Shown: positions 1 to 64,000 of the stretch, piece after piece
Layout: each line of letters opens with the position of its first letter
Numbering within the stretch: position 1 is the first letter of the stretch
From: Paenibacillus riograndensis SBR5
GTDB lineage: Bacteria; Bacillota; Bacilli; Paenibacillales; Paenibacillaceae
Length of the DNA: 64,000 nucleotides
Reading direction: 5' to 3'
NCBI RefSeq assembly: GCF_000981585.1
Contig: NZ_LN831776.1
Span: 5,687,187 to 5,751,186 of the forward strand
Position numbers and translations under genes: made by a program
The notes under the pieces: model-generated
The model's database searches: none
The model's input: the letters and a program-made list of their open reading frames with translations, nothing else
What the model was told of the DNA's origin: nothing

Positions 1-495
1 GGAAGCATGGAAGTAGAAGCTGTCCTCCGGAATCTCCTTCTCCACATAATCAACATAGAAATAGAGGACCATTTCATCTTCGCACTCATTAATAATCTCG
101 ATCCGCGCGCTGCTGCGGAACGGCATTTCAAAAAAACAGTTCATCGCCGCCTTGTCCTCAATCACCCCCTGGGTCGTTATCATATTCAGCGGCATGGAGA
201 CATAGTGGCTGGCTACCCCGTGGCCGACCCCGAAGAAATCGCCAACCGGCGATTCCACACTGGGCTCCTCCTCCCCATCCCAGAACATGCGGACCAGCAC
301 TTTGCGGAACGCATATTTATTTTTGGCTGCGATTGTCATCCAGATATGCTGGATGATGCCCGAGCCTTCAATTTCAGCAATGGCTGCCGTTTGGCCGGCT
401 CCGATAACGATGAAATCCCGGTTGCCTCCCGTCTGATCCCAACTGGACTGTCTGCGGGACAGCCCTTCCTTGCGCAAATATAATGAATTCAACAC
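1..495 (-). CDS. GH172 (DUF2961) family glycosidase, partial
   Basis: This is the N-terminal part (165 codons) of a DUF2961 protein, now glycoside hydrolase family 172, whose characterised members act on alpha-D-fructofuranosides/difructose anhydrides or alpha-D-arabinofuranosides. It runs off the left window edge, so the C-terminal half is missing. Visible family landmarks are the IIQHIWMT segment, the RMFWDGEEEPSVE strand and the GDFFGVGHG loop, all of which recur in the complete paralogue at 9308-10396. The start is a GTG at 495 preceded by AAGGAG at good spacing; a TTG one codon later is the alternative. It is the last visible gene of a minus-strand cluster with two ABC permeases, a binding protein and a two-component pair, so it probably degrades the imported sugar in the cytoplasm. 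No signal peptide is visible. The exact substrate cannot be told. Confidence 0.85.
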   Translation of the reverse strand, partial: MLNSLYLRKEGLSRRQSSWDQTGGNRDFIVIGAGQTAAIAEIEGSGIIQHIWMTIAAKNKYAFRKVLVRMFWDGEEEPSVESPVGDFFGVGHGVASHYVSMPLNMITTQGVIEDKAAMNCFFEMPFRSSARIEIINECEDEMVLYFYVDYVEKEIPEDSFYFHAS

Positions 496-518
496 AATCC
501 CTCACTCCTTAAGGATAA

Positions 519-1352
519 TCAGGCTTTGATGCCTGTAAGTGTAATGCCCTCTATAAAGTACCTCTGCCCGATAAAAAAGACAACAATCGCCGGAGCCAGC
601 ACCACCGTTGCCGCCGCCATCATCAGATGCCATTCCGCAGCGTACATGCCTTTAAATTGCTGCAAGCCGAGCGCCAGCGTATATTTGGACTCGCTGTTCA
701 GATAGACCAGCGGCCCCAGAAAGTCATTCCAGGAAGCCAGAAAGGTGAACAGGCCGACAACGACCAGCGCGGGCCGGGTCAGGGGAATGATGATGGAGAT
801 AAAAATCCGCCAATGACTCGCACCGTCCACATAAGCCGCCTCGTCAAGGTCGCGGGGAATACTCAGATAGAACTGGCGCAGCAGGAAGATATTGAACGCG
901 CCGCCGCCGAACCAGGCCGGTGCAATCAGCGGTATGAAGGAATTGGTTAATCCCAGCTTGCTCCAGCCGATAAAGGTCGGAATCAGCGTAACCGCATAGG
1001 GAAGCATCATGCTGGACAAGAGCAGGCCGAAAACAAGGTTCCGGCCTCTCCAGGACATGCGGGCAAAGCTGTACGCACTGATGGAGCAGGTCACAAGGAC
1101 ACCCAGCATCGTAAAAATTACAATAACCGTTGTATTGATAAAATAACGGCCAAACGGCAGAATGGTCAGCGCTTCGCTGAAATTGCCAAACCGGAAGGGA
1201 TCGGGTATCCAGATGGGGGGCAGCTCAAAAATTTGCCCCATATCCATCAGGGAGCTGCGGATGAGCCAGATCAGCGGCAGCAGACTGAAGAGGCCTCCGG
1301 CCACAAGCACCAAATATACCAATCCCTTCTCAACCCATGCCTTTGCCCTCAT
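519..1352 (-). CDS. Carbohydrate ABC transporter permease, MalG type
   Basis: Inner-membrane permease of a CUT1 sugar importer, 277 aa, the usual length for MalG/AraQ-type subunits. Six hydrophobic segments can be followed, starting with one near residues 12-32. The cytoplasmic coupling loop (EAA loop) reads DEAAYVDGASHWRIFISIIIPL, shown here only as a location around residues 168-190. The start overlaps the stop of the MalF-type gene by four bases (ATGA), indicating translational coupling. Together with 1349-2284 and the binding protein 2366-3802 it makes a complete importer apart from the ATPase; Bacillota commonly use a shared MsmX-like ATPase encoded elsewhere, which is inferred here since no ATPase gene is present in the cluster. 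Confidence 0.93.
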   Translation of the reverse strand: MRAKAWVEKGLVYLVLVAGGLFSLLPLIWLIRSSLMDMGQIFELPPIWIPDPFRFGNFSEALTILPFGRYFINTTVIVIFTMLGVLVTCSISAYSFARMSWRGRNLVFGLLLSSMMLPYAVTLIPTFIGWSKLGLTNSFIPLIAPAWFGGGAFNIFLLRQFYLSIPRDLDEAAYVDGASHWRIFISIIIPLTRPALVVVGLFTFLASWNDFLGPLVYLNSESKYTLALGLQQFKGMYAAEWHLMMAAATVVLAPAIVVFFIGQRYFIEGITLTGIKA

Positions 1353-2284
1353 CTGGCTTCATCCCCTTCGTAATACACCCATTTTTTCGATGACTTGAAG
1401 ACCATATAGGTCAACAGCATAATGATGATGAACAGCACCCAGGCAATGGCGCTCGCGCTTCCCATCCGCGAGAACTGAAAGGCTTCCCGGTACAGATAGA
1501 AGACATAGAACAAGCTGGCATTGTTGGGTCCGCCGCTGGTCATGACATAGGCCTGGGAGAACACCTGAAACCCGTTAATGATGCCCATAATCAGGTTGAA
1601 AAAAATCGTCGGCGTCATCATGGGAATCGTAATATTCCGCAGCTTATGAAGCTTCGAGCCCCCGTCTATTTCAATCGCCTCATACAGCGAGCGGGGAATA
1701 TCCTGCAGGCCGGCCAGGAAGATAATCATCGTCCCTCCCGTTGTCCACAGGTTCATCAGCGCCAGCGAAGGGACCACGGATTTCTCTCCAAAAATCCATT
1801 GGCTGCCGGGAAGGCCAATGGCCCGGAGCATCTCGTTAGCCAGCCCCAAATCGGGATTCAGCAGCCACAGCCAAATGAACGAAATCGCGATAATCGGCAC
1901 GATGGACGGCAGATAGAAAACCGTCCGGAAGATAGCTTTTCCCTTAATGTTCCGGTTCAGAAGTATGGCCAGCAGAAAGGAATAGATAATGCCTGTTGGC
2001 ACACTAAGCACCACAAAGTACAGAGTAACCCCAAGCGATTTGTAAAAATACTGGTCTTCCCCGCTGAACATTCTGGTGTAATTGTCCAGACCGATAAAGG
2101 TGGGTGAATTGGACCCCGAGTAGTCGGTAAAGCTCATATACAGGCTGTAGATCATGGGACCCAGTGTAAAAATCAGCAGCCCAAGAATGGCCGGGAGGGC
2201 AAACAGGATGCCGTACAGCTCATTTTTGTAGGAGCTGCGCTTCGTCTTCGGACGGTTTACGCTCAGGGAAGGAACGGGTTCCAT
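1349..2284 (-). CDS. Carbohydrate ABC transporter permease, MalF/UgpA type
   Basis: Membrane permease partner of the 519-1352 gene, about 311 aa with six predicted membrane spans; the EAA-loop sequence EAIEIDGGSK lies in the C-terminal third. An open frame continues upstream to 2359 but without a ribosome site; the AAAGGA just ahead of 2290 favours ATG at 2284 (9 nt spacing) or ATG at 2290 (3 nt). A 9-bp hairpin separates it from the binding-protein gene. It ends by ATGA overlap with the MalG-type gene. Sugar specificity is unknown, but the adjoining GH172 gene suggests a fructo- or arabino-furanosyl oligosaccharide. Confidence 0.92.
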   Translation of the reverse strand: MEPVPSLSVNRPKTKRSSYKNELYGILFALPAILGLLIFTLGPMIYSLYMSFTDYSGSNSPTFIGLDNYTRMFSGEDQYFYKSLGVTLYFVVLSVPTGIIYSFLLAILLNRNIKGKAIFRTVFYLPSIVPIIAISFIWLWLLNPDLGLANEMLRAIGLPGSQWIFGEKSVVPSLALMNLWTTGGTMIIFLAGLQDIPRSLYEAIEIDGGSKLHKLRNITIPMMTPTIFFNLIMGIINGFQVFSQAYVMTSGGPNNASLFYVFYLYREAFQFSRMGSASAIAWVLFIIIMLLTYMVFKSSKKWVYYEGDEAR

Positions 2285-2320
2285 ACACATGCTTCCTTTC
2301 TTCGGGCTGCTGCCGGCAGC

Positions 2321-2347
2321 GGCTCTGCCCGTGAATCCGGCAGAGCC
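2321..2347 (-). other. Intercistronic hairpin between binding protein and permease genes
   Basis: Perfect 9-bp stem (GGCTCTGCC / GGCAGAGCC) with a 9-nt loop and no T-tract, lying just after the binding-protein stop. Such hairpins usually protect the upstream mRNA segment from 3' decay, so that the binding protein is made in excess over the permeases. The role is inferred from position and structure. Confidence 0.6.
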
Positions 2348-2365
2348 ACCTTCCGGCAAAGCCCG

Positions 2366-3802
2366 TTATTTCAAATACGTTCCCTTAACCAGCGGCTTCA
2401 CTTTGGCTTCTACTTCTTTCATTGCCTCTGCGGCGGTTTTGGTGCCGAGCCATACCTGGTCCAGCCCCGCCGTTACCGCAGCGTCAATCTCCACAAAGTT
2501 TCTGACATTATTCTCTGCCGAAGGCTCAGCATGCTCGTAAGTGGAACGCATAACGGCATCCTGGAACCCGGCCGGGCGGCCCGGAAGCTTCTCGTTGGCC
2601 CAGCTGTCAACCAGCTTCGGATCCTCATACCACTGCTTCAGCTGCGGCATCCACAGCCCTTGATGAAGCTCCAGCACATTCTGCGGGTCCGTGAGGAATT
2701 TAGAGAATTCCCAAGCCTCCTTCGGATGCTTGGAGCTCTTGAAGATAATCAGGGAACCTCCGAGGAAGAAGGTCTTGTAGTCCTTCAGAACCGGCAGTAC
2801 ACCGACTCCCCAGTTGATATTGGCTTTGCTCAGATCCAGATGGTTCCAGCTTCCGTCGATGACCATCGCAACCTTTCTGGATTGAAGCGCAGTTGCCGGT
2901 GCCGGAATGCTGCTGGCTTGAACCGGTGAAGGCGCAACATGGTATACATTGATCAGATCAGCGATTCTTTGGATGGCTTCAGTAGCTTCAGGCTTGGAAA
3001 GTCCGAACTCCTTGCCGTCCTTTGTCAAATAATCCCCGCCGTTGGACAGTACCAGCGGCATGTAGGACAGCCAGCTTAGGCTGAACTTCACACCATATTG
3101 CTTGATGTTCTTGGGATCAAATCCCGGATCATCGGGATGCTTGCCGTTCCGGTCAAGCGTGAGCTTTTTGGCTGTGTCCACGAATTCATCCCATTGCCAG
3201 GCTTCTTCCGCTTTGGTCGGCGGCAGCTCTACCCCTGCTTCCTTGAACAGATCCGCATTGTACATCAGGGAAGGAACGACAGAGGCCTGATAAGGCCCGG
3301 CACTTTTATCTGTATCCCAGTTCCACCAGGCGTACTGGAGATAATCCTCCTTTTTAATGCTTGGGTCATCCTTCATCAAATCGAAGAAATTATAGATCAG
3401 GCCTTCTTCACCCATCTTCAGCTTCCATGCGGCAGAGTAGCTCAGGTCAGGTGCTTCATTTCCGGCAATCATGGCATTCAGCTTCTGTAAAAAGTCTGTG
3501 CCCGGGATATGGATGGAATCGATGGTGATGTTGGGATTTTTTGCTTCGAAAGCCTTAATGGCATCCTCCACCGCCTGCTTCTCCTGCGGGCTGCCCCAGA
3601 ACGTGAATTTCAGTGTAACCTTATCCCCTCCGGCCGATCCGGTTTCTCCAGCAGCGGGACTGTTTCCCTCCTTAGCATTTCCTTTGCTTGTATTCGCCGC
3701 CGTATTCGTGTTGTTCCCGCCCGCCCCGCAAGCGGTTACAATTAACGCCATAATCAGTAGGAAGAGTAACATCAGCTTGGTTCTGCCGGTATATTTTCTC
3801 AT
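2366..3802 (-). CDS. Extracellular sugar-binding lipoprotein of ABC importer
   Basis: Family 1 solute-binding protein, 478 aa. The N-terminus is a lipoprotein signal: positive MRKYTGRTK, a hydrophobic run, then lipobox VTAC with the lipidated Cys near residue 25, followed by a Gly/Asn/Thr-rich linker. The mature part has the two-lobe MalE-type pattern (TFWGSPQEKQ near the start, GNEAPDLSY, and a C-terminal FSKFLTDPQNVLE region). RBS AAGGGGG precedes the ATG. It sits 172 bp after the histidine kinase gene and probably has its own promoter in that gap, controlled by the YesN-type regulator. The bound sugar is unknown. Confidence 0.93.
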   Translation of the reverse strand: MRKYTGRTKLMLLFLLIMALIVTACGAGGNNTNTAANTSKGNAKEGNSPAAGETGSAGGDKVTLKFTFWGSPQEKQAVEDAIKAFEAKNPNITIDSIHIPGTDFLQKLNAMIAGNEAPDLSYSAAWKLKMGEEGLIYNFFDLMKDDPSIKKEDYLQYAWWNWDTDKSAGPYQASVVPSLMYNADLFKEAGVELPPTKAEEAWQWDEFVDTAKKLTLDRNGKHPDDPGFDPKNIKQYGVKFSLSWLSYMPLVLSNGGDYLTKDGKEFGLSKPEATEAIQRIADLINVYHVAPSPVQASSIPAPATALQSRKVAMVIDGSWNHLDLSKANINWGVGVLPVLKDYKTFFLGGSLIIFKSSKHPKEAWEFSKFLTDPQNVLELHQGLWMPQLKQWYEDPKLVDSWANEKLPGRPAGFQDAVMRSTYEHAEPSAENNVRNFVEIDAAVTAGLDQVWLGTKTAAEAMKEVEAKVKPLVKGTYLK

Positions 3803-3974
3803 TGTTTATCCCCCTTGATTCGAATGTAAGCGCTGCAGCCGCCTATACCCAGTGTATATGGGCCCGCCGTAAAAGCCTATGGTACGATCTTTCGTTTTCT
3901 GTACGATTTTACGGTCAATATAAAAAGATAACCCCACAAGCCATGGGCCGGGGGTATATATCATAATCCGGTCT

Positions 3975-5762
3975 TTACTCTGATCCGGGATAGGGGATAA
4001 CCAGCTTCACCCGGGTTCCGAATTCTGGGACAGACTCAATCTCTATACCGTGTTTGCCGCCATAGAGCAGCTTGATCCGTTTATCCACATTTTTCAGTCC
4101 GATATTGGGGCTCTCTGCCTTCAACAGCTGTTCCAGACGCTCCGGCTCGATGCCGCTGCCGTTGTCCTCTACACAGAACCGGATATCATCCCCCTGCCGC
4201 TGTCCGTAAATGGTAATCAGCCCGCCGCTCTCCATATTTCGAAAACCATGAATAATGGCATTCTCCACCAGCGGCTGCAGGAACAGCTTTGGCACGCTCA
4301 CCTCCAGCAGCTCAGGCTGAATATCAAAATCCACACGGAACCGGTGCTCGAAGCGGTTGGCCATAATCACGATATAATCCTGAAGCCAGGCAATATCCTC
4401 TCTCAGAAGCATCAGGTCTCTCCGGTTGTCTGTAGTGTAATGCAGCATCCGGGACAGGCTGATCAGCATATTGCTGACCTGCTCCTTCTCGCCGTAAACA
4501 GCCATCCAGTTAATAATATTGAGTGTGTTATATAGAAAATGAGGGTTGAGCTGGATGTTCAGCGCGAGGATTTCCGTCTCCCGCTCCCGCAGCTTGACTA
4601 CATAATTCTCATTGATCAGCTCCCTGACCTGCTCATTCATGCTGTTGAACTTCATCAGCACATGGCCCAGCTCGTCCCTGCCTTCCACCTTAATCTGCGC
4701 ATTGAAATCCCCGCCGCCTACCCGCTTGATGGCCAGCAGCAGCTTGCTGACCGGCGAAGAAATACGCGCGGATATCAGATAGGCGAACAGAAGCGAAAGG
4801 GCAAGCAGCGGTGCGCCCAGCGCCAGAATAAAGAACAAAATGGTATCTGCAATATCATGAGTCAATGCGCCTGGAGGAATCAGCACAACAGACAGCCAGT
4901 TGGTCACCGGAGATAAGGCGAAGCAGGCAATCATCCGCTTCCCGCCGGCAGTCACATAAGCCGTTCCGCTGCCCTTGCTCCGCAGCTCCTTCAGCCAGGC
5001 TGCCGGTTCCACGGTCCCAATACGCATTTTATCCTGATGGGCGATCATCGTACCGTTCTCACTGGCTACCAGGAATACCGACCCCTGAATCGGAATGCTG
5101 TCCCTGAATATATTGGCATACACATCATCCTTGAAATTCATCACCAGAACCGGCTTCTCAGATCCTGGGCTTGCCCGGACAATACTATCATTACGGACAC
5201 AGGAGGGATTGATCTGTCGGACAGCCGAGAACATATACCGGTATTCGATATTACTTCCGGCAAGCTCAGGCAGCGCATGCATCCGGGTATAATCATAGGT
5301 CGGCACCCAGGCGATACGACCTTTCCCTTCGGCTGCCGCCCGGTATAGCTCAGAGCTGTAGAAGTGGTCAGGGGGATAGGTATTTTTGTTCTTGTTTCCA
5401 TACACGAAGGCCCGTGTGACCAGTTCAGCGGAATACAGATCGGCAGATGGTGAAAAGTACCGCCCGAGAATCTCCGTCACTTTTTTATTGGTAGCAAGCA
5501 GCTGCTGTCCCCCGGCCGGTCCGCTCCCGTCAAAAATCTGATACAACTGGCACTCCACCATCAGCGAAAGGCTGTCATCCTGAATAATTTTCAGGCGTTC
5601 ATTGATGATCTGGTTGTTCTTCAGCACAATCTCACTGACGTTGTCACGGGCCAGCTTCAGCATAATCTCCTTGCTCGCATAATAATAACCAAAGCCGAGG
5701 ATCGTGAGAGGGAGGGTAATCAGCACAATATAAGACAGGATCAGTTTATTCTTCAGCTTCAT
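3975..5762 (-). CDS. YesM-type sensor histidine kinase
   Basis: Membrane sensor kinase, 595 aa. A first membrane span at about residues 7-28 and a second near 300-325 bracket a large extracellular Cache-like sensor domain. A HAMP linker follows (about 325-378), then the His_kinase domain with the phosphoacceptor motif NPHFLYNTLN (His near 408), and an HATPase_c domain with N-box PLVENAIIHG near 499, VEDNGSGI near 532 and NIGLKNVDKR near 554. It lies 8 bp after its cognate response regulator (5771-7378). Pairs of this type next to a CUT1 importer normally sense an extracellular saccharide and induce that importer. Confidence 0.93.
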   Translation of the reverse strand: MKLKNKLILSYIVLITLPLTILGFGYYYASKEIMLKLARDNVSEIVLKNNQIINERLKIIQDDSLSLMVECQLYQIFDGSGPAGGQQLLATNKKVTEILGRYFSPSADLYSAELVTRAFVYGNKNKNTYPPDHFYSSELYRAAAEGKGRIAWVPTYDYTRMHALPELAGSNIEYRYMFSAVRQINPSCVRNDSIVRASPGSEKPVLVMNFKDDVYANIFRDSIPIQGSVFLVASENGTMIAHQDKMRIGTVEPAAWLKELRSKGSGTAYVTAGGKRMIACFALSPVTNWLSVVLIPPGALTHDIADTILFFILALGAPLLALSLLFAYLISARISSPVSKLLLAIKRVGGGDFNAQIKVEGRDELGHVLMKFNSMNEQVRELINENYVVKLRERETEILALNIQLNPHFLYNTLNIINWMAVYGEKEQVSNMLISLSRMLHYTTDNRRDLMLLREDIAWLQDYIVIMANRFEHRFRVDFDIQPELLEVSVPKLFLQPLVENAIIHGFRNMESGGLITIYGQRQGDDIRFCVEDNGSGIEPERLEQLLKAESPNIGLKNVDKRIKLLYGGKHGIEIESVPEFGTRVKLVIPYPGSE

Positions 5763-5770
5763 CGTCCCAC

Positions 5771-7378
5771 CTACAATACATCTTTCTTCCGGAATTCCTC
5801 CGGTGACAGCCCGGTTTCCCGCTTGAATACTCTGGTAAAATAACCGGCGTCCCTGAATCCCACACTTAAGGCAATGGCTGAGATTTTCAGGTCCCCGTTC
5901 TGCAGCAGCTCCTTGGCTTTATCCATACGCAGGCGCAGCAAATATTCGGTGAAGGTCAGGGAGGTATGCTGTTTAAAAAAGCTGCTGAAATAGGCGGGGC
6001 TGAAAAAGAACTGCCGGGCAACATACTCCAGCGACAGGTCCTCCATGTAATGGGCCTCCAGAAATGCTTTGCACAGGCTGATGGTCCGTCCGCTTTTGTT
6101 CTCCTTGCGCTCCCCGATGCTGTCCATAATCCGGTTCAAATAAAAAGCTGCCCGCTTCTCGACTTCGTCCAGACTTTCACAGGCGGGAATCTGAAATTCC
6201 ATCTCGGAAATGAAGTTGCTCACTTCCTCCTGGCGGAGAAACAGTTCGCTTCCTTTGACTTCATTAACAAGAGCGTATAGGACGCAGTCTTTGAGATGGG
6301 CCGGGGACGGGCAGTCCCCTTCGAGCAGTCTCCCGATCAGCGTCTTCAGGGCCTGGGCCACTGTGTCTCTGTCCAGCCGTGCCAAAGCGTCTGTGATGCC
6401 TGTATCGGCAGGAACCATCTTCAGGCTTGGCTTATCCGGGTTGTAAGCGATTTCATCAAAGAGGACAAGCTGCCCTGCCCCCGTGTAAAAGGTGTACTCC
6501 AGCGCTTTCTGCGCCTGCTCAAAAGACTGCGGAGCCTCACTGTACAGATCCGCCACCCAGTTCCCTGCACCCAGAGTCAGGGTCAGGCCAAATTCGTCCC
6601 GGACCTGGCGGATGAATTGCCGGAACTGCTCCATATCCCGCTTCAGCAGCCATTCCAGGGAATGTGCCGAGGTCACAATAGACCCGATCATCGGGTCCGC
6701 ACCTTCCAGGTTGAAGGAAAGCGACGGACCCACGGTCTGATAGATTTCCTTCATCCAGTTTATCACGCTGGTCTTGAGCTCCTCAAAATCCTCAAGCGTA
6801 TAGAACTCCGCGACCTCCCGCTTCTGAAACTTGGCCAGCATAACAAAACCTCCGCTGACAGCGGGAAATAGGCTTCGTATTTCCTGAAGCTCCTCCTCGC
6901 TTGAAGCTGAACGCATCCACCGGCTGAGCAAATGCTGCTCATAGACCGGAGCTGCCGAGCTGAGCCGCTGCCGGAGAACCGCGCCATCCTGCAGACTCAG
7001 CCGCTCTTTCTCCAGCGCGGTATCAAGCTTGTCCAGAATCCCGGAAAGCTCCGGGAATGCCAGCGGCTTCAGCAGGTAATCGAAGGCTCCGAGCTGCAGG
7101 GCCTGCCTTGCATATTCAAAATTTCCGTATACGCTGAGAATCACAATTTTGACCCGCTCCCGGCGGCTCTCCATCCGTTCAATCAAAGTCAATCCGTCCA
7201 TATTGGGCATTCGGATATCTGTGAGAATAATATCGATCCGGTTATCTTCGATGATACGCAGCGCCTCAAGACCATCCTTCACCATAAAAATCCGGTATTC
7301 CGGCCTGAGCTGCTTAATCATGTCTGCAATACCCCGGCGGTGACGCGGTTCATCATCGGCGACAAGCACGTTGTACAT
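5771..7378 (-). CDS. YesN-type response regulator with AraC DNA-binding domain
   Basis: Response regulator, 535 aa. The receiver domain (about 1-120) carries the acidic pocket ADDE at 7-10, the phosphoacceptor Asp54 in LTDIRMPN and the conserved Lys in LLKPL. A long middle region of about 300 residues links to a C-terminal AraC/XylS double helix-turn-helix (about 435-535) ending with the typical GFRDAGYFTRVFKRETGLSP motif. Start ATG at 7378. It forms a two-gene operon with the YesM-type kinase and probably activates the binding protein/permease/GH172 genes downstream. Confidence 0.93.
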   Translation of the reverse strand: MYNVLVADDEPRHRRGIADMIKQLRPEYRIFMVKDGLEALRIIEDNRIDIILTDIRMPNMDGLTLIERMESRRERVKIVILSVYGNFEYARQALQLGAFDYLLKPLAFPELSGILDKLDTALEKERLSLQDGAVLRQRLSSAAPVYEQHLLSRWMRSASSEEELQEIRSLFPAVSGGFVMLAKFQKREVAEFYTLEDFEELKTSVINWMKEIYQTVGPSLSFNLEGADPMIGSIVTSAHSLEWLLKRDMEQFRQFIRQVRDEFGLTLTLGAGNWVADLYSEAPQSFEQAQKALEYTFYTGAGQLVLFDEIAYNPDKPSLKMVPADTGITDALARLDRDTVAQALKTLIGRLLEGDCPSPAHLKDCVLYALVNEVKGSELFLRQEEVSNFISEMEFQIPACESLDEVEKRAAFYLNRIMDSIGERKENKSGRTISLCKAFLEAHYMEDLSLEYVARQFFFSPAYFSSFFKQHTSLTFTEYLLRLRMDKAKELLQNGDLKISAIALSVGFRDAGYFTRVFKRETGLSPEEFRKKDVL

Positions 7379-7508
7379 CGCTATCTCTCCTCTCGCAGAA
7401 CAGCCAAATTGTAAGTAAGATAGTAAGGCAGCCTGCTGCGCCTGTCAATCTTCAAGTTCCGTCGAGTGAACTTGTCATTTTTCTATTTGGGGATTTGATT
7501 GTGACTAC

Positions 7509-7670
7509 GGGGAATGTTTGGACTTCCGGCCGCTGCTCATCTGCAGATTTCTTGATTTATACCACTGTTCGCGGTGGAAATCCGCAGACAGCTTATGCTG
7601 AAGATAGTGAGCTTTCCTGCGGAAAGCTTTCAGGCGGACGCTACCGCTCCGTAAGTATCCAAACTTCCCC
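7509..7670. repeat. MITE-like short element with terminal inverted repeats
   Basis: A non-coding segment of about 162 bp bounded by GGGGAATGTTTGGA at 7509-7522 and its near inverted copy TCCAAACTTCCCC at 7658-7670 (one-base indel). Internal smaller inverted repeats are also present (for example CTTTCCTGCGGAAAG around 7613-7627). No gene of its own is visible. The layout is that of a miniature inverted-repeat element; elements with similar ends are, to my knowledge, frequent in Paenibacillus. It lies between the response regulator promoter region and the tandem array. Confidence 0.55.
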
Positions 7671-7714
7671 TCCGTCACTTCTCCAAATGTTTTTCTTCAA
7701 GTTCGCTTTATCTA

Positions 7715-8122
7715 GCTCGCTTGGGGCGAAATCAAAGGTACTTTTACCTCTTATTTGCTCATCTAGCTCGCTTGAGGCGAAATCAAAGGTACTTTTACCT
7801 CTCATTCGCTCATTTAGCTCGCTTGGGGCGAAATCAAGGGTACTTTTACCTCTCATTTGCTCGTCTAGCTCGCTTGGGGCGAAATCAAAGGTACTTTTAC
7901 CTCTCATTTGCTCATTTAGCTCGCTTGGGGCGAAATCAAGGGTACTTTTACCTCTCATTCGCTCATCTAGCTCGCTTGGGGCGAAATCAAGGGTACTTTT
8001 ACCTCTCATTTGCTCATCTAGCTCGCTTGGGGCGAAATCAAAGGTACTTTTACCTCTCATTCGCTCATCTTGCTCGCTTGGGGCGAAATCAAAGGTACTT
8101 TTACCTCTCATTCGCTCCAACA
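7715..8122. repeat. Tandem array of eight 51-bp repeats
   Basis: Eight head-to-tail copies of a 51-bp unit beginning GCTCGCTTGGGGCGAAATCA, at 7715, 7766, 7817, 7868, 7919, 7970, 8021 and 8072. Copies differ at only a few bases (GGGG/GAGG, AAAGG/AAGGG, TTTGC/TTCGC). Each unit contains a small hairpin AGGTA-CTTT-TACCT. Because 51 is a multiple of three and the unit lacks stops in several frames, long open frames exist on both strands, including a minus-strand frame of 17-residue repeats (RGKSTFDFAPSELDE type, GTG at 8156). That frame has no properly spaced ribosome site, so I treat the array as non-coding; coding cannot be excluded. Confidence 0.85.
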
Positions 8123-8196
8123 ACGGTATTTCTGCCGTTGTTTCTGAATAAACCACCCTTCCACTCTCAACAACGGCATGGGTGTCTTATATTTTT

Positions 8197-8229
8197 AGAA
8201 AAAGACTGCCGAAAACCTCTCGACAGTCT
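8197..8229 (-). terminator. Rho-independent terminator of the LacI gene
   Basis: Read on the minus strand, AGACTGTCGA pairs with TCGGCAGTCT (one mismatch) around a 7-nt loop and is followed by TTTTTC. It lies about 40 bp beyond the stop of the LacI-type gene and would end the whole fructan operon. Confidence 0.8.
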
Positions 8230-8271
8230 CTCCCCTCTCTATCCTCACGCATTTATTTCTTGTATCCCTGC

Positions 8272-9264
8272 TCAGCTGGTATGCCTTGCCATCAGTTCAA
8301 TGGGGAACATCCGGTCAACAGGCTGGACCGGCTCCCCCTTGGTTTCAACGGATTGAATTATTAGCTCCGAGGCATTCAGTGCCAGCTCGTTGATCGGATG
8401 CCGGATCGTTGACAGACTGAGCAGCTCCGATACGGTCGGCATATCATCCACACCGAGCACGGCAAGGTTCTCCGGCACGGACAGGTTCAAATCCTTGCAG
8501 GCCTTCAGCACTCCGATGGCAGAGATATCGTTCAGGCAGAACAATGCCTGCGGCAGTTGGCCATTGGAGTGCAGCTGCATCACCGTATCATAACCGAAGC
8601 TTTCCGTCATATCTCCGGTAATGACCGTTGTGAGATTGCCCTTCTCCTGCATAGCCTGGGAGGCACCGTTCAACCGGTCGTCGAATCCGGGGACCTGTCC
8701 ATGCGGATAGGTCAGAATAATAATTTTGTGATACCCCCGGGACATTAAATGATCCACTCCTGTCTGGCCGCACTGATAATCGTTCACCCGGACAATATGC
8801 GCCCCGTAGGATAAATTATGCCGGCCGATGGTGATGACCGGAACGTTGAGATCCATGAGCCTCGGCATGAACTTCTCCGTCTCCAGGGTTGCTTTTACAA
8901 TAATTCCATCCACCATCTGGATATTCATGAAGATCTCATCAAAGTCCAGAAGGATCAGCTTGTAGCCCATAGTCTTCAGCTGCTGCTTCAGCACCTTGGC
9001 GAAGTGCAGGAAATATAAATCTTCGAAATATCCGTCATAAGTGCTGTTTGACAGAACGAGGCCGATGGTATACATTTTGCCGGTAATCAGGCTTTTGGCA
9101 ACAGGGTTTGCCTGGTACCCGAGCTTTGTAATCGAGTCGCTTATTTTCTCGCGGGTCTCCGGTCTCATCCGGTGAAAATTGCCGTTCATGAAATGGGAGA
9201 CCGTTGCCGGCGACACGCCTGCATCTTTGGCGACCTGTACTAAAGTAACTCTTTGTTTTGCCAT
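8272..9264 (-). CDS. LacI-family transcriptional regulator of the fructan locus
   Basis: LacI/GalR repressor, about 330 aa. The N-terminal HTH reads VTLVQVAKDAGVSPATVSHFMNG within residues 5-28, followed by a hinge and a periplasmic-binding-like effector domain (PVITIGRHN, MSRGYHKIIILT, ALFCLNDISAIGVL). The ATG at 9264 is preferred over an upstream GTG at 9273 because AGAGGTG is well placed before it. It is the last gene of the GH32-importer-GH172 operon. Two operator-like sequences sharing TTGTAAAACGTTT lie in the divergent promoter region (15104-15120 and 15211-15230) and are its likely targets, giving substrate-induced autoregulation. Confidence 0.92.
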   Translation of the reverse strand: MAKQRVTLVQVAKDAGVSPATVSHFMNGNFHRMRPETREKISDSITKLGYQANPVAKSLITGKMYTIGLVLSNSTYDGYFEDLYFLHFAKVLKQQLKTMGYKLILLDFDEIFMNIQMVDGIIVKATLETEKFMPRLMDLNVPVITIGRHNLSYGAHIVRVNDYQCGQTGVDHLMSRGYHKIIILTYPHGQVPGFDDRLNGASQAMQEKGNLTTVITGDMTESFGYDTVMQLHSNGQLPQALFCLNDISAIGVLKACKDLNLSVPENLAVLGVDDMPTVSELLSLSTIRHPINELALNASELIIQSVETKGEPVQPVDRMFPIELMARHTS

Positions 9265-9307
9265 GTGCTGCACCTCTGCGAATTTACTTGGAAGCCTGCC
9301 TTAGCGC

Positions 9308-10396
9308 TTACCGCGGACGTCTGTCCATCACTGCCGGAAATTCCGGAAACGCCTGATGCGGCTCCGTCTGATACCAGTAGCTGACCGAGCTGATATCGTC
9401 GCTGCGTTCAAATAAGGCTTGGCCGTCATGTCCTATTTGCTGTACGGTCACCCGCAGGTCCTCTTCGAACAGAATCGGATCAAGAATATGCCAGCGGTAG
9501 AACCCCCGCATCGGGCAAGCCGCACCGTCATAAATGTGTGACCGGGTATCATCCCTCGTTGCAAAATAAGGGAAACCCATAAACGGGGTGGAATACGTCT
9601 GCTCCTGCACCGGGTTTCCGTTGTCATATTTCACAAAACCCCAGGCACCGCCGAAATAATCCTCTGCCCCGGTACCGCAAATCGTCGGCCAGTCCCGGTC
9701 ACCGTCGATATAGAATTTCACTTCACCTTCACCATACCAATAACGGGATAGAGAAGTCCAGGACATATAGGTGCCGATAAATTTGCCTCTTCCTTTAATT
9801 CCATCAATCAGGGTATAATCCTGCCTCAGGACCGTGGGATTTTCTCTGCGGTACTGGGCGTGAAAATACTCGGTATCCTCATCCAATTCATCCACCAGCA
9901 TATAGTCAAATTGATAGAAAAACGCCTCAATGCTCTGGGGATGCTCATTCGTAATGGTTACTTTGGCCGCCTGGCGGAAGGGCATGGCGAAGTAGCTGTT
10001 CATGCCGCCGACCGGATTCACCACTACCGGCAGTGAATTGACAACCGCCCGCGCTCCAAAGCCGTTGCAGAAAAAATCGCCCAGCGGCACTTCAACGGAT
10101 GGTTGTTCTTCATTGTCCCAGTACATGCGCAGCACCAGGTCGCGGAGGACGAACCAGCCGGATTCAGTCTTATCGGTAACGGTCATCCAGATATGCTGAA
10201 TGATTCCGGGTCCTTCAATATCAACAAGCGTCGCGGTTTCTCCCTGTGCGAGCGAGATGAACGCCTTGCCTTTGCGGGCAACACCCAGAGGGCCTTCCGC
10301 CTGGCCGCCTTGCCCCTTCAGACCCCGCGGATTCTCCGCTGTAATTGCTCTGCTCTTGCCTTTCATTCGGCCAAACAGCTGATTCATTGATTGCAT
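9308..10396 (-). CDS. GH172 (DUF2961) family glycosidase
   Basis: Complete DUF2961/GH172 protein, 362 aa. Landmarks include GIIQHIWMTV near 63, the RMYWDNEEQPSVEVPLGDFF segment near 90-110 and GTGAEDYFGGAWGF near 240, typical of the family's jelly-roll fold. No signal peptide, so cytoplasmic. Characterised GH172 enzymes include difructose dianhydride I synthase/hydrolase and alpha-D-arabinofuranosidase; the neighbouring GH32 enzyme and fructokinase favour a fructo-oligosaccharide substrate here. Start ATG at 10396 has AAGGAG 10 nt upstream. It is a paralogue of the partial gene at 1-495. Confidence 0.9.
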   Translation of the reverse strand: MQSMNQLFGRMKGKSRAITAENPRGLKGQGGQAEGPLGVARKGKAFISLAQGETATLVDIEGPGIIQHIWMTVTDKTESGWFVLRDLVLRMYWDNEEQPSVEVPLGDFFCNGFGARAVVNSLPVVVNPVGGMNSYFAMPFRQAAKVTITNEHPQSIEAFFYQFDYMLVDELDEDTEYFHAQYRRENPTVLRQDYTLIDGIKGRGKFIGTYMSWTSLSRYWYGEGEVKFYIDGDRDWPTICGTGAEDYFGGAWGFVKYDNGNPVQEQTYSTPFMGFPYFATRDDTRSHIYDGAACPMRGFYRWHILDPILFEEDLRVTVQQIGHDGQALFERSDDISSVSYWYQTEPHQAFPEFPAVMDRRPR

Positions 10397-10434
10397 GCTT
10401 TATCTTCTCCTTATCCTTATCTTAATCTTTATCT

Positions 10435-11268
10435 TTATCCTTTGACTGCACCGTCCGACACACCGGCCATCACATATTTATTCAGGAACAAGTACGTAAC
10501 AATAATGGGAATAATGCTGATGCTGATTGCCGCAAAGGTCTGGCCCCAATCTGTAGCCCCAAAGGCGCCGATGAATTCCTGCAGCCCGACGGCAATCGTC
10601 TTGTACGCTTTATCATTGGTGAACGTATTGGAGAACACGAAATCATTCCAGATAAAAATAAAGTTAATCGATGCCACCGTAATGGTTGTATTGATGGTAA
10701 GCGGCGAAATAATCCGGATGAAAACCTGATAGATGTTGCAGCCGTCGATTACTGCAGCCTCAATAAGCTCGCCCGGCACATACCGGTAGAAGCTGGTGAA
10801 GATCAGAATGGACAAAGGCAGCGCGAAACCCACCTGCGGCAGGATCAATGCCGGATACGAGTTCAGCAGGCCGTAATCTTTATACATAATAAAGAGCGGA
10901 ATCAGGGTAACCTGAATCGGAATCATAATGCCGACCGTAAAAAACAGCAGCAGCTTCGAATTCAGCCGGTTGATCATTTTGACCAGGGCAAAACCTGCGG
11001 TCGCGCTCAGGAAGATGATCAATGCCAGACAGACAAAGGTCACAATAGCGGTATTTTTGATATACAGCAGCAGGCTGCTCTCCCGGAATACACTGGCATA
11101 GTTCTCAAACGACCAGGACGAAGGCATTGCAAACGGCTGTGTCGTCAGCTCGATGCTTGATTTGAAGCTGGACAGCATCAGCCAGACTACGGGGTAGATT
11201 TGAATCAGCAGAATCGCAATGACCAGGATATACAGCAGAGAAGAGGAGAGCTTTTTCTTCGCCAGCAT
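10435..11268 (-). CDS. Carbohydrate ABC transporter permease, MalG type (fructan locus)
   Basis: CUT1 permease, about 277 aa, six membrane spans, EAA-loop ELIEAAVIDGCN in the second half. The upstream ATG at 11277 sits directly on its ribosome site (AAAGGAG), so the ATG at 11268, nine bases further on, is the likelier start; it lies within a few bases of the stop of the preceding permease gene. Works with 11270-12145 and the lipoprotein 12237-13571. No ATPase gene is present in the locus, so a shared ATPase is inferred. Confidence 0.92.
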   Translation of the reverse strand: MLAKKKLSSSLLYILVIAILLIQIYPVVWLMLSSFKSSIELTTQPFAMPSSWSFENYASVFRESSLLLYIKNTAIVTFVCLALIIFLSATAGFALVKMINRLNSKLLLFFTVGIMIPIQVTLIPLFIMYKDYGLLNSYPALILPQVGFALPLSILIFTSFYRYVPGELIEAAVIDGCNIYQVFIRIISPLTINTTITVASINFIFIWNDFVFSNTFTNDKAYKTIAVGLQEFIGAFGATDWGQTFAAISISIIPIIVTYLFLNKYVMAGVSDGAVKG

Positions 11269-11269
11269 G

Positions 11270-12145
11270 TCAGGCATCTCCTTTCCTTGAATTAAAAATA
11301 GCCCGGATGATCAGTACCGCGAGCAGACTTTCGATCACGATGAACACGGCAATCGCACTTCCGTATCCATACTGGATGGTAGAGAACGCTTGCTTATACA
11401 TGTAGGTGGTAACCAGCTCTGTGGCCGACCCCGGCACACCGATGATATAAGGAATATCGAAGCCCCGCAGAGCCCCTGTGGTACACATAATCAAAGACAG
11501 GCTCAGCACATGCATGATGCTCGGAAGCTTAATATAACGAATCAGCTGCCAGCCGCTTACACCGTCAATCGTAGCCGCTTCTTCAATTTCTTTGGGGATT
11601 GCAATCAGCGCCGCATAAAAGATAACCATATACATCCCGATAAACCGCCACCCCTCAGGGATCGACACCGCGATCAATGCCGTATGGGGATTGGAGAGCC
11701 AGGCGGACTGAAGATGGCTGAGTCCCACCCAGTCCAGGAACATATTCAGCAGACCGAGAGGCTGAAGGGAATAGAAATTACGGAACATTTGCGCAATAGC
11801 TACGGTTACAACAACCGCCGGCAGATAATACAGTGTTCTGAAAATTCCTGCGCCTTTGGTGACATAGGAGAGCATCAGGGCAAAAAACAAGCCGATGAAC
11901 ACCTGCATAAATACCACAATCACCACGTAGACCAGATTGTTTTGCACAGAATTCCAGAAATAAGAATCTTTGAACATCGCGATATAATTATCAAGGCCGA
12001 TGTAGTGCGGCTCCTGAATGCCGTTCCACTGCTGAAACCCGTATTTCAGGGACTGGATAATCGGGACAAAAACCGTTCCCAGATAAAATATCAAAGCCGG
12101 CAGGATGAAAACCAGCCATGCCTTTTTGTCTTTTAGCACATTCAT
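11270..12145 (-). CDS. Carbohydrate ABC transporter permease, MalF type (fructan locus)
   Basis: CUT1 permease of 291 aa, six membrane spans beginning near residue 12 (WLVFILPALIFYLG), EAA-loop EIEEAATIDGVSGWQ near 185-200. It follows the binding-protein gene after a 13-bp hairpin and precedes its MalG-type partner with practically no gap. Likely imports fructo-oligosaccharides, judged by the flanking GH32, GH172 and fructokinase genes. Confidence 0.92.
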   Translation of the reverse strand: MNVLKDKKAWLVFILPALIFYLGTVFVPIIQSLKYGFQQWNGIQEPHYIGLDNYIAMFKDSYFWNSVQNNLVYVVIVVFMQVFIGLFFALMLSYVTKGAGIFRTLYYLPAVVVTVAIAQMFRNFYSLQPLGLLNMFLDWVGLSHLQSAWLSNPHTALIAVSIPEGWRFIGMYMVIFYAALIAIPKEIEEAATIDGVSGWQLIRYIKLPSIMHVLSLSLIMCTTGALRGFDIPYIIGVPGSATELVTTYMYKQAFSTIQYGYGSAIAVFIVIESLLAVLIIRAIFNSRKGDA

Positions 12146-12188
12146 ATAGGGTCACCCCGCTTCTGTAATCACGCTATTCGTTGAAGGT

Positions 12189-12218
12189 CTCCACCCGGCC
12201 CATAAGGGCCGGGCGGAG
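12189..12218 (-). other. Intercistronic GC-rich hairpin after the binding-protein gene
   Basis: On the minus strand CTCCGCCCGGCCC pairs with GGGCCGGGTGGAG (13 bp, one G-U) around a TTAT loop. No T-tract follows, so it is more likely an mRNA-stabilising element than a full terminator. It is in the same place as the hairpin at 2321-2347 in the other sugar operon. Confidence 0.65.
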
Positions 12219-12236
12219 GTTTGTCAGGCCCGGATT

Positions 12237-13571
12237 TTATTTGCTTGCTGTGTTTTTGGCAATGGCCTCATCAATCTGTTTGGCAAAATCCTCTGGAGTC
12301 ACAAAGCCCATGGTCAGTTTAGTAATCAGATCGCTCATCACCGAGTTGGTGTTCGGATCAAGCAGCGTATCCCAAGGCTTGGCGAACTCGGAGCCATAGT
12401 TGTCCATATCCTTTTTGATCCGCAGGAACAGCGGGGAGAATTTGGACTCGTCATCAATGGTGAATTTCAGCGGAGACATTTGTTGTTTGGCCACATAGAC
12501 GTCGCTGTAATTTTTCAGCACATAGCTGAGGAATTCCTTAGGCAGTCCATCGAACGTTTTCGCTGAAGCTCCGAGTCCGATCCCGCTGTTGCCGAAAAAT
12601 TCATTATCCGGCGTGACCGCATTGCTTGTTGTCGGCAGATAGAAATAATCCACATTGCCCTTGAGTCCTTCCGGCAGGCTTTCTTCCACGAAGGACGGTA
12701 TTTCCCAAGTTCCCATGTTGTACATGGCAGCCTGTCCGTTCAGGAACAGATTTTTAGCTGTCGTATAATCGGTTGTAGCAAAGCCATCCTGAAAGTATTT
12801 CCCGATCTGCGAAGCGAAGTTAGCCGCCTGCATGCCTGCCGCATCGGACATTTTGGCTTTGCCCTGGCTCAAATCCCGGATGAACTGATTGCCTGTGGTC
12901 CGGAACGGGTACATGGCTGCATAACGCAATACCGGCCATACATCAACGCCGTCTACAGCGATAGGTGTAATCCCCTTGTCTTTGAGCGCTTTGCTGACTG
13001 CAAGCAGATCATCAAGGGTTTTGGGCACCGTAAGGTTGTTGTCGGCAAATATTTTTTTGTTATACCAGGTCATTTCCATGTGGTATTCCATCGGCAGGAG
13101 ATACAGGCTTCCATCCGGCAGCTCCTGGTATTTCAGCGCGGGTTCATAAAACTTATCATACAGTCCCTCGTCCTTCAGGAATTTCTCCATGTCCACCAGC
13201 AACCCCCCATTGACGAGCTCCTGGGCAAAAGGATCGGCATCGCTGTCAATGAAATCCGGCATCTGTCCTGAAGCGACCAGCGTTCTGAGCTTGGTCAGGT
13301 AAGAAGGTCTGTCCGCCGTGACCTGAAGGTCCAGCTTGAAGCCGGGATGATCGGCGGCGAACCGGTCCGCAAGCTCCTTAACCGTCTGGACAATGGCCCC
13401 GTTCTCCGGTCTGGCCGAGAGCCAGGTGACGGTTTGCTCCTTTGGTGCGTTCGAAGCACCGGCCTGGTCCGGGCTATTGTTGCCTGCGGAGCTGCCGCAG
13501 CCCGCCAGAGCGGCCCCGGCCAAGGAGAAAACTGCAAGCCCAGTGAACGCTTTTGACATTTTCTTTGTCAT
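12237..13571 (-). CDS. Extracellular sugar-binding lipoprotein (fructan locus)
   Basis: Family 1 solute-binding lipoprotein, about 444 aa. Signal peptide MTKKMSKAFTGLAVF... ends in lipobox ALAGC (Cys near 24). The mature domain has the usual bilobed pattern with a Trp/Tyr-rich ligand region (PMEYHMEMTWYNKKIF, MYNMGTWEIPSF). The ATG at 13571 is chosen because GGAGGGG lies just ahead of it; a TTG at 13586 lies inside that ribosome site. It delivers substrate to the two permeases downstream. Confidence 0.92.
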   Translation of the reverse strand: MTKKMSKAFTGLAVFSLAGAALAGCGSSAGNNSPDQAGASNAPKEQTVTWLSARPENGAIVQTVKELADRFAADHPGFKLDLQVTADRPSYLTKLRTLVASGQMPDFIDSDADPFAQELVNGGLLVDMEKFLKDEGLYDKFYEPALKYQELPDGSLYLLPMEYHMEMTWYNKKIFADNNLTVPKTLDDLLAVSKALKDKGITPIAVDGVDVWPVLRYAAMYPFRTTGNQFIRDLSQGKAKMSDAAGMQAANFASQIGKYFQDGFATTDYTTAKNLFLNGQAAMYNMGTWEIPSFVEESLPEGLKGNVDYFYLPTTSNAVTPDNEFFGNSGIGLGASAKTFDGLPKEFLSYVLKNYSDVYVAKQQMSPLKFTIDDESKFSPLFLRIKKDMDNYGSEFAKPWDTLLDPNTNSVMSDLITKLTMGFVTPEDFAKQIDEAIAKNTASK

Positions 13572-13622
13572 TCTAAACCCCTCCAATATTTATCTTATAA
13601 ATGCTGTGAAACCATCCTGTGA

Positions 13623-15086
13623 TCAAAGCTCTGCAGCCGTTTTTAGGGTAATGTCCTGAACGCTTACAGCACCCTCATTGGCAAAAAATCCAAAATGGCC
13701 GTCTTTGAAGTTATAAATCCGTGTAGTCATCGCAACTTCATTATTGACATAGAGGCATAAAATATCTTCTTCCAGTATCAGCTGGAAATGAATCCGGCTG
13801 TGGCTCCCAAAATCAAACGGACGCTCCAGCTCAATCATTTGCGGCTTGTCCCCGGCAATCTGCCATTGAAAAAATCCCGGCTCTCTTCTCGGCCACATAT
13901 CAAAGGTTATCCGGTTATGAAAAGGATCAAATTTGATGAAATAACCGTTGTCCAGCGACTTGTCTGTGCGAACCGCGATCCCAAAGTCCTTCACCTGCTG
14001 CCAATCCGCAAAGGATGCTTCAAGCAGCACCTGGGCAGGCAATGGGTTAAGCACACTATAAGCCAGCCCGTCCGGGGAAGAGAGCAGCAGACCATTTTCC
14101 TGCTGAAGGCAATTTTTTTCCGCTTGCGGCAGAATTTGTTCTTCCCTATTAAAATGTCCATAGATGGAAGGCGGCATTCTCACCAGCAGCTCTCCCTGTT
14201 CGTTCTGGTGCAGTTCATGGACAACGAGAGTGCCTGCCCATTCCCAATCCCCGTAATCATTCGAGCCCTTCTTCGATGGAACCCAACCAAAAGCATACCG
14301 CTTCCCGCCGTCCGAGGCTGTTTTGGCCGCATAAAATCCTCTGCCGTCAAAAGTGTCCAGCACCGGTGAGGTGTACAGGCCATCGATTGTTTTGCTCTTT
14401 TTATAATGGGTGACGAACTTCTCACTGAAGGTGGAGTAGACCAGGTAGTGCCATTCCCCCATCTTGAAATAATCGGGACATTCCATCGTGATGTACTTGT
14501 CCGGACTGTAGAAGGGTTCACGGTATTTCCAGTTCAGCAGGTCATCCGAAGTCAGAAGGGCGATGCACCCGCCTCTTTTCTCGGAAGAGTTCATTTCCCT
14601 GGCCGTGACCAGCATCCAGTATTCCTGCTTCTCTTCGTTGAAGAACACAAAGGGATCACGCCAATCATACTGCTCGTAGATCACTTCATCCCCGTAAAGC
14701 TTGAAGCTGTGATCCTTCGTCCAATGAATCCCGTCGGTGCCCGTCGCCCGCAGCACAACCTGCAAAGGCTTACCCTCCTTGCAAAACGCAGGGCCCGGGT
14801 TATGTCCCGTGTAGAAAAGGTGGTACATGCCCTCCTTGTCCCTGATCACAGAGCCGGTATATGCGTTCCGGTCTAAAGCGGTTTCATCGCCGTTCGGCAG
14901 AACCTCTCCGTAATCCTCAAAGTCAAGCCCGTTTCTGGTGGCCAGCAAATTCCATGAGGTATGGTTGCCATAGTCCCCCCCCACTCTCTCATCGTGAAGA
15001 TAGTACAGCTTGTACTCCCCTTGGTCATACATCGGAATTACGTCACCGACCCAGCCATTTGCAGGTCTGTAGAATACCTTTCTCAT
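13623..15086 (-). CDS. GH32-type fructosidase with a divergent nucleophile motif
   Basis: Clan GH-J beta-fructosidase-like protein, about 487 aa: five-bladed propeller first, beta-sandwich last. The RDP motif is seen as DWRDPFVFF and the EC motif as MECPDYFK. The N-terminal nucleophile motif, WMNDPNG in ordinary invertases/levanases, is replaced by GWVGDVIPM, the Asp still being at the expected position. No signal peptide, so it acts on imported oligosaccharide. The start at 15086 is chosen for GGAG nine bases upstream; further in-frame ATGs at 15092, 15095 and 15101 overlap that site. First gene of the operon with the importer, GH172 and LacI genes. Substrate (inulin/levan oligomer or difructose anhydride) is inferred. 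Confidence 0.85.
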   Translation of the reverse strand: MRKVFYRPANGWVGDVIPMYDQGEYKLYYLHDERVGGDYGNHTSWNLLATRNGLDFEDYGEVLPNGDETALDRNAYTGSVIRDKEGMYHLFYTGHNPGPAFCKEGKPLQVVLRATGTDGIHWTKDHSFKLYGDEVIYEQYDWRDPFVFFNEEKQEYWMLVTAREMNSSEKRGGCIALLTSDDLLNWKYREPFYSPDKYITMECPDYFKMGEWHYLVYSTFSEKFVTHYKKSKTIDGLYTSPVLDTFDGRGFYAAKTASDGGKRYAFGWVPSKKGSNDYGDWEWAGTLVVHELHQNEQGELLVRMPPSIYGHFNREEQILPQAEKNCLQQENGLLLSSPDGLAYSVLNPLPAQVLLEASFADWQQVKDFGIAVRTDKSLDNGYFIKFDPFHNRITFDMWPRREPGFFQWQIAGDKPQMIELERPFDFGSHSRIHFQLILEEDILCLYVNNEVAMTTRIYNFKDGHFGFFANEGAVSVQDITLKTAAEL

Positions 15087-15103
15087 TTGCATCATCTCCA
15101 TTA

Positions 15104-15120
15104 GTCAAACGTTTTACAAA
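15104..15120. promoter_or_regulatory. LacI-type operator O1, upstream of the GH32 operon
   Basis: GTCAAACGTTTTACAAA; read on the minus strand it contains TTGTAAAACGTTT, identical to O2. It sits about 20 bp ahead of the GH32 start. It does not fit the cre consensus because the spacing to the central CG is one base too long, so the local LacI protein is the likely binder. Confidence 0.65.
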
Positions 15121-15210
15121 CATATAGTAACACAATTTTTATTCTTGTCAACGGTTACATTTATTTGTATAGTGGGATTAAAGATATATATCATTCATAA
15201 TAAAATATGA

Positions 15211-15230
15211 TTTTGTAAAACGTTTACCAA
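15211..15230. promoter_or_regulatory. LacI-type operator O2, divergent promoter region
   Basis: TTTTGTAAAACGTTTACCAA, with the palindromic pattern TTG--AAACGTTT--CAA. It shares 13 bases with O1. The centres are about 111 bp apart, close to a whole number of helical turns, which would allow repression by looping over both divergent promoters. Confidence 0.65.
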
Positions 15231-15279
15231 TAATTGAAAAGGGGAAGTCCATTCTTTCCCGGCAGGAGGAGAACATCAT

Positions 15280-16170
15280 ATGATCATTGGGGCGATTGAA
15301 GCAGGCGGTACAAAATTTATCTGCGGAGTGGGCAATGAGGAAGGCGAAATTCTCGACAGGATCAGCTTTCCGACGGAGACACCGGAGGAGACCCTGCAGC
15401 AGGCGGTTGCTTATTTTAAGGATACAGGGGTGGAGGCTATCGGGATCGGGTCCTTCGGGCCATTGAATATGGATTTTTCCAGCCCTTTGTACGGGCATGT
15501 GACCACTACGCCCAAGCGGGGCTGGGGAGGATTCGATTTCGTCGGGTATATGAAACGGCATTTCCCTGTGCCGGTCGGATTCGATACGGATGTGAATGCT
15601 GCTGCTTTTGGCGAGGTGAAGTGGGGAGCGGCTCAAGGATCAGACAGCTGCGTCTATTATACAATCGGGACAGGTGTCGGAGTGGGCGTGTATGCAGAGG
15701 GCAGACTGGTCCACGGGCTGGTTCACCCTGAAGGCGGACATGTGCTGACCCGGCGGCATGCAGAGGATGTCTTCGAAGGCTTGTGTCCCTACCATGGCGA
15801 CTGCCTGGAAGGCTTGGCGGCAGGACCGGCCATCGAGAAGCGCTGGGGCGTCAAAGGTTCTGCGCTGCCGGCGGATCATCCGGCCTGGGAAATGGAGGCC
15901 TATTATTTGGGCCAAGCCATCGCGGGCGTGGTCCTACTGTTGTCTCCGAAGCGTGTGATCCTGGGCGGAGGCGTAATGCACCGGGAGCAGCTCTTTTCGC
16001 TGATCCGTAAGGAAGTCCGCCAGGCCCTGAACGGGTACGTGGCCGCACCGGAAATCCTGGAGGCCATGGATACTTACATTGTTCCGCCTGGCCTCGGTGA
16101 CCATGCGGGCTTGTGCGGTGCGCTGGCGCTGGGGATCGAGGCTCTGCAGGGCCCTGCGCAGAACATCTAG
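15280..16170 (+). CDS. scrK: ROK-family fructokinase
   Basis: ATP-dependent sugar kinase, 296 aa, close in layout to the B. subtilis GmuE/ScrK-type fructokinases. Visible motifs: N-terminal phosphate motif GAIEAGGTKF, the catalytic Asp in FDTDVNAAAFGE, ROK signature GTGVGVGVYAEGRLVHG, and the zinc site HAEDVFEGLCPYHGDCLEG (His plus three Cys). RBS AGGAGG precedes the ATG at 15280. It is transcribed divergently from the GH32 operon, sharing the two LacI-type operators, and would convert released fructose to fructose 6-phosphate. Confidence 0.92.
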   Translation: MIIGAIEAGGTKFICGVGNEEGEILDRISFPTETPEETLQQAVAYFKDTGVEAIGIGSFGPLNMDFSSPLYGHVTTTPKRGWGGFDFVGYMKRHFPVPVGFDTDVNAAAFGEVKWGAAQGSDSCVYYTIGTGVGVGVYAEGRLVHGLVHPEGGHVLTRRHAEDVFEGLCPYHGDCLEGLAAGPAIEKRWGVKGSALPADHPAWEMEAYYLGQAIAGVVLLLSPKRVILGGGVMHREQLFSLIRKEVRQALNGYVAAPEILEAMDTYIVPPGLGDHAGLCGALALGIEALQGPAQNI

Positions 16171-16356
16171 ATTTTATTGTTGTTCACTATTTCCACTATT
16201 GGTTGGTTCAAAACCGATCCTAGCAAAATATGCTAAATGTGATAGTGAAGCTGCTTTAATTTGAGGGATACAACTTAACGCGGCTTCTTATCCCACTATC
16301 CAATCTATGAGATAGAAACTATATTCATCAATCTAACTTTCATGGGGTGTGGGAAA

Positions 16357-17088
16357 ATGTCCTATTATTTTTTTGGAACTGCTGATGCATACGTTACTGG
16401 GAAAGGTTATATCCGCTTAAGATATATTAAAACATCGCCCAAAAATATTAAGCTCACTCATATTTCAGGCACTGTACCGGGGTCGGGATTACTGGGAATA
16501 AACGCAGGATATTTCGACGACAATTCACAAGATGTCTATTCCATCTGTATTCAAAATTCAAGCACAGTAACTAGCGGGCACACTTACAACGGCTATTATA
16601 ATGTAACCTCGGCCGGTACCAAAGCCCGGGGTACTTTGGTATGGGATGACCCCTGGAGAACATACCGGCTGCAAACCATAGAAGCTGCGAACGAAGTAAC
16701 GATTGGCGATCCGGATAATTACTGGGCACAAGGCGGAGTCAATCTGTTCCTGAAGAACGACACTTCTTGGAATAACCTGATCAACTCCCCTACCAAAGGT
16801 GAATATATCAGTGACCAATCTCCAAATGCTCAATATAATCGTTCTGCTCTTTTGTATGGAACCTCGCTGAATGTTTATCTTGTCATTTCTGAAGCGAAAT
16901 GCTCATTGGATCAGTTCCGTACTGCAATCAAATTAGGCATAGACACTACCAATGGAATTGAGGGAATTATTCTGGACGGTGCCAATGCCACTCAGATGAA
17001 CGTTCCGGATTCCAGCTATTCCTTTATGGGCGGATCAAGCCGGAAACTGCCTGCCATGATTCAGGTCGTTAATAATGTTCCGCTCTAA
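16357..17088 (+). CDS. Phosphodiester glycosidase-like (NAGPA/DUF2233) protein
   Basis: Protein of about 243 aa. The pattern GINAGYFDD near residue 52 and GIILDGANATQMNV near 210 resemble the paired NxGFF and DGGGSxQM motifs of the phosphodiester alpha-GlcNAcase (NAGPA, DUF2233) fold, the Gly-rich motif being degenerate (DGAN for DGGG). No signal peptide or membrane span is seen, unlike many family members. The ATG at 16357 is preferred to the one at 16342 because GGGGTG lies 8-10 nt ahead. It stands alone between the fructokinase and the insertion sequence; AT-rich composition differs from its neighbours. Function unknown. Confidence 0.6.
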   Translation: MSYYFFGTADAYVTGKGYIRLRYIKTSPKNIKLTHISGTVPGSGLLGINAGYFDDNSQDVYSICIQNSSTVTSGHTYNGYYNVTSAGTKARGTLVWDDPWRTYRLQTIEAANEVTIGDPDNYWAQGGVNLFLKNDTSWNNLINSPTKGEYISDQSPNAQYNRSALLYGTSLNVYLVISEAKCSLDQFRTAIKLGIDTTNGIEGIILDGANATQMNVPDSSYSFMGGSSRKLPAMIQVVNNVPL

Positions 17089-17151
17089 TTAAAAGCATAA
17101 TGGTCAAATTCATAAGTGCTCCAACTTGTCCTGTCCATCTGCTGCACTTTC

Positions 17152-17283
17152 TGCAATAGAATTAGGCCCCGCACCGGGAAATTTCACTTCTATTGCACTT
17201 TATACACTCAAAAAGTTCAAATTCGTCAATTTGCTGCATCTGAGCAGAAATCTGCTGTACAAACGAGACAATTTCATAATTCA
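17152..17283 (+). repeat. Left copy of an intergenic repeat next to the IS1182-type element
   Basis: Contains TGCAATAGAA (17152-17161) inverted at 17188-17197, then TTCTATTGCACTTTATAC (17188-17205), and ends with CAATTTCATAATTCA (17269-17283). An inverted relative of the 17188-17283 part lies at 18900-18985 on the other side of the transposase. Confidence 0.6.
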
Positions 17284-18899
17284 AAACCCTTGCTAGGATT
17301 GGTTTTTTTGAGCATAGAAAAGGGAGTACCTCCCCAAATCTCGAAGATATAGGTGACCAAACCAACATCCGAGAATGAAAAGAGGTAATCCCCATGTATT
17401 CTATTCGGCAAGAAGAGCTGTTTTCCTTTGAGGATTTGTTGCTGATGCGACCGGAAGATAAATACAGTCAGATCTTTGAACACTTAAATCTCGCTCCGGT
17501 CTTGCACGCGCTTGGAAAAAAGAACAACCGTGGGCGGCCGGAAGAACTAAACGTACCCGCGATGATCTACTCGCTGCTCATCGCAAAAATGGAGGGCATC
17601 GAGTTTGTATCCGCGTTGGTCCGGCGACTTCGATTCAGCGAGGAATTTCGGGTGCAGTGCCGGTTCACCGGTTCCAACCGCATCCCGAGCGAAGCCTCGT
17701 ACTCCCGTTTGATTCATGTGCTTGAGCAAACGGGCATGCTCGAGGACCTTCAGGATACTCTGGTGCTGTCCGCCCTGGAGGAAGAGTTCGTTACGGGTAT
17801 GCATCTCGCTTTGGATTCCTCTATCGTTGAGGCTTGGGATAGCCTATTTAGCGAAGCTGCATCCAAACGCCGCGCGGCCCGCCGTGCTAAAAAGCCAAGT
17901 GATGCTCCGGTGGCTCAGCAGCTGCAGCTAGAACTCACCGAGCCCGAGTCCGAGCCTGTGGACGAGCGGCCCAAAAAACCCGTCTACCCGCCTGGACGTC
18001 CTTCTGCTGAAGAAAAGGAACGTCGGCGCAAGGAACGGGAAGCTTATGAAGAGAGCCTAGGACCGTTTGAGAAAACCATTGAACAGATGCTGCCCTACAC
18101 GTACGATGAATTGCTTGCAGCATTACCCCGGCATGCCGCGCGTTGTGACAAGAAAAATGCGAAAGGTAGACTTACCAGTTATTACGGGTTCAAGGCAAAT
18201 CTGCTGGTCGATGCGGACTGTCAGTATATTCTTAGTGGCTTATGGAGTTCGGCGAATTTGAATGACCAGCGCATGGCGGTTATCCTTCTCAAAGGCCTGC
18301 TCCTGAAGTTTCCTAGGTTAAACGTAAAGCATGTCTTGGGAGACAAAGGGTACGACAGCGCAGCCATCTACCAGTTGATTCATTCGTTAGGCGCCTATCC
18401 TACGATTCCAATGATTCACCACAAAGAGCCGCCCAAGGGAATGAACTCGGACTACAATCCCGTATGCTCACAGGGGCATACCTACCGCTACGACAGTTTT
18501 GATGCCAAGTACGAAACGCTGAAGTATACCCAGCCGAGCCAGTGCAAAGACTGTCCACTTTCCGGTTCCGGCTGCCAAAAGGTGTTTAAAATCCGCATAC
18601 AAACGGATTTACGCAAGCACACCTATCCCGCAAGAGGTAGCGAGAGCTTTACAGAGCTGTACAAGAAGCGTACGGCAGTGGAGCGAGTTTTTGCATATCT
18701 TAAAGAGTATTTTGGCATGAAACGTACGCGTCACCGCGGCGTCCGGGCAAGAGTTGATTTCCAGCTCAGTACACTAGCTTACAATCTCAGCAAGTTTGCG
18801 CTAGACAAGTTAAACCAGCGGTTACGCAACTCCCAGCAAGTGGCCTGATTTTTTAAAAAATGACCTTAGATTTTGGCCGAGTCTTGCTATTCAGCAAAC
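17284..18899 (+). mobile_element. IS1182-family insertion sequence (bounds approximate)
   Basis: About 1.6 kb holding one transposase gene. The bounds are set by the inner edges of the two inverted repeat copies (CAATTTCATAATTCA at 17269-17283 and its complement at 18900-18914). I could not identify convincing terminal inverted repeats; the best candidate is a weak similarity between the regions near 17294 and 18890. The true ends may include part of the flanking inverted sequence. Confidence 0.6.
17394..18848 (+). CDS. IS1182-family transposase
   Basis: DDE transposase, 484 aa, full length for the family. The N-terminal DUF772-type region (YSQIFEHLNLAPVLHALGK, GRPEELNVPAMIYSLL) is followed by the first catalytic Asp in LALDSSIVEAWDS, a long charged linker rich in Lys/Arg/Glu/Pro (about 160-215), the second Asp in HVLGDKGYDSAAIY, a Cys cluster (CKDCPLSGSGC), and the catalytic Glu in TAVERVFAYLKEYFGMKRTRHRG. 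The reading frame is intact, so the element may be active. Confidence 0.92.
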   Translation: MYSIRQEELFSFEDLLLMRPEDKYSQIFEHLNLAPVLHALGKKNNRGRPEELNVPAMIYSLLIAKMEGIEFVSALVRRLRFSEEFRVQCRFTGSNRIPSEASYSRLIHVLEQTGMLEDLQDTLVLSALEEEFVTGMHLALDSSIVEAWDSLFSEAASKRRAARRAKKPSDAPVAQQLQLELTEPESEPVDERPKKPVYPPGRPSAEEKERRRKEREAYEESLGPFEKTIEQMLPYTYDELLAALPRHAARCDKKNAKGRLTSYYGFKANLLVDADCQYILSGLWSSANLNDQRMAVILLKGLLLKFPRLNVKHVLGDKGYDSAAIYQLIHSLGAYPTIPMIHHKEPPKGMNSDYNPVCSQGHTYRYDSFDAKYETLKYTQPSQCKDCPLSGSGCQKVFKIRIQTDLRKHTYPARGSESFTELYKKRTAVERVFAYLKEYFGMKRTRHRGVRARVDFQLSTLAYNLSKFALDKLNQRLRNSQQVA

Positions 18900-18985
18900 T
18901 GAATTATGAAATTGACTCCAAACTACAACAGAATGCAATTTGAGAGGGGAGATGGCGGCATTCTGCTGTATCAAGTGCAACAGAA
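18900..18985 (-). repeat. Right copy of the intergenic repeat, inverted
   Basis: On the minus strand it reads TTCTGTTGCACTTGATAC ... CAATTTCATAATTCA, matching the left copy (17188-17283) at both ends and more loosely between. The two copies face each other across the transposase. Confidence 0.6.
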
Positions 18986-19097
18986 CCAAACCAACTGGAA
19001 TCACTCCCCAATGTTTGATACTGAACAGCAATAGCAGCAGGGGGACAGTTCCCCCCGAAACCGGAGCTAGCGTCAACCATTGCTGCATGTGGCGCAC

Positions 19098-19122
19098 AAA
19101 AAAACCGCTTCACAAGAAGCGG
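19098..19122 (-). terminator. Rho-independent terminator after the Rpn remnant
   Basis: Minus strand CCGCTTC-TTGT-GAAGCGG, a perfect 7-bp stem, followed by seven T residues. It lies 6 bp beyond the stop of the nuclease remnant. Confidence 0.85.
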
Positions 19123-19128
19123 CACATG

Positions 19129-19290
19129 TTACTGTATCTGCTTACGCAATTGTTCAACTTTTTTCAAGGAGAAGCCTGTGATCTTGGCAATCAATTGATC
19201 ATCCATACCCTCTGCAATCATGCGGCCAGCTATTTCCTCTTTACCTAATTCGTATATCCCCCGCCGATACTTTGTGATATTTTTCCTGTA
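19129..19290 (-). pseudogene. C-terminal remnant of an Rpn-family nuclease/transposase
   Basis: A minus-strand frame of about 53 codons with no start reads ...IYELGKEEIAGRMIAEGMDD followed by LIAKITGFSLKKVEQLRKQ and a stop. This is the typical tail of Rpn (PD-(D/E)XK recombination-promoting nuclease / transposase_31) proteins: a coil that ends with an IAKVTGLS-type motif. A stop codon at 19291-19293 interrupts the frame upstream and no nuclease core is present, so only the tail and its terminator survive. Confidence 0.65.
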
Positions 19291-19501
19291 TTAGTAACAT
19301 AAGCATCCTTTTATAGATGTGCTTTGATTTATGTGAATATTCATTATTACAAATCAATTCTATTTTGTAGACTAGACTCCGTGGATTTCATGATAGAGTA
19401 ACCGGATAATGTTTAAAAAAGAGTATTACCTCAAAATTCGGAAAGGATAAACATGCTAAGAAAATCACAAAGATTGAGCTTTGAATCAATAGCTCAGTAC
19501 G

Positions 19502-19547
19502 AAAAAAAGAGCTATCCCCTAAGCCATCAAATGGCTGCCGGGATAGC
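19502..19547 (-). terminator. Rho-independent terminator of the SLH phosphatase gene
   Basis: Minus strand GCTATCCC pairs with GGGATAGC; an inner stem AGCCAT/ATGGCT sits inside. A T-rich tail (CTTTTTTTC) follows. It lies about 70 bp beyond the stop of the 1445-aa gene. The 210 bp to its left (19291-19501) show no gene. Confidence 0.8.
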
Positions 19548-19617
19548 CCTGTTATTTTGTAGCAGGATACTTGGGTAAACCGCTAGTAGCGGTTGGTATC
19601 TGTGAACAACGGAAAGT

Positions 19618-22600
19618 TTATTCTATCGGATTCTCCAGCAGGTTTACGATTAAGGCCACCGCTTCCGCCCGCGTGGCAACCCGGTGGGGGGCAAACTTGT
19701 TCTGGCCGGTGCCATTTACCAGAGATTTATCTACGGCGGCTGCTATATAAGGGGCTGCCCATTTAGGGACATCGCCGGCATCAGTAAAGGTTAGCTTAGC
19801 TTGCGTATCTACCTTTATTCCCAGAGCCCTTACAATCATCACAGTCAATTCTGAACGGGTCAGCTTCTGCTCCGGTCGGAAGGTTCCGTCAGCATATCCG
19901 CTGACAATTCCAGCTGAGACGGCTTGTGCCGCATAGGGTCTCGCCCACAACGGGATTTTATCCATATCTTTAAAAGCTCCAGTGCCGCTGTTTTCCGGAA
20001 GCTTCAGCGCACGGGCAAGCATCGTGATGAATTCAGCCCGGTTCACCTCCCGGTTCGGACGGAAGGTATTGTCGGCATACCCATTGACAAAGCCGGCCTC
20101 AAGCGCTTTTTGAATAGCCGAAGCCGCCCAGTGAGTGCCTATATCCGTTAATACTGGATTCGTCGACGGACGGTCCACGCTGCCGGCTGGTGAAGATGAT
20201 GGGACAGCAGCTGTTGGTGCCGGTGTTGGAGAAGCAGACGGTGAAGGTGTTGATGTCGGTGTTGAAGCTGGTGTCCATCCAGATGAACCACCAGGTACCG
20301 GTGTTGCCGTCGGCGTTGGTGTTGGCGTAGCAGGAGCAGGCGTCGGTGTTGCCGGTGCCGGAGTTGGTACCTCCGGTGTCGGTGTCCCTCCCCCGTCGCT
20401 CTTTTTCTTGATGATGCCAAACTGTTCAATAATGTAAGGTTTTGCATCGTTTTTGTTCTGGTCTATTTCATAGGACACTGCCGTCAGCTTGTCACCATTG
20501 ACCGTAATGCCCACGAAGTTCTGAATCTGTCCACGCTTCGGACGCGAGCTGTCGCTCGGGTCCGGCCCGTACGGTGCAGCATGGTTTTCGTCAGCGGCTT
20601 CAAAGAGATCATAATAGGCTTTTCCCAGCGCAGGTTTCTGGTTCTTGTAATACACCTTTGCCCCGGCTGTGGCTGGAATCAGATAGATTGAGCCATCCGG
20701 ATTCACCGTGTATTCCACGGTTGAACCATTCAAGGTCTCGGTGATTTTCTGTGTGGCTGCAGCGGTTCCATCTGCCTTGATTGGTTTGGTACGTGCATAG
20801 ATATGATCATGTCCCTGCAATACAAAATCGATGCCAAGCTCCGCCATAAGCGGCGCAATTTTCGTTCTTACCCCGTTGGCCCCGATAATGTCTTTGTCGG
20901 TAGCGTGATTGGAGGTTGTATAAGGGCCTTTATGAATGTTGACAATAATCCAGCGGGCACCGGCTTTTTGGGCCGACTGCACATCTGCTTTGAGCCATTC
21001 AACCTGGTCTGCGCTGAAATTGGCATACATATCGGAATCTTCGTTGCTGTTCAGTACTACGAAATGGGCATTGCTGTAATCATAAGAATAATAGGCTCCG
21101 GTTTCGGTCGCCGATCCTGGTGCCTCCTGAATATTAAAATGCTCATAGAACGCATTGGCTTCATCCTCATGATTGCCCGCAGAAGGAGCTATTGTGGTAT
21201 GGAGCAGACTGTTCTGAGAATGACCCAGCAGCCAGTCCCATTGCGTTTCTTTGGTTCCAGTGTCTACAATATCTCCGTTATGAACTACAAAATGTGCGTC
21301 GGGCACCGTTGCCAGAGCTTTGGCAAGGGTCTGTGACGACAAAACCGCTTCATCCTCAGACTTCGCCTGTGTATCCGCAAGGTCAACGAAAGTGAATGCC
21401 CCCGATTCAGGTGCTGTACGGAAGGTTCCAGCCGTGCTCCAGATTCCCAGCGAATTGTCGCCCACGCGGAAATAATAGGAAGTATCGGCCTTCAGCCCCG
21501 TAGCTTCCGCCTTGTGCACCATCTCTTCCTTGGCATTGGTAGAAACGGCAGAACGACCGCTGAATGATTTTGCGTTGGTAAAATCAGGTGTATCCCGGGT
21601 TAACTCTACCACTTGCAAGTCACTATTCTTCGAGATCAGTGGTGTATACCAAGTGAAACCCTTTGAACTGAGGGGATCACCATGGAAGGTAACGGTCACT
21701 TTACTCACGGCTGGCTGGCCGGCAATGACCGCTTCTGAATGATTTCTGCCGCTTACCGCTTTAATAACAAATTGGTAGTTTTGTGCAGGATCCGAGTTGT
21801 CTACCGTATAGCTGTAGGAGGTTTTCCCGGATTCAGTAGACACTAACGTATTCCAGTTGGCTCCAAGGAGATCATTCTGCTCATAGACACGGTACCCCGA
21901 TACCGGCAGCTCCGTATCAGGGGCGTCCCAGGTCAATGTGATCTTGCCGTCTGCGCCTGCAACCATCTGCGCATTCCGGACGCCGGGAACGGCTGCATCC
22001 GATTTATGAATGCTGTATTCGTCGTAAAGATCTGTAGTTCCTCCGGTTGTTGTAGTATAAGCCTTATAGCTTAATTCGTTCTCTGTAACGGTGAACCCTG
22101 TGAACATTTCCTTGCCGGGCTGCCCGTATTTAGCTGCAAAAGGGAAAGGCCCCGAAGCAACGTTATATTTCTTGTTGCCTGCGGCATTGGTAATCAGATA
22201 GAGCGTCCCATCCGGGTCTGTAACCTTACCTGCTGAATCCGGAACAACGTCTGTTAAAGGCACATTGTTCAGCATCTGATAGCTTCTGGCGTACGTATGA
22301 TCATGTCCGCCAATAACCATATCGATGCCAAGCTCATCGAAGACTTTCGTCAATTCAGAACGATAGAATAGAACATCCTTATCATTGGTGTGATTGGCTA
22401 CTGAATATGGGGATTTATGCAGCAGCACAATTTTCCATTTCTTATCTGACTTTGCCACCTCACTGCGCAGCCACTCCACTTGCTTATAATAGATTTCATT
22501 ATTCAAGGCATTGGAGCTTGTTCCGTAATACTCTGTGTTCAGAACCATGAAGTGCGCCGGGCCATAATTGAATGAATATACCGAACCATCCGGTTTAGCG

Positions 22601-23955
22601 CCGGTATTGGAAACATTGGGCAGATTGAAATGTCCGGTAAAATTGCTGTAGTTTTTGCTCTCATGATTGCCAACCAGAGGAACCAGCGGAATGTTCTCCA
22701 GAATATCCTTCGGCTTCCCAAAGAACCAGCCCCACTGCTCTTCCAGATCTCCGTTATCTACCAAATCTCCTGAATTCAGAATAAACTCTGCATCCGGGAA
22801 TTTGCTGACTCCCTCTTGCAGGGTGTGGTTCCAGATGTCAAAATCCGGTTCGGTGGTACCCTGGGAATCTGTAGTGTAAATAAACTGATAGGAAGAGTTG
22901 TCCGCAGCTTCTGTTGTGAAGGTTCCAATCTCACTCCAGTTGCCGTCTTGTCCATCACCGGCCCGGTAAGCATATTTTGTGCCCGGACGAAGATTGTCCG
23001 CAATTACTTTATGGCTGGATATGGCCGAAGCGTTCCCGGCGGATTTGTCCGCTTTGGACTGATAGACGCTGGCAACAACCGAAGTTCCTTCAAAGGTCAG
23101 CAGTCCATCCGCAGGAAACCCGCTGTCCGTTACTTTGGAGGCTTCCACCACTTCCAGCTTCGTGCCTGTCACCGTCTCCGGGGTATACCAGGCAAACCCC
23201 ATGCTGGTCTGCGGATTCCCGTTAAAGGTCAGTGCGATGGATTCCGGCTTGCCTTTACCAGGCTGCACAGGATCAGCCGCCGGATAGGCTGTCAGGCTCA
23301 TATCCCAATACAGATCCGAACTGGTTGCATTTGCTTGATGAACCTCGGCTGCAAATTCGTTGTTGCCATCCTTGAGATTCGCCTTCACAAGGTCTGTCAG
23401 ATTAACCTTGGAGACATTGGGATCACCATTGGCGTAAGTGCTCTGGGTTAAGTAATCAATCGCTCCCGCAGGCATGCCTTCACGGTAGATTTCAGTACCG
23501 TTCAAATACAAGACGATACCGTCATCAAATGCAATCGTTCCTTCGAACTTCTGAAAATCTTTTAATTGCTCCAAGTTCACATTGACATTCGTACGAAAAT
23601 ACGAAGTCCGGTACTTATCCGATTTATTGCTGCCATAGCTTATATTGGTCTTCAGACCACCAAATACAGTGGTACTGACTCCAGTGCCATTATCCTTGTA
23701 TCCCAAAGGAGCCTGTCCCGTATTCCAGTTGGAATCGTCATAGACCGCCTGCCACACCGTGCCTTGATCGGTTCCATCATCAGCATACTTCCACACTGAA
23801 TTTCCTTCCAGCAATGTAATAGGCTGTTGTGCTTGGCTCTGCGGCATTTCCGCGCCGGTATTCTCTGCCAAAGCCGTCAATCCATTGGTCGCAAAGCCCA
23901 ATACCATGATCAAAACCAGCGCCATTGAAAGTGACTTGTTAATAAGTTTCCTCAA
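19618..23955 (-). CDS. Secreted double purple-acid-phosphatase protein with SLH anchor
   Basis: Large exported protein, 1445 aa. Signal peptide at about 1-31 (cleavage after ALAE); an N-terminal beta-sandwich-like region about 45-225; then a purple-acid-phosphatase N domain plus metallophosphatase with TTDSQG near 365, NSGDLVD near 398, GNHES near 433 and GGHDHTYARS near 550; an Fn3 domain about 655-745; a second phosphatase module with DLADTQ near 858, HNGDIVD near 893, AGNHEDE near 928, NIHKGPY near 1008 and GHDHIYART near 1051; a Pro/Thr/Ser linker about 1188-1260; and three SLH domains about 1268-1442. The SLH domains would bind pyruvylated cell-wall polymer. The start is a TTG with AAGGAGG 7 nt ahead. 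Probably a surface phosphatase or nucleotidase; substrate unknown. Confidence 0.9.
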   Translation of the reverse strand: MRKLINKSLSMALVLIMVLGFATNGLTALAENTGAEMPQSQAQQPITLLEGNSVWKYADDGTDQGTVWQAVYDDSNWNTGQAPLGYKDNGTGVSTTVFGGLKTNISYGSNKSDKYRTSYFRTNVNVNLEQLKDFQKFEGTIAFDDGIVLYLNGTEIYREGMPAGAIDYLTQSTYANGDPNVSKVNLTDLVKANLKDGNNEFAAEVHQANATSSDLYWDMSLTAYPAADPVQPGKGKPESIALTFNGNPQTSMGFAWYTPETVTGTKLEVVEASKVTDSGFPADGLLTFEGTSVVASVYQSKADKSAGNASAISSHKVIADNLRPGTKYAYRAGDGQDGNWSEIGTFTTEAADNSSYQFIYTTDSQGTTEPDFDIWNHTLQEGVSKFPDAEFILNSGDLVDNGDLEEQWGWFFGKPKDILENIPLVPLVGNHESKNYSNFTGHFNLPNVSNTGAKPDGSVYSFNYGPAHFMVLNTEYYGTSSNALNNEIYYKQVEWLRSEVAKSDKKWKIVLLHKSPYSVANHTNDKDVLFYRSELTKVFDELGIDMVIGGHDHTYARSYQMLNNVPLTDVVPDSAGKVTDPDGTLYLITNAAGNKKYNVASGPFPFAAKYGQPGKEMFTGFTVTENELSYKAYTTTTGGTTDLYDEYSIHKSDAAVPGVRNAQMVAGADGKITLTWDAPDTELPVSGYRVYEQNDLLGANWNTLVSTESGKTSYSYTVDNSDPAQNYQFVIKAVSGRNHSEAVIAGQPAVSKVTVTFHGDPLSSKGFTWYTPLISKNSDLQVVELTRDTPDFTNAKSFSGRSAVSTNAKEEMVHKAEATGLKADTSYYFRVGDNSLGIWSTAGTFRTAPESGAFTFVDLADTQAKSEDEAVLSSQTLAKALATVPDAHFVVHNGDIVDTGTKETQWDWLLGHSQNSLLHTTIAPSAGNHEDEANAFYEHFNIQEAPGSATETGAYYSYDYSNAHFVVLNSNEDSDMYANFSADQVEWLKADVQSAQKAGARWIIVNIHKGPYTTSNHATDKDIIGANGVRTKIAPLMAELGIDFVLQGHDHIYARTKPIKADGTAAATQKITETLNGSTVEYTVNPDGSIYLIPATAGAKVYYKNQKPALGKAYYDLFEAADENHAAPYGPDPSDSSRPKRGQIQNFVGITVNGDKLTAVSYEIDQNKNDAKPYIIEQFGIIKKKSDGGGTPTPEVPTPAPATPTPAPATPTPTPTATPVPGGSSGWTPASTPTSTPSPSASPTPAPTAAVPSSSPAGSVDRPSTNPVLTDIGTHWAASAIQKALEAGFVNGYADNTFRPNREVNRAEFITMLARALKLPENSGTGAFKDMDKIPLWARPYAAQAVSAGIVSGYADGTFRPEQKLTRSELTVMIVRALGIKVDTQAKLTFTDAGDVPKWAAPYIAAAVDKSLVNGTGQNKFAPHRVATRAEAVALIVNLLENPIE

Positions 23956-24096
23956 TTCATTGCCTCCTTATTCGTAAACATTATTATTTGCATACCGGTC
24001 TATTCTAACTGGCAAATGTTTTCATTATGTTCACACAAGAATAGCTTTACGTAAAAATCTCCCAAGGTGAATAGAGAAACTTAAACGGTTGGATTC

Positions 24097-24152
24097 ACAA
24101 AAAAATCCCCTCCTAAGGTAAATGGTTGTAGAGCTTACCTTGGGAGAGGATT
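24097..24152 (-). terminator. Terminator of the TetR-DUF1801 operon
   Basis: Long hairpin made by AATCCCCTCCTAAGGTAA (24104-24122) and TTACCTTGGGAGAGGATT (24135-24152), with a 7-base T-tract on the minus strand. It lies about 70 bp beyond the DUF1801 stop. Confidence 0.8.
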
Positions 24153-24224
24153 ATTTTGCAATCTTCAGTTTTCGTTATTCGCATATATCTTATCGAACGT
24201 GTCTACTCCGAAAATCAGTTAATG

Positions 24225-24566
24225 CTACAGCGTACTGGAAGCCTGGACCAACAGATTGGAAAGGAGATCGTAATCGGGTGTATCATCTTTACGGATTTTT
24301 AGCCATTTCCTTTCTTCAGGCCCTTCAAAGCCTTTCGGAACCGTTAGTCCGGACGCATTCATGATCATAAACGCAATGGCATCTTTCGATGGTGAGATGA
24401 CCGCGGCATAATGTCCATTTTTCAGAAAATGGGGCTTTTTGTATTGAATGCGCTCTTCGGCTTCCGGAATTGCCTGATGCACCATCTGCCGCAGCCGGTT
24501 GCTGACCTCAATTTGCCAGGTTTGACTAAGGTTTTGGATAAATGTAGAAACCTCTTCGTTCATCAT
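24225..24566 (-). CDS. DUF1801-type (YdeI/YdhG-like) protein
   Basis: Small protein, about 113 aa, of the DUF1801 type: an N-terminal helix VSTFIQNLSQTWQIEVSNRLRQMVHQAIPEAEE region, then the strand IQYKKPHFLKNGHYAAVISPSKDAIAFM, and a C-terminal region RKWLKIRKDDTPDYDLLSNLL, all given as locations within residues 1-110. The ATG at 24566 overlaps the stop of the TetR gene (ATGA), so the two are translationally coupled. Biochemical role is unknown; family members share the frataxin-like/YjbR fold. Confidence 0.7.
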   Translation of the reverse strand: MMNEEVSTFIQNLSQTWQIEVSNRLRQMVHQAIPEAEERIQYKKPHFLKNGHYAAVISPSKDAIAFMIMNASGLTVPKGFEGPEERKWLKIRKDDTPDYDLLSNLLVQASSTL

Positions 24567-25186
24567 TTCTTTTGCAGCTCCTTTTCGCATTGTTCTTTGG
24601 GAAAAGATAGAGACTTGACGAAGATCTTCACGTTCTCTTGTATGAATTGATCCAGACTGATGCCAGGGTAGTTGTTGCCTGCTTCCAAATCATTAATGAA
24701 CGCACCATATTGCGCCATCATGAACGTGAATGCCTGCATGGTTGGGTTTGAACAAGCTGCCTTCCCTTTTTCATTCATCTTGTTGAAGTAATCGGCCAGA
24801 AACACCAACAGTTGGCGGGGATGCTGCAAGCGGCGTTCTTTAAACCCCGGAATATGACCCTCATCCTGTATGGCTATCTGAATCAGCTTCCGGTCACGGT
24901 TCATGATCTCATGGTATTTTTTGCTTATGGATAAGAGATCACTTTCTAACTCCCATACAAGCTTGCCGCTAAAAAATACCCGCATCTCCTCGGCGTACTG
25001 GAAACGTTCAAGCGCGGATTCAAGCAGATTCTGCTTGCTTCCAAAATGCCGGAACAGCGTTTTTTCGCTTAATCCGGCGGCTGCGGCGATTTCCTGCGTC
25101 GTGACGCCGTTATAGCCTTTTTCTGAAATCAGATCAATCGCAGCACTTAACAATTTCTCCGTACTCCCTTGCTTAGTCGGACGCAT
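24563..25186 (-). CDS. TetR-family transcriptional regulator
   Basis: TetR/AcrR regulator, 207 aa. HTH: GVTTQEIAAAAGLSEKTLFRHFGSK at about 24-50, preceded by the usual AAIDLISEKGYN helix. The C-terminal ligand domain is not diagnostic. Start ATG at 25186. Coupled to the DUF1801 gene; it may also act on the ABC-2 permease gene, whose end at 25290 lies 100 bp upstream, but a separate TetR gene at 27436 is the better candidate for that. Confidence 0.9.
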   Translation of the reverse strand: MRPTKQGSTEKLLSAAIDLISEKGYNGVTTQEIAAAAGLSEKTLFRHFGSKQNLLESALERFQYAEEMRVFFSGKLVWELESDLLSISKKYHEIMNRDRKLIQIAIQDEGHIPGFKERRLQHPRQLLVFLADYFNKMNEKGKAACSNPTMQAFTFMMAQYGAFINDLEAGNNYPGISLDQFIQENVKIFVKSLSFPKEQCEKELQKK

Positions 25187-25289
25187 GATCAGTTCCCTTT
25201 CTGTAGGATATGCTGCAATGTCTGTCAGTAATGACTGTCATTATAATAAGCCAAAATTATCCTCCGGTCAAGGGCCTGTATAATCATAA

Positions 25290-26447
25290 TCATGCCGCAC
25301 GGGAACGTCTGAAGGCAGAGGCAAGCAAGACCAACAGACCGCCAATGCCGATCCAGATTAGGATAACTGTCGGATGGTTCATACGCAGCCTTTGCCCAAA
25401 GAAAAGCAACTCACGCAGCCCATCTACCATGTAACGCATCGGCAGCCACGATAGTATCCAATCCCGGTAAAACGGAGATAAAAACTCCGGACCGAAACTA
25501 AGGAGGGGCGCGCCGAAGAATAGGAGCAGTACAAAAATAATCATACCTTTTAATCCAATCCAAGCGAAAACAGCAGCTATCATGAGGAAAAATGCTAAAT
25601 AAGCAATTGCCAAAAATATAGCGGTATCCGTGAAATGAGAAATGTGTACCCCCAAGCTCCCGGCGAACCAAGTGAAGCTAAATCCAGCCGCCAAAGCGAT
25701 GACCGTTCCCCAAATGATCTGGATTATATTCGCCCGGACCCGCTCTTTACGATTCATGTAATTTTGTTTATTTTTGACAAGCAGGAAAACCACGTTTCCG
25801 ATTAGACTCGCCATCCACAAAGGTTGTAGCATCAAAACCGGTGAATTCCCGTTTCCATTACGCGTACCCTTTGCATTCACATTAATGGTTTCGCTAACGA
25901 TGGGTGAAGCTAATGCAGCGGCTTGTTTTGTCGAGAGCATGCCGCCCTGCTGTCCGATAGCCGCTAATAGCTCAGCACCCAGCTTCTCATTCATGCCATG
26001 AACCGCTTGATTCAGCATTTGCCCAGCCATACTGGATGCTGATGCATTCATACCTTGGTTGATATAAATCTGCACCCGGGGTGAAGAAGGGTCCGGCGTC
26101 ATAAGCGATGCCTGCTTCTCGCTGAACCCCTTGGAAATCACCAATGCAGCATAATATTTTTGGTTATCAAGTCCCGCTTTTACTTCTGCTTCACTGCCCA
26201 CTTCGATCCACTTAACTGCTGGCTCTCCATCCGGATTAGCCCAGGTTTCTGACTGAATTTCAGACACTATCATCCCGCCCGTATTTACTTCCGGAGTTGC
26301 CAAGCCTTGATCCTCATTCACAATGGCAATGGGCAAGTTCCGGGGAGCCGGATTGAGGCTAGGAATCATGGCCAGACTAAAAATGAAGATGACTGCAATA
26401 ACGATAACGGGTAAAGTAACAATTAATTTGCTTTTTAATAAACTCAT
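25290..26447 (-). CDS. ABC-2/YhgE-type membrane protein
   Basis: Membrane protein, 385 aa. One N-terminal span (about 7-28), a large extracytoplasmic loop (about 35-205) containing the AIVNEDQG motif typical of YhgE/Pip and DUF3533-like proteins, then about five spans from 205 to 380. It resembles the ABC-2-type efflux permeases. No ATPase is encoded nearby. It is 13 bp downstream of the SnoaL-like gene and so is probably co-transcribed from the TetR-controlled promoter at 27317-27345. Possible role in drug or lipid efflux, not provable here. Confidence 0.8.
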   Translation of the reverse strand: MSLLKSKLIVTLPVIVIAVIFIFSLAMIPSLNPAPRNLPIAIVNEDQGLATPEVNTGGMIVSEIQSETWANPDGEPAVKWIEVGSEAEVKAGLDNQKYYAALVISKGFSEKQASLMTPDPSSPRVQIYINQGMNASASSMAGQMLNQAVHGMNEKLGAELLAAIGQQGGMLSTKQAAALASPIVSETINVNAKGTRNGNGNSPVLMLQPLWMASLIGNVVFLLVKNKQNYMNRKERVRANIIQIIWGTVIALAAGFSFTWFAGSLGVHISHFTDTAIFLAIAYLAFFLMIAAVFAWIGLKGMIIFVLLLFFGAPLLSFGPEFLSPFYRDWILSWLPMRYMVDGLRELLFFGQRLRMNHPTVILIWIGIGGLLVLLASAFRRSRAA

Positions 26448-26460
26448 AGGTTTTCAAAAC

Positions 26461-27240
26461 TTAAAATCTACTGTTCTGATTTTTTCGTTTTTCTGCCGGC
26501 AGGATCGCCTCGATTACGTCCCAATGCTCGGCGATCTTTCCATCCTCTACGCGGAACAAATCGTAAAAAGAGGTATGCTGACCATCAAAGAGGCCTTCAC
26601 TCACTGTAAGCACAAAATCGCCTTGTCCGATAACCTGATGAAGATGAGTATATTGAAATTCTATATTTTTCTCCTTCAGTCCCTGCATTGCGGCAACGAC
26701 ACCGGAAAGGCCGTCTGCAATATGCGGACTATGCTGAATGTAGTGATCCCCGGCAAAATAAGAGGCAAGCAGGTCCGGGTTCTTCCCAAACAAGATATTC
26801 TCGACATAGCTTTTGACGTATACTTTGTTCGCATCCGTTTTATCGATATCCTTAATCGTCGCCGGTCCGTCAATCATCGTATGACCGCTGGGTGTCTTGT
26901 CCACACTAGCTTGCAAATTGTCCCAATGTTCGACGATCAGTCCATTCTCAAACCGGAAAATATCAATACCGATTTTGGGGCCAAAGAAATCATATTCAGA
27001 ATGAAGGACAACATAATCTCCGTCGGCTAAAGTGCGCTTAATGCTTACCTTTGTACCGATTTCCTGTAAATGATCAAATGCACCCAGCATAGCCGCACGG
27101 CCATCGGGTAAAGCCTGGTTGTGCTGAATATATTGATCCGGATGAATGTAATTCGTAATCGCTCCGGGATCACCGCTCGCTAAACTTTCCAGCACAGCGG
27201 TTGCCTTAAGTACAAGCTCATTTTGATTGTTTAATGCCAT
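26461..27240 (-). CDS. Tandem SnoaL-like (NTF2 fold) protein
   Basis: 259 aa made of two SnoaL-like domains, about 10-125 and 135-250. Each holds the characteristic pattern DxYIQHxxxxxDG (YIHPDQYIQHNQALPDG; FAGDHYIQHSPHIADG) and ends with the GLIVEHWDN / GKIAEHWDV strand. Such proteins are often ester cyclases or hydrolases of small metabolites; catalytic role not proven. RBS AAGGAGG is 7 nt ahead of the ATG. First gene downstream of the operator at 27277-27303, in front of the ABC-2 gene. Confidence 0.85.
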   Translation of the reverse strand: MALNNQNELVLKATAVLESLASGDPGAITNYIHPDQYIQHNQALPDGRAAMLGAFDHLQEIGTKVSIKRTLADGDYVVLHSEYDFFGPKIGIDIFRFENGLIVEHWDNLQASVDKTPSGHTMIDGPATIKDIDKTDANKVYVKSYVENILFGKNPDLLASYFAGDHYIQHSPHIADGLSGVVAAMQGLKEKNIEFQYTHLHQVIGQGDFVLTVSEGLFDGQHTSFYDLFRVEDGKIAEHWDVIEAILPAEKRKNQNSRF

Positions 27241-27276
27241 TAGAATATCCTCCTTATTTTCTCAACTGTTGTAAAG

Positions 27277-27303
27277 ATAAATAATGAACGGTTCGTTGTT
27301 TAT
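27277..27303. promoter_or_regulatory. TetR-type operator overlapping the start of the SnoaL transcript
   Basis: A 27-bp inverted repeat centred on 27290 with 11 of 13 pairs matching; the core is GAAC-G-GTTC with ATAAA/TTTAT-type outer arms. It lies immediately downstream of the minus-strand -10 box, where a bound repressor would block initiation. The divergent TetR gene at 27436 is the likely binder. Confidence 0.75.
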
Positions 27304-27316
27304 TTATCATGCGCTC

Positions 27317-27345
27317 ATTATAATAGAGATGAATATGACGCTCAA
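27317..27345 (-). promoter_or_regulatory. Sigma-A promoter of the SnoaL/ABC-2 operon
   Basis: Minus strand -35 TTGAGC (27340-27345), spacer of 17 bp, -10 TATAAT (27317-27322). Transcription would start near 27310, just before the operator. Confidence 0.75.
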
Positions 27346-27435
27346 TATTCAATATTTTTGAATTTGAAAGATAACATACAGTCCAGATCACTTTGTCGCT
27401 TAACGACTCAAATTTAAGTAAGGAGAGCGAAAACA

Positions 27436-28041
27436 ATGAGCAAAAAAACCGATTTAAGGATACTCCGGACTAAACAATCGATTCGAACGGCGTTTATTGC
27501 GCTTATTCAGGAAAAAGGATATGAAGCGATAACGATCCAGGATATTGCCGATCGGGCTATGATCAATCGAAACACTTTTTATCTCCACTACGAAAACAAA
27601 CCTGACTTATTAAATACATATATGGATGAGCTGTTGGGCGAATTAAAAAATGCAGTCGTCCTTTGTCCAATCAGCATGAATCCTTACAGTATTTCTGTAC
27701 TCAAGACAGTCATGCAAACGATACTGGAACACATTTCGCACAACACCTCTTTTTACTATGCCATGTTAATTGAAGAGAATAGAATCTATCAGTTCCGGAC
27801 GAAAATGGAGAATATCATTAAAGATAAACTAAATGAGGGGTGGAATCCTGCAGCGGGAAATTCCCCTTTAGCGATATCTAAGGAATTGCTGCTCGAATAC
27901 CTCGTATCGTCTTTCATGGGGATTATCATTTGGTGGGTTAAAAACGATCTGCCTCTTCCTGCGGGTGAAGTTTCATCTCAGTTCAGTAGAATCGTTGTCT
28001 ACGGGCATTTGAAAGCTGCCGGCATTACCTTCGAGGAATAG
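27436..28041 (+). CDS. TetR-family regulator, divergent from SnoaL/ABC-2 operon
   Basis: TetR/AcrR protein, 201 aa. HTH: AITIQDIADRAMINRNTFYLHYENK at about 32-56, which is the variant seen in DhaS/TetR_C_33-like regulators. C-terminal domain with an ELLLEYLVSSFMGIIIWWV helix pair. Transcribed divergently from 26461-27240 with a palindromic operator between them, a classic local-repressor layout. RBS AAGGAGAG precedes the ATG. Confidence 0.9.
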   Translation: MSKKTDLRILRTKQSIRTAFIALIQEKGYEAITIQDIADRAMINRNTFYLHYENKPDLLNTYMDELLGELKNAVVLCPISMNPYSISVLKTVMQTILEHISHNTSFYYAMLIEENRIYQFRTKMENIIKDKLNEGWNPAAGNSPLAISKELLLEYLVSSFMGIIIWWVKNDLPLPAGEVSSQFSRIVVYGHLKAAGITFEE

Positions 28042-28350
28042 GCTGAGTTTCATTGTTATTTTTCAAATATACTATGACGCCATTGTTCTCCAGCTGTTGG
28101 ATAACCTGCTCCGCCTCAGCATAAGCCATTCTAACTTCAATTTCTGAACCGGACTCAGATCCTCCACCTGATTGTTACTGGCAAGAAGATCGGTCAGTTT
28201 ATTTAGATTTTTTAACGGTACTAGACTTTTTATCTTGTTATTGTCGATAACCAGTTTCTTTAGAGCGCTTAGCCCGGAAACCGGTGAAAGATCAGTAATC
28301 TGGTTCCCCTCAACAGCTAAAAACGTTAACTTGTTCAACTTGCTCAGCGG
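28035..28350 (-). pseudogene. Leucine-rich-repeat protein remnant
   Basis: A minus-strand frame reads internalin-type repeats: LTFLAVEGNQITDLSPVSGL, ALKKLVIDNNKIKSLVPLKN, LTDLLASNNQVEDLSPVQ. An in-frame stop (TGA) lies just upstream near 28350 and no start with a ribosome site is seen. After the last repeat the frame stops, while a shifted frame continues (AYAEAEQVIQQLENNGVIVY), showing a frameshift. This is a decayed piece of a larger LRR surface protein. Confidence 0.65.
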
Positions 28351-28435
28351 TCAAGATTGTCTTTGCTATAGTTAAACCATAAGGGCGAATGAATATCCAT
28401 GTCGTCCAATCCTGCCAGAATCGGAGAGATGTGAA

Positions 28436-29518
28436 GTGGAACTTGATGCCCTGTACCACAATTACCTTAATCTCAAATTCGGCCGAGGGCTGCCGTTACT
28501 GAAAACAGGCCGCTTTGAGTATGCGTTATGCGAAGACGGAAGCACGGAGCTGTTTCTGGTAGGCCGCAAGAACGAGTCGTTTACCGAGTGGACAAGCGAT
28601 CTTCGTCCCGCCGACCCGCATTATACGGATACTACGGGCAGAGCACCCGTCTTAGCGTCCCGTTTCGGTCAGTTGGACGTGTACGGCGAACAGGTGCTGG
28701 ACTATCTGCTGCTGACGATCAACGCAACTACCTCCATCGCTCCAATTCACCCATACAACGTGATGAATGACCGAATGAAGCACTACTGCTTCTTCCAACT
28801 GGCTCAGTGGGCGTATCTCTCTATGCTGTCCGATGAGCAGAAAGCCGGACTGCGGGATTTTTTCTTCTGGTTCTACCTGTACGCCCACCCGGTCAACGGA
28901 GAAACGCTGGATGCTTTTTCTTTTCGCGGCCCGGACTTAATCCATACGCAGACCGGCATCCGCGTTCAGGATTATTTCGAAGCGTACCACGATCATTACG
29001 CACACCAGCATACAGCATATAACGATTGCCTGACTCTCTCGCCACAAGAGATTGAAGCCTGCTGCCGGCTTACCCTGCAAATGCTGGAAGTGGTCGAAGG
29101 ACGTTCCTCCAGGCTGAAGCTTCCACCCGAAGCCGGCCTGGAGCCAGCCCTGCGTCTGATTAACCAAGCGGACGAATTTCTTGCCGCTTATGCCCGCAAT
29201 AGGTCTGAAGTGTTCGGATGCATGCAGGATACGCTTACGGGTGTGCCCTCCACACCTTACCGCGAACACATTATCAGCATGCTGCTGCACAATTACGTGT
29301 GCTACATTTTATATTTTGACTTTGACCAGATTGTCGAACTGGTGGAGTTTTTCCGGGACGATCCACCCCTGTGCAGGGTAATTGTGAACCGGATGTTCAC
29401 CGAGACAATCTTTATCCAGAAAATCCTGTGGCAGAACCGGATTGATCTCCACAACTATGCGAATGTCACGGCTCTGTTCGATGAGAACGCCCGGGAAATA
29501 TATCGGGAATTTCTTTGA
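28436..29518 (+). CDS. Unrecognised 360-aa protein
   Basis: I do not recognise this family. It is 360 aa, soluble, without signal peptide, and rich in aromatic residues and His (for example FEAYHDHYAHQHTAYNDC near 180-198 and HNYVCYILYFDFDQIVELVEFF near 284-305). The first 110 residues look like beta-strands, the remainder helical. A GTG start at 28436 is preceded by GGAGAG. Codon use looks like that of the surrounding genes. It stands alone between the LRR remnant and a dispersed repeat copy. Confidence 0.7.
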   Translation: MELDALYHNYLNLKFGRGLPLLKTGRFEYALCEDGSTELFLVGRKNESFTEWTSDLRPADPHYTDTTGRAPVLASRFGQLDVYGEQVLDYLLLTINATTSIAPIHPYNVMNDRMKHYCFFQLAQWAYLSMLSDEQKAGLRDFFFWFYLYAHPVNGETLDAFSFRGPDLIHTQTGIRVQDYFEAYHDHYAHQHTAYNDCLTLSPQEIEACCRLTLQMLEVVEGRSSRLKLPPEAGLEPALRLINQADEFLAAYARNRSEVFGCMQDTLTGVPSTPYREHIISMLLHNYVCYILYFDFDQIVELVEFFRDDPPLCRVIVNRMFTETIFIQKILWQNRIDLHNYANVTALFDENAREIYREFL

Positions 29519-29604
29519 TGGTTAGCTAAGCAATACCTACTAAAGTTCTATGAGATGATTAAATATGCTAGAACAAAGGGAAATGATCCAAATAAACAAA
29601 AGTG

Positions 29605-29824
29605 TGCCTTTATTTGCCCCTTTTCCCCTTTATTCCAGGCTCCATCGGACGATATAACGGCTCCTGAGTCCGTAACTGCTGAAAAAGTAAGGTTTTTGGC
29701 AAAATAAGGGCTCCTCTGTCCGCTTCAGTCCCCGGATGGAGCCAATCCTCCTGCATCGCATATATTCCTGTGAGGCTTCCAAGATATCCACTTTTTTTTA
29801 CACTGTATAATTTCCTATACAACG
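29605..29824 (+). repeat. Dispersed intergenic repeat, copy A (right module only)
   Basis: Begins TGCCTTTATTTGCCCCTTTT and ends CACTGTATAATTTCCTATAC. It matches 51285-51523 nearly end to end and 40016-40170 in its later part (shared CCGTAACTGCTGAAAAAG, AAGGGCTCCTCTGTCCGCTT). The final part is an imperfect palindrome (TGTATA...TATACA). No coding capacity is apparent. Confidence 0.8.
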
Positions 29825-29826
29825 AG

Positions 29827-29857
29827 AAAAAGGCCATCTCCAAAAGATGACCTTTTT
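29827..29857 (-). terminator. Terminator of the nucleotidyltransferase gene
   Basis: AAAAAGGCCATCT pairs with AGATGACCTTTTT (13 bp with one wobble on the minus strand), with T-runs on both sides, so it could act in both directions. It begins about 20 bp beyond the stop of 29877-30653. Confidence 0.8.
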
Positions 29858-29876
29858 AAGGTTCACCGCATTGTAT

Positions 29877-30653
29877 CTACCCGCAATTCACATTAGCCAA
29901 GCGCCGGATCTCATCGCTTAACCGCCGATTGACCGGGTACACCTCTTCTAAGAAATTTAAAATGCGGAGTGCCGATTCGGGAACATGGTTGTATCCCTGG
30001 ATCATGTCTCCGATGATTTCTGCAAAACGGGGATATCTCTTCTCTAACCGTCTCTCATTCCCGAAGGGGTCGGGAAAGTAATCTTCCTCTTGTTCCAGTA
30101 GATGGAGCACGGATAGAATCCGGTCTATAGCGTAACCTTGAACAAACCGCGTAGCGGACAGGCGTTCTCCCCTGGCATAGCGGCAGAGCCCTACGTACAG
30201 ATTGGTTAAGGCTTCGTTCAAAGGAAAGTCCAGGGAATCACTTTTTTGGCCGGGGATCGGATTTACCGGTTTGGCGATTGCCGTATTGCTATACGCCGGG
30301 TCCTTCCATATGATCCGGCCTTCCGTATAGGCGGCATCCGCCAGCTCCCATTCCTCAAAGACAGCATATTCCCCGAAAACTCCGTCCTCGAACAATACCT
30401 TGTACCCGTCATCCGTATTCTTAAATGAATAGGCAAGAGGGTGTGCCCCTTCGAGCCAATCCAGCCGGCCGATAAATCTGCTTTTCTCCCCCGGTTTCAC
30501 AATAACAAAGAAATCCAAATCCGAATATTCATCCAGCCGTTCTGTCTCGGCTCCAACGGAACCAACGCCTAATAATAAAAGAGCTCCCCCCATACGTTCA
30601 AGCGACTGGCCGATCTCGTCCAGCCGCTGTAGCAGCAGTTCTGTTCTCAGCAC
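29877..30653 (-). CDS. Nucleotidyltransferase-fold protein
   Basis: About 258 aa. Residues 20-50 contain LLLLGVGSVGAETERL then DEYSDLDFFVIV, i.e. the nucleotidyltransferase pattern GS...DxD, and a later acidic strand GVFGEYAVFEEWEL; the C-terminal half is helical with a conserved RFVQGYAIDRILSVL helix as in aminoglycoside-nucleotidyltransferase-like or MNT-type proteins. An open frame extends upstream to 30743, but it passes through a terminator hairpin; the GTG at 30653 with GGGGAGG six bases ahead is the likely start. Substrate unknown; an aminoglycoside is only one possibility. Confidence 0.75.
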   Translation of the reverse strand: MLRTELLLQRLDEIGQSLERMGGALLLLGVGSVGAETERLDEYSDLDFFVIVKPGEKSRFIGRLDWLEGAHPLAYSFKNTDDGYKVLFEDGVFGEYAVFEEWELADAAYTEGRIIWKDPAYSNTAIAKPVNPIPGQKSDSLDFPLNEALTNLYVGLCRYARGERLSATRFVQGYAIDRILSVLHLLEQEEDYFPDPFGNERRLEKRYPRFAEIIGDMIQGYNHVPESALRILNFLEEVYPVNRRLSDEIRRLANVNCG

Positions 30654-30679
30654 ATGAATCCTCCCCTGGCATTCAATGC

Positions 30680-30717
30680 AAAAAGGGCCCAACCCACTTC
30701 TCAGCGAGGTTGAACCC
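30680..30717 (-). terminator. Leader terminator/attenuator ahead of the nucleotidyltransferase
   Basis: Minus strand GGGTTCAACC pairs with GGTTGGGCCC (10 bp including two G-U pairs) and is followed by TTTTT. It lies between the probable promoter and the ribosome site of the 30653 start, so it must be read through for expression. Whether a competing antiterminator exists could not be settled by eye. Confidence 0.6.
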
Positions 30718-30783
30718 AAAGGTTGCATTGCCTTTATTTTCAATGGTTAAGTTACCACATCTTAATTATAGCTGTCAATCGAA

Positions 30784-31317
30784 TTATTCTATTTTTACTG
30801 CCTCGATATAAAGCTCAATCCTCACCTCATTTCCGACGATCATCCCGCCAGTTTCCAGCGGCGAGTTAAAGGTCAAACCAAATTCATTGCGTTTAATACT
30901 AGCTGTTGAATAAAATCCTGCACGTTCCCGGCCACGAGGATCTTTGTTAAGTCCTTCAAAAACGGTATGAAAAGTGACCGGCTTCGTTACTCCATGCAGC
31001 GTCAAATTGCCTTCAAGTTCATATTGCCGTTCACCAGCAGGGATGCAGCCGGTGGTTTGAAACACAATGGTTGGATACTTGGCTGCATCCAGGAAGTCGC
31101 CGCTCCTCAGGTGCTCATCCCGCTGCGGCTGGCGGGTTGTGATACTATTGGCATCTATGGACGCCTGTATACCCATCGTTGTTAGATCATTGGGGTCAAA
31201 GCTCAAGTTTGCTTGAAATTGCCCGAATACGCCTTTGATTCGATTAATCATTAAATGCGCCACCGAAAATTCGACGGAGCTGTGGTCCTGATCCACTTCC
31301 CAATTAACATTGCTCAC
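30784..31317 (-). CDS. YceI-family protein
   Basis: 177 aa YceI-like lipocalin-fold protein that binds polyisoprenoids or amphipathic lipids in known members. Family landmarks: WEVDQDHSSVEFSVAHLMINRIKG region at 6-29, HLRSGDFLDAAKYPTIVFQT near 90-108, LTLHGVTKPVTF near 125-137 and a C-terminal NEVRIELYIEAVK strand. There is no signal peptide, which is normal for the Gram-positive versions. Located between the nucleotidyltransferase and MATE genes; no functional link is evident. Confidence 0.9.
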   Translation of the reverse strand: MSNVNWEVDQDHSSVEFSVAHLMINRIKGVFGQFQANLSFDPNDLTTMGIQASIDANSITTRQPQRDEHLRSGDFLDAAKYPTIVFQTTGCIPAGERQYELEGNLTLHGVTKPVTFHTVFEGLNKDPRGRERAGFYSTASIKRNEFGLTFNSPLETGGMIVGNEVRIELYIEAVKIE

Positions 31318-31403
31318 GATTAAATTCCACCTCTACGATAAGATTGTAAGAAAAGAAAGGTTGCCCCATCTCCTAAGCACTGCGATCTTCGCATACCCCG
31401 ACT

Positions 31404-31442
31404 ATACAAAAACGCTACTGACAACGTAATGTCAGCAGCGTT
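31404..31442 (-). terminator. Terminator of the dehydrogenase-to-MATE operon
   Basis: AACGCTGCTGACA pairs with TGTCAGTAGCGTT (13 bp, one G-U) on the minus strand, then TTTTTG. It lies about 55 bp after the MATE stop. Confidence 0.85.
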
Positions 31443-31496
31443 TCAACATTTTTCTTTCGGGCCGTACCTGAGACTTCAATAGATTCATTCAATTGC

Positions 31497-32858
31497 TTAC
31501 GCAGAGATTTCAGCAACCAGATTTTTCATCCATTTCCTGGAGTGAATTCGCGCCAATCCGATGCTAAGCCTAACCACTTCTTCCAATGACAAAATCATAT
31601 ATACCAGAAACACAGGCTGCTTCCAGACAAATGACATTAATAATCCGGAAGGAACACCGATCAGCCATGTTGCAGCGGCTTCCATTGCAAATACGAACTT
31701 GCTGTCACCGCCGCTGTTGAGAATACCGCCCGCCAGGATCATGTTGGCAACCTTTACCCACAGAAACCCGGCGAATACCCATACTAGACGGGTGCCCATG
31801 TGATGCGCTTCCTCTGACACCTGAAAGATGGATACATACAAAGGTGCAATTGCGGCGATCAATACACCTATCCCAAGGGATACAAAAATCCCCAGCTTAA
31901 TGAACCGCTTCGAAAAATCCAGTGCTGCGTCCTGCTCGTCGGCCCCTAGCTTGTTTCCAATCATAATACCGGCTGCGCTGGAGAGCCCGGATAATAACCC
32001 GATGCTTAAGCTTTGGAGCGGATAGGTTATCGTCATTGCGGTTATTTCTACAGTTCCCATCCGGCTGTAAATAATCGCATATACCGTTTCACCGAGTACC
32101 CAAATCAGCTCGGTTAATACGATCGGATAGGTGGTGCGGATGAACTTTGACAGCAAGGCTGTGGGAGCCCCGAACCAGTCACGGATATGGGTTACTCCAG
32201 GCAGGCGAAGCTTATAGGCAGCCGCAATAATGAAGCAGCATTCAAATAAACGGGCGATCAGAGTAGAAGTTGCTGCTCCTTTTATCCCCCATTCCGGGAA
32301 GCCGAAGTTCCCGAAGATGAGCAGATAGTTAAGTACAATGTTAATACATACTGCAACGATGCTGGTCATCATAGGGAGCTTCACATGTCCTGTAGCGCGC
32401 AATATTGCGGAAAATATCATCGTCAGCATGACAGGAATATAGCTCAGGGAGGTGATTTCCAGAAAAATATCCCCCTCTGTGATCAGCCGCTGGTCCTTCG
32501 TAAACAAGCCGAGACAGAATTGCGGGAAGAAATGAACAGGCAGCGTAAAAATAATGGAGATTCCCAGACCAAAAAACAATCCCAATCCCAGCAGCTGGGC
32601 AGTGCTTTTCTCATCCTTCTTTCCCCAGAACTGCGCGGCATAAATGGATACTCCTGTAGCCAGCCCTGCCAATACTACAGTTATGATCCCGTATATTTTA
32701 ATGGAAATCCCTACTGATGCAACGGCTACATCGCCGAGTTGTCCGACCATCAGCTGATCGGTTAAGGTTAGCAGTGCCATAATCAGGCTTTGCAGGGTTA
32801 CAGGAATTGCAATGGTATAGATTTTACTATAAAAATCCGCCTTTGAATCTTTTAACAT
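31497..32858 (-). CDS. MATE-family multidrug efflux transporter
   Basis: 453 aa, about 12 membrane spans, NorM/DinF-type. The N-terminal half has VTLQSLIMALLTLTDQLMVGQLGDVAVASVG (around 20-50) and the second half the equivalent TYPIVLTELIWVLGETVYAIIYSRMGT (around 240-270), the internal repeat expected of the family. Probably exports organic cations or drugs by Na+/H+ antiport. It follows the RibD-like gene by 21 bp and may be the last gene of the five-gene run starting at 37767. Confidence 0.92.
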   Translation of the reverse strand: MLKDSKADFYSKIYTIAIPVTLQSLIMALLTLTDQLMVGQLGDVAVASVGISIKIYGIITVVLAGLATGVSIYAAQFWGKKDEKSTAQLLGLGLFFGLGISIIFTLPVHFFPQFCLGLFTKDQRLITEGDIFLEITSLSYIPVMLTMIFSAILRATGHVKLPMMTSIVAVCINIVLNYLLIFGNFGFPEWGIKGAATSTLIARLFECCFIIAAAYKLRLPGVTHIRDWFGAPTALLSKFIRTTYPIVLTELIWVLGETVYAIIYSRMGTVEITAMTITYPLQSLSIGLLSGLSSAAGIMIGNKLGADEQDAALDFSKRFIKLGIFVSLGIGVLIAAIAPLYVSIFQVSEEAHHMGTRLVWVFAGFLWVKVANMILAGGILNSGGDSKFVFAMEAAATWLIGVPSGLLMSFVWKQPVFLVYMILSLEEVVRLSIGLARIHSRKWMKNLVAEISA

Positions 32859-32879
32859 TAGCAGGGCCTCCCATAGCTG

Positions 32880-33539
32880 TTAGACAGCCTTCTGATAACG
32901 AAGCAGTGTATAGTTTTTGTTCGGGAGAACTTCGACAACTTTGAATTTCTTCACGAAATTCAGGTCGGTATATCCCGTGCCGTCAACCAGTGTGATATTG
33001 GTCCCGCCCCCGATAATAATCGGCAGCTGCATGATGATGATCTCATCAACTAAATCCTGGTCCAGTACATTCCAGTTCAGAAATCCGCCGCCTTCGATCA
33101 TAATGCTGTGCACGTTATAGTTCTCTTCCAATTCACGGAACAGATTCACAAAATCCACTTTGTCCTTCCCGCAAATTAACACATCCTTATTCCTATCCTT
33201 TAAAATATTAATCATTTCAGGATTTTTGCCGTTTTCGGTGGTAACGATCAGCGTCCGGCCGTCGTCAGCAAGGACATGGCTGTCCAACGAAATATCCATA
33301 TGTGTTGTCGGGATAATCCGCAGCGGGTTCTTATTCTCCTCATACCGGTTTGTCAGCATCGGATCATCATATTGAATTGTATTTTTACCTACCATGATAG
33401 CGTCAATTAAACCTCTGAATTGATGAATGTATTTAATATCGGGTTCCTCGAACATACTGAACAACTGTTTGCTGGACTTCCCCGCGCCCAAAGTAAGCTT
33501 GCCGTCGATTGACACTTGGCTAAAAATAGTTGTTTTCAT
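32880..33539 (-). CDS. RibD C-terminal/dihydrofolate-reductase-like protein
   Basis: 219 aa protein of the RibD_C fold, using NADPH to reduce a ribosylated pyrimidine or a pteridine-like substrate in known relatives. Seen: FSQVSIDGKLTLG at 6-18, DAIMVGKNTIQYDDPMLTNR near 45-65, SIMIEGGGFLNWNVLDQDLVDEI near 145-167. There is no deaminase domain, so it is the reductase module only. RBS GGGAG lies before the ATG. Sits between the signal-less binding protein and the MATE pump; actual substrate unknown. Confidence 0.85.
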   Translation of the reverse strand: MKTTIFSQVSIDGKLTLGAGKSSKQLFSMFEEPDIKYIHQFRGLIDAIMVGKNTIQYDDPMLTNRYEENKNPLRIIPTTHMDISLDSHVLADDGRTLIVTTENGKNPEMINILKDRNKDVLICGKDKVDFVNLFRELEENYNVHSIMIEGGGFLNWNVLDQDLVDEIIIMQLPIIIGGGTNITLVDGTGYTDLNFVKKFKVVEVLPNKNYTLLRYQKAV

Positions 33540-33554
33540 CGTTCTCCCTCTTCT

Positions 33555-34700
33555 CTATAAAGTTTGTTGAATGAGGCTGCTGTTCACATGCTCATTCATT
33601 AACCTCATGATTCTCGCGGCATCTTCATCTGCTAAATGTTGCAGGCCAACAGCCATGGCATCCCAGATATTCCGCATAACCGGCTCAATGGGCATGTTAC
33701 GCGCATTTTCAAGGCAGGTAATTAGTTTAGCCCTGGCCGGTGAGGCGGCTGCCTTGATGTTATCCAATACACGGGAATGCACAGGAATCCGCTGCACCCG
33801 CTCGGCCCATTCCAGCTGGCTGCTTTCATTCAGCAAATACGCCGCGAAAGACAGAAGCTCGTCCGCCTGCTCCGATTCCAGCGAATGCTGCGGAAAGACC
33901 AGACCGATGGATGAAGACATCGAGGCCGCCGGATTGCCATTAATCGACGGCAGCGGACCTACAAGCAATCTGTCTCTCATTTGAAGGTCCAAATAATTGT
34001 AAATCCATTCCCCGCAAATGATCGCCCCAATCTCTCCGGCGATAAAACGGTCCAGGAGTTCAGTTGGACCATGAAAACTGCCGAGCACCTTGTGGGCTAT
34101 TTGCCGCTGAACGAACCGCAGAGCCGCATCCATTTCAAAAGACGCCAGATCGGGATTCCCCTCCTTCAGCGGCCAGCCTCCAAATGCGGTCAGAAACGGA
34201 ATGAAGCAATACGGGTCCGCCAGATCGGCAGCGACCGGAACAATTCCTTTAGCCAATAACGCTTCGGCCTGTTGTTCAATCGCCTCCCAGGAAGCGGGAG
34301 CCTCGGGGTAGATCTCCGGATTGTAATATAGAACCAGATGATTGCCTTTTAGAATAGGAATACCGTACTGCCGGCCGTTGGACTGCATGGAGCTACGGAT
34401 ATCCACATCGGGGAGGCCGGACATTGACCAGAATTTCTCAGGAATCTCTGAATACATGGCGCCTTCCGCGTAACCGGCCATATCAGCCGGAACCAGTGCC
34501 ATGTGCGGACCCGCCCCGCCGGCTTTTATCTGCTGCAGGCGGGCGGTCAGTACGGTGATATTCATGACCTCGGGAATAACGGAAACTCCGGATTTAGAGG
34601 TGTAAGCACGGCAGAGCTGCTCCAGCACCTCTATGGATGTATCTCCCTTCCCATCGAATTCATGCCAGATATTCAGCTGCTGTGCAACTTGTTTGTTCAT
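33555..34700 (-). CDS. Solute-binding-protein-like protein without export signal
   Basis: 381 aa with the family 1 (MalE-like) solute-binding pattern: LNIWHEFDGKGD at the N-terminus, LTARLQQIKAGGAGPHMALVP near 50-70, YGIPILKGNHLVLYYNPEIYPE near 112-133 and a C-terminal lobe with FAAYLLNESSQLEW. Unlike ordinary members it has no signal peptide or lipobox: MNKQVAQQLN leads straight into the first strand. The ATG has GAGGAAG ahead and no in-frame extension with a signal is visible. It would therefore stay in the cytoplasm. It lies 18 bp after the GH13 gene, suggesting intracellular saccharide binding or a sensor role. Confidence 0.8.
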   Translation of the reverse strand: MNKQVAQQLNIWHEFDGKGDTSIEVLEQLCRAYTSKSGVSVIPEVMNITVLTARLQQIKAGGAGPHMALVPADMAGYAEGAMYSEIPEKFWSMSGLPDVDIRSSMQSNGRQYGIPILKGNHLVLYYNPEIYPEAPASWEAIEQQAEALLAKGIVPVAADLADPYCFIPFLTAFGGWPLKEGNPDLASFEMDAALRFVQRQIAHKVLGSFHGPTELLDRFIAGEIGAIICGEWIYNYLDLQMRDRLLVGPLPSINGNPAASMSSSIGLVFPQHSLESEQADELLSFAAYLLNESSQLEWAERVQRIPVHSRVLDNIKAAASPARAKLITCLENARNMPIEPVMRNIWDAMAVGLQHLADEDAARIMRLMNEHVNSSLIQQTL

Positions 34701-34718
34701 AGCTGTCTTCCTCCTTCG

Positions 34719-36656
34719 TCATTTGATGAGTTCCGTATACAGGACCAAAGCTTGATATGGCCGCATTTCATAGATTCCTTCACTGCTGAGCCGGTTCCAG
34801 CCGCCCCGTTCGCTTTCCAGCAGCAGGCTTGTCTGTTTGTGGCCCGGATAGATCAGCTCAGTCCGCAAGGTTTGCTCTTGATCCGGGTTCAAATTAAAAC
34901 AGGCGCTGAACAGTTCATCTTTCAAATAGTATGAGTAAATCAAAATATCGCCCTGTGAGTCGGAAAGATAGAAGTTCGCAGGCTTCAGCAGATTAGCATG
35001 CTGTCTCTTCATCTGCTGCAATTGCTCCAGAAGCGGCAGTAATGTTGATTTACTGGCCCAGTTGATAGCCATGGTATTGAAAAAAGCTTTTGGAATATCC
35101 GCACCGCCGGTATTATCCCCGAGACCGCAATTGAGGGGCTGCTCCTCATAAACTTCCATTCCTGTAGTCAGATAGGGAATCCCGTTCGGCAGGAAATAAT
35201 TGAACACCGTCATCAGCCGGGCCAGTTCTGTTCCGCCACGGCTTGTAATGCGCGGGGTATCCGCCGTCTCCGAGCAGGCAAACACATGTATCTGCAATTC
35301 CGGAAGCTCCCGCAAGTAATCCTGCAAACGTTCGACACGGATATCGGTCATAATATTCCAGCCGCTGCCTAACATCACATTGTATCCGGTTTTTGCCGCT
35401 TCCCGGTGATTGCGGTTGAATAAATCCTCGCTGATCAGAATCGCTGCCGGCTTCATATCTTTGATCATCTTAAACATAGATTGCAGCAAGGGGACCGGGA
35501 GCGTGTGTCCGATATCCACCCGGAAACCATCAATGTTATACGTTTTCAGCTGGAAGCTGGCAGCCTCTATCAGCGTGTCCCATAATTCCTGATTCGGCTC
35601 TTCCCCCGGATAAATATTGCACTTGATCGTATCGAAGAGCACATATGGGGGTTGACCCTCAGGCAAATAAGGCCGGACCAATGGCGAGGGGTCCTTGTAC
35701 AGGCGAAAAAAGGCAATGTCCGTCCAGATCGGCTGAACATCATTAATCCAATCCGAATGGGCGGGAGCCGGCGTTATGCCCATCTCCTGTTCGATCAATG
35801 GCAACAGGGACTCGCCGGACTCAAGCGCGCGTTTTTTGAGGTCGTTCCAGCGGTCCGGGTCCAGTTCATTTGGCGGCAGACGGAACTGATTCAGAAAAGA
35901 TAAGGTATCCTTGCTGCGGTAAATGGTTTCCAGCTTGTCCGGTGTGCACTCTGTGAAGAATTCCAATCCGGCAATATGCGGGGGCTGGAATCCGGGCAGC
36001 GCGTTCAGATCAATCCAATAAAACCAGTCCGGGTGTTCGGCTAATAAAACATTGTCCCGGGCACCCACCCGGGGGATTAAATCCAGCACAACTTTGATAT
36101 CCAGCAGATGGCAGGCCTCGACCAAGGTCGCCAGCTCATCGTGGATGGTCAGGTTCTCCATGCCGTCCAGCAACGGGTCATGTAAATTCTCATCCAAATC
36201 AAACAGGTTGTACACTGCATACGGTGAACCAATATCCCCCTTGAGATTCAAATTGCTGTACCGGGTGACAGGCAGCAGATACAGGATATTGACATTCATT
36301 TTTTTCAGCAAAGGCAGCAGAATCATAAATTTCAGGAATGTTCCGGATTGGATATTCCCGGTATGAGTATAATCCCAGGCCGAGGAATAACGGAGCAAGG
36401 AGCAATAAATGACACTATCATCTAAATCTGCCTGGCCGATATGAGCATAATCAGAAGACAACTCCAGCAAGTACTGCAGATGTTTAACCATAAATCTTGC
36501 CGGTTCAACAAGAATTTCGCCATCCTTGCTATCCAATGTCGATACATAGCCGCACTCGTTCCACAACGCAGGTATCCAGATGGGTGCTGTGTTGTGAAAC
36601 CGGCAGTCTGCAAAATAGTCAAGCATCCGGTTTACTCTATGGTTATGTCTGATCAT
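34719..36656 (-). CDS. GH13-family enzyme resembling GlgE-type maltosyltransferases
   Basis: About 645 aa alpha-amylase-superfamily protein. The nucleophile motif is DGFRVDIGHTLPVP (Asp near 373), the acid/base is in AILISEDLF (Glu near 402), and an early beta-strand motif is KVVLDLIPRVGA near 192. The His-Thr-x-Pro after the nucleophile recalls GlgE (GH13_3), where RVDNPHTKP is found. The third catalytic region, usually NHD, reads CSETADTPR, with an Asp but no preceding His. N-terminal region (about 1-110) is unusual. It is coupled to the signal-less binding protein and an alcohol dehydrogenase gene. ATG at 36656 with GGAG nine bases ahead. Confidence 0.75.
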   Translation of the reverse strand: MIRHNHRVNRMLDYFADCRFHNTAPIWIPALWNECGYVSTLDSKDGEILVEPARFMVKHLQYLLELSSDYAHIGQADLDDSVIYCSLLRYSSAWDYTHTGNIQSGTFLKFMILLPLLKKMNVNILYLLPVTRYSNLNLKGDIGSPYAVYNLFDLDENLHDPLLDGMENLTIHDELATLVEACHLLDIKVVLDLIPRVGARDNVLLAEHPDWFYWIDLNALPGFQPPHIAGLEFFTECTPDKLETIYRSKDTLSFLNQFRLPPNELDPDRWNDLKKRALESGESLLPLIEQEMGITPAPAHSDWINDVQPIWTDIAFFRLYKDPSPLVRPYLPEGQPPYVLFDTIKCNIYPGEEPNQELWDTLIEAASFQLKTYNIDGFRVDIGHTLPVPLLQSMFKMIKDMKPAAILISEDLFNRNHREAAKTGYNVMLGSGWNIMTDIRVERLQDYLRELPELQIHVFACSETADTPRITSRGGTELARLMTVFNYFLPNGIPYLTTGMEVYEEQPLNCGLGDNTGGADIPKAFFNTMAINWASKSTLLPLLEQLQQMKRQHANLLKPANFYLSDSQGDILIYSYYLKDELFSACFNLNPDQEQTLRTELIYPGHKQTSLLLESERGGWNRLSSEGIYEMRPYQALVLYTELIK

Positions 36657-36690
36657 CAAGTAGATCTCCTCTATACAGGATTATTGTTTT

Positions 36691-37767
36691 TCAAAAAACA
36701 AATGCCGATTTCAAAACGGGGGGCTCCGAAGAAACCGCAGAATTCCCGCTGTTCCCCAGCAGCTCCTGAATTGTAGTCTCGAATTGATCCAAACTGTACT
36801 TGCGTGTGATCAGGGAAGCTACCTCCGGAACGTCTTTTGCAAACTGCAGGGCATCCTCAAAGGTGTTCAAATATTCACCGGCCCCCAGCAGCCGCACGGC
36901 GTGCTGAGTATAGTAAGTAGGGGAAATGGTATACTGGTATCGCCCGTTGATCCCGAAGGGAATGATCGTACCGCCGCGCTCCACCCATTGCTCCGCCATC
37001 TCCATCTGTGTCCCCACCGTATCAATGACGAAGTCAAATTTCTTCTCCCCCAGAATGCGGAACACCCGCTCTGCGGTCAGCTCCTCCGGCGGGCAGGCAT
37101 AGTCAGAGATTTGCTGCGCCTTTGCCAGTCGTCCTGCGTTGATTTCTATAGAAACAGTGGTGCATCCCATGCGTTTAGCAACAAATTGACATAATAGCCC
37201 CATTGGTCCGGAACCAAGGATTAATACCGAGTCCCCTGTCTTAACTCTGCCTTCCCGGAAGTTATGGAGAACACAGGCGAGGGGTTCAGTGGCCAATGCC
37301 GCTTCCCAGCTCATCTGCTCAGGTAATTTGTGTAAAAATTTTTCTTCTGAAACGAACCATGGAGCAAAAGTTCCATTTTTATTCAACCCGGCAATCGGCA
37401 TACCTTGTCCATCCGTTCCTGTGCAGAGATGCAGTTTGCCTTGAAGGCAGAACCTGCATTTGCCGCAGCTGTGATTGGGATCAACAACGACTCGGTCGCC
37501 TGCTTTTAAGCTTGTTACATTGCTGCCGGTTTCAATAACAGTACCTACGGCTTCATGACCGCGTATCACTCCGGGAACACCAGGCTCCTTACCTGTGATG
37601 ACTGCCAGATCAGTTCCGCAGATGCCCGTCATCTGGATCTTCACTTTGACATCAGTTGCAAGCGTGATCACCGGGATGTCCTGTTCGGACAGATTCAGCC
37701 TCTGAGAATTCCATACCAACGCCGGCATCTTACGCGATTCTGCACATTCAGCATTTTCTGATTTCAT
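36691..37767 (-). CDS. Zinc-dependent medium-chain dehydrogenase
   Basis: 358 aa MDR-superfamily dehydrogenase, of sorbitol/threonine dehydrogenase type. Catalytic zinc ligands: Cys in GICGTDLA and the Glu in GHEAVGTV. Structural zinc site: CGKCRFCLQGKLHLC (four Cys). Rossmann motif SVLILGSGPMGLLCQ near 178. First gene of a minus-strand run with the GH13 gene. A palindromic operator-like site lies 124 bp upstream. Presumably oxidises a polyol or sugar released by the neighbouring enzyme. Confidence 0.9.
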   Translation of the reverse strand: MKSENAECAESRKMPALVWNSQRLNLSEQDIPVITLATDVKVKIQMTGICGTDLAVITGKEPGVPGVIRGHEAVGTVIETGSNVTSLKAGDRVVVDPNHSCGKCRFCLQGKLHLCTGTDGQGMPIAGLNKNGTFAPWFVSEEKFLHKLPEQMSWEAALATEPLACVLHNFREGRVKTGDSVLILGSGPMGLLCQFVAKRMGCTTVSIEINAGRLAKAQQISDYACPPEELTAERVFRILGEKKFDFVIDTVGTQMEMAEQWVERGGTIIPFGINGRYQYTISPTYYTQHAVRLLGAGEYLNTFEDALQFAKDVPEVASLITRKYSLDQFETTIQELLGNSGNSAVSSEPPVLKSAFVF

Positions 37768-37890
37768 TGCTCCATATCCTTTCTTTTTTCACATCCGCTT
37801 TTCTTTTACATTCCCTTACTTTCTCTTTCTTTTCTTTTCATTTAATTGCAAAACATCTCCTTCAGCTCCGGATAACGAAACCTTTGATTT

Positions 37891-37910
37891 TTGTGCAAAC
37901 GTTTGTGCAA
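37891..37910. promoter_or_regulatory. LacI-type operator candidate upstream of the dehydrogenase-GH13 operon
   Basis: TTGTGCAAACGTTTGTGCAA, with a perfect central palindrome CAAACGTTTG and repeated GTGCAA outer parts. It departs from the CcpA cre consensus in the outer positions and differs from the fructan operators, so a different LacI-family regulator, not in this window, is likely. Confidence 0.55.
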
Positions 37911-38053
37911 TTGCTTTTTTATCCTAGCACACTTTTTTTAAAAAGTAAGGGAAATTTTGTCGAATTTTAGCAATACTCGCATTTTTTACAATCCACCTCA
38001 TAAAATGTGATCCTGTCCTCTTCCTAGGCGGAAGAATTCGGGCCAGCACAACA

Positions 38054-38096
38054 CAAAAAAACGGCTGTGCCGTCCTCCACGGGACAGCGCAGCCGT
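38054..38096 (-). terminator. Intrinsic terminator at the outer end of repeat copy B
   Basis: Minus strand ACGGCTG ... CAGCCGT closing a further imperfect GC-rich stem (TGTCCC/GGAC part), then TTTTTTT. The same sequence, with changes, begins copy C at 50890. It would stop minus-strand transcripts leaving the IS110 element. Confidence 0.65.
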
Positions 38097-38265
38097 CTTT
38101 GTTCTGGCGTTACCTGGAGAACGACTCCCCATGAACCTACGGCAGCTTTTTAAGTGGAAAAAGGTTAACTAATTTGCCGGAGTACCCTATCCTCGGGCAG
38201 ATGAAGTGGAAAAAGGGACACTAATTCAGCCCATTTCGCCATTGGACAAGAAAAGTAGCCCAATT
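38066..38265 (+). repeat. Dispersed repeat copy B, left part (interrupted by IS110)
   Basis: Matches 50890-51090 closely (shared GCCGGAGTACCCTATCCTCG, AAGTGGAAAAAGG twice, GCCCAATT at the end). The similarity stops at GCCCAATT and resumes at 39821 with ATTAAGTTTACTTTTTCC, exactly as in uninterrupted copy C. Confidence 0.85.
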
Positions 38266-38359
38266 TATACGAAAATCACTTTGTCGCTTCACAGCTCGAA
38301 AGTGATTTTTGCTTTAAAGATCCCCTATATCGGAACTTCATTTTTTTATAAAGTGGATA

Positions 38360-39585
38360 TCATGTGGTAGGCGTCAGTTCCACTTGGTAGCCTAGCTTTT
38401 GAAGTTTTTTAATCAGGTAATTTGCGGTCTGCTCGGGGGTGTTCAGATATTCCGTCCCCAGCTCGGTATAGGGGACTTTATCCCGAAGCATCACATACAT
38501 GATTCGGATCATTGCATGGGCTAAAGCGACGATGGCTTTCTGTTTTCCTGCCCGTTTCACGATCCGACTGTACATAGCGGAAAGCCGATTATTCTTGGAC
38601 TTGCTCGCTGCCCAAGCGCACTGGACGAGTACGGCTTTCAGACCTCGGTTCCCGCGTTGGTTCTTTTTACTTTTTTTTTACCGGCGCTCTCATGGTTGGC
38701 TGGACACACCCCGACCCAAGAGGCCAGATGAGCTTCACTTGGAAAAGGAGACACGTCGGTACCCAGTTCCGCCACGATGCTCGCCGCGGCATCCGTGCTC
38801 ACGCCTGGAATGGTATCCAGCAGTTCAATTTCCTTCATGTATGGTTGCACCAGTTCCTCAATTTCAGCTTCCAACGTCTGCATTTCACTCTCCAGATACT
38901 GCAAATGATCCCAATGACGCCGGATCATCTTCCGGTGATGCAGACGTAGTCGGCCGTTCATCGCTTCGACCAGTGAAGGCACCTTCATCTTCAGCCGGGT
39001 ATGCACCAGCTTGCGGACCTCATGCACCTCCAGCACTTCGCCATTCACAATCGAGTCCAGTAGCGCACGACCGGAAACGCCAAAAAGATCGGAGACATAC
39101 GTGGTCAGTTTAATGTTGGCATCTTGTAGAATTTTGTGAATCCGGTTCTTTTCTTGCGTCGCGTTTTGCTTAAGCTTGCGCAGATACCGGGTAAGGTCAC
39201 GCAAATCGCGGATGGGCTCGTCCGGGACAAAGCTTCCCTCAATCAAGCCGCAGCGGTGGAGCTTGGCGATCCACTCGGCATCCTTGACGTCGGTCTTCTT
39301 CCCGGGCATATTGCGGATGCGTTGCGGGTTGGCCAGCGTGATCGTACAGGTGCTTTCTAGAATGTTCCACACGGGTTTCCAAAAGACCCCTGTACTTTCC
39401 ATGGCAATCTCGGTACATCCCTGCTGCTCCAGCCACTCCTGTAATCTCAAAAGCTCGCGGGTCGTGGTTCCAAACGTCTCGATCACGGACTTGGGTTTCT
39501 TCTCCAGGGGGCCACTCAGTAGACAAACCACCACCGTCTCCTGATGAATATCCAACCCAGCACAACGTTCACGAATGGCATCCAT
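38360..39585 (-). pseudogene. IS110-family transposase split by a frameshift at an A9 run
   Basis: DEDD-type recombinase. N-terminal RuvC-like domain: Asp in CAGLDIHQ, Glu in AMESTGVFW, Asp pair in KTDVKDAEWIA. C-terminal transposase_20 domain: ELLDTIPGVSTDAAASIVAEL near 260, then FPSEAHLASWVGVCPANHESAGKKK region. The frame ends at 38638 with RTNAGTEV, but the -1 frame continues as QRGNRGLKAVLVQCAWAAS to 38360. The switch point is nine consecutive A (minus strand, 38671-38679) followed by G. Either a one-base deletion has inactivated the gene or slippage on the A9 run makes the full product. ATG at 39585 has GGAGG eight bases ahead. Confidence 0.85.
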
Positions 39586-39613
39586 ATTCCCTACCTCCAA
39601 GCCAAAAGTATGC

Positions 39614-39745
39614 GTGGATCATGCAACCTTAAGAGATAAAATTTTATACACGTGCTCGTGGCAACACTCGGCGATCCTCGTCGTTGCAGTTGGTCAGATT
39701 AAGTTTCGGGATGTTTCACCAATATTGAATCGACCTCTGATCCAC
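39614..39745 (-). ncRNA. Candidate bridge-RNA region of the IS110 element
   Basis: The non-coding end upstream of the transposase contains an 8-bp inverted repeat GTGGATCA (39614-39621) / TGATCCAC (39738-39745) closing a structured stretch with a further stem GCAAC/GTTGC (39661-39665 / 39683-39687). Inside, ATTAAGTTT (39698-39706) is identical to the right-hand target at the insertion point (39821-39829), so a minus-strand RNA could pair with the target there. TCACCAAT (39716-39723) is 7/8 matched to the complement of the element end ATGGGTGA. IS110-group elements are known to make a guide RNA from this end. The RNA itself is inferred. Confidence 0.5.
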
Positions 39746-39823
39746 AGCACGATTTTACCAAATATACACTCTGACTTCACCTGATTTTCATGACCGACGG
39801 TGGCCGCCAGGCCATGGGTGATT

Positions 39824-40170
39824 AAGTTTACTTTTTCCACTTAAACCTCAGGATTTCTTGATTTTCGGAAAAATAAGTTCCCTTTTTCCAACTAACACCT
39901 GCGAAGAAGCCGGTAAAGACGGATCGCCCTATTCCTTCGCGATCGATCCGCAGCCGTTGCGGACAGGAAAGCCGTTATTGATAGATGATTCGTCAATTCA
40001 GCAGGTTAACGGACTGAGTCCGTAACTGCTGAAAAAGTAAGATTTTTGGCAAAGTAAGGGCTCCTCTGTCCGCTTCAGTCCGTGGGTGGAGCCCTATCCT
40101 CTGCATCGCTTATATCCTGTGAGGCTTCCAAGGTATCACACTTTTTTACACTGTATAGTTTCATATACAA
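39824..40170 (+). repeat. Dispersed repeat copy B, right part
   Basis: Continues copy B after the IS110 insertion: AAGTTTACTTTTTCCACTTAA, CGGTAAAGACGGATCGCCCT and, after a deletion relative to copy C, CCGTAACTGCTGAAAAAG through to CACTGTATAGTTTCATATAC. The remaining stretch to 40306 shows no gene. Confidence 0.8.
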
Positions 40171-40306
40171 ACAAGTGGAAACGGCTACGCCATCCTTATC
40201 AGGAGCCTATGCTTCCGATGCAGCGATACAGAGTATCGCTTTCAGGTACCCGTTTCAGCGAGAAATAGAAGGAACATTTATAGTGTGAAACATATTAATT
40301 CTCCAC

Positions 40307-40331
40307 AAAAAAAACGGTCCTTTCGGACCGT
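40307..40331 (-). terminator. Rho-independent terminator of aldA
   Basis: ACGGTCC-GAAA-GGACCGT on the minus strand, perfect 7-bp stem, followed by TTTTTTT. It lies 35 bp beyond the aldA stop. Confidence 0.9.
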
Positions 40332-40364
40332 ATCGGATAGATTCATTATTCATTTTCCGCAATC

Positions 40365-41810
40365 TCAGTTGACAGATTGATCATACTGCAAATATACCAC
40401 ATGGGTCTGCAGATATTCGTTCAATCCGTGTTTGCCGTCCGCGCCGCCGATGCCGGATTTTCTCCAGCCCGCATGGAAGCCTTGCATCGCTTCAAAGTTC
40501 TCGCGGTTAATATAGGTTTCACCGTATTTGAGACACTTGATGACTTTCATGGCGACGTTCAGATTCCGGGTGTACAGGGAAGAGGTCAGCCCAAACTCAC
40601 TGTCATTGGCAAGTGCAATCGCTTCATCCAGGTTCGAGAAGGATATGACCGGGATGACCGGCCCGAAGATTTCCTCCTGGACGATCTCCATCTCATTGGT
40701 GGCACCGGTAATCACCGTCGGCTCAAAAAAGCTGCCTGCACCCTCCACTTTTTTACCGCCAAGGGCGATTTTGGCTCCCTCCTGTACGGCGCGGTCAACC
40801 TTTTGCTGCACCGACTCTTGGGCTGCCTTATTGATCAGCGGACCCATCTGGATATCCGTGTCTTTCAGCGGATCGCCATACTTCACCGCTTTCATCGCCT
40901 CAACCAGACGGCTGGTGAATTCGTCCTTGATCTTCTCATGCACATAGACCCGCTCCGCACAGTTGCAGACCTGCCCGGTATTAATCACCCGGGAATCCAC
41001 AATCGCTTTGATCGCCAGATCCAGATCGGCGTCGTCCATTACAATGGCCGGTGCCTTGCCGCCAAGCTCCAGACTGACCTTGATGATATTTTCGGCTGCG
41101 GCCTCCATCACCTTTTGTCCGGCTGGTACGCTGCCCGTCAGACTAACCATCCCAACCTTAGGGTTGCTGGCCAATTCATTGCCGACCTCGCCGCCTTTGC
41201 CCGTAACCAGGTTGAACACCCCTTGGGGAAGACCGGCCTTGGCAACAATTTGGGCAAACGCCACTGCATTGTTTGGAGATTCAGCACTGGGCTTGACGAC
41301 AATCGTATTTCCGGTGATCAGCGCCGGCGCCATTTTTCTGGCAATCAAAAAGAATGGAAAATTCCAAGGGAGGATGCCGGTAGTGACCCCAATCGCCCGT
41401 TTGAACACAAAAATATTCTCATTATCCCGGTCACTCTGAACAATCTCACCTTCATACCGGCGTGCCCATTCTGCCATATAGTCCATATAATCCGCTGTAA
41501 AGTTAACCTCGACCGTGGATAGTTCCAGTGTCTTGCCTACCTCTTCGGAGATCAGTCTGGCCAGGCTGTCCGCCTCCGCCCGAATCCCTCCGGCAATGGC
41601 ATGAAGATACTTCCCTCTCTCCACCGCAGGCGTTTCTTCCCAGGCAGTCTGGGCCTTATTCGCTGCATGGATGGCCCGGACCACGTCATTCCTTGTAGCT
41701 TTGGGGACCTGTGAAATGACTTCATCTGTTGCCGGATTGGTGACATCCATCCACTCTTTGCCTTCTGACTCGGTAAACTGGCCGTCGATATACATCAAAT
41801 GTTTTTCCAC
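40365..41810 (-). CDS. aldA: Lactaldehyde/glycolaldehyde-type NAD aldehyde dehydrogenase
   Basis: 481 aa, very close in motif content to E. coli AldA. Cofactor region: GILPWNFPFFLIARKMAPAL near 150-170 and the Rossmann loop SLTGSVPAGQKVMEAA near 225-240. General base Glu in SLELGGKAPA near 252, nucleophile Cys in NTGQVCNCAERVYV near 286. E. coli AldA oxidises L-lactaldehyde to L-lactate. GTG start at 41810 with GGGGGAG five bases ahead. Divergent from lutABC across a 166-bp gap carrying a cre site, which fits a path lactaldehyde to lactate to pyruvate. Confidence 0.88.
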   Translation of the reverse strand: MEKHLMYIDGQFTESEGKEWMDVTNPATDEVISQVPKATRNDVVRAIHAANKAQTAWEETPAVERGKYLHAIAGGIRAEADSLARLISEEVGKTLELSTVEVNFTADYMDYMAEWARRYEGEIVQSDRDNENIFVFKRAIGVTTGILPWNFPFFLIARKMAPALITGNTIVVKPSAESPNNAVAFAQIVAKAGLPQGVFNLVTGKGGEVGNELASNPKVGMVSLTGSVPAGQKVMEAAAENIIKVSLELGGKAPAIVMDDADLDLAIKAIVDSRVINTGQVCNCAERVYVHEKIKDEFTSRLVEAMKAVKYGDPLKDTDIQMGPLINKAAQESVQQKVDRAVQEGAKIALGGKKVEGAGSFFEPTVITGATNEMEIVQEEIFGPVIPVISFSNLDEAIALANDSEFGLTSSLYTRNLNVAMKVIKCLKYGETYINRENFEAMQGFHAGWRKSGIGGADGKHGLNEYLQTHVVYLQYDQSVN

Positions 41811-41855
41811 TGTTTCTCCCCCTTAAGGTAGATCATTCCATTTGCTCTCCCACAG

Positions 41856-41869
41856 TGTAAACGTTATCA
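41856..41869. promoter_or_regulatory. CcpA catabolite-responsive element (cre)
   Basis: TGTAAACGTTATCA agrees with the Bacillus cre consensus TGWNANCGNTNWCA at every fixed position. It lies between the divergent aldA and lutA starts, 46 bp from the aldA start codon, so CcpA would repress one or both in the presence of preferred sugars. Confidence 0.75.
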
Positions 41870-41976
41870 ATATTTTTTGTCAACAAGATTCACATTTATT
41901 ATTTGTTTTTGTGTTGTTTTTTATTGACTTTTTGAGTTAAGCTATTGTTGTGAAGGCTGCGATTGGAGGGATAGGA

Positions 41977-42738
41977 ATGAAAGTCAGTATTTTTTCGACC
42001 TGTGTAGTGGACCTTATGGCCCCGAATGTCGGGATCGCTATGGTTCAGGTTCTCGAAAGGCTGGGCTGTGAAATCGATTTTCCCGCTTCGCAGGTGTGCT
42101 GCGGCCAACCTACCTACAACAGCGGTTATCTGGAAGATTCCAAGCTTGCAATGAAAAATATGATGCGGGCCTTTGAGCATTCCGATTATGTTGTAGGTCC
42201 GTCCGGCTCCTGCATCGCCATGTTCCATGAATACCCGAAAATTTTCAAGGGAGATCCCCAATGGGAGTTGAAAGCGGTTGCGTTAAAGGAGAAAGCGTAT
42301 GAGTTCACACAATTCATCGTCCGGGTGCTCGGCATTACCGATGTGGGTGCAAGTCTGGAGGGTACCGCAACCTACCACCGCTCCTGCCATATGACAAGAC
42401 TGCTGGGCGAAAGGGAAACCCCCTTCCAATTGCTTGAGCAGGTGCAGGGACTGCAAATGGAGCCGCTGAAAAACAGCGATAATTGCTGCGGCTTTGGAGG
42501 AACCTTTTCGGTAAAAATGCCGGACATCTCTGAGCAGATGGTCAATGAAAAATGCGGTTGTATAACCGAAACCGGAGCGGACATCCTGATCAGTGCAGAT
42601 ATGGGCTGCCTGCTGAACATCGGGGGCCGCCTGTCGCGTAAGGGAGAACCCGTAAAAATCATGCACATTGCAGAAGTGCTGAATCATCACAACCCTACTA
42701 AAAAGGAGGAAGCCGGACATGAGCCTGCAAACGGATAA
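41977..42738 (+). CDS. lutA: L-lactate utilisation protein LutA (Fe-S oxidoreductase)
   Basis: About 253 aa. Two CCG-type motifs for cofactor binding: [15 protein letters not shown] near 38-52 and [15 protein letters not shown] near 169-183, as in LutA/GlpC-like heterodisulfide-reductase subunits. Part of the membrane-free LutABC L-lactate oxidase complex that converts L-lactate to pyruvate. The ATG at 41977 (MKVSIFSTC) is preferred over 41950 because GGAGG sits just before it. Its 3' end overlaps the lutB start by 20 bp. Confidence 0.92.
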
Positions 42739-44146
42739 GCGGGAATTCAACGAACGGACTACAGACGGCATCGGCAATCCTTTTATGAGAAATGCTGTAA
42801 GCTCAGCCCAGGACAGCCTGAAGACCAGGCGCCTGTCCGCCGCAACCGCTCTTGGAGACTGGGAGCAGTGGCGTACCCTAGGCCAGCAAATCCGCCAGCA
42901 TACACTTAAGCATCTGGATTATTACCTGGAGCAGTTAGCGGATAACATTGAGAAAAAGGGCGGACATATTTATTTTGCCAAAACCAAAGAAGAAGCAAGC
43001 GGCTATATCCGGGATATTATCGTCCAGAAAAAAGCTAAAAAAATCGTCAAATCCAAATCGATGGTCACCGAGGAAATTGAAATGAACCATGTCCTGATGG
43101 AAGCCGGCTGTGAACTGACCGAGACGGATCTGGGCGAATACATCCTACAGATGGATGATTGGGACCCGCCTTCGCATATTGTGGCCCCCGCGCTGCATAA
43201 GGACCGGAGGCAAATTCAAAGAGTGTTCACGGAGAAGCTTGGATACACCGGCGACGAGAGTCCCGTGAATCTTGCCCGTTATGCCCGGACGGTGCTGCGG
43301 CAGAAGTTCCTGGAAGCGGATGTCGGGATCACCGGCTGCAATTTCGCTGTCGCCAACCTGGGCGCGATCAATCTGGTGACCAATGAAGGGAACGGTGACC
43401 TCACCGCCGCCATACCGAAAACACATATCGCGGTGATGGGCATGGAGCGCATTGTGCCGACGCTTGAAGAGATGGAAGTGCTGGATAATCTGCTCTGCCG
43501 GAGTGCGGTCGGGCAAAAATTGACCAGCTATATTTCCGTCATCGGGCCCTCTGCGTCCGGGGAGACGGATGGTCCTGAGGACTTCCATCTGGTAGTCGTG
43601 GACAACGGGCGCTCCGGGATTCTCGGCAGCGAATTCAACGAAGCCCTGCAGTGCATCCGCTGCGGCGCCTGTCTTAATGTCTGCCCGGTCTACCGCCATA
43701 TCGGCGGCCATGCCTACGGGTCTATTTATCCGGGTCCGATTGGAGCGGTAATCACCCCGCTGCTGGGCGGCTACGATGACTATAAAGAGCTGCCTTTTGC
43801 CTCCAGCCTGTGCGCCGCTTGTACGGATGTCTGTCCGGTCAAAATCCCGCTGCATGAGCAGCTGATTCTGCACCGCCAGAATATTGTACAGCAAAAACGC
43901 ACCGGTGCTGCAGAAAGGCTCCAGATGAAGACAGCCGGAAGGCTGCTGGCCTCCCAGGCTTTGTTCGGCAAAGCCCTGCGGTTTGCCAACCCGGCCAGCC
44001 GGCTAATCAGCAGGCATGGACGGATTGCAAGAGGACCGCAGCTGGTCCGTGGCTGGATCAACGCCCGTGATCTCAGCCAGCCGGTCAGACAGCAGGACAG
44101 CTTCCGGGCCTGGTTTGACAAACGCAAAGGGAGGGAGGGCCAATGA
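42719..44146 (+). CDS. lutB: L-lactate utilisation protein LutB
   Basis: 475 aa iron-sulfur subunit. The N-terminal DUF162/LutB domain (about 60-290) is followed by a 4Fe-4S ferredoxin region with [23 protein letters not shown] near 312-334 and [20 protein letters not shown] near 361-380. RBS AAGGAGG. The stop overlaps the lutC start (ATGA). With LutA and LutC it oxidises L-lactate; the electron acceptor is not visible. Confidence 0.94.
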
Positions 44147-44814
44147 CGGCATCCAACAAGGATTCATTCCTAAACACAATTGCCTCCAAGCTGGGGCGGG
44201 AGCGTATCTATGACGTTCAGCGGCCGGACTTGCAGGCCATGGCTCCGGACAGCTATGGCGATTTAACAGCCGATGAGCTGATAGAGATTCTGAAGGAGCA
44301 GTGCTTTTTCATTCACACGCAGGTGATTGAATCGAACGCGGAAATCTTGCAGAAAACATTGGATGATCTGATCGCTGCGAATGGCGGAGGGGCTGTAATC
44401 ACTTCCGGGGATGCCCGGTTTGCCGAATACGGGCTGGAATTCGCAAATGCTTCCGTCTGGGAGGAAGCGGCAGGAAGGGAGCAGAATATTCTGCGCTCCG
44501 AAGCAGCCAATACGGCGATTGTCTTTGCCGACTATGCGCTGGCCGAGTCGGGTACGATTGTTGTCGGGAGCCGCCCGGATCAAGGGCGCGCCCTGCATTT
44601 TCTGCCTGCCCATTATATTGCGGTGATTGAAAAAAAGCGGATCATGCTCCGCTCGACCCAGGCTGCAGCAGATCTGAACCGGCGGATTCAGGCGGGGGAG
44701 CCGCTGGGTTCCTCGATCAATTTCATCTCCGGCCCTTCGAATTCGGCCGATATTGAAATGCAGCTCGTTGTCGGGGTGCATGGTCCGCTGCGGGCGGCCT
44801 ATGTGCTTATCTAG
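44143..44814 (+). CDS. lutC: L-lactate utilisation protein LutC
   Basis: 223 aa LUD-domain (DUF162) protein. Typical features: [15 protein letters not shown] near 126-140, then a Gly/Arg-rich loop [18 protein letters not shown] near 144-161 and [26 protein letters not shown] near 190-215. Last gene of lutABC, overlapping lutB by four bases. No lactate permease or GntR-type LutR gene follows. Confidence 0.93.
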
Positions 44815-44830
44815 CAATTCATTTAGCAGA

Positions 44831-45586
44831 TCACTCCTTTTTGGCGATAATCATAAACCGGTTCACATTTTCATAACCATATTTCAGGTAATTAAGCGGC
44901 AGCTTGCGGGCAGGAATGAAATTCCTGCGGGTATCGAATATGCGGAACCCTGCGTGCAATAGAGCCTGTTCATCTGCTTCAGGCCGGAGTACATTTACGA
45001 ACGGCAGTTCACTGAGCAGGCTTTTTCCCTTGCTGCTGCGCTGCCGGATTCTTTTTTCTGTAATCAGAATCAGCATCCAGGATAAAGCGTACCAGAGCCT
45101 GCGGAATAATGACTTGTTCTCCTTATACATATAGTTGCCGTCAAAAACAATCAGAGTCCCGCCCGGCTTCAGAAGGCGGTGCCACTCCGCATAGGCCTTC
45201 TGCGGATCGGGCAGCGTCCACACCATATCGCGGCAGACGACTGCGTCGAAGCTGTTATCCGGCTCGGCAGTTAAATCCGCTGCATCGCCCACATATGCCT
45301 GGACTTTGCATCCATAGCGGTCAAAGTTTCGCGCAGCCCGTTCAATCATTCCCAGTGAAGCATCCACTGCTGTTGCCTGATGCCCCATCTGTGATAAGAG
45401 GATAGAGAAAAATCCCGGACCTGTTCCCACATCAAGTACTTTTTGACGGGATTTGAGGCCCATTCCCTGAATAAGCAGCTGCTTCCACAGTCTGACGGTT
45501 TTCCTGCTGCGGAATTGAGTCTGGATCACCTTGTCATAACCAACCGAGCTGGAGGTCCAATATTTAGAGATTTCTTGTAGCATCAT
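44831..45586 (-). CDS. Class I SAM-dependent methyltransferase coupled to the Nik-like importer
   Basis: 251 aa. SAM-binding motif I is VLDVGTGPGFFSILLSQMG near 53-71, acidic residue motif ATAVDASLGMIE near 74-85, motif post-I VGDAADL and motif IV DAVVCRDMVWTLPD near 115-128: a Methyltransf_11 protein. Its start overlaps the stop of the nikA-like gene (ATGA), so it belongs to that operon. The substrate is unknown; a metal-binding small molecule (metallophore) or a metal-scavenging thiol are possibilities suggested by context only. Confidence 0.88.
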   Translation of the reverse strand: MMLQEISKYWTSSSVGYDKVIQTQFRSRKTVRLWKQLLIQGMGLKSRQKVLDVGTGPGFFSILLSQMGHQATAVDASLGMIERAARNFDRYGCKVQAYVGDAADLTAEPDNSFDAVVCRDMVWTLPDPQKAYAEWHRLLKPGGTLIVFDGNYMYKENKSLFRRLWYALSWMLILITEKRIRQRSSKGKSLLSELPFVNVLRPEADEQALLHAGFRIFDTRRNFIPARKLPLNYLKYGYENVNRFMIIAKKE

Positions 45587-47235
45587 TCTTCACCTACGTC
45601 CAGCTGATTCCAGAAAACCGGTGTGAAGGTGGTGTACCCGGGCTTGAAACCCTTCACCCGCTTATTCACCGCCATGACCTCGTCCGGAAAGTATAGGGCT
45701 CCAAACATGGCTTCCTCATACAGCCTGCCAAAGATCGAGTCATAAGCCTTTTGCCTCACCAGCAGATCCGTACTTCCTACCGCTGTATCAATGAATGATT
45801 CCAATTCAGCGTCCGACCAAGCAACAGCCGGTGCCTCCGCAGTCTTATGGAACAAGGACAGGAGGAAGGCATGCGGATTATAAGCATCGTCGTAGGTACG
45901 GTACATAATAAGGTCGTATGCCTTAGTGGTCCATAATGCATCGTAATACGCGTTAGGCTCAAGAATCTGAAGATTCACGGCAATACCTATCGCCTTCAGC
46001 TCGGACTGGATCAGCTCACTGACGGATTTCCATTCCGGAAACTCGGCTTGCTGCAGTACAAAACTAAACTCCAGTGCCGCGCCGTCCTTTTCAACTATCC
46101 CATCCCCATTAGAATCGCTATAACCGGCTTCTGCAAGAAGCTGTTTTGCTTCATCCGGATCGAATCCATACCAGGTATTATTCTGATCCGTCACATAGGG
46201 TACAGTTAAGGGGAATAGACCTTTGGCTTCGCTGCCGATACCATCCAGCAGATCATCGATAATGCTTTTTTTGTTAATGGCCAAATTCATGGCTTTGCGC
46301 ACGTTCAGGTCCTGCAGAGCCGGAGTGTTGTAATTAAAAATCAGGAAATGCGAATTTGTTCCTGGTGCTTTTTGCAGACTCAAACTGGAGTCACTTTCGA
46401 TAACCGGTACGCTTTCTACCGGAAGCTTGCCGGGCTGGCCTCCTGCAATATCTGCAGCCCCGCTTTGCAGCGCCAGCACTCTGGATTGCGGATCGGGAAT
46501 AACCTTGAGAATAATTTTGGACAGCTTGGGTGCTTCCCCCCAGTAATAAGGATTTCTGACGAGCACTGCCTCCTGATCCGTCTTATAGCTCTCCGCCATC
46601 CATGCCCCGGTGCCGACCGCTTTGACAAATTTCCCGGTAACCGCTCCGGCGGGTTCTACGGCAGAAGGGCTGATGATTCGAACCGGTCTTGCAAAAGACA
46701 ACTCCGTAAGGAACGGATAATAGGTTTTGTTGAAGGTCATGGTGAGTGTATGGTCGTCTATAACATCTATAGACTGCAACGCTGCAGCTACATTCAGCGA
46801 ATTAGCCGGATCGTTCATCCAGCGTTCAAAAGAGAATTTAACCGCAGCGGCATTAAAATCAGTGCCATCCGAGAACTTCACCCCATGGCGAAGATGAAAA
46901 GTATACACTTTTCCGTCTTCGGATATGTCCCAGGACTCTGCCAATGCCGGCAGAATGCTGCCTTTTTCCCCATACTCCACTAATCCGTCATAGATCATCG
47001 CATGTACACTCATCGCACCTTTATAGGCACCGGCATCGAGCTGATCTATACCAGGGTCTGCCGATATGGCTACAGTGACCGCTTTCTCCTGCCCTCCGGG
47101 GGGTTGGCCTGTTGCATCGCTGTTACCGCTGTTATTGCTGTTGCTGCTGCACCCCGCAATCATTATGAATGCAGCCAGTATGATCATTACCAAAGATTGG
47201 GTTAAGCCTCTGATTCGCTTTGAATTTCTTGCCAT
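45583..47235 (-). CDS. nikA: NikA/DppA-type metal- or peptide-binding lipoprotein
   Basis: Family 5 solute-binding lipoprotein, about 550 aa. Signal with lipobox MIAGC (Cys near 28), then an Asn/Ser linker. Similar to NikA in several stretches: YDGLVEYGEKGSILPALAESW, YYPFLTELSFARPVRIISPS, GTGAWMAESYK, RNPYYWGEAPKL, VIPDPQSRVLALQSG. Start at 47235 (MARNSK) chosen because it gives a normal signal peptide; the upstream ATG at 47271 overlaps the nikE stop. With four upstream genes it forms a full importer. The Zur-type box at the operon promoter argues for zinc or a zinc chelate over nickel. Confidence 0.85.
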   Translation of the reverse strand: MARNSKRIRGLTQSLVMIILAAFIMIAGCSSNSNNSGNSDATGQPPGGQEKAVTVAISADPGIDQLDAGAYKGAMSVHAMIYDGLVEYGEKGSILPALAESWDISEDGKVYTFHLRHGVKFSDGTDFNAAAVKFSFERWMNDPANSLNVAAALQSIDVIDDHTLTMTFNKTYYPFLTELSFARPVRIISPSAVEPAGAVTGKFVKAVGTGAWMAESYKTDQEAVLVRNPYYWGEAPKLSKIILKVIPDPQSRVLALQSGAADIAGGQPGKLPVESVPVIESDSSLSLQKAPGTNSHFLIFNYNTPALQDLNVRKAMNLAINKKSIIDDLLDGIGSEAKGLFPLTVPYVTDQNNTWYGFDPDEAKQLLAEAGYSDSNGDGIVEKDGAALEFSFVLQQAEFPEWKSVSELIQSELKAIGIAVNLQILEPNAYYDALWTTKAYDLIMYRTYDDAYNPHAFLLSLFHKTAEAPAVAWSDAELESFIDTAVGSTDLLVRQKAYDSIFGRLYEEAMFGALYFPDEVMAVNKRVKGFKPGYTTFTPVFWNQLDVGEE

Positions 47236-47257
47236 CTCTAATGTAACTCTCCTTCTT

Positions 47258-48073
47258 CTAATTTCGGTCATCTGACTTTCTTAGCCGGGGGTCCTGTACA
47301 GGCACCGAAGCGATAAGTTTTTGGGTATACGGATGGACCGCCTGCTTCATCAGTCCGCCGCCCGTTTGCTCCTCCACAATCTGCCCCTGATGCATTACAG
47401 CTGCCCGGTCACAGAAACGGCTGACGACTGACAGATCATGTGTAATAAAAATATAAGCCAGCCCCAGCTGGGCCTTCAGCTCCTGCAACAAATTCATCAT
47501 TTGCCTCCGCAGGCTGGCATCGAGACTGGAGAACGGCTCATCGCAGATAATCAGCTCCGGGCGAAGCGCAATCGCTCTGGCAATGCCGATTCTTTGCTGC
47601 TGGCCCCCGCTGAGTTCATGCGGATAACGGTACAAGTACCGCCCCTCGAGACCCACCAGCTCCAGCGTTTTTGCAACCCGGTCCCTGCGTGCCCTTACAT
47701 TTCCCATCCCGTAATTTCTTAACGGCTCGCCGATGATTTGCTCCACTGTAAACAGCGGGTTGAACGAAGCGGGGCTGTTCTGAAATACGACCTGCAGCTT
47801 GCCCCGGATCCTCCGCATTTTGCTTAAGCTCCAATCTGTGAAATCTGTACCCTGGTAGAGGACTCTTCCGGAGGACGGCCGTTCCAATCCAAGCAGTAAA
47901 CGGGCCAGCGTGCTTTTACCACTGCCGCTTCCTCCCACAAGTCCCAGATTTTCATGCGGCTTCAGCCGGAGCGACAGATGATTTACAGCCGCTATCTTTT
48001 GGATATCCGGCTTGAACCACCTCCCTTCCCGGCCATACACTTTACTCAGTTCTACTGCTTCGAGCAGATACAT
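47258..48073 (-). CDS. nikE: ABC transporter ATPase, NikE/OppF type
   Basis: About 271 aa. Walker A GLVGGSGSGKSTLAR near 46-60, Q-loop VVFQNSPASFNP near 93, signature LSGGQQQRIGIARAIALRP near 151-169, Walker B LIICDEPFSSLD near 171, H-loop FITHDLSVV. Start at 48073 is fixed by AGGAGGGG just ahead; an open frame extends to 48250 without a ribosome site. Second ATPase of the Nik-like importer, adjacent to nikD. Confidence 0.9.
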   Translation of the reverse strand: MYLLEAVELSKVYGREGRWFKPDIQKIAAVNHLSLRLKPHENLGLVGGSGSGKSTLARLLLGLERPSSGRVLYQGTDFTDWSLSKMRRIRGKLQVVFQNSPASFNPLFTVEQIIGEPLRNYGMGNVRARRDRVAKTLELVGLEGRYLYRYPHELSGGQQQRIGIARAIALRPELIICDEPFSSLDASLRRQMMNLLQELKAQLGLAYIFITHDLSVVSRFCDRAAVMHQGQIVEEQTGGGLMKQAVHPYTQKLIASVPVQDPRLRKSDDRN

Positions 48074-48110
48074 GTCTCCCCTCCTGAACAGATATATACT
48101 ATTATGGTTG

Positions 48111-48896
48111 TTATCTGCTGCTAAGAAGCTGTCTTGTATAGGGATGCACCGGATTGGCAAAGAGGGTGTACACATTTCCGGCTTCCACAATCTTTCCTGA
48201 CTGCATGACATACACATAATCCGCAAGCTCTGCGACGACGCCAAAGTCATGTGTGATTAACAGGATGCCCAGGCCCTCCGCATGTCTGATCCGATCCAGC
48301 TCCTTCAGAATCCGGGCTTGAGCCATAACATCAAGTGCTGTTGTCGGTTCATCGGCAATCAGAAGGCGCGCACCTGAGATTAGAGCGATGGCAATCATCA
48401 CCCGCTGGCACATCCCGCCGCTGATCTGAAAAGGATATTTAGTGTACAGCAGCTCAGGATCGCTTAGGCCTGCCCGGCGCATCTGCTCCAAAGCCAGAGC
48501 TTTTGCCTCTTTTCTGGATACCTTTTTATGCAGCATCACCGTCTCTCTGATCTGCTTGCCTATGGGGAGCAGCGGATGAAGTGCGTTCATGGGGTCCTGA
48601 AAGATAATGGCTATTTCTTTGCTCCGCAGCTTCCTTAGCTCACGTTTTGAGTATTCTCGAAGATTATTGCCACCCAGCCAGACTTCTCCCTTCTCCACCC
48701 TGCCCGGCGGGTCCAGCAGTCCCAGGACAGACATGGCTGTTACGCTTTTACCACAGCCGCTTTCACCGACAAGCGCAACAATCTGCCGGGGCCTCACTTC
48801 CATGCTCACATCATCTACAGCCGTGACTGCCTGATCCTTGGTACAGAAGCTGGTCCGCAGATGCCGGATTCTCAGCAGCGGGGTCTCTGTTAACAT
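48111..48896 (-). CDS. nikD: ABC transporter ATPase, NikD/OppD type
   Basis: 261 aa. Walker [17 protein letters not shown] near 37-52, Q-loop [20 protein letters not shown] near 96, signature [18 protein letters not shown] near 146-163, Walker [15 protein letters not shown] near 165. The signature reads SGGMCQR in place of the usual SGGMRQR. Overlapping closely with nikC (3 bp gap). Forms a heterodimer with the NikE-type ATPase. Confidence 0.9.
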
Positions 48897-48899
48897 GTT

Positions 48900-49721
48900 C
48901 TATAATTCCTCCTTCTGTCCCGGTTTCCGCAGCCCCTCTCCCAGCAGATTGAAGCCCAGGACCGAAAGCATAATCGCCAATCCCGGATATAACAGCAGCC
49001 GGGGTTCCGTTTGGATGTAGGGCCGGCTATCGTTCAGCATGACTCCCCATTCCGGTGTTGGAGGCTGAGCGCCCAGGCCCAGGAAAGACAGACCGGCGAT
49101 CGAGAGCATCAGTGTACCGATTTCGATGGAAGCCAGCACCAGGATGGGACGGGTGGCATTCAAGAGAATATGCCGCAAAATAATCTGCAGATGCGTGGAG
49201 CCTCCAGCCTTGGCTGCCATAATGTAATCACTTTCCTTTATTTGCAGGACCATACTGCGGATCACTCTTGCATAGCCTGCCCACCACACTGCTGCAAAAG
49301 AGATAAGCAGGTTTTTCATGCTGGGGCCAAGCACCGCTGTAACAGCCAGAGAGAGAATGAGACTGGGAAAAGCCAGCAGGATGTCAATCACCCGCATGAT
49401 CAAATGATCGATTATTCCCCCAACATAGCCAGCGAGCAGGCCAACCGGAATACTAATAGAAAAAACCGCCGCCAGTACCATCAGTGAATAATATAGTGAA
49501 GTCCGCGTCCCGTAGATCAGACGGGATAAAACGCAGCGCCCCAGATGGTCCGTACCCAGAGGATACTCCCATGACGGCATACTTAGCTTGTGTTCCATAT
49601 GAATCTGAAGCGGATCGGATGGAGCAAGCCAAGGGGCAAATATTCCAATACATACGAACAGAAACACAATCATCCCGCCGGCTTTGGCCCCGTTACTCTT
49701 GAACATATGAAGGCGATACAA
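48900..49721 (-). CDS. nikC: ABC transporter permease, NikC/OppC type
   Basis: About 273 aa; N-terminal DUF-like lead, first span at about 15-35, then DHLGRCVLSRLIYGTRTSLYYSL near 58-80 and the dipeptide-permease coupling loop EAAKAGGSTHLQIILRHILLNA-like segment (ESDYIMAAKAGGS near 165). Five to six membrane spans. A TTG at 49721 with AAAGGGGGG eight bases ahead is the most likely start; TTG 49727 and ATG 49706 are alternatives. Partner of nikB. Confidence 0.9.
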   Translation of the reverse strand: MYRLHMFKSNGAKAGGMIVFLFVCIGIFAPWLAPSDPLQIHMEHKLSMPSWEYPLGTDHLGRCVLSRLIYGTRTSLYYSLMVLAAVFSISIPVGLLAGYVGGIIDHLIMRVIDILLAFPSLILSLAVTAVLGPSMKNLLISFAAVWWAGYARVIRSMVLQIKESDYIMAAKAGGSTHLQIILRHILLNATRPILVLASIEIGTLMLSIAGLSFLGLGAQPPTPEWGVMLNDSRPYIQTEPRLLLYPGLAIMLSVLGFNLLGEGLRKPGQKEEL

Positions 49722-49746
49722 GACCAACGCCCCCCTTTCTGCCGTT

Positions 49747-50691
49747 TCACCGCATCCTGATTCGCGGGTTCAGCAGCAGATGGAGCAAGTCCACCGCAAC
49801 GTTAATCAGGACAACGACAACAGCCATTATTAATACATAGCCTTGAATGACCGTGTAGTCTTTGGCAAAAATAGCTTCCACTGCATATTTGCCGATACCG
49901 GGCCAGGAAAAGATGCTCTCCACAATCACCGAACCGCCCAGCAGCCCCCCTATGTGAATCCCCAGCAAGGTGAGGCTGGGAAGAAGTGCATTGCGAAGCG
50001 CATGTCCGCCTATCACCTTCCATTCCTGCAGCCCCTTAGCCCTCGCCGCCTTGATATAGAGCTTGCCGAGAACCTCCAGCAGACTGGAACGGATCAGACG
50101 GATATAGATTCCCGCCATGCCAAAGCCGAGAGTACATGCAGGCAGAACCACACTCGGCCATCCCTCCATGCCCATCACAGGGAACCACTTCAGCTTCACC
50201 GCACCATAATAAATCAGCAGCAGGCCAAGCCAGTACCCTGGTACGGAAACACTGAACAGCGCACAGGCTCTTCCCAGACGATCCAGCAGGCTTCCCGGAT
50301 AGAGGGCAGAGCCGATGCCAAGCGGCAAGGCAATCAGCATTGCCGTCAACAAGGAGCAGCCGCTAAGCAGCGCTGTAGCCGGGAAACGGCTCATAAGTTC
50401 CTCCCGCACCGGCAAGCCGCTGCTGTAGGATATTCCCAAATCCAGATGAAACACGCGGTACAGCCAGTGCACAAATTGCATATGTATCGGCCCATCCAGG
50501 CCAAGAGCATGTCTGGTGGCCTGGATGGCCTCCAGCGTGGGCTTGATGCCGTCTGCACGCAGCATAATCTCCGCCGGATCCCCCGGCGTTATTTGCATCA
50601 GTGCAAAGGTTATTATGGAGATGCCAAACAGCACGGGAATAATCTGCAGCAGCCGCTGCACCAGATACCGTAAAATGATGTTCAACCCCAA
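49747..50691 (-). CDS. nikB: ABC transporter permease, NikB/DppB type
   Basis: 314 aa; LRYLVQRLLQIIPVLFGISIITFALMQITPGDP near the N-terminus is the DppB/NikB signature, followed by five further spans and the coupling loop YIKAARAKGLQEWKVIGGHALRNALLPSL near 208-236. The start is TTG (50691, or 50685) with only a weak ribosome site and a leader of about 15 nt behind the Zur-box promoter. First gene of the operon nikB-nikC-nikD-nikE-nikA-methyltransferase. Confidence 0.9.
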   Translation of the reverse strand: MGLNIILRYLVQRLLQIIPVLFGISIITFALMQITPGDPAEIMLRADGIKPTLEAIQATRHALGLDGPIHMQFVHWLYRVFHLDLGISYSSGLPVREELMSRFPATALLSGCSLLTAMLIALPLGIGSALYPGSLLDRLGRACALFSVSVPGYWLGLLLIYYGAVKLKWFPVMGMEGWPSVVLPACTLGFGMAGIYIRLIRSSLLEVLGKLYIKAARAKGLQEWKVIGGHALRNALLPSLTLLGIHIGGLLGGSVIVESIFSWPGIGKYAVEAIFAKDYTVIQGYVLIMAVVVVLINVAVDLLHLLLNPRIRMR

Positions 50692-50698
50692 TGCTTAT

Positions 50699-50713
50699 TC
50701 GTAATAATTACGA
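50699..50713. promoter_or_regulatory. Zur box at the promoter of the Nik-like operon
   Basis: TCGTAATAATTACGA is a perfect 7-1-7 inverted repeat and matches the B. subtilis Zur consensus TCGTAATNATTACGA at every fixed position; Fur (TGATAATNATTATCA) and PerR (TTATAATNATTATAA) boxes differ at positions 2-3. It abuts the minus-strand extended -10 TGCTATAAT (TATAAT at 50713-50718) and would cover the transcription start, so zinc-loaded Zur should repress the operon. Confidence 0.85.
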
Positions 50714-50886
50714 TTATAGCATAAAGTTTTAAAATTAATAGTCTAAATTTTACGTTCATATAAAACATGGCCGCTCCAGGCGGAGCGGCCAACGAATAAT
50801 ACCAAAGGGGCTTACTGCAACTTGATTTGAGGTAGAGGCAGAGAATCATTCTAATTTTAGGGGATAAGGGTTGTAGAAGTAGCAAC

Positions 50887-51523
50887 GGTTACACCGTCCT
50901 CCACGGGGCAGCGCAGCCGCCTTGGTTCTTGCATATCCTGGAGAACGATTCCTCATGAATTCTACGGCAACTCTTTAAGTGGAAAAAGGTTAACTAATTT
51001 GCCGGAGTACCCTATCCTCGGGCAGATGAAGTGGAAAAAGGAACACTAATTCAGCTCATTTCGCCATTTGGCATGAAATATGGCCCAATTAAGTTTACTT
51101 TTTCCACTTAAATCCCATGATTACTTAATTTTCGGAAAAATAAGTTCCCTTATTCCAACTAGCACCTGTGAAGAAGCCGGTAAAGACGGATCGCCCTATT
51201 CCTTCACGATCTATCCGCAGCCGTTACGGACAGGAGAGCCGTTATGGATAGAAGATTCGTCTATTCCGCAAGACAACGGACTCAGATGCCTTTATTTCTC
51301 CCTTTTCCCTTTATTCCAGACTCCATCGAACGATATAACGGCTCCTGTGTCCGTAACTGCTGAAAAAGCAAGGTTTTTGACTAGATAAGGGCTCCTCAGT
51401 CCGCTCAGTCTGCGGATGGAACTCCAGCCCACGGTTGGATCCCTATCCTTCTGCATCGCTTATATCCTTTGTGGCTCCCAAGATATCCTCATTTTTTTGC
51501 ACTGTATAATTTCCTATACAATG
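50887..51523 (+). repeat. Dispersed repeat copy C (uninterrupted)
   Basis: Full-length member of the family, about 640 bp: left module with hairpin-forming ACCGTCCTCCACGGGGCAGC, two AAGTGGAAAAAGG boxes, the unoccupied junction GCCCAATTAAGTTTAC (51083-51098), inverted CGGAAAAATAAGTTCCC, and right module beginning TGCCTTTATTTCTCCCTTTT and ending CACTGTATAATTTCCTATAC. No reliable gene lies in it. The rest of 51524-51686 also shows no supported gene. Confidence 0.85.
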
Positions 51524-51686
51524 AAATAAGGGGTAAGTCGCTTCCCCAAAAACATATAAATTTTTATCTTTAATAAGAAAACGCTCCCGGTATACAGGGA
51601 GCGTTGGCTGGTTGGTTTGTGAATTCCGGTGAAAAAGAATGGCAATGAAGGGACATGGAATCAGTCCATTGTCGAATGATAAAGGT

Positions 51687-51830
51687 TCAATCACCACCTA
51701 TACCGTGTCCCATAACTTGAATTAACATTTGAGTATTTCCGTCTGTTACAGGTTGGACGGTTACCACAGGTACAATAATTGCGATAGCCAGGCTACACGA
51801 AGCTAGAAGCATGATAAGTTTTCTTTTCAT
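51687..51830 (-). CDS. AloP/Phr-like secreted signalling pro-peptide
   Basis: Small gene of 47 codons overlapping the 3' end of the receptor gene by 38 bp. ATG at 51830 with AGAGGTG ten bases ahead. The product starts MKRKLIMLLASCSLAIAII, i.e. a basic end plus hydrophobic signal segment, then a polar stretch (QPVTDGNTQM) and the C-terminus VMGHGIGGD. Position, length, overlap and layout are those of Phr/AimP/AloP pro-peptides of RRNPP quorum-sensing systems. The C-terminal HGxGG recalls the mature peptide SHGRGG that I remember for an Alo system of P. polymyxa. The mature form (perhaps GHGIGG or GHGIGGD) is inferred. Confidence 0.75.
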   Translation of the reverse strand: MKRKLIMLLASCSLAIAIIVPVVTVQPVTDGNTQMLIQVMGHGIGGD

Positions 51831-53043
51831 TTGCGTTCTGCACCTCTCTGATCAGAAGTTTGTATTGCTCTTTCTCTTCTTCATTTGCTCGATGCCGATA
51901 GTGTTCAAACAGATCGACACATTTGATTACATTACTTTCGTTATTGATTTTAGCAGATGATTCCAAACCCTGTAGGATGAAGTTAATCCCTTCATTACGA
52001 TTATTATGTAAATAATAGGCCGCCAATTCAACGAGAAAACGGGCATATTGGTCTGCTACAATCTGCCGATTGTATTGACCAAATTCTGTGAAATTCGTCC
52101 GATAAGGGATATAGGCAGCAAACCGTTCCAGAATGTGATCAACATTCCAGTCGTACCGGTTAGCCGATATGATGATATTAAATAAGGCAGTAAATACCTC
52201 GTCACTTTGAGGGGAAATATGTTCTACATATTCAGGCAGTATTTCATGTTGTCCTGACATTAATTGATAGAGCATGGTGTTTGCAGTACCCCATTCCTGA
52301 TATTGAGCTACAGTTCTCTTGGCATTTTCATCGTCTTCTTGTATCCAGCTTGCAACCATGTAGAGGGCCACGAATTTTAGTGCTGACTTGTAGTCTTTGT
52401 TTTCTTCACAAACGCTTGAACGTACCAGATGTGAATAAAGGATATAGCGGTAGAATGGTTTCTCAGGTTTTTTCTCGTTGTTCTGCTTGCGGCTTGAGTG
52501 CTGAAGGTTATAGCGAAGAGTAGCCAACCGGAGCAATTCCTGCGCCAGTTCATCCACTTTATGCCACTTGCGTAGGGAATAATAAACATTGATCAAATGA
52601 TTTAGTCCATCCAATTGATCCGCTTCATCCAGCCGATCCAGATAACACTCAAAGAGGAGCGCCGCCTGCAAATTCTGGGTCTGATCGTCACCCAGGGCAA
52701 TTCTAAATAGGCGGTATTGACATGCCGCCAGCCGCTCGGAATTTTGATATTTCTCACTGGCGCTCACATTCCTATACAATAACGCTGCTGCTTGCCACTG
52801 CCCCTGTTGAAACAACCCTTCCGCTACTTCAAACAGCATGGGAGCGTAGGTCAGATTCTCAAGCAGATTCTGCACTACCTGTTCAATACAGTCGAGACGG
52901 CCCAGTTCTGCCGAACGCAAAAGAAACGGCCGCAGCCGCCGCCAAGTAGGGGAAGAATAATGGAAGCATTCATCTACATATAAACTGTAAAAATGGTCCT
53001 CCGGTAATTGCATACCCTTGGTAATCCGCTCCAGATGATTCAT
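51793..53043 (-). CDS. AloR-like quorum-sensing receptor, TPR part (frameshifted from its HTH)
   Basis: 416 aa helical-repeat (TPR-like) protein of the AimR/AloR branch of RRNPP receptors. It starts MNHLERITKGMQLPEDHFYSLY followed by VDECFHYSSPTWRRLRPFLL and continues with paired helices to the end. In relatives, the segment before MNHLERI is a XRE-type helix-turn-helix; here that part is encoded in another frame at 53040-53198 (separate entry). One added base in the G5 run at 53059-53063 would fuse the two. As it stands this frame starts at an ATG that overlaps the HTH stop (ATGA), so coupled translation is also conceivable. Followed by the overlapping pro-peptide gene at 51687-51830. Confidence 0.8.
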   Translation of the reverse strand: MNHLERITKGMQLPEDHFYSLYVDECFHYSSPTWRRLRPFLLRSAELGRLDCIEQVVQNLLENLTYAPMLFEVAEGLFQQGQWQAAALLYRNVSASEKYQNSERLAACQYRLFRIALGDDQTQNLQAALLFECYLDRLDEADQLDGLNHLINVYYSLRKWHKVDELAQELLRLATLRYNLQHSSRKQNNEKKPEKPFYRYILYSHLVRSSVCEENKDYKSALKFVALYMVASWIQEDDENAKRTVAQYQEWGTANTMLYQLMSGQHEILPEYVEHISPQSDEVFTALFNIIISANRYDWNVDHILERFAAYIPYRTNFTEFGQYNRQIVADQYARFLVELAAYYLHNNRNEGINFILQGLESSAKINNESNVIKCVDLFEHYRHRANEEEKEQYKLLIREVQNANEKKTYHASSFV

Positions 53044-53198
53044 GGCAATCGGCTGGTGCCCCCAACCACCCGGCTAAGTGTTCCAGCATTAATTCCGGAT
53101 ATTCCGGCAAATTGATTAATGGACATTCCATGCTGTGACAGATACATTGCTAATGCATCGCGAATCGTGGCTGTAGCCCCGGCATCATCCCGCCCCAT
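53040..53198 (-). CDS. HTH part of the AloR-like receptor (separated by a frameshift)
   Basis: 52-codon frame, ATG at 53198 with GGAAG upstream. It reads TATIRDALAMYLSQHGMSIN then QFAGISGINAGTLSRVVGG and ends TSRLP-stop. This is a XRE-like helix-turn-helix; the shifted frame after the G5 run gives GHQPIA directly before MNHLERI, the normal continuation in such receptors. Thus the receptor gene probably spans 51793-53198 with a one-base deletion (in nature or in the assembly). Confidence 0.72.
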   Translation of the reverse strand: MGRDDAGATATIRDALAMYLSQHGMSINQFAGISGINAGTLSRVVGGTSRLP

Positions 53199-53222
53199 AA
53201 ACCAGCTTCCAGTTTAATACCA

Positions 53223-53250
53223 TTGACAACCCTAAAATTCTGCATAAAAT
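53223..53250 (+). promoter_or_regulatory. Promoter candidate of the ECF/desulfidase operon
   Basis: -35 TTGACA (53223-53228), 16-bp spacer, -10 TAAAAT (53245-53250). The transcript would have a leader of about 160 nt before 53421. No known riboswitch consensus was recognised in that leader, though it holds repeated GTTCATGTAC / GTTATGTAC segments. Confidence 0.5.
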
Positions 53251-53420
53251 GATATACAATAATACCAATATACTTACTTGGTTATTTATTCGTCTGTAGT
53301 GTTTGCCGGTTCATGTACGGCGGCGCTCGTTATGTACAAAGGGGGCTTCGGGTTCATAATCAGCTGGATTCATGAAATGAAAAAATTCATCAGCATTATG
53401 ATCTTTAGGAGGAGAATGAA

Positions 53421-54002
53421 ATGAATCAAAAAACGCTCGTCATTACGCTGGGAGCCCTTGCTATTGCCATTAATGTCATTGCAGGAACTGTGGTCAGCAA
53501 TTTAAAAATTCCTTTTCTGTTTCTGGATACCGTTGGCACTATATTCATTGCCGCCGTCTTTGGCCCCTTATGGGGAGCGCTCGTCGGCCTGCTGACAAAC
53601 CTTGTGCTTGGTGTAACCTCAGGGTATACAGCTATACCTTTTGCTCTTGTAAATGTCATTGTCGGTCTGGTGGTCGGCTATGCCTCCCGTAAGAAAGGCT
53701 TCACCTTCTCTTCAGCCCTGGTCTCGGGTATTATTCTGGGCATTCTATGCCCCGCCGTGGGTTCAGTGATCGCCATTGGATTGTTTGGCGGATTAACGGG
53801 CGGAGTGCAGGATGTTGCGGTGTTATGGCTCAAGCAGGCAGGAACCAGCTTGTTCGCTGCCGCTTTTCTGCCGCGCCTTGGCGAGAACCTGATCGATAAA
53901 ATTCTATCCGCCCTGCTTGTATATTACGTAGTCAAGAATCTGCCGCATTCTTTAATCAAGCGCCCGGCGCTTAAGAAGAAGGATAGTTCCCGTGCAGCGT
54001 AG
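53421..54002 (+). CDS. ECF transporter S component (CD3073-like)
   Basis: 193 aa integral membrane protein with about six spans: ITLGALAIAINVIAGTVV near 9-26, FLDTVGTIFIAAVFGPLWGALVGLLTNL near 35-62, and a C-terminal helix before the charged tail RPALKKKDSS. Length and pattern fit an ECF substrate-capture subunit and match what I know as the CD3073-type family. It overlaps the TudS-related gene by 11 bp and is followed by EcfA1, EcfA2 and EcfT, so the operon encodes a complete importer. Substrate unknown; the partner enzyme suggests a sulfur-containing compound. RBS AGGAGGAG. Confidence 0.85.
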   Translation: MNQKTLVITLGALAIAINVIAGTVVSNLKIPFLFLDTVGTIFIAAVFGPLWGALVGLLTNLVLGVTSGYTAIPFALVNVIVGLVVGYASRKKGFTFSSALVSGIILGILCPAVGSVIAIGLFGGLTGGVQDVAVLWLKQAGTSLFAAAFLPRLGENLIDKILSALLVYYVVKNLPHSLIKRPALKKKDSSRAA

Positions 54003-54504
54003 CAAAAAGATTATTGTAGCCTCCCACTGCGTCATCAATCAGAATGCCGTAGTGGAAGGCGAGGCTCGAAGTCCAGGCGTGATGAAAGCGGCAGTCGACT
54101 GGACTTATGAGCAGGGGTACGGGCTGTTTCAGCTGCCCTGCCCGGAATTCACCTTCCTGGGGCCGGAGCGTCCTCCAATGACGGTCGAGGAGTACGATAC
54201 CCCGGAATTCCGCAGCCATAACCGCAGCATTCTCCAGCCTGTTGTGGAACAGCTGAAAACCTATCAGGATCACGGGTATTCCATCGTGGGCGGCCTCGGA
54301 ATCTCGGGCAGCCCCTCCTGCGATCCGGGCAAAGGCGTATTTATGCGCGACTTTCTGGAGCTGGCCGCAGAGAACGGGGTAGCCATTGATTTCTTCTGGC
54401 AGATTCCCAACACCGCTGACGGAACCTTCAATCCCGGGGATTCAAATAGTGTCTACGGCCCTACCCGTACGCCTGTAACCCAAAAGGGTGATGAGCAGCA
54501 ATGA
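53992..54504 (+). CDS. TudS-related putative desulfidase (CD3072-like)
   Basis: 170 aa cytoplasmic protein related to DUF523/TudS, enzymes that remove sulfur from thio-bases using a [4Fe-4S] cluster held by three Cys. Here the Cys are in IVASHCVINQNA (13), QLPCPEFTFLGPERPP (about 48) and ISGSPSCDPGKGV (about 108), matching the expected three. GTG start at 53992, inside the S-component gene; the stop overlaps the EcfA1 start (ATGA). Coupling to a dedicated ECF importer suggests desulfuration of an imported thio-compound. The substrate cannot be told. Confidence 0.8.
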   Translation: MQRSKKIIVASHCVINQNAVVEGEARSPGVMKAAVDWTYEQGYGLFQLPCPEFTFLGPERPPMTVEEYDTPEFRSHNRSILQPVVEQLKTYQDHGYSIVGGLGISGSPSCDPGKGVFMRDFLELAAENGVAIDFFWQIPNTADGTFNPGDSNSVYGPTRTPVTQKGDEQQ

Positions 54505-55343
54505 TACGTATCCAGGATGTCACATTTTACTATAATGAACCCGATGAAGCCTCTGGGCACGCCGGTCTGAGGCCGGCGTTATCGAAGGTATCGCTCGACA
54601 TTCAGCCGGGAGAGTTCGTGGCACTGCTGGGCCGCAATGGTTCAGGCAAATCCTCGCTTTCCCGCCTGCTAAACGGCATTGAGCTGCCGACGGAGGGAAC
54701 GGTGACGGTTGACGGGCGCCGGACTGCGGAGCCGCATGAAGTACAGGAGATCCGGAGGGCGGTGCAAATCGTCTTCCAGAATCCTGAGAATCAGCAGGTT
54801 GGGCTTACTGTGGGTGAGGATATTGCTTTTGGTCTTTCCAATATCGGCTGGCCGCAGCAGGAGATCCGCAGCCGGATTGCCTGGGCGCTACAGCTTGTCG
54901 GGTTAGAGGCCGATGAAGAACGTCCGGTCACCCGTTTATCGGGCGGTGAGAAACAGAAGCTAGCACTCGCTTCTGTACTGGCGCTTGCCCCGCGCTATCT
55001 CATTCTGGATGAAGCCACATCCATGCTGGACCCGGTTGCCCGCCGCCGGTTCGTGGAAACCCTGCATGAGGTGAGACAACGGGTTCCCTTTACATTGATT
55101 TATATCACCCATCATCTGGAAGAGGTAATGGGCGCAGACCGCTGGGTGCTGTTCCGTGAAGGCAGGATCGTCACATCCGGACCGCCTTCAGGACTGCAGA
55201 AGGATACACAGCTGCTGCACGATTGCGGACTGGAGCTGCCCTATTATTATAAGCTTGCAGAATTGCTCCGCCGCAGCGGAATCCCCGCACCTGCAACTTT
55301 AAGTGAACAAGAATTGAGAGGATTGCTATGCAGATCATCTTAG
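54501..55343 (+). CDS. ecfA1: Energy-coupling factor ATPase EcfA1
   Basis: 280 aa ABC ATPase. Walker A ALLGRNGSGKSSLSRLLNG near 40-58, Q-loop IVFQNPENQQVGLTVGEDIAFG near 87-108 as typical for EcfA, signature LSGGEKQKLALASVLALAP near 144-162, Walker B YLILDEATSMLDP near 164. First ATPase of the dedicated ECF module; overlaps ecfA2 by 16 bp. Confidence 0.92.
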   Translation: MIRIQDVTFYYNEPDEASGHAGLRPALSKVSLDIQPGEFVALLGRNGSGKSSLSRLLNGIELPTEGTVTVDGRRTAEPHEVQEIRRAVQIVFQNPENQQVGLTVGEDIAFGLSNIGWPQQEIRSRIAWALQLVGLEADEERPVTRLSGGEKQKLALASVLALAPRYLILDEATSMLDPVARRRFVETLHEVRQRVPFTLIYITHHLEEVMGADRWVLFREGRIVTSGPPSGLQKDTQLLHDCGLELPYYYKLAELLRRSGIPAPATLSEQELRGLLCRSS

Positions 55344-56203
55344 ACCATGTCTCCTTCACCTATAGCAAACGGCGTAAGAACAGACCCTTGGCCGGACCAT
55401 TAGTGCTGGGGAAGCTGCAATTAACCGTGGACAAGGGCGAAATGCTGGCAGTTGCCGGCAAATCCGGTTCAGGCAAATCAACCTTCCTCCAGCTGCTGAA
55501 GGGATTTCTGTCACCGTCCGAAGGAAACCTTTATTTGGACGGGACCGATCCCCATCTGAACCGGCAGCCGGAGCAGTTTGACCGGATCGGATTTATTTTT
55601 CAATACCCTGAACACCAGCTGTTCTCTACCACCGTGTATGAAGACATTGCCTTCGGGCTCCGGAGCGCCAAGCTGTCCCCTGAAATTCAGGAAGCCAAGG
55701 TGCGCAAGGCCATGCAAGCCGTTCAACTGGATTACGGGAAATTTAAAGACCGGAGTCCGTTTGAGCTCAGCGGAGGGGAGAAACGTCGTGTAGCCATTGC
55801 AGGAGTGGTTGTCCTGGAACCGGAGGTGCTGATTCTTGACGAACCCACAGCCGGACTGGACCTGCAATCACGGACCGCGCTGTTTGATTTGCTCCATGCG
55901 ATGAACCGTGAGCAGGGGATCACGATCATATGGGTCAGTCATCAGCTGGAAGAGATTCTTGAGCATGCTGCACGTATGATTGCGCTTATGGCCGGACAGT
56001 TTGTGGCGGATGGCGCCCCCTCCGTGCTTCTGTCAGATCCGGCGCTGCTGCAGGCCTTTGACTGGGAGGAGCCGCCGGCGCTGGCCGTATCCCGGATACT
56101 GCGGGAGCTTGGGGCTGCTGTTCAAGACAACCGGCCGCTTACCGCCTTGGAGGCCGCCGGCGCCATTCTCGCTTTGCACCAGAACCGGCAAGTATCCACT
56201 TAA
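55328..56203 (+). CDS. ecfA2: Energy-coupling factor ATPase EcfA2
   Basis: 291 aa ABC ATPase. Walker A AVAGKSGSGKSTFLQLLKG near 42-60, Q-loop FIFQYPEHQLFSTTVYEDIAFG near 90-111, signature LSGGEKRRVAIAGVVVLEP near 144-162, Walker B VLILDEPTAGLDLQ near 164. Overlaps ecfA1 and precedes ecfT by 43 bp. Confidence 0.92.
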   Translation: MQIILDHVSFTYSKRRKNRPLAGPLVLGKLQLTVDKGEMLAVAGKSGSGKSTFLQLLKGFLSPSEGNLYLDGTDPHLNRQPEQFDRIGFIFQYPEHQLFSTTVYEDIAFGLRSAKLSPEIQEAKVRKAMQAVQLDYGKFKDRSPFELSGGEKRRVAIAGVVVLEPEVLILDEPTAGLDLQSRTALFDLLHAMNREQGITIIWVSHQLEEILEHAARMIALMAGQFVADGAPSVLLSDPALLQAFDWEEPPALAVSRILRELGAAVQDNRPLTALEAAGAILALHQNRQVST

Positions 56204-56246
56204 CACTTGAAGAATCAACCAGCTTATTGTAAATGAGGAGTGCGTT

Positions 56247-57038
56247 ATGTCAGGCACAAGCTTTTTACTCTATCAAAAACGGAATTCGTGGCCGGAACGC
56301 TGGGACCCGCGGATGAAAATTGTGGCGGTGCTGCTTTTTGGCGCTGCTATGCTGTTCACCCATGATCCGGGGCTGAAAACCTTACAGCTGCTTATACTGA
56401 TCCTGTTATGGGGGATCGCGAAGCTGCCTTGGCGCGTTCTGGTCCTTACATTACTTTCTCTATCGTTATTTTTTGCCTCGACAATGATTTATCAAGCGAT
56501 TCTGCTGTCAGAGCCGGCCGACACCCTGATTCAATGGGGTCCCCTTCAATTCTCTACCCGGGGCCTGGTCAACGGAATGATGATGTGCGAGCAGATTGCC
56601 GGGATTGTGCTGCTCCTGTCGCTGCTGGTACGGACAACCTCGCCTATTGTATTGGCGGAAGGACTGGAGCTTTTGCTGAAGCCTTTAAAAAAATGGCGTT
56701 TTCCCGTTCATGAGGCTGTCATGATGTTCTCCATCGCCCTGCGTTTTCTTCCTATTCTTGTGGAAGAATTCGACAAGATCCGCAAAGCCCAGCTTGCCCG
56801 GGGAGGCGGTTTTCACCGCAAGGGGCTTTCCTCCCGCTTTGGCGGAGTGCTGCCCATGCTTATGCCGCTGTTCGTGATGTCTATTCTCCGCGCCAAGGAC
56901 CTGGCGGTCGCCATGGAATCCCGCTGCTACCAGGGAGAGGAAGGAAGAACCCCCATCCGGATCTACCAGTTTAAGCTAAGTGATTATGCCGTTTTTAGCT
57001 TCGCTGTCTGTAATTTGTTGTTTATTTTTATTGGGTAA
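56247..57038 (+). CDS. ecfT: Energy-coupling factor transmembrane protein EcfT
   Basis: 263 aa membrane scaffold of the ECF importer with four to five N-terminal spans and the two coupling helices; the Ala-Arg-Gly signature is present as AQLARGGGFHRKG near 183-195 and the second motif AMESRCYQGEEGRTP near 221-235. Last gene of the S-TudS-A1-A2-T operon, followed by a terminator. Confidence 0.92.
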   Translation: MSGTSFLLYQKRNSWPERWDPRMKIVAVLLFGAAMLFTHDPGLKTLQLLILILLWGIAKLPWRVLVLTLLSLSLFFASTMIYQAILLSEPADTLIQWGPLQFSTRGLVNGMMMCEQIAGIVLLLSLLVRTTSPIVLAEGLELLLKPLKKWRFPVHEAVMMFSIALRFLPILVEEFDKIRKAQLARGGGFHRKGLSSRFGGVLPMLMPLFVMSILRAKDLAVAMESRCYQGEEGRTPIRIYQFKLSDYAVFSFAVCNLLFIFIG

Positions 57039-57044
57039 CAAGGG

Positions 57045-57086
57045 AGCGTCCCCGGTGCTGAGCATGGCTGCCGGGGCGCTTCTTTG
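57045..57086 (+). terminator. Terminator of the ECF operon
   Basis: AGCGTCCCCGG (57045-57055) pairs with CCGGGGCGCT (57071-57080), one bulged T, then TTCTTTG. It lies 7 bp after the ecfT stop, between convergent ecfT and acoR. Confidence 0.75.
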
Positions 57087-57129
57087 CTTGTGCCGGAACT
57101 GAAAACCCGTGATAACCCCGCTATTTGTT

Positions 57130-59085
57130 CTATTTCCTTATTCCATACCCGGCAATCTTCCGGTACATGGTCGATTTTCCGATCCCCAGCATCTTGGCTG
57201 CGGTGACAACATTGCCACCGCATGTTTTTAGCGCACTGCAGATGCTTTCCATCTCTATCTGCTCCATTTTTTTGCCGGCCCCCTCCGCTGAAGGCTTCTC
57301 CGGTACCGCTGCATTACCGCTGTTGGAGTGTTGCAGAAGCGAGGTCCGTGCAGGAGGCAAATCCAGATGGGTAATCTCCGCAGAGCTGCATACATAATAA
57401 GCCCGCTGCACGGCATTCTGAAGCTCGCGCGCATTTCCCTGCCACTCATAGCTCTGCAAGGCTTCCAGAAAGGAGGGGCTGAACCGCTTGGCCGGGCCGG
57501 GATGATCACGGTTGCACTTCAGCAGGAACAGCCTTGCCAGCGGGGCGATATCCTCCCTGCGTTCCCTTAGCGGCAACAGCTTGATATTGATTACATTCAA
57601 GCGGTAATACAAGTCGCTGCGGTATGATTTCCGGTCCACTTCCTCCGCCAGATCGCGGTTGGTGGCTGCAATGACTCTTACATCCAGCGTCCGCTCATGC
57701 TTGCCCCCGATTCTGCGGACCTTATGGTTATCCAGAACACGGAGCAGCTTTGCCTGAATCTCCAGCGGCAGTTCCCCGATTTCATCCAGAAAAATAGTCC
57801 CTCCGTGCGCCAGCTCAAACTTTCCCGGATTGCCTTCCCGGAGCGCCCCTGTAAAGGAGCCCTTCTCGTATCCAAACAGCTCGCTCTCTACCAGATCTTT
57901 GGGGAGCGCAGCACAGTTGATGGCAATAAACGGACCGCCGGCCCGCAGACTCGCATTATGAACCGATTGGGCAAACAGCTCCTTGCCGGTTCCGCTCTCC
58001 CCTTCGATCAGCACTGTACAGTTGGTCTTCGCGATCCTCTGGGCAAATGCGATTTGCCCCTGCATATAGGAATTGTCCGTGATGACTTCCGCGAACCGGT
58101 AGTTCGCTTTGAAGCCGGCCAATTGATTGACCTCTTTGCGCACCTGCCCGGCTTCCCGGATCGTGAGCGAAGCGCCCAGAATCTTGTCATCGAAGGTGAA
58201 CGGATAGATGTTTACCATACAATCAATTTTGTTGCTGCCTACGGTGAGCGTACAATCGGCGTAGCTTAAATTCCGTTCGCCGGCGAACACACTCTCCAAA
58301 TCGACTTCTTCCAGCAGCTCTTTGATACGCAAGGTTTCCATTTGCTCCAGGCTGAGCATAAAGATCGAGGCCAGCCTTTCATTATAATGCCGCACGCGGT
58401 ATTCGGTATCAATAACAAGCAGCCCGTCCTGCATGGACTGGAATACGGCATGCATCATTTGGCTGGCCTCCAGCATATGGAGCTGCTTCTCGATACTGCT
58501 GACCGCCGATACAACAACGCCGAACGTATGGGCATGAACATCCTCTGCCTTGCCTGACAGATCCAGGCATCCGATCACGTTGCCCCGGCTATCATGAACC
58601 GGTGCAGCCGAACAGGTCCAGGCATGATGCGACGTGCAGTAATGCTCGCTGCCCAGCACCTGAACCGCATCATTGACAGCCAGCGCGGTACCCACCGCAT
58701 TGGTGCCTACGCTGAGCTCATCCCATTTGGCCCCTTCCACGAAATTCACCTTGACACATTCCGGTTTAAGCTCCTTATTGAGTACCGTGTGCAGAAGAAC
58801 ACCGTCCTGATCGGTCAGGACAATTGCATAGACCGTATCCTTGATAATCTGATAGATGCTGTCCATGACCGGCTTGGCAACGGAAAGAAGCTGCTTCTTC
58901 TCCTGCAGGCGGAAAGCCAGCTCCTCTTCTGACACCTGCATTCCCTTGCCGCACATCGGATCGACTCCGGCCTTACGGCATCTTCTCCATGAAGCGGCTA
59001 TGACCGGCTTTGTCCCGGCGGCACACTCACCGCTGAATATGAAATGTTTCCAGTTTCCAAGCGATTCCGTATTGCTGATTCGCAT
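57130..59085 (-). CDS. acoR: Sigma-54-dependent activator of AcoR type
   Basis: About 651 aa. N-terminal GAF-like sensor (about 60-200), a PAS-like region (about 210-310), AAA+ domain with Walker A GESGTGKE near 362, the sigma-54 contact loop as GSFTGA near 410 (GAFTGA in most), Walker [10 protein letters not shown], and a C-terminal Fis-type HTH ([20 protein letters not shown] near 625-645). The ATG at 59085 has AAAGGAG eight bases ahead; the open frame to 59214 lacks a ribosome site. Next to sigL and the dehydrogenase genes on the same strand, so it is the likely activator of that operon. Confidence 0.88.
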
Positions 59086-59116
59086 GTCTACAGCTCCTTT
59101 CCATCGCCCGCAGTGT

Positions 59117-60403
59117 CTATACCGGATATTCACGTCTGCCGGGAGCAGAGGCGATCCGCATGGATTCCCTGTACTTGGCAACCGTCCGGCGGGAGATGAC
59201 CGCGCCTTGCTCAAGCAGAAGCTCAGCGATCCGGCGGTCGCTGTAGGCTGCCTGCTTATCCTCTCCCTCTATAAGCTCACGGATGACCCGCTTCAGGGCA
59301 TCCGGCGTCCAATCGCTGTCTTCCCCCGTAATTCCGGAAGGAAAAAAATATTTCAGCTCAAAGGTTCCCCATACACATTGCATATATTTGCCCCGGACCG
59401 CCCGGCTTACCGTGGACTCATGAAGCTCCAGCTCTTCGGCTATCCTGCCGAGTGTTAAGGGAACGAGATAATCCTGTCCTCTTTCAAAAAAAGGCCGCTG
59501 CAGCTTCAATATGGCGCCGGCTACGCGGCACAAAGTCTTCTTGCGCTCCTCGAGGCATCTCATGATCCAGCTTGCCTGTTCATGCTTCTCCTGCAAATAG
59601 CGGCGCGTTTCTTCGTCACCGCTCAGGCTGAGCAGGCGCTGATAGCTTTCGGCAAGGGTAATCTGCGGGCAGGACAAGGGATGCACGGCGGCTTCGTGCG
59701 CGCCGTTCTTCTGCATAACGTACACATCCGGTACAATGTACACCGTTGATTCCCCGTTATCCAAGGCATACGCGGGACGGGGGTTTAAAGATTTAATCGT
59801 ACTGTATGCTTCCTGAACCCTTTTTAGGGAAGTGTTCAATTCTTTGGCGACACGGACCAGCTGATTGCCGCCCAACTGCTCAAGATGGTGTTCGATCAGC
59901 AGCCGTAATAAAGGCGTCAATCTGCCGGAGTGCTCCAGCTGCAGCAGCAGACATTCCTGCAAATTCCTGGCGCCGACTCCGTAAGGCTCCAGGGACTGGA
60001 CACGTCTCAGTCCGGCTTCGATAACCTGACAGCCGACTCCCAGTCCGGCTGCAACGACCTCCACCTGTTCCGCAAAATACCCGTTGTCATCCAAGCAGCC
60101 AATCAGATAGGCCGCAAGAGGCCGTTCACTCTTGGTCAGCGGCAGCAGCGCCAATTGCGACCGCAGCTGATCCTGCAGACTGTGCCGGGGACCTGCCGCA
60201 TACTGCAGCAAATGCTGCGTGCTTTTAGAGCCCTTAATGCTGCTGCCGCCCCAGGAATACTGCACCTCAATCAACGGATTTTCCTCTGACAACCGGTGTA
60301 CATATTGGTCCAGCTCTTGCGAATCCATTTGCAGCACCTCGACGGATTGCCGCAGCCCGGGAGACAAACCCATTTTTTGCTTGGTATCCATAACCAGCCT
60401 CAT
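59117..60403 (-). CDS. sigL: RNA polymerase sigma-54 factor
   Basis: About 428 aa. N-terminal activator-interacting region with repeated Gln/Leu ([20 protein letters not shown]), a core-binding central part ([18 protein letters not shown] near 125-142), an HTH ([24 protein letters not shown] near 318-341) and the RpoN box [10 protein letters not shown] near 405-414. ATG at 60403 with AAGGGGTG ahead. Located between the acoL-like gene and acoR, as a local source of the sigma factor that AcoR needs. Confidence 0.92.
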
Positions 60404-60478
60404 TTGCTCACCCCTTAAACTGTATGCGCTTACATATCCTTTCTCTATTATAAAACGCCACATAGTCTAATAAAGACA

Positions 60479-60544
60479 AATACGATGAACTTAATATGAC
60501 AATCCGCAGGCAAACCGGGATCGGCATACTTTGTTCATCGTATT
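60479..60544. other. 12-bp inverted repeat between sigL and acoL
   Basis: AATACGATGAAC (60479-60490) and GTTCATCGTATT (60533-60544) are perfectly complementary across a 42-nt loop. It lies about 75 bp ahead of the sigL start. It could be a weak terminator-like structure or regulatory stem; no T-tract follows. Confidence 0.5.
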
Positions 60545-60575
60545 GGATTTGCTCCTGAGGATGAAAGACTATCCG

Positions 60576-61964
60576 TTATTCGTGAAGATGAATGGCCCGG
60601 CCATGAACGGCATGTGCGGCTTCGTGCAGCGATTCCGCTACAGTCGGATGGGCATGAATGGTGGTCACGACTTCCTCCAGTGTTGCTTCAAGGCGAATCG
60701 CCAGCGCTCCTTCCACAATGATGTCTGTTGCCCGTGGGCCGGCAATGTGCAGCCCCAGAATTTCATCATTGCCGGCGTCCACAACGTATTTCACCAGTCC
60801 GCTGCTCTCACCCATAATCATGGATTTGGCATTGGCCTGAAGCGGGAATAGGCCTGTCTTCACCCGGAATCCCTGCTGTTTGGCCTCCGTCTCCGTCATT
60901 CCCACGGATGCCAGCTCAGGCCGGGTGTAGACGCAGGAAGGAACCGTTCTGAAATCAACCGGCGAAGGCTCGCCCATAATCGCTTCCGCAGCAATAACCC
61001 CTTCGGCGGAGGCTACATGAGCCAGCATGATTCCTCCGTTGCAATCCCCGATCGCATAGATGCCCGGTATGCAGGTTTCCATTTTCCGGTTAACCTGGAT
61101 TGCCCCGCGGGTAAGCTGCACCCCGATGTCCTCCAGTCCCAGGCCCGCAGTCACCGGCCGCCGGCCGATGGACAGCAGCACCTTATCCGCTTCTATCACA
61201 TGGCTGCCGTTCCCGGAGGAAGTGACTACCCGCAGTCCCGCCGCCGTCTGTTCAATTCTCTCCACCTTGGTCTCTGTGTGCACCTCAATGCCGGAGCTTG
61301 CGAATTCCTTCCGCAGGCATTGCACAATATCGCCGTCCATGGCTGCAATCAGTTCGGGCAGCATCTCAATAACCGTAACCTTGCAGCCCAGGCTGCTGTA
61401 GACACTGGCGAACTCGCAGCCGATGACCCCTCCGCCAATAATGCAGAGGCTTGGCGGTACCGCAGGAAGCGAAAGTGCTCCATCGCTTGTAATGACTCCT
61501 TCCAGCCCGGCACCTGGAATAGGCACGGAGGACGGCTCTGAGCCTGTGGCGATAATCGCCCGGTCGAAGCCAACCGTCCGGACACTGCCATCGGCTGCGG
61601 TGACTTCCAGCTCGCGGGCGCTGATGAATTTGCCTGAGCCGCTCAGCCTGGCAACCTTGTTTTTGGTGAGCAGCGCCTCAATGCCGCCGGTGTTCATTCT
61701 GATGATCTTGTCTTTGCGTTTCTGCAGCTGGCCCCAGTTCACAGAGACGTCCGCAGCCTCGATCCCAAGCGCCTTACCCTCCCGCTTCAGATGAGTGTAC
61801 AGTTCCGTGGTATGAAGCAGCACCTTGGTTGGAATGCAGCCGACATTAAGGCAGGTTCCGCCCAGAGCCTTTTTCTCTACAAGTGTAACTTCCGCTCCCA
61901 ATTGCGCAGCCCGTATCGCAGCCACGTATCCGCCCGGGCCGCCTCCAAGCACAACGATCCTCAT
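60576..61964 (-). CDS. acoL: Dihydrolipoamide dehydrogenase (E3) of the acetoin-type complex
   Basis: 462 aa flavoprotein. FAD-binding GGGPGGYVAAIRAAQLGAEV at the N-terminus, redox disulfide GGTCLNVGCIPTK (Cys39 and Cys44), NAD domain IIGGGVIGCEFASVYSSLG near 175-193, second FAD motif YAIGDCNGGIMLAHVA near 305, and C-terminal active-site HAHPTVAESLHEA with His-Pro-Thr near 440. Regenerates lipoamide for the E2 encoded just upstream. Could equally serve a branched-chain or pyruvate complex; the neighbouring acoR/sigL genes favour acetoin. Confidence 0.9.
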   Translation of the reverse strand: MRIVVLGGGPGGYVAAIRAAQLGAEVTLVEKKALGGTCLNVGCIPTKVLLHTTELYTHLKREGKALGIEAADVSVNWGQLQKRKDKIIRMNTGGIEALLTKNKVARLSGSGKFISARELEVTAADGSVRTVGFDRAIIATGSEPSSVPIPGAGLEGVITSDGALSLPAVPPSLCIIGGGVIGCEFASVYSSLGCKVTVIEMLPELIAAMDGDIVQCLRKEFASSGIEVHTETKVERIEQTAAGLRVVTSSGNGSHVIEADKVLLSIGRRPVTAGLGLEDIGVQLTRGAIQVNRKMETCIPGIYAIGDCNGGIMLAHVASAEGVIAAEAIMGEPSPVDFRTVPSCVYTRPELASVGMTETEAKQQGFRVKTGLFPLQANAKSMIMGESSGLVKYVVDAGNDEILGLHIAGPRATDIIVEGALAIRLEATLEEVVTTIHAHPTVAESLHEAAHAVHGRAIHLHE

Positions 61965-62017
61965 GGTTCTCTCTCCTTCTATGTTTTGTGAGCATCCACT
62001 TCAGAAGCTTAGGCCTA

Positions 62018-63358
62018 TCACAGCAGCAGCAGTGCCGGGTTTTCCGCATAGGCTTTGATTTTTTGCATAAATTGCGCCGCAACCGCCCCGTCCACAGCTC
62101 TGTGGTCAGCGGTCAGGCTGAGGTTCATCAAGGGTCTGATGACGATCTCACCATTGACGGCAACCGGAGTGTCCACGATGGCATTGACGCCCAGAATGGC
62201 GACCTCAGGCTGATTGATAATCGGCGAAAAGGACTCCATGCCGTACATGCCCAGATTGGTAATGGTGAACGTGCCTCCGGTCAACTCCTCGGGGGTCAGG
62301 CTGTTATTTCTGGCTCCTGCCGCCAGCCGTTTCACTTCCTGCGATATTTCAGCCAGTCCCTTTTGGGCGGCGTTCTTGACCACAGGGACTATAAGTCCTT
62401 CCTCCAGTCCCACGGCTACTCCAATGTTGGCATAATTCCGCAGCACAAGCTCCGTTCCTTCAACAGAACAATTCAGGAGAGGGAACTCCAGCAGTACCTT
62501 GGCTGCAATGCTGACCAGCAGATCAGTATAAGTAACCTTGAGCGTATCCTTCAGCTGCTGTCTCAGCAGACCCAGGGCGGTTGTATCCAGCTTCATATTG
62601 TAGGTCACAGCCGGAGAAACCGCCTGGCTCTCCAGCATCCGCTTGGCGATAATTCTGCGCATGCTGTTCATCGGCACCCGTGTGACTTCCTGTATGGCTG
62701 CCTGTACCGCCGGCTGTGCAGTTGTCTTAGTAGAGGCTGCCGCGAAGGAACGGATATCCTCCTTCATAATTCTTCCTTCCTTATGAAGCCCGGAAGGATC
62801 AATGCCGAGGGCTGCTGCTTCTTTGGCTGCCGCCGGAGATATTTTCACTTTGGCCGCGGCTCCGCTGCCGCCTTCTGCGGCATGCTTGCGCACATCTCCT
62901 GCGGTAATTCTGCCCTGCGGCCCGCTCCCTCTCACCTGCTGCAGCTCAACGGACAACAGCGCGGCTGTCTTCTTCGCATACGGCGAAGCGATGATACGGC
63001 CACCGGCGGCTGGAACCGCCGCCTCACCTACAGCAGCCGCCCCATCCGCCGGGGGGCCTGCCTGCTCAGGTGCGGGCGCCACCGCCGGCGCGCCGCCGCC
63101 AAGCAGAGCGGAGATGTCCTCATTGGCATCGCCGATGACCGCCACCGGCTGGAAGATGCCCACAGTGCCTTCTTCTACAATAATTTTCCGCAGCACTCCG
63201 CCAAGCTTTGCTTCAACTTCATTGGAGATTTTGTCCGTCTCCACATCAAACAGGATTTCCCCTTGGGTCACGGTGTCCCCCTCGGCTTTTCGCCAATTGG
63301 AGATTGTCCCTTCGGTCATAGTGAGCCCTAATTTGGGCATAACGATAAGTTCAGCCAT
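62018..63358 (-). CDS. acoC: Dihydrolipoamide acyltransferase (E2) of the acetoin-type complex
   Basis: About 446 aa. One lipoyl domain (1-75) with the lipoylated Lys43 in VETDKISNE; an Ala/Pro/Gly linker; a peripheral-subunit-binding domain at about 119-157 (ASPYAKKTAAL...GPQGRITAGDV) and a second one at about 171-206 (SPAAAKEAAAL...GRIMKEDI); catalytic domain from about 228 ending with LTADHRAVDGAVAAQF (catalytic His-Arg...Asp-Gly). Two E3/E1-binding domains in one chain is not the commonest layout. ATG at 63358 with GGAGGTG ahead. Likely operon acoABCL. Confidence 0.88.
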   Translation of the reverse strand: MAELIVMPKLGLTMTEGTISNWRKAEGDTVTQGEILFDVETDKISNEVEAKLGGVLRKIIVEEGTVGIFQPVAVIGDANEDISALLGGGAPAVAPAPEQAGPPADGAAAVGEAAVPAAGGRIIASPYAKKTAALLSVELQQVRGSGPQGRITAGDVRKHAAEGGSGAAAKVKISPAAAKEAAALGIDPSGLHKEGRIMKEDIRSFAAASTKTTAQPAVQAAIQEVTRVPMNSMRRIIAKRMLESQAVSPAVTYNMKLDTTALGLLRQQLKDTLKVTYTDLLVSIAAKVLLEFPLLNCSVEGTELVLRNYANIGVAVGLEEGLIVPVVKNAAQKGLAEISQEVKRLAAGARNNSLTPEELTGGTFTITNLGMYGMESFSPIINQPEVAILGVNAIVDTPVAVNGEIVIRPLMNLSLTADHRAVDGAVAAQFMQKIKAYAENPALLLL

Positions 63359-63402
63359 TGTGCACCTCCGCAAGTTTGCTTATTGACGTTTCTTGGGCCG
63401 GG

Positions 63403-64000
63403 TCAGAACATGCTCTTGATGCCCTGAATAATATCATCCGCATTTGGCAGCACATAAGCTTCCAGGGCCGGAGAATATGGGACGGGGGTGTCCAATGCGC
63501 CAATCCGGACAACAGGAGCGTCCAGCTCATCAAAACACAGCTCTGAGATCATAGCGGACAATTCGCCCCCGTAGCCGCCGCGCTTCACTTCTTCGGTTAC
63601 CACAAGCGCCCGGTGCGTCTTGGCGACTGAGCTGAATATCGCTTCCTTGTCCAGCGGATAGAGTGAGCGCAGATCAATAACCTCTGCTTCAATCCCCTCT
63701 TCAGCCAGTACTTTTGCGGCATTTAGCGCATCATCCACTTGCTTGCCGTACGTAATAATGGAAACGTCGCTTCCTTCTCTCTTGACACTGGCCACGCCAA
63801 AAGGAACCGCAGCAACCGTGTCGTCCACCTCGAATTTCTTCGAATACAGAACCTTGCTCTCGATATAAACCACCGGATTGTCATCTTCAATCGCAGTCAG
63901 CATCATGCCCCAGGCATCCTGGGCATTGGATGGATAGACCACCTTGAGTCCCGGCACATGCGTAACCCAGGCCTCCAGCGACCCGGAGTGCTGTGCCCCC
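63403..64000 (-). CDS. acoB: E1 beta subunit of the acetoin-type dehydrogenase, partial
   Basis: C-terminal part (about 198 codons) of a transketolase-like E1 beta subunit; the N-terminus lies beyond the right window edge. The visible part begins GAQHSGSLEAWVTHVPGLKVVYPS, as in the pyrimidine-domain end, and continues with AVIDLRSLYPLDKEAI-like DLRSLYPLD near the middle and VVTEEVKRGGYGGELSA toward the end, the hallmark C-terminal transketolase domain. Followed by acoC (44 bp). The acetoin assignment depends on acoR/sigL nearby; a pyruvate or 2-oxoisovalerate E1 beta would look similar. Confidence 0.85.
   Translation of the reverse strand, partial: GAQHSGSLEAWVTHVPGLKVVYPSNAQDAWGMMLTAIEDDNPVVYIESKVLYSKKFEVDDTVAAVPFGVASVKREGSDVSIITYGKQVDDALNAAKVLAEEGIEAEVIDLRSLYPLDKEAIFSSVAKTHRALVVTEEVKRGGYGGELSAMISELCFDELDAPVVRIGALDTPVPYSPALEAYVLPNADDIIQGIKSMF

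Follow-up and report, generated by a model that had tools for sequence, protein, structure and literature searches.

A probably recently broken Alo-family peptide-signalling locus in Paenibacillus riograndensis SBR5

Organization of the Locus

The window, the whole 64,000-nucleotide stretch of Paenibacillus riograndensis SBR5 DNA that was analysed, contained three consecutive open reading frames (ORFs) on its minus strand with the layout of an AloR-AloP receptor-peptide system. The HTH ORF (53198..53040; 52 amino acids) matched residues ~5-45 of intact AloRs in alignment and had Pfam matches to HTH_26 (E 9e-4) and HTH_psq (E 1e-4). It appears to be what a 5' truncation has left of the N-terminal, DNA-binding part of aloR, which by chance now lies behind a start codon of the flank. 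The TPR ORF (51793..53043; 416 amino acids) corresponds to the putative peptide-binding part of AloR and started at a conserved Met, which in intact AloRs is an internal residue (~49). The HTH and TPR ORFs lay in different frames and were joined by an ATGA. The third ORF, aloP (51687..51830), was taken from the ORF list and encoded a putative 47-aa signal propeptide with the tail MGHGIGGD; its hydrophobic segment and its -38 offset were as in relatives, and it overlapped the TPR ORF by 38 nt (51793-51830). An earlier description of the locus, made from the letters alone (the sequence-only reading), had named an HTH segment, a TPR-like protein and a 47-codon gene with a 38-base overlap, and all were found where it had placed them. 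The HTH segment and the TPR-like protein, which it had treated as separate units, do exist as separate ORFs here, but in relatives they form one gene that is frame-split in the window.

A ribosome-binding site for aloP (GAGAGGTGCAG; 51838..51848, minus strand) was located within aloR. Of 35 aligned pairs, the window counted, 34 conserve its AGGTG. Synonymous identity at codons 390-413 was 0.78-0.79, versus 0.44-0.74 in the preceding blocks. A candidate internal promoter for aloP (TTGAAT-N17-CATAAT, 52031-52003) lay inside the 3' part of aloR; the site was not clearly conserved in relatives. A terminator-like hairpin lay 3' of aloP (51580..51605, minus strand), one of three terminator-like sites against a shuffle mean of 2.3. 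The flank that includes this hairpin (51562-51734) matched a second alo copy in the same genome at 70%.

Pfam gave no family above cut-off for the TPR ORF, and NCBIfam no match above cut-off. The one weak Pfam match of the small ORF (DUF6131, E 0.006) was below cut-off and was not used. An Rfam scan of 50500-54000 returned nothing relevant, its one match being far under the gathering score.

Relatives of the Receptor

A protein search returned 378 receptor relatives. The best 120, which included the window's own, were listed, and those that were named were nearly all Paenibacillus. The closest receptors among the matches listed had 89 and 87% identity. Of the 119 other relatives listed, 103 were at least 440 aa long (range 362-471), because their HTH and TPR parts share one frame; in an alignment of ten, both parts formed one in-frame protein of ~465 aa. 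Of 100 genomes of the genus, 28 had a receptor match at E <= 1e-130; among 40 relatives, 22 genomes had matches at E <= 1e-20, and these belonged to 2 of 13 genera. The genome of the window had 13 matching places, three of them pieces of one degenerate copy.

Of 47 receptors scanned, a set that includes the window ORF without its HTH, 35 matched HTH_3 and 34 matched HTH_26. PHROGs gave weak regulator and HTH matches, for the intact relative P0002 only. The receptor model was all-helical and TPR-like, with similar structural scores for NprR, Rap and non-RRNPP TPR proteins. A profile of the 47 sequences compared with solved structures found the HTH of other regulators and weak matches, and no RRNPP receptor.

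Layout, peptide and taxon support the assignment of the locus to the Alo-type (RRNPP) systems. The identification as an AloR/AloP-type locus, proposed from the letters, held up, as relatives with the same layout and an HGxG tail were recovered; both homologous receptor-peptide pairs and a conserved tail, on which family membership had been staked, were found. The proposal that the pair is specific to this strain was not supported: a P. helianthi receptor of 82-83% identity accompanies the tail MGHGAGGD, and receptors of 74-79% identity occurred in many genomes of the genus. The window gene is filed as a broken member because the HTH-TPR frame is open in relatives (the two parts were joined in frame at 48 of 49 loci) and not in the window.

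Several AloR paralogues had no detected peptide (L075, L078, L079, L083, L085, L088, L089, L093, L095, and L096). These ended in ...QIG(A/I/P)YL or similar, and several adjoined a complete pair; they are possible orphan receptors.

Signal Peptide and the HGxG Core

A hydrophobic small ORF occurred at the same -38 offset behind many relatives' receptors. In addition to the P. helianthi ORF, tails included MTHGIGDG behind the HW567 receptor (79%) and MGHGYGGG behind that of P. graminis (78%); across the receptors of 74-79% identity the tails were of the form [GNT]HGxG. Among distinct receptors of at least 66% identity, 35 of 49, the window counted, had such an ORF, and in the window this short overlapping ORF with a hydrophobic N-terminus was aloP (51830..51687).

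A set of 33 distinct clade peptides was compiled from ORFs longer than 35 aa at offsets of -38, -59 or -32, the -59 ones being N-terminally trimmed. These peptides aligned over their full length, and the H, the G and the second G of HGxG were invariant in 33 of 33. The entropy of x was 2.88 bits, compared with 2.87 for the most variable linker column. The x position is as variable as the linker, yet it is flanked by invariant residues.

In a wider set of 118 distinct receptor 3' ends, 77 carried a small ORF with a hydrophobic segment, which gave 75 distinct peptides, and 41 carried none. HG.G fell within the last 14 residues of 65 of the 75 peptides (shuffle mean 3.5, maximum 12, 1000 shuffles), a count favoured by choosing the HG-bearing ORF where several qualified. 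An HG.G peptide at the extreme C-terminus was missing for 57 of 151 distinct receptors, 13 of which had another hydrophobic small ORF. The mature signal of the window would be GHGIGG(D). The sequence-only reading had likened the core to SHGRGG from a P. polymyxa system; this is the mature AloP13 peptide in the accessible text of PMC7425212 and fits HGxG as the shared core.

Lesions of the Receptor Gene

The window was compared with 49 other loci of at least 66% identity, in which L049 duplicates an L075 receptor. At the end of the HTH (53054..53064, minus strand) the window gene had a net one-base shift relative to relatives, which gives the TGA/ATG overlap. The HTH frame was open in 48 of the 49 other loci and closed in the window. 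A spaced -35/-10 promoter was present in 44 of the 49, of which 36 were exactly TTGACC-N17-TAWWAT, and a GGNGGT ribosome site in 47; both were absent in the window. The strict test also missed the -35/-10 in 5 and the ribosome site in 2 of the 49 other loci, so that any single lesion alone is weak. No promoter-like site was listed on the minus strand between 53198 and 53500. Programmed frameshifting at the G-run was rejected as a family feature, 48 of the 49 other loci being open there.

The sequence-only reading had drawn a live receptor; in the window gene the native promoter, the ribosome site and the first codons are missing, and the HTH and TPR parts are read in different frames. From these lesions, a working receptor is very unlikely. 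The flank ATG shares the frame of the HTH, and the ATGA overlap could couple translation of the HTH and TPR ORFs, which makes some product possible.

Two other features were observed in these comparisons. A second receptor in G070 (L088, G070:C1:5656195) also had a broken HTH frame with an open TPR frame. Just 5' of the -35 box, most relatives (L072-L110) carried a GTTCAC...ACTAAT element, a possible AloR operator.

Junction with Flanking DNA

The alo DNA met DNA of the ECF-transporter side at 53172..53178. The nearest genome found at the window locus, G074, matched window positions 53175-54500 at 98% nucleotide identity (L131, 6079-7404), and this similarity stopped at 53175. The match covered the DNA before and over the start of an ECF-transporter operon, where G074 has no alo genes. 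In DNA alignment, alo relatives ran past the junction point into their own codons, ribosome-binding site and promoter. The first ~8 codons of the HTH ORF were DNA shared with G074 and not alo DNA; the start codon at 53198 and the codons after it are flank DNA, because the G074 similarity extends down to 53175.

On the other side, window positions 49000-51508 (transporter genes and a repeat) were 95% identical to G074. Between these flanks, G074 carried ~9.35 kb of other DNA, versus the 1.67 kb alo segment of the window. By inspection, the ORFs of the G074 segment included a two-component pair, ABC transporter genes and a large hydrolase; the hydrolase-like ORF had no match in the window's own genome at E <= 1e-20, in a search run without a positive control. 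The best receptor match in G074 was 64% identical and located elsewhere. The flanks of 40 alo loci (L072-L111) fell into 14 separate neighbourhoods. The tested neighbour genes of the window were absent around these 40 loci, and the arrangement before the break was found in no genome. Likely, an older layout had alo beside the other cluster, and the window lineage and G074 lost different parts of it.

The stretch from the transporter operon to the ECF operon was a variable spot, with alo in the window (51508-53175) and the other cluster in G074 (L131/L153). In G040 and G085, other genes precede the ECF operon there.

A dispersed ~0.7 kb non-coding repeat directly adjoined the alo segment (50880..51586, plus strand). 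The repeat had at least 46 rows in the own genome (40 of 200 candidates scored in a first look), and G074 also has a copy. No Rfam family was assigned to it at threshold. By eye, several aligned copies ended beside terminator-like hairpins.

Age of the Break and a Second Copy

The window TPR ORF deviated by 2 residues at columns otherwise at least 95% conserved (range 0-9 among 49 receptors), and a signal of relaxed selection was looked for in it and not found. The break is probably recent, because the TPR ORF, aloP and its ribosome site are undamaged.

The second alo copy, of the same clade in the same genome (L111, 6001-7287; 6129935-6131221), was degenerate, with broken frames over 6129935-6131135. 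By eye, a deletion spanned the -10, the ribosome site and most of the HTH. A peptide remnant (MGHGYGSG) was left, and a copy of the ~0.7 kb repeat lay upstream. The alo sub-clade seems to be decaying in this lineage.

Covariation of Peptide Residue x with the Receptor

Covariation was analysed in 93 receptor-peptide pairs, L195 having been dropped from 94 for a tail out of register. The tree-corrected ranking used the 56 pairs of at least 60% identity, and the other 37 were tabulated only. In tree-based contrasts over the 56 pairs, the size of x correlated with TPR residue 155 (r = -0.71), which ranked first of 320 columns. Residue 151, one helical turn away, ranked second (r = -0.67). Column 155 was also at the top among the first 38 pairs (0.76, where the 95% maximum under permutation was 0.49). 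None of the 22 new pairs of at least 60% identity had an aromatic x, so that they test the small-x side only, and in the 37 more distant pairs the size trend was weak for non-aromatic x.

Gly155 accompanied aromatic x in 11 of 13 pairs and occurred in 0 of the 80 others; the Fisher p of this contrast ignores relatedness, and the branch count is the fairer figure. The two exceptions were L080, in which Ala155 goes with Phe, and L036 (34% identity), in which Phe155 goes with Tyr. On the 184 branches of a tree built without residues 140-181, 8 changes coincided, of 11 in aromatic x and 10 in Gly155, with gains and losses pooled and several coincidences within one clade.

Residues 151 and 155 lay on a predicted helix (140-156), which by repeat order would be an inner TPR helix lining the groove. 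In the window, the codons were checked for Tyr155 (52579..52581), Ile151 (52591..52593) and the aloP residue Ile44, the x of HGxG (51699..51701), all on the minus strand. Tyr155 was the commonest kind for x = Ile (7 of 10 pairs at >=60% identity); the window pair is still matched, because its combination is the commonest for Ile. The covariation supports a cognate relation between receptor and peptide, with HGxG as the core that is recognised, and its location at 151 and 155 supports recognition of the peptide by the receptor. We infer that these two residues contact x.

A fixed HG_G frame may present a hypervariable x to a pocket at 155 and 151 that reads it by complementary size, and in which Gly would admit an aromatic residue and Tyr would go with a small or branched x. 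Channels could be re-tuned in this way, and the window would be a speaker without a listener. We hold this proposal to be evenly balanced between right and wrong. If it is true, changes at 155 and 151 re-tune a channel, which may explain the many separate Alo channels per genome, and the window strain has an intact, matched signal gene with its own receptor cut off from DNA binding. The alignments point to a testable one-residue recognition code in the family. No earlier report of an x/155 code was found in the literature searched or by its terms in the accessible text of PMC7425212.

Interpretation

The best explanation, to which we give a probability of about 0.8, is that an RRNPP peptide-signalling system of the Alo family has been broken here in recent times. 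Recombination or deletion would have fused the HTH interior of aloR (about codon 4-5) to DNA upstream of the ECF-transporter operon, and by this fusion the native promoter, ribosome site and start of aloR would have been lost. A further shift of reading frame would have split the HTH from the TPR part. At most, the strain may still produce the signal, or a TPR fragment unable to bind DNA, because aloP, its ribosome site, the TPR frame and the Ile-x/Tyr155 pairing are undamaged. The layout, truncation, frameshift, undamaged TPR part and aloP, and covariation are sequence results, from which the loss of function and the order of events are inferred.

The frameshift, not the truncation, could stem from a base-calling error. 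The break coincides with five consecutive G, the flank ATG opens the frame of the HTH, the TPR part and aloP are without decay, and a single sequence of the window gene was found (one member). A sequencing or assembly error in the G-run would leave a working chimeric receptor (MGRDDAGATATIRD...) made from the flank start codon. We consider this unlikely: base calling has no bearing on the missing promoter, ribosome site and first codons, whose loss is seen against a G074 flank of 98% identity; the assembly, a single contig of 7.92 Mb, looks to be of high quality (100% complete, 0.42% contamination); and the genome's seven other receptor genes that matched over most of the query contain no internal stops.

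Less probable again is a working split system, with HTH and TPR parts made separately through ATGA coupling, or with the TPR part alone acting as a sink, as a decoy for intact AloR partners, or as a Rap-like protein without an HTH. The TPR ORF does start at the conserved Met and continues uninterrupted for 416 codons, and the L088 receptor of G070 has likewise lost its HTH frame and kept the TPR part open. However, the single frame shared by HTH and TPR in 48 of the 49 other loci indicates that the split is not the family design, the upstream 53198-53500 stretch has no listed promoter-like site on the minus strand, and the truncated 5' end resembles an accident at the junction. An intact, strain-specific AloR/AloP pair, correct as to layout and HGxGG tail, is scarcely credible for a receptor that has lost its promoter, its ribosome site, its first codons and the open frame between HTH and TPR, and with close pairs in many genomes.

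Read as a recently broken Alo member, the window locus is probably a decaying copy of a described system, and caution is advised against taking it for a live quorum-sensing pair. Paenibacillus genomes can hold a dozen or more Alo channels, and the covariation bears on how these are kept separate. It names single swap positions on both partners, and swapping them would be a direct test of channel specificity in the published Bacillus subtilis reporter design.

Comparison with Known Systems

Alo systems (AloR-AloP) were described in Paenibacillus polymyxa (Voichek et al., 2020; PMC7425212), and the accessible parts of PMC10075063 and PMC9765709 count AloR, from Paenibacillaceae or Paenibacillus, among the receptor families of RRNPP type. 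According to the accessible text of PMC7425212, the AloR of Alo13 is an HTH-TPR transcription factor; its AloP is secreted, cut to the last ~6 residues and re-imported, and binds the TPR part, by which AloR's activation of its target is switched off. For NprR-NprX, Rap-Phr and other RRNPP systems, the sequence profile of the window family reaches no solved receptor of theirs.

The window resembles the Alo systems, as presented in that text, in having an HTH and TPR receptor followed by a propeptide (32-50 aa) with a hydrophobic N-terminus, in an HGxGG-type C-terminus (SHGRGG in AloP13; GHGIGG(D) here), and in a Paenibacillaceae host with many copies per genome. Unlike them, the window receptor is 5'-truncated and frame-split. 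The same text places spo0E-like genes behind several Alo systems, whereas the next long same-strand ORFs of the window are ~1 kb away, past the terminator-like site and the repeat, and by inspection belong to a dipeptide/Opp-type transporter. Additionally, it reports receptors without a peptide and degenerate peptides; the window shows the reverse, with the peptide gene intact and the adjoining receptor broken.
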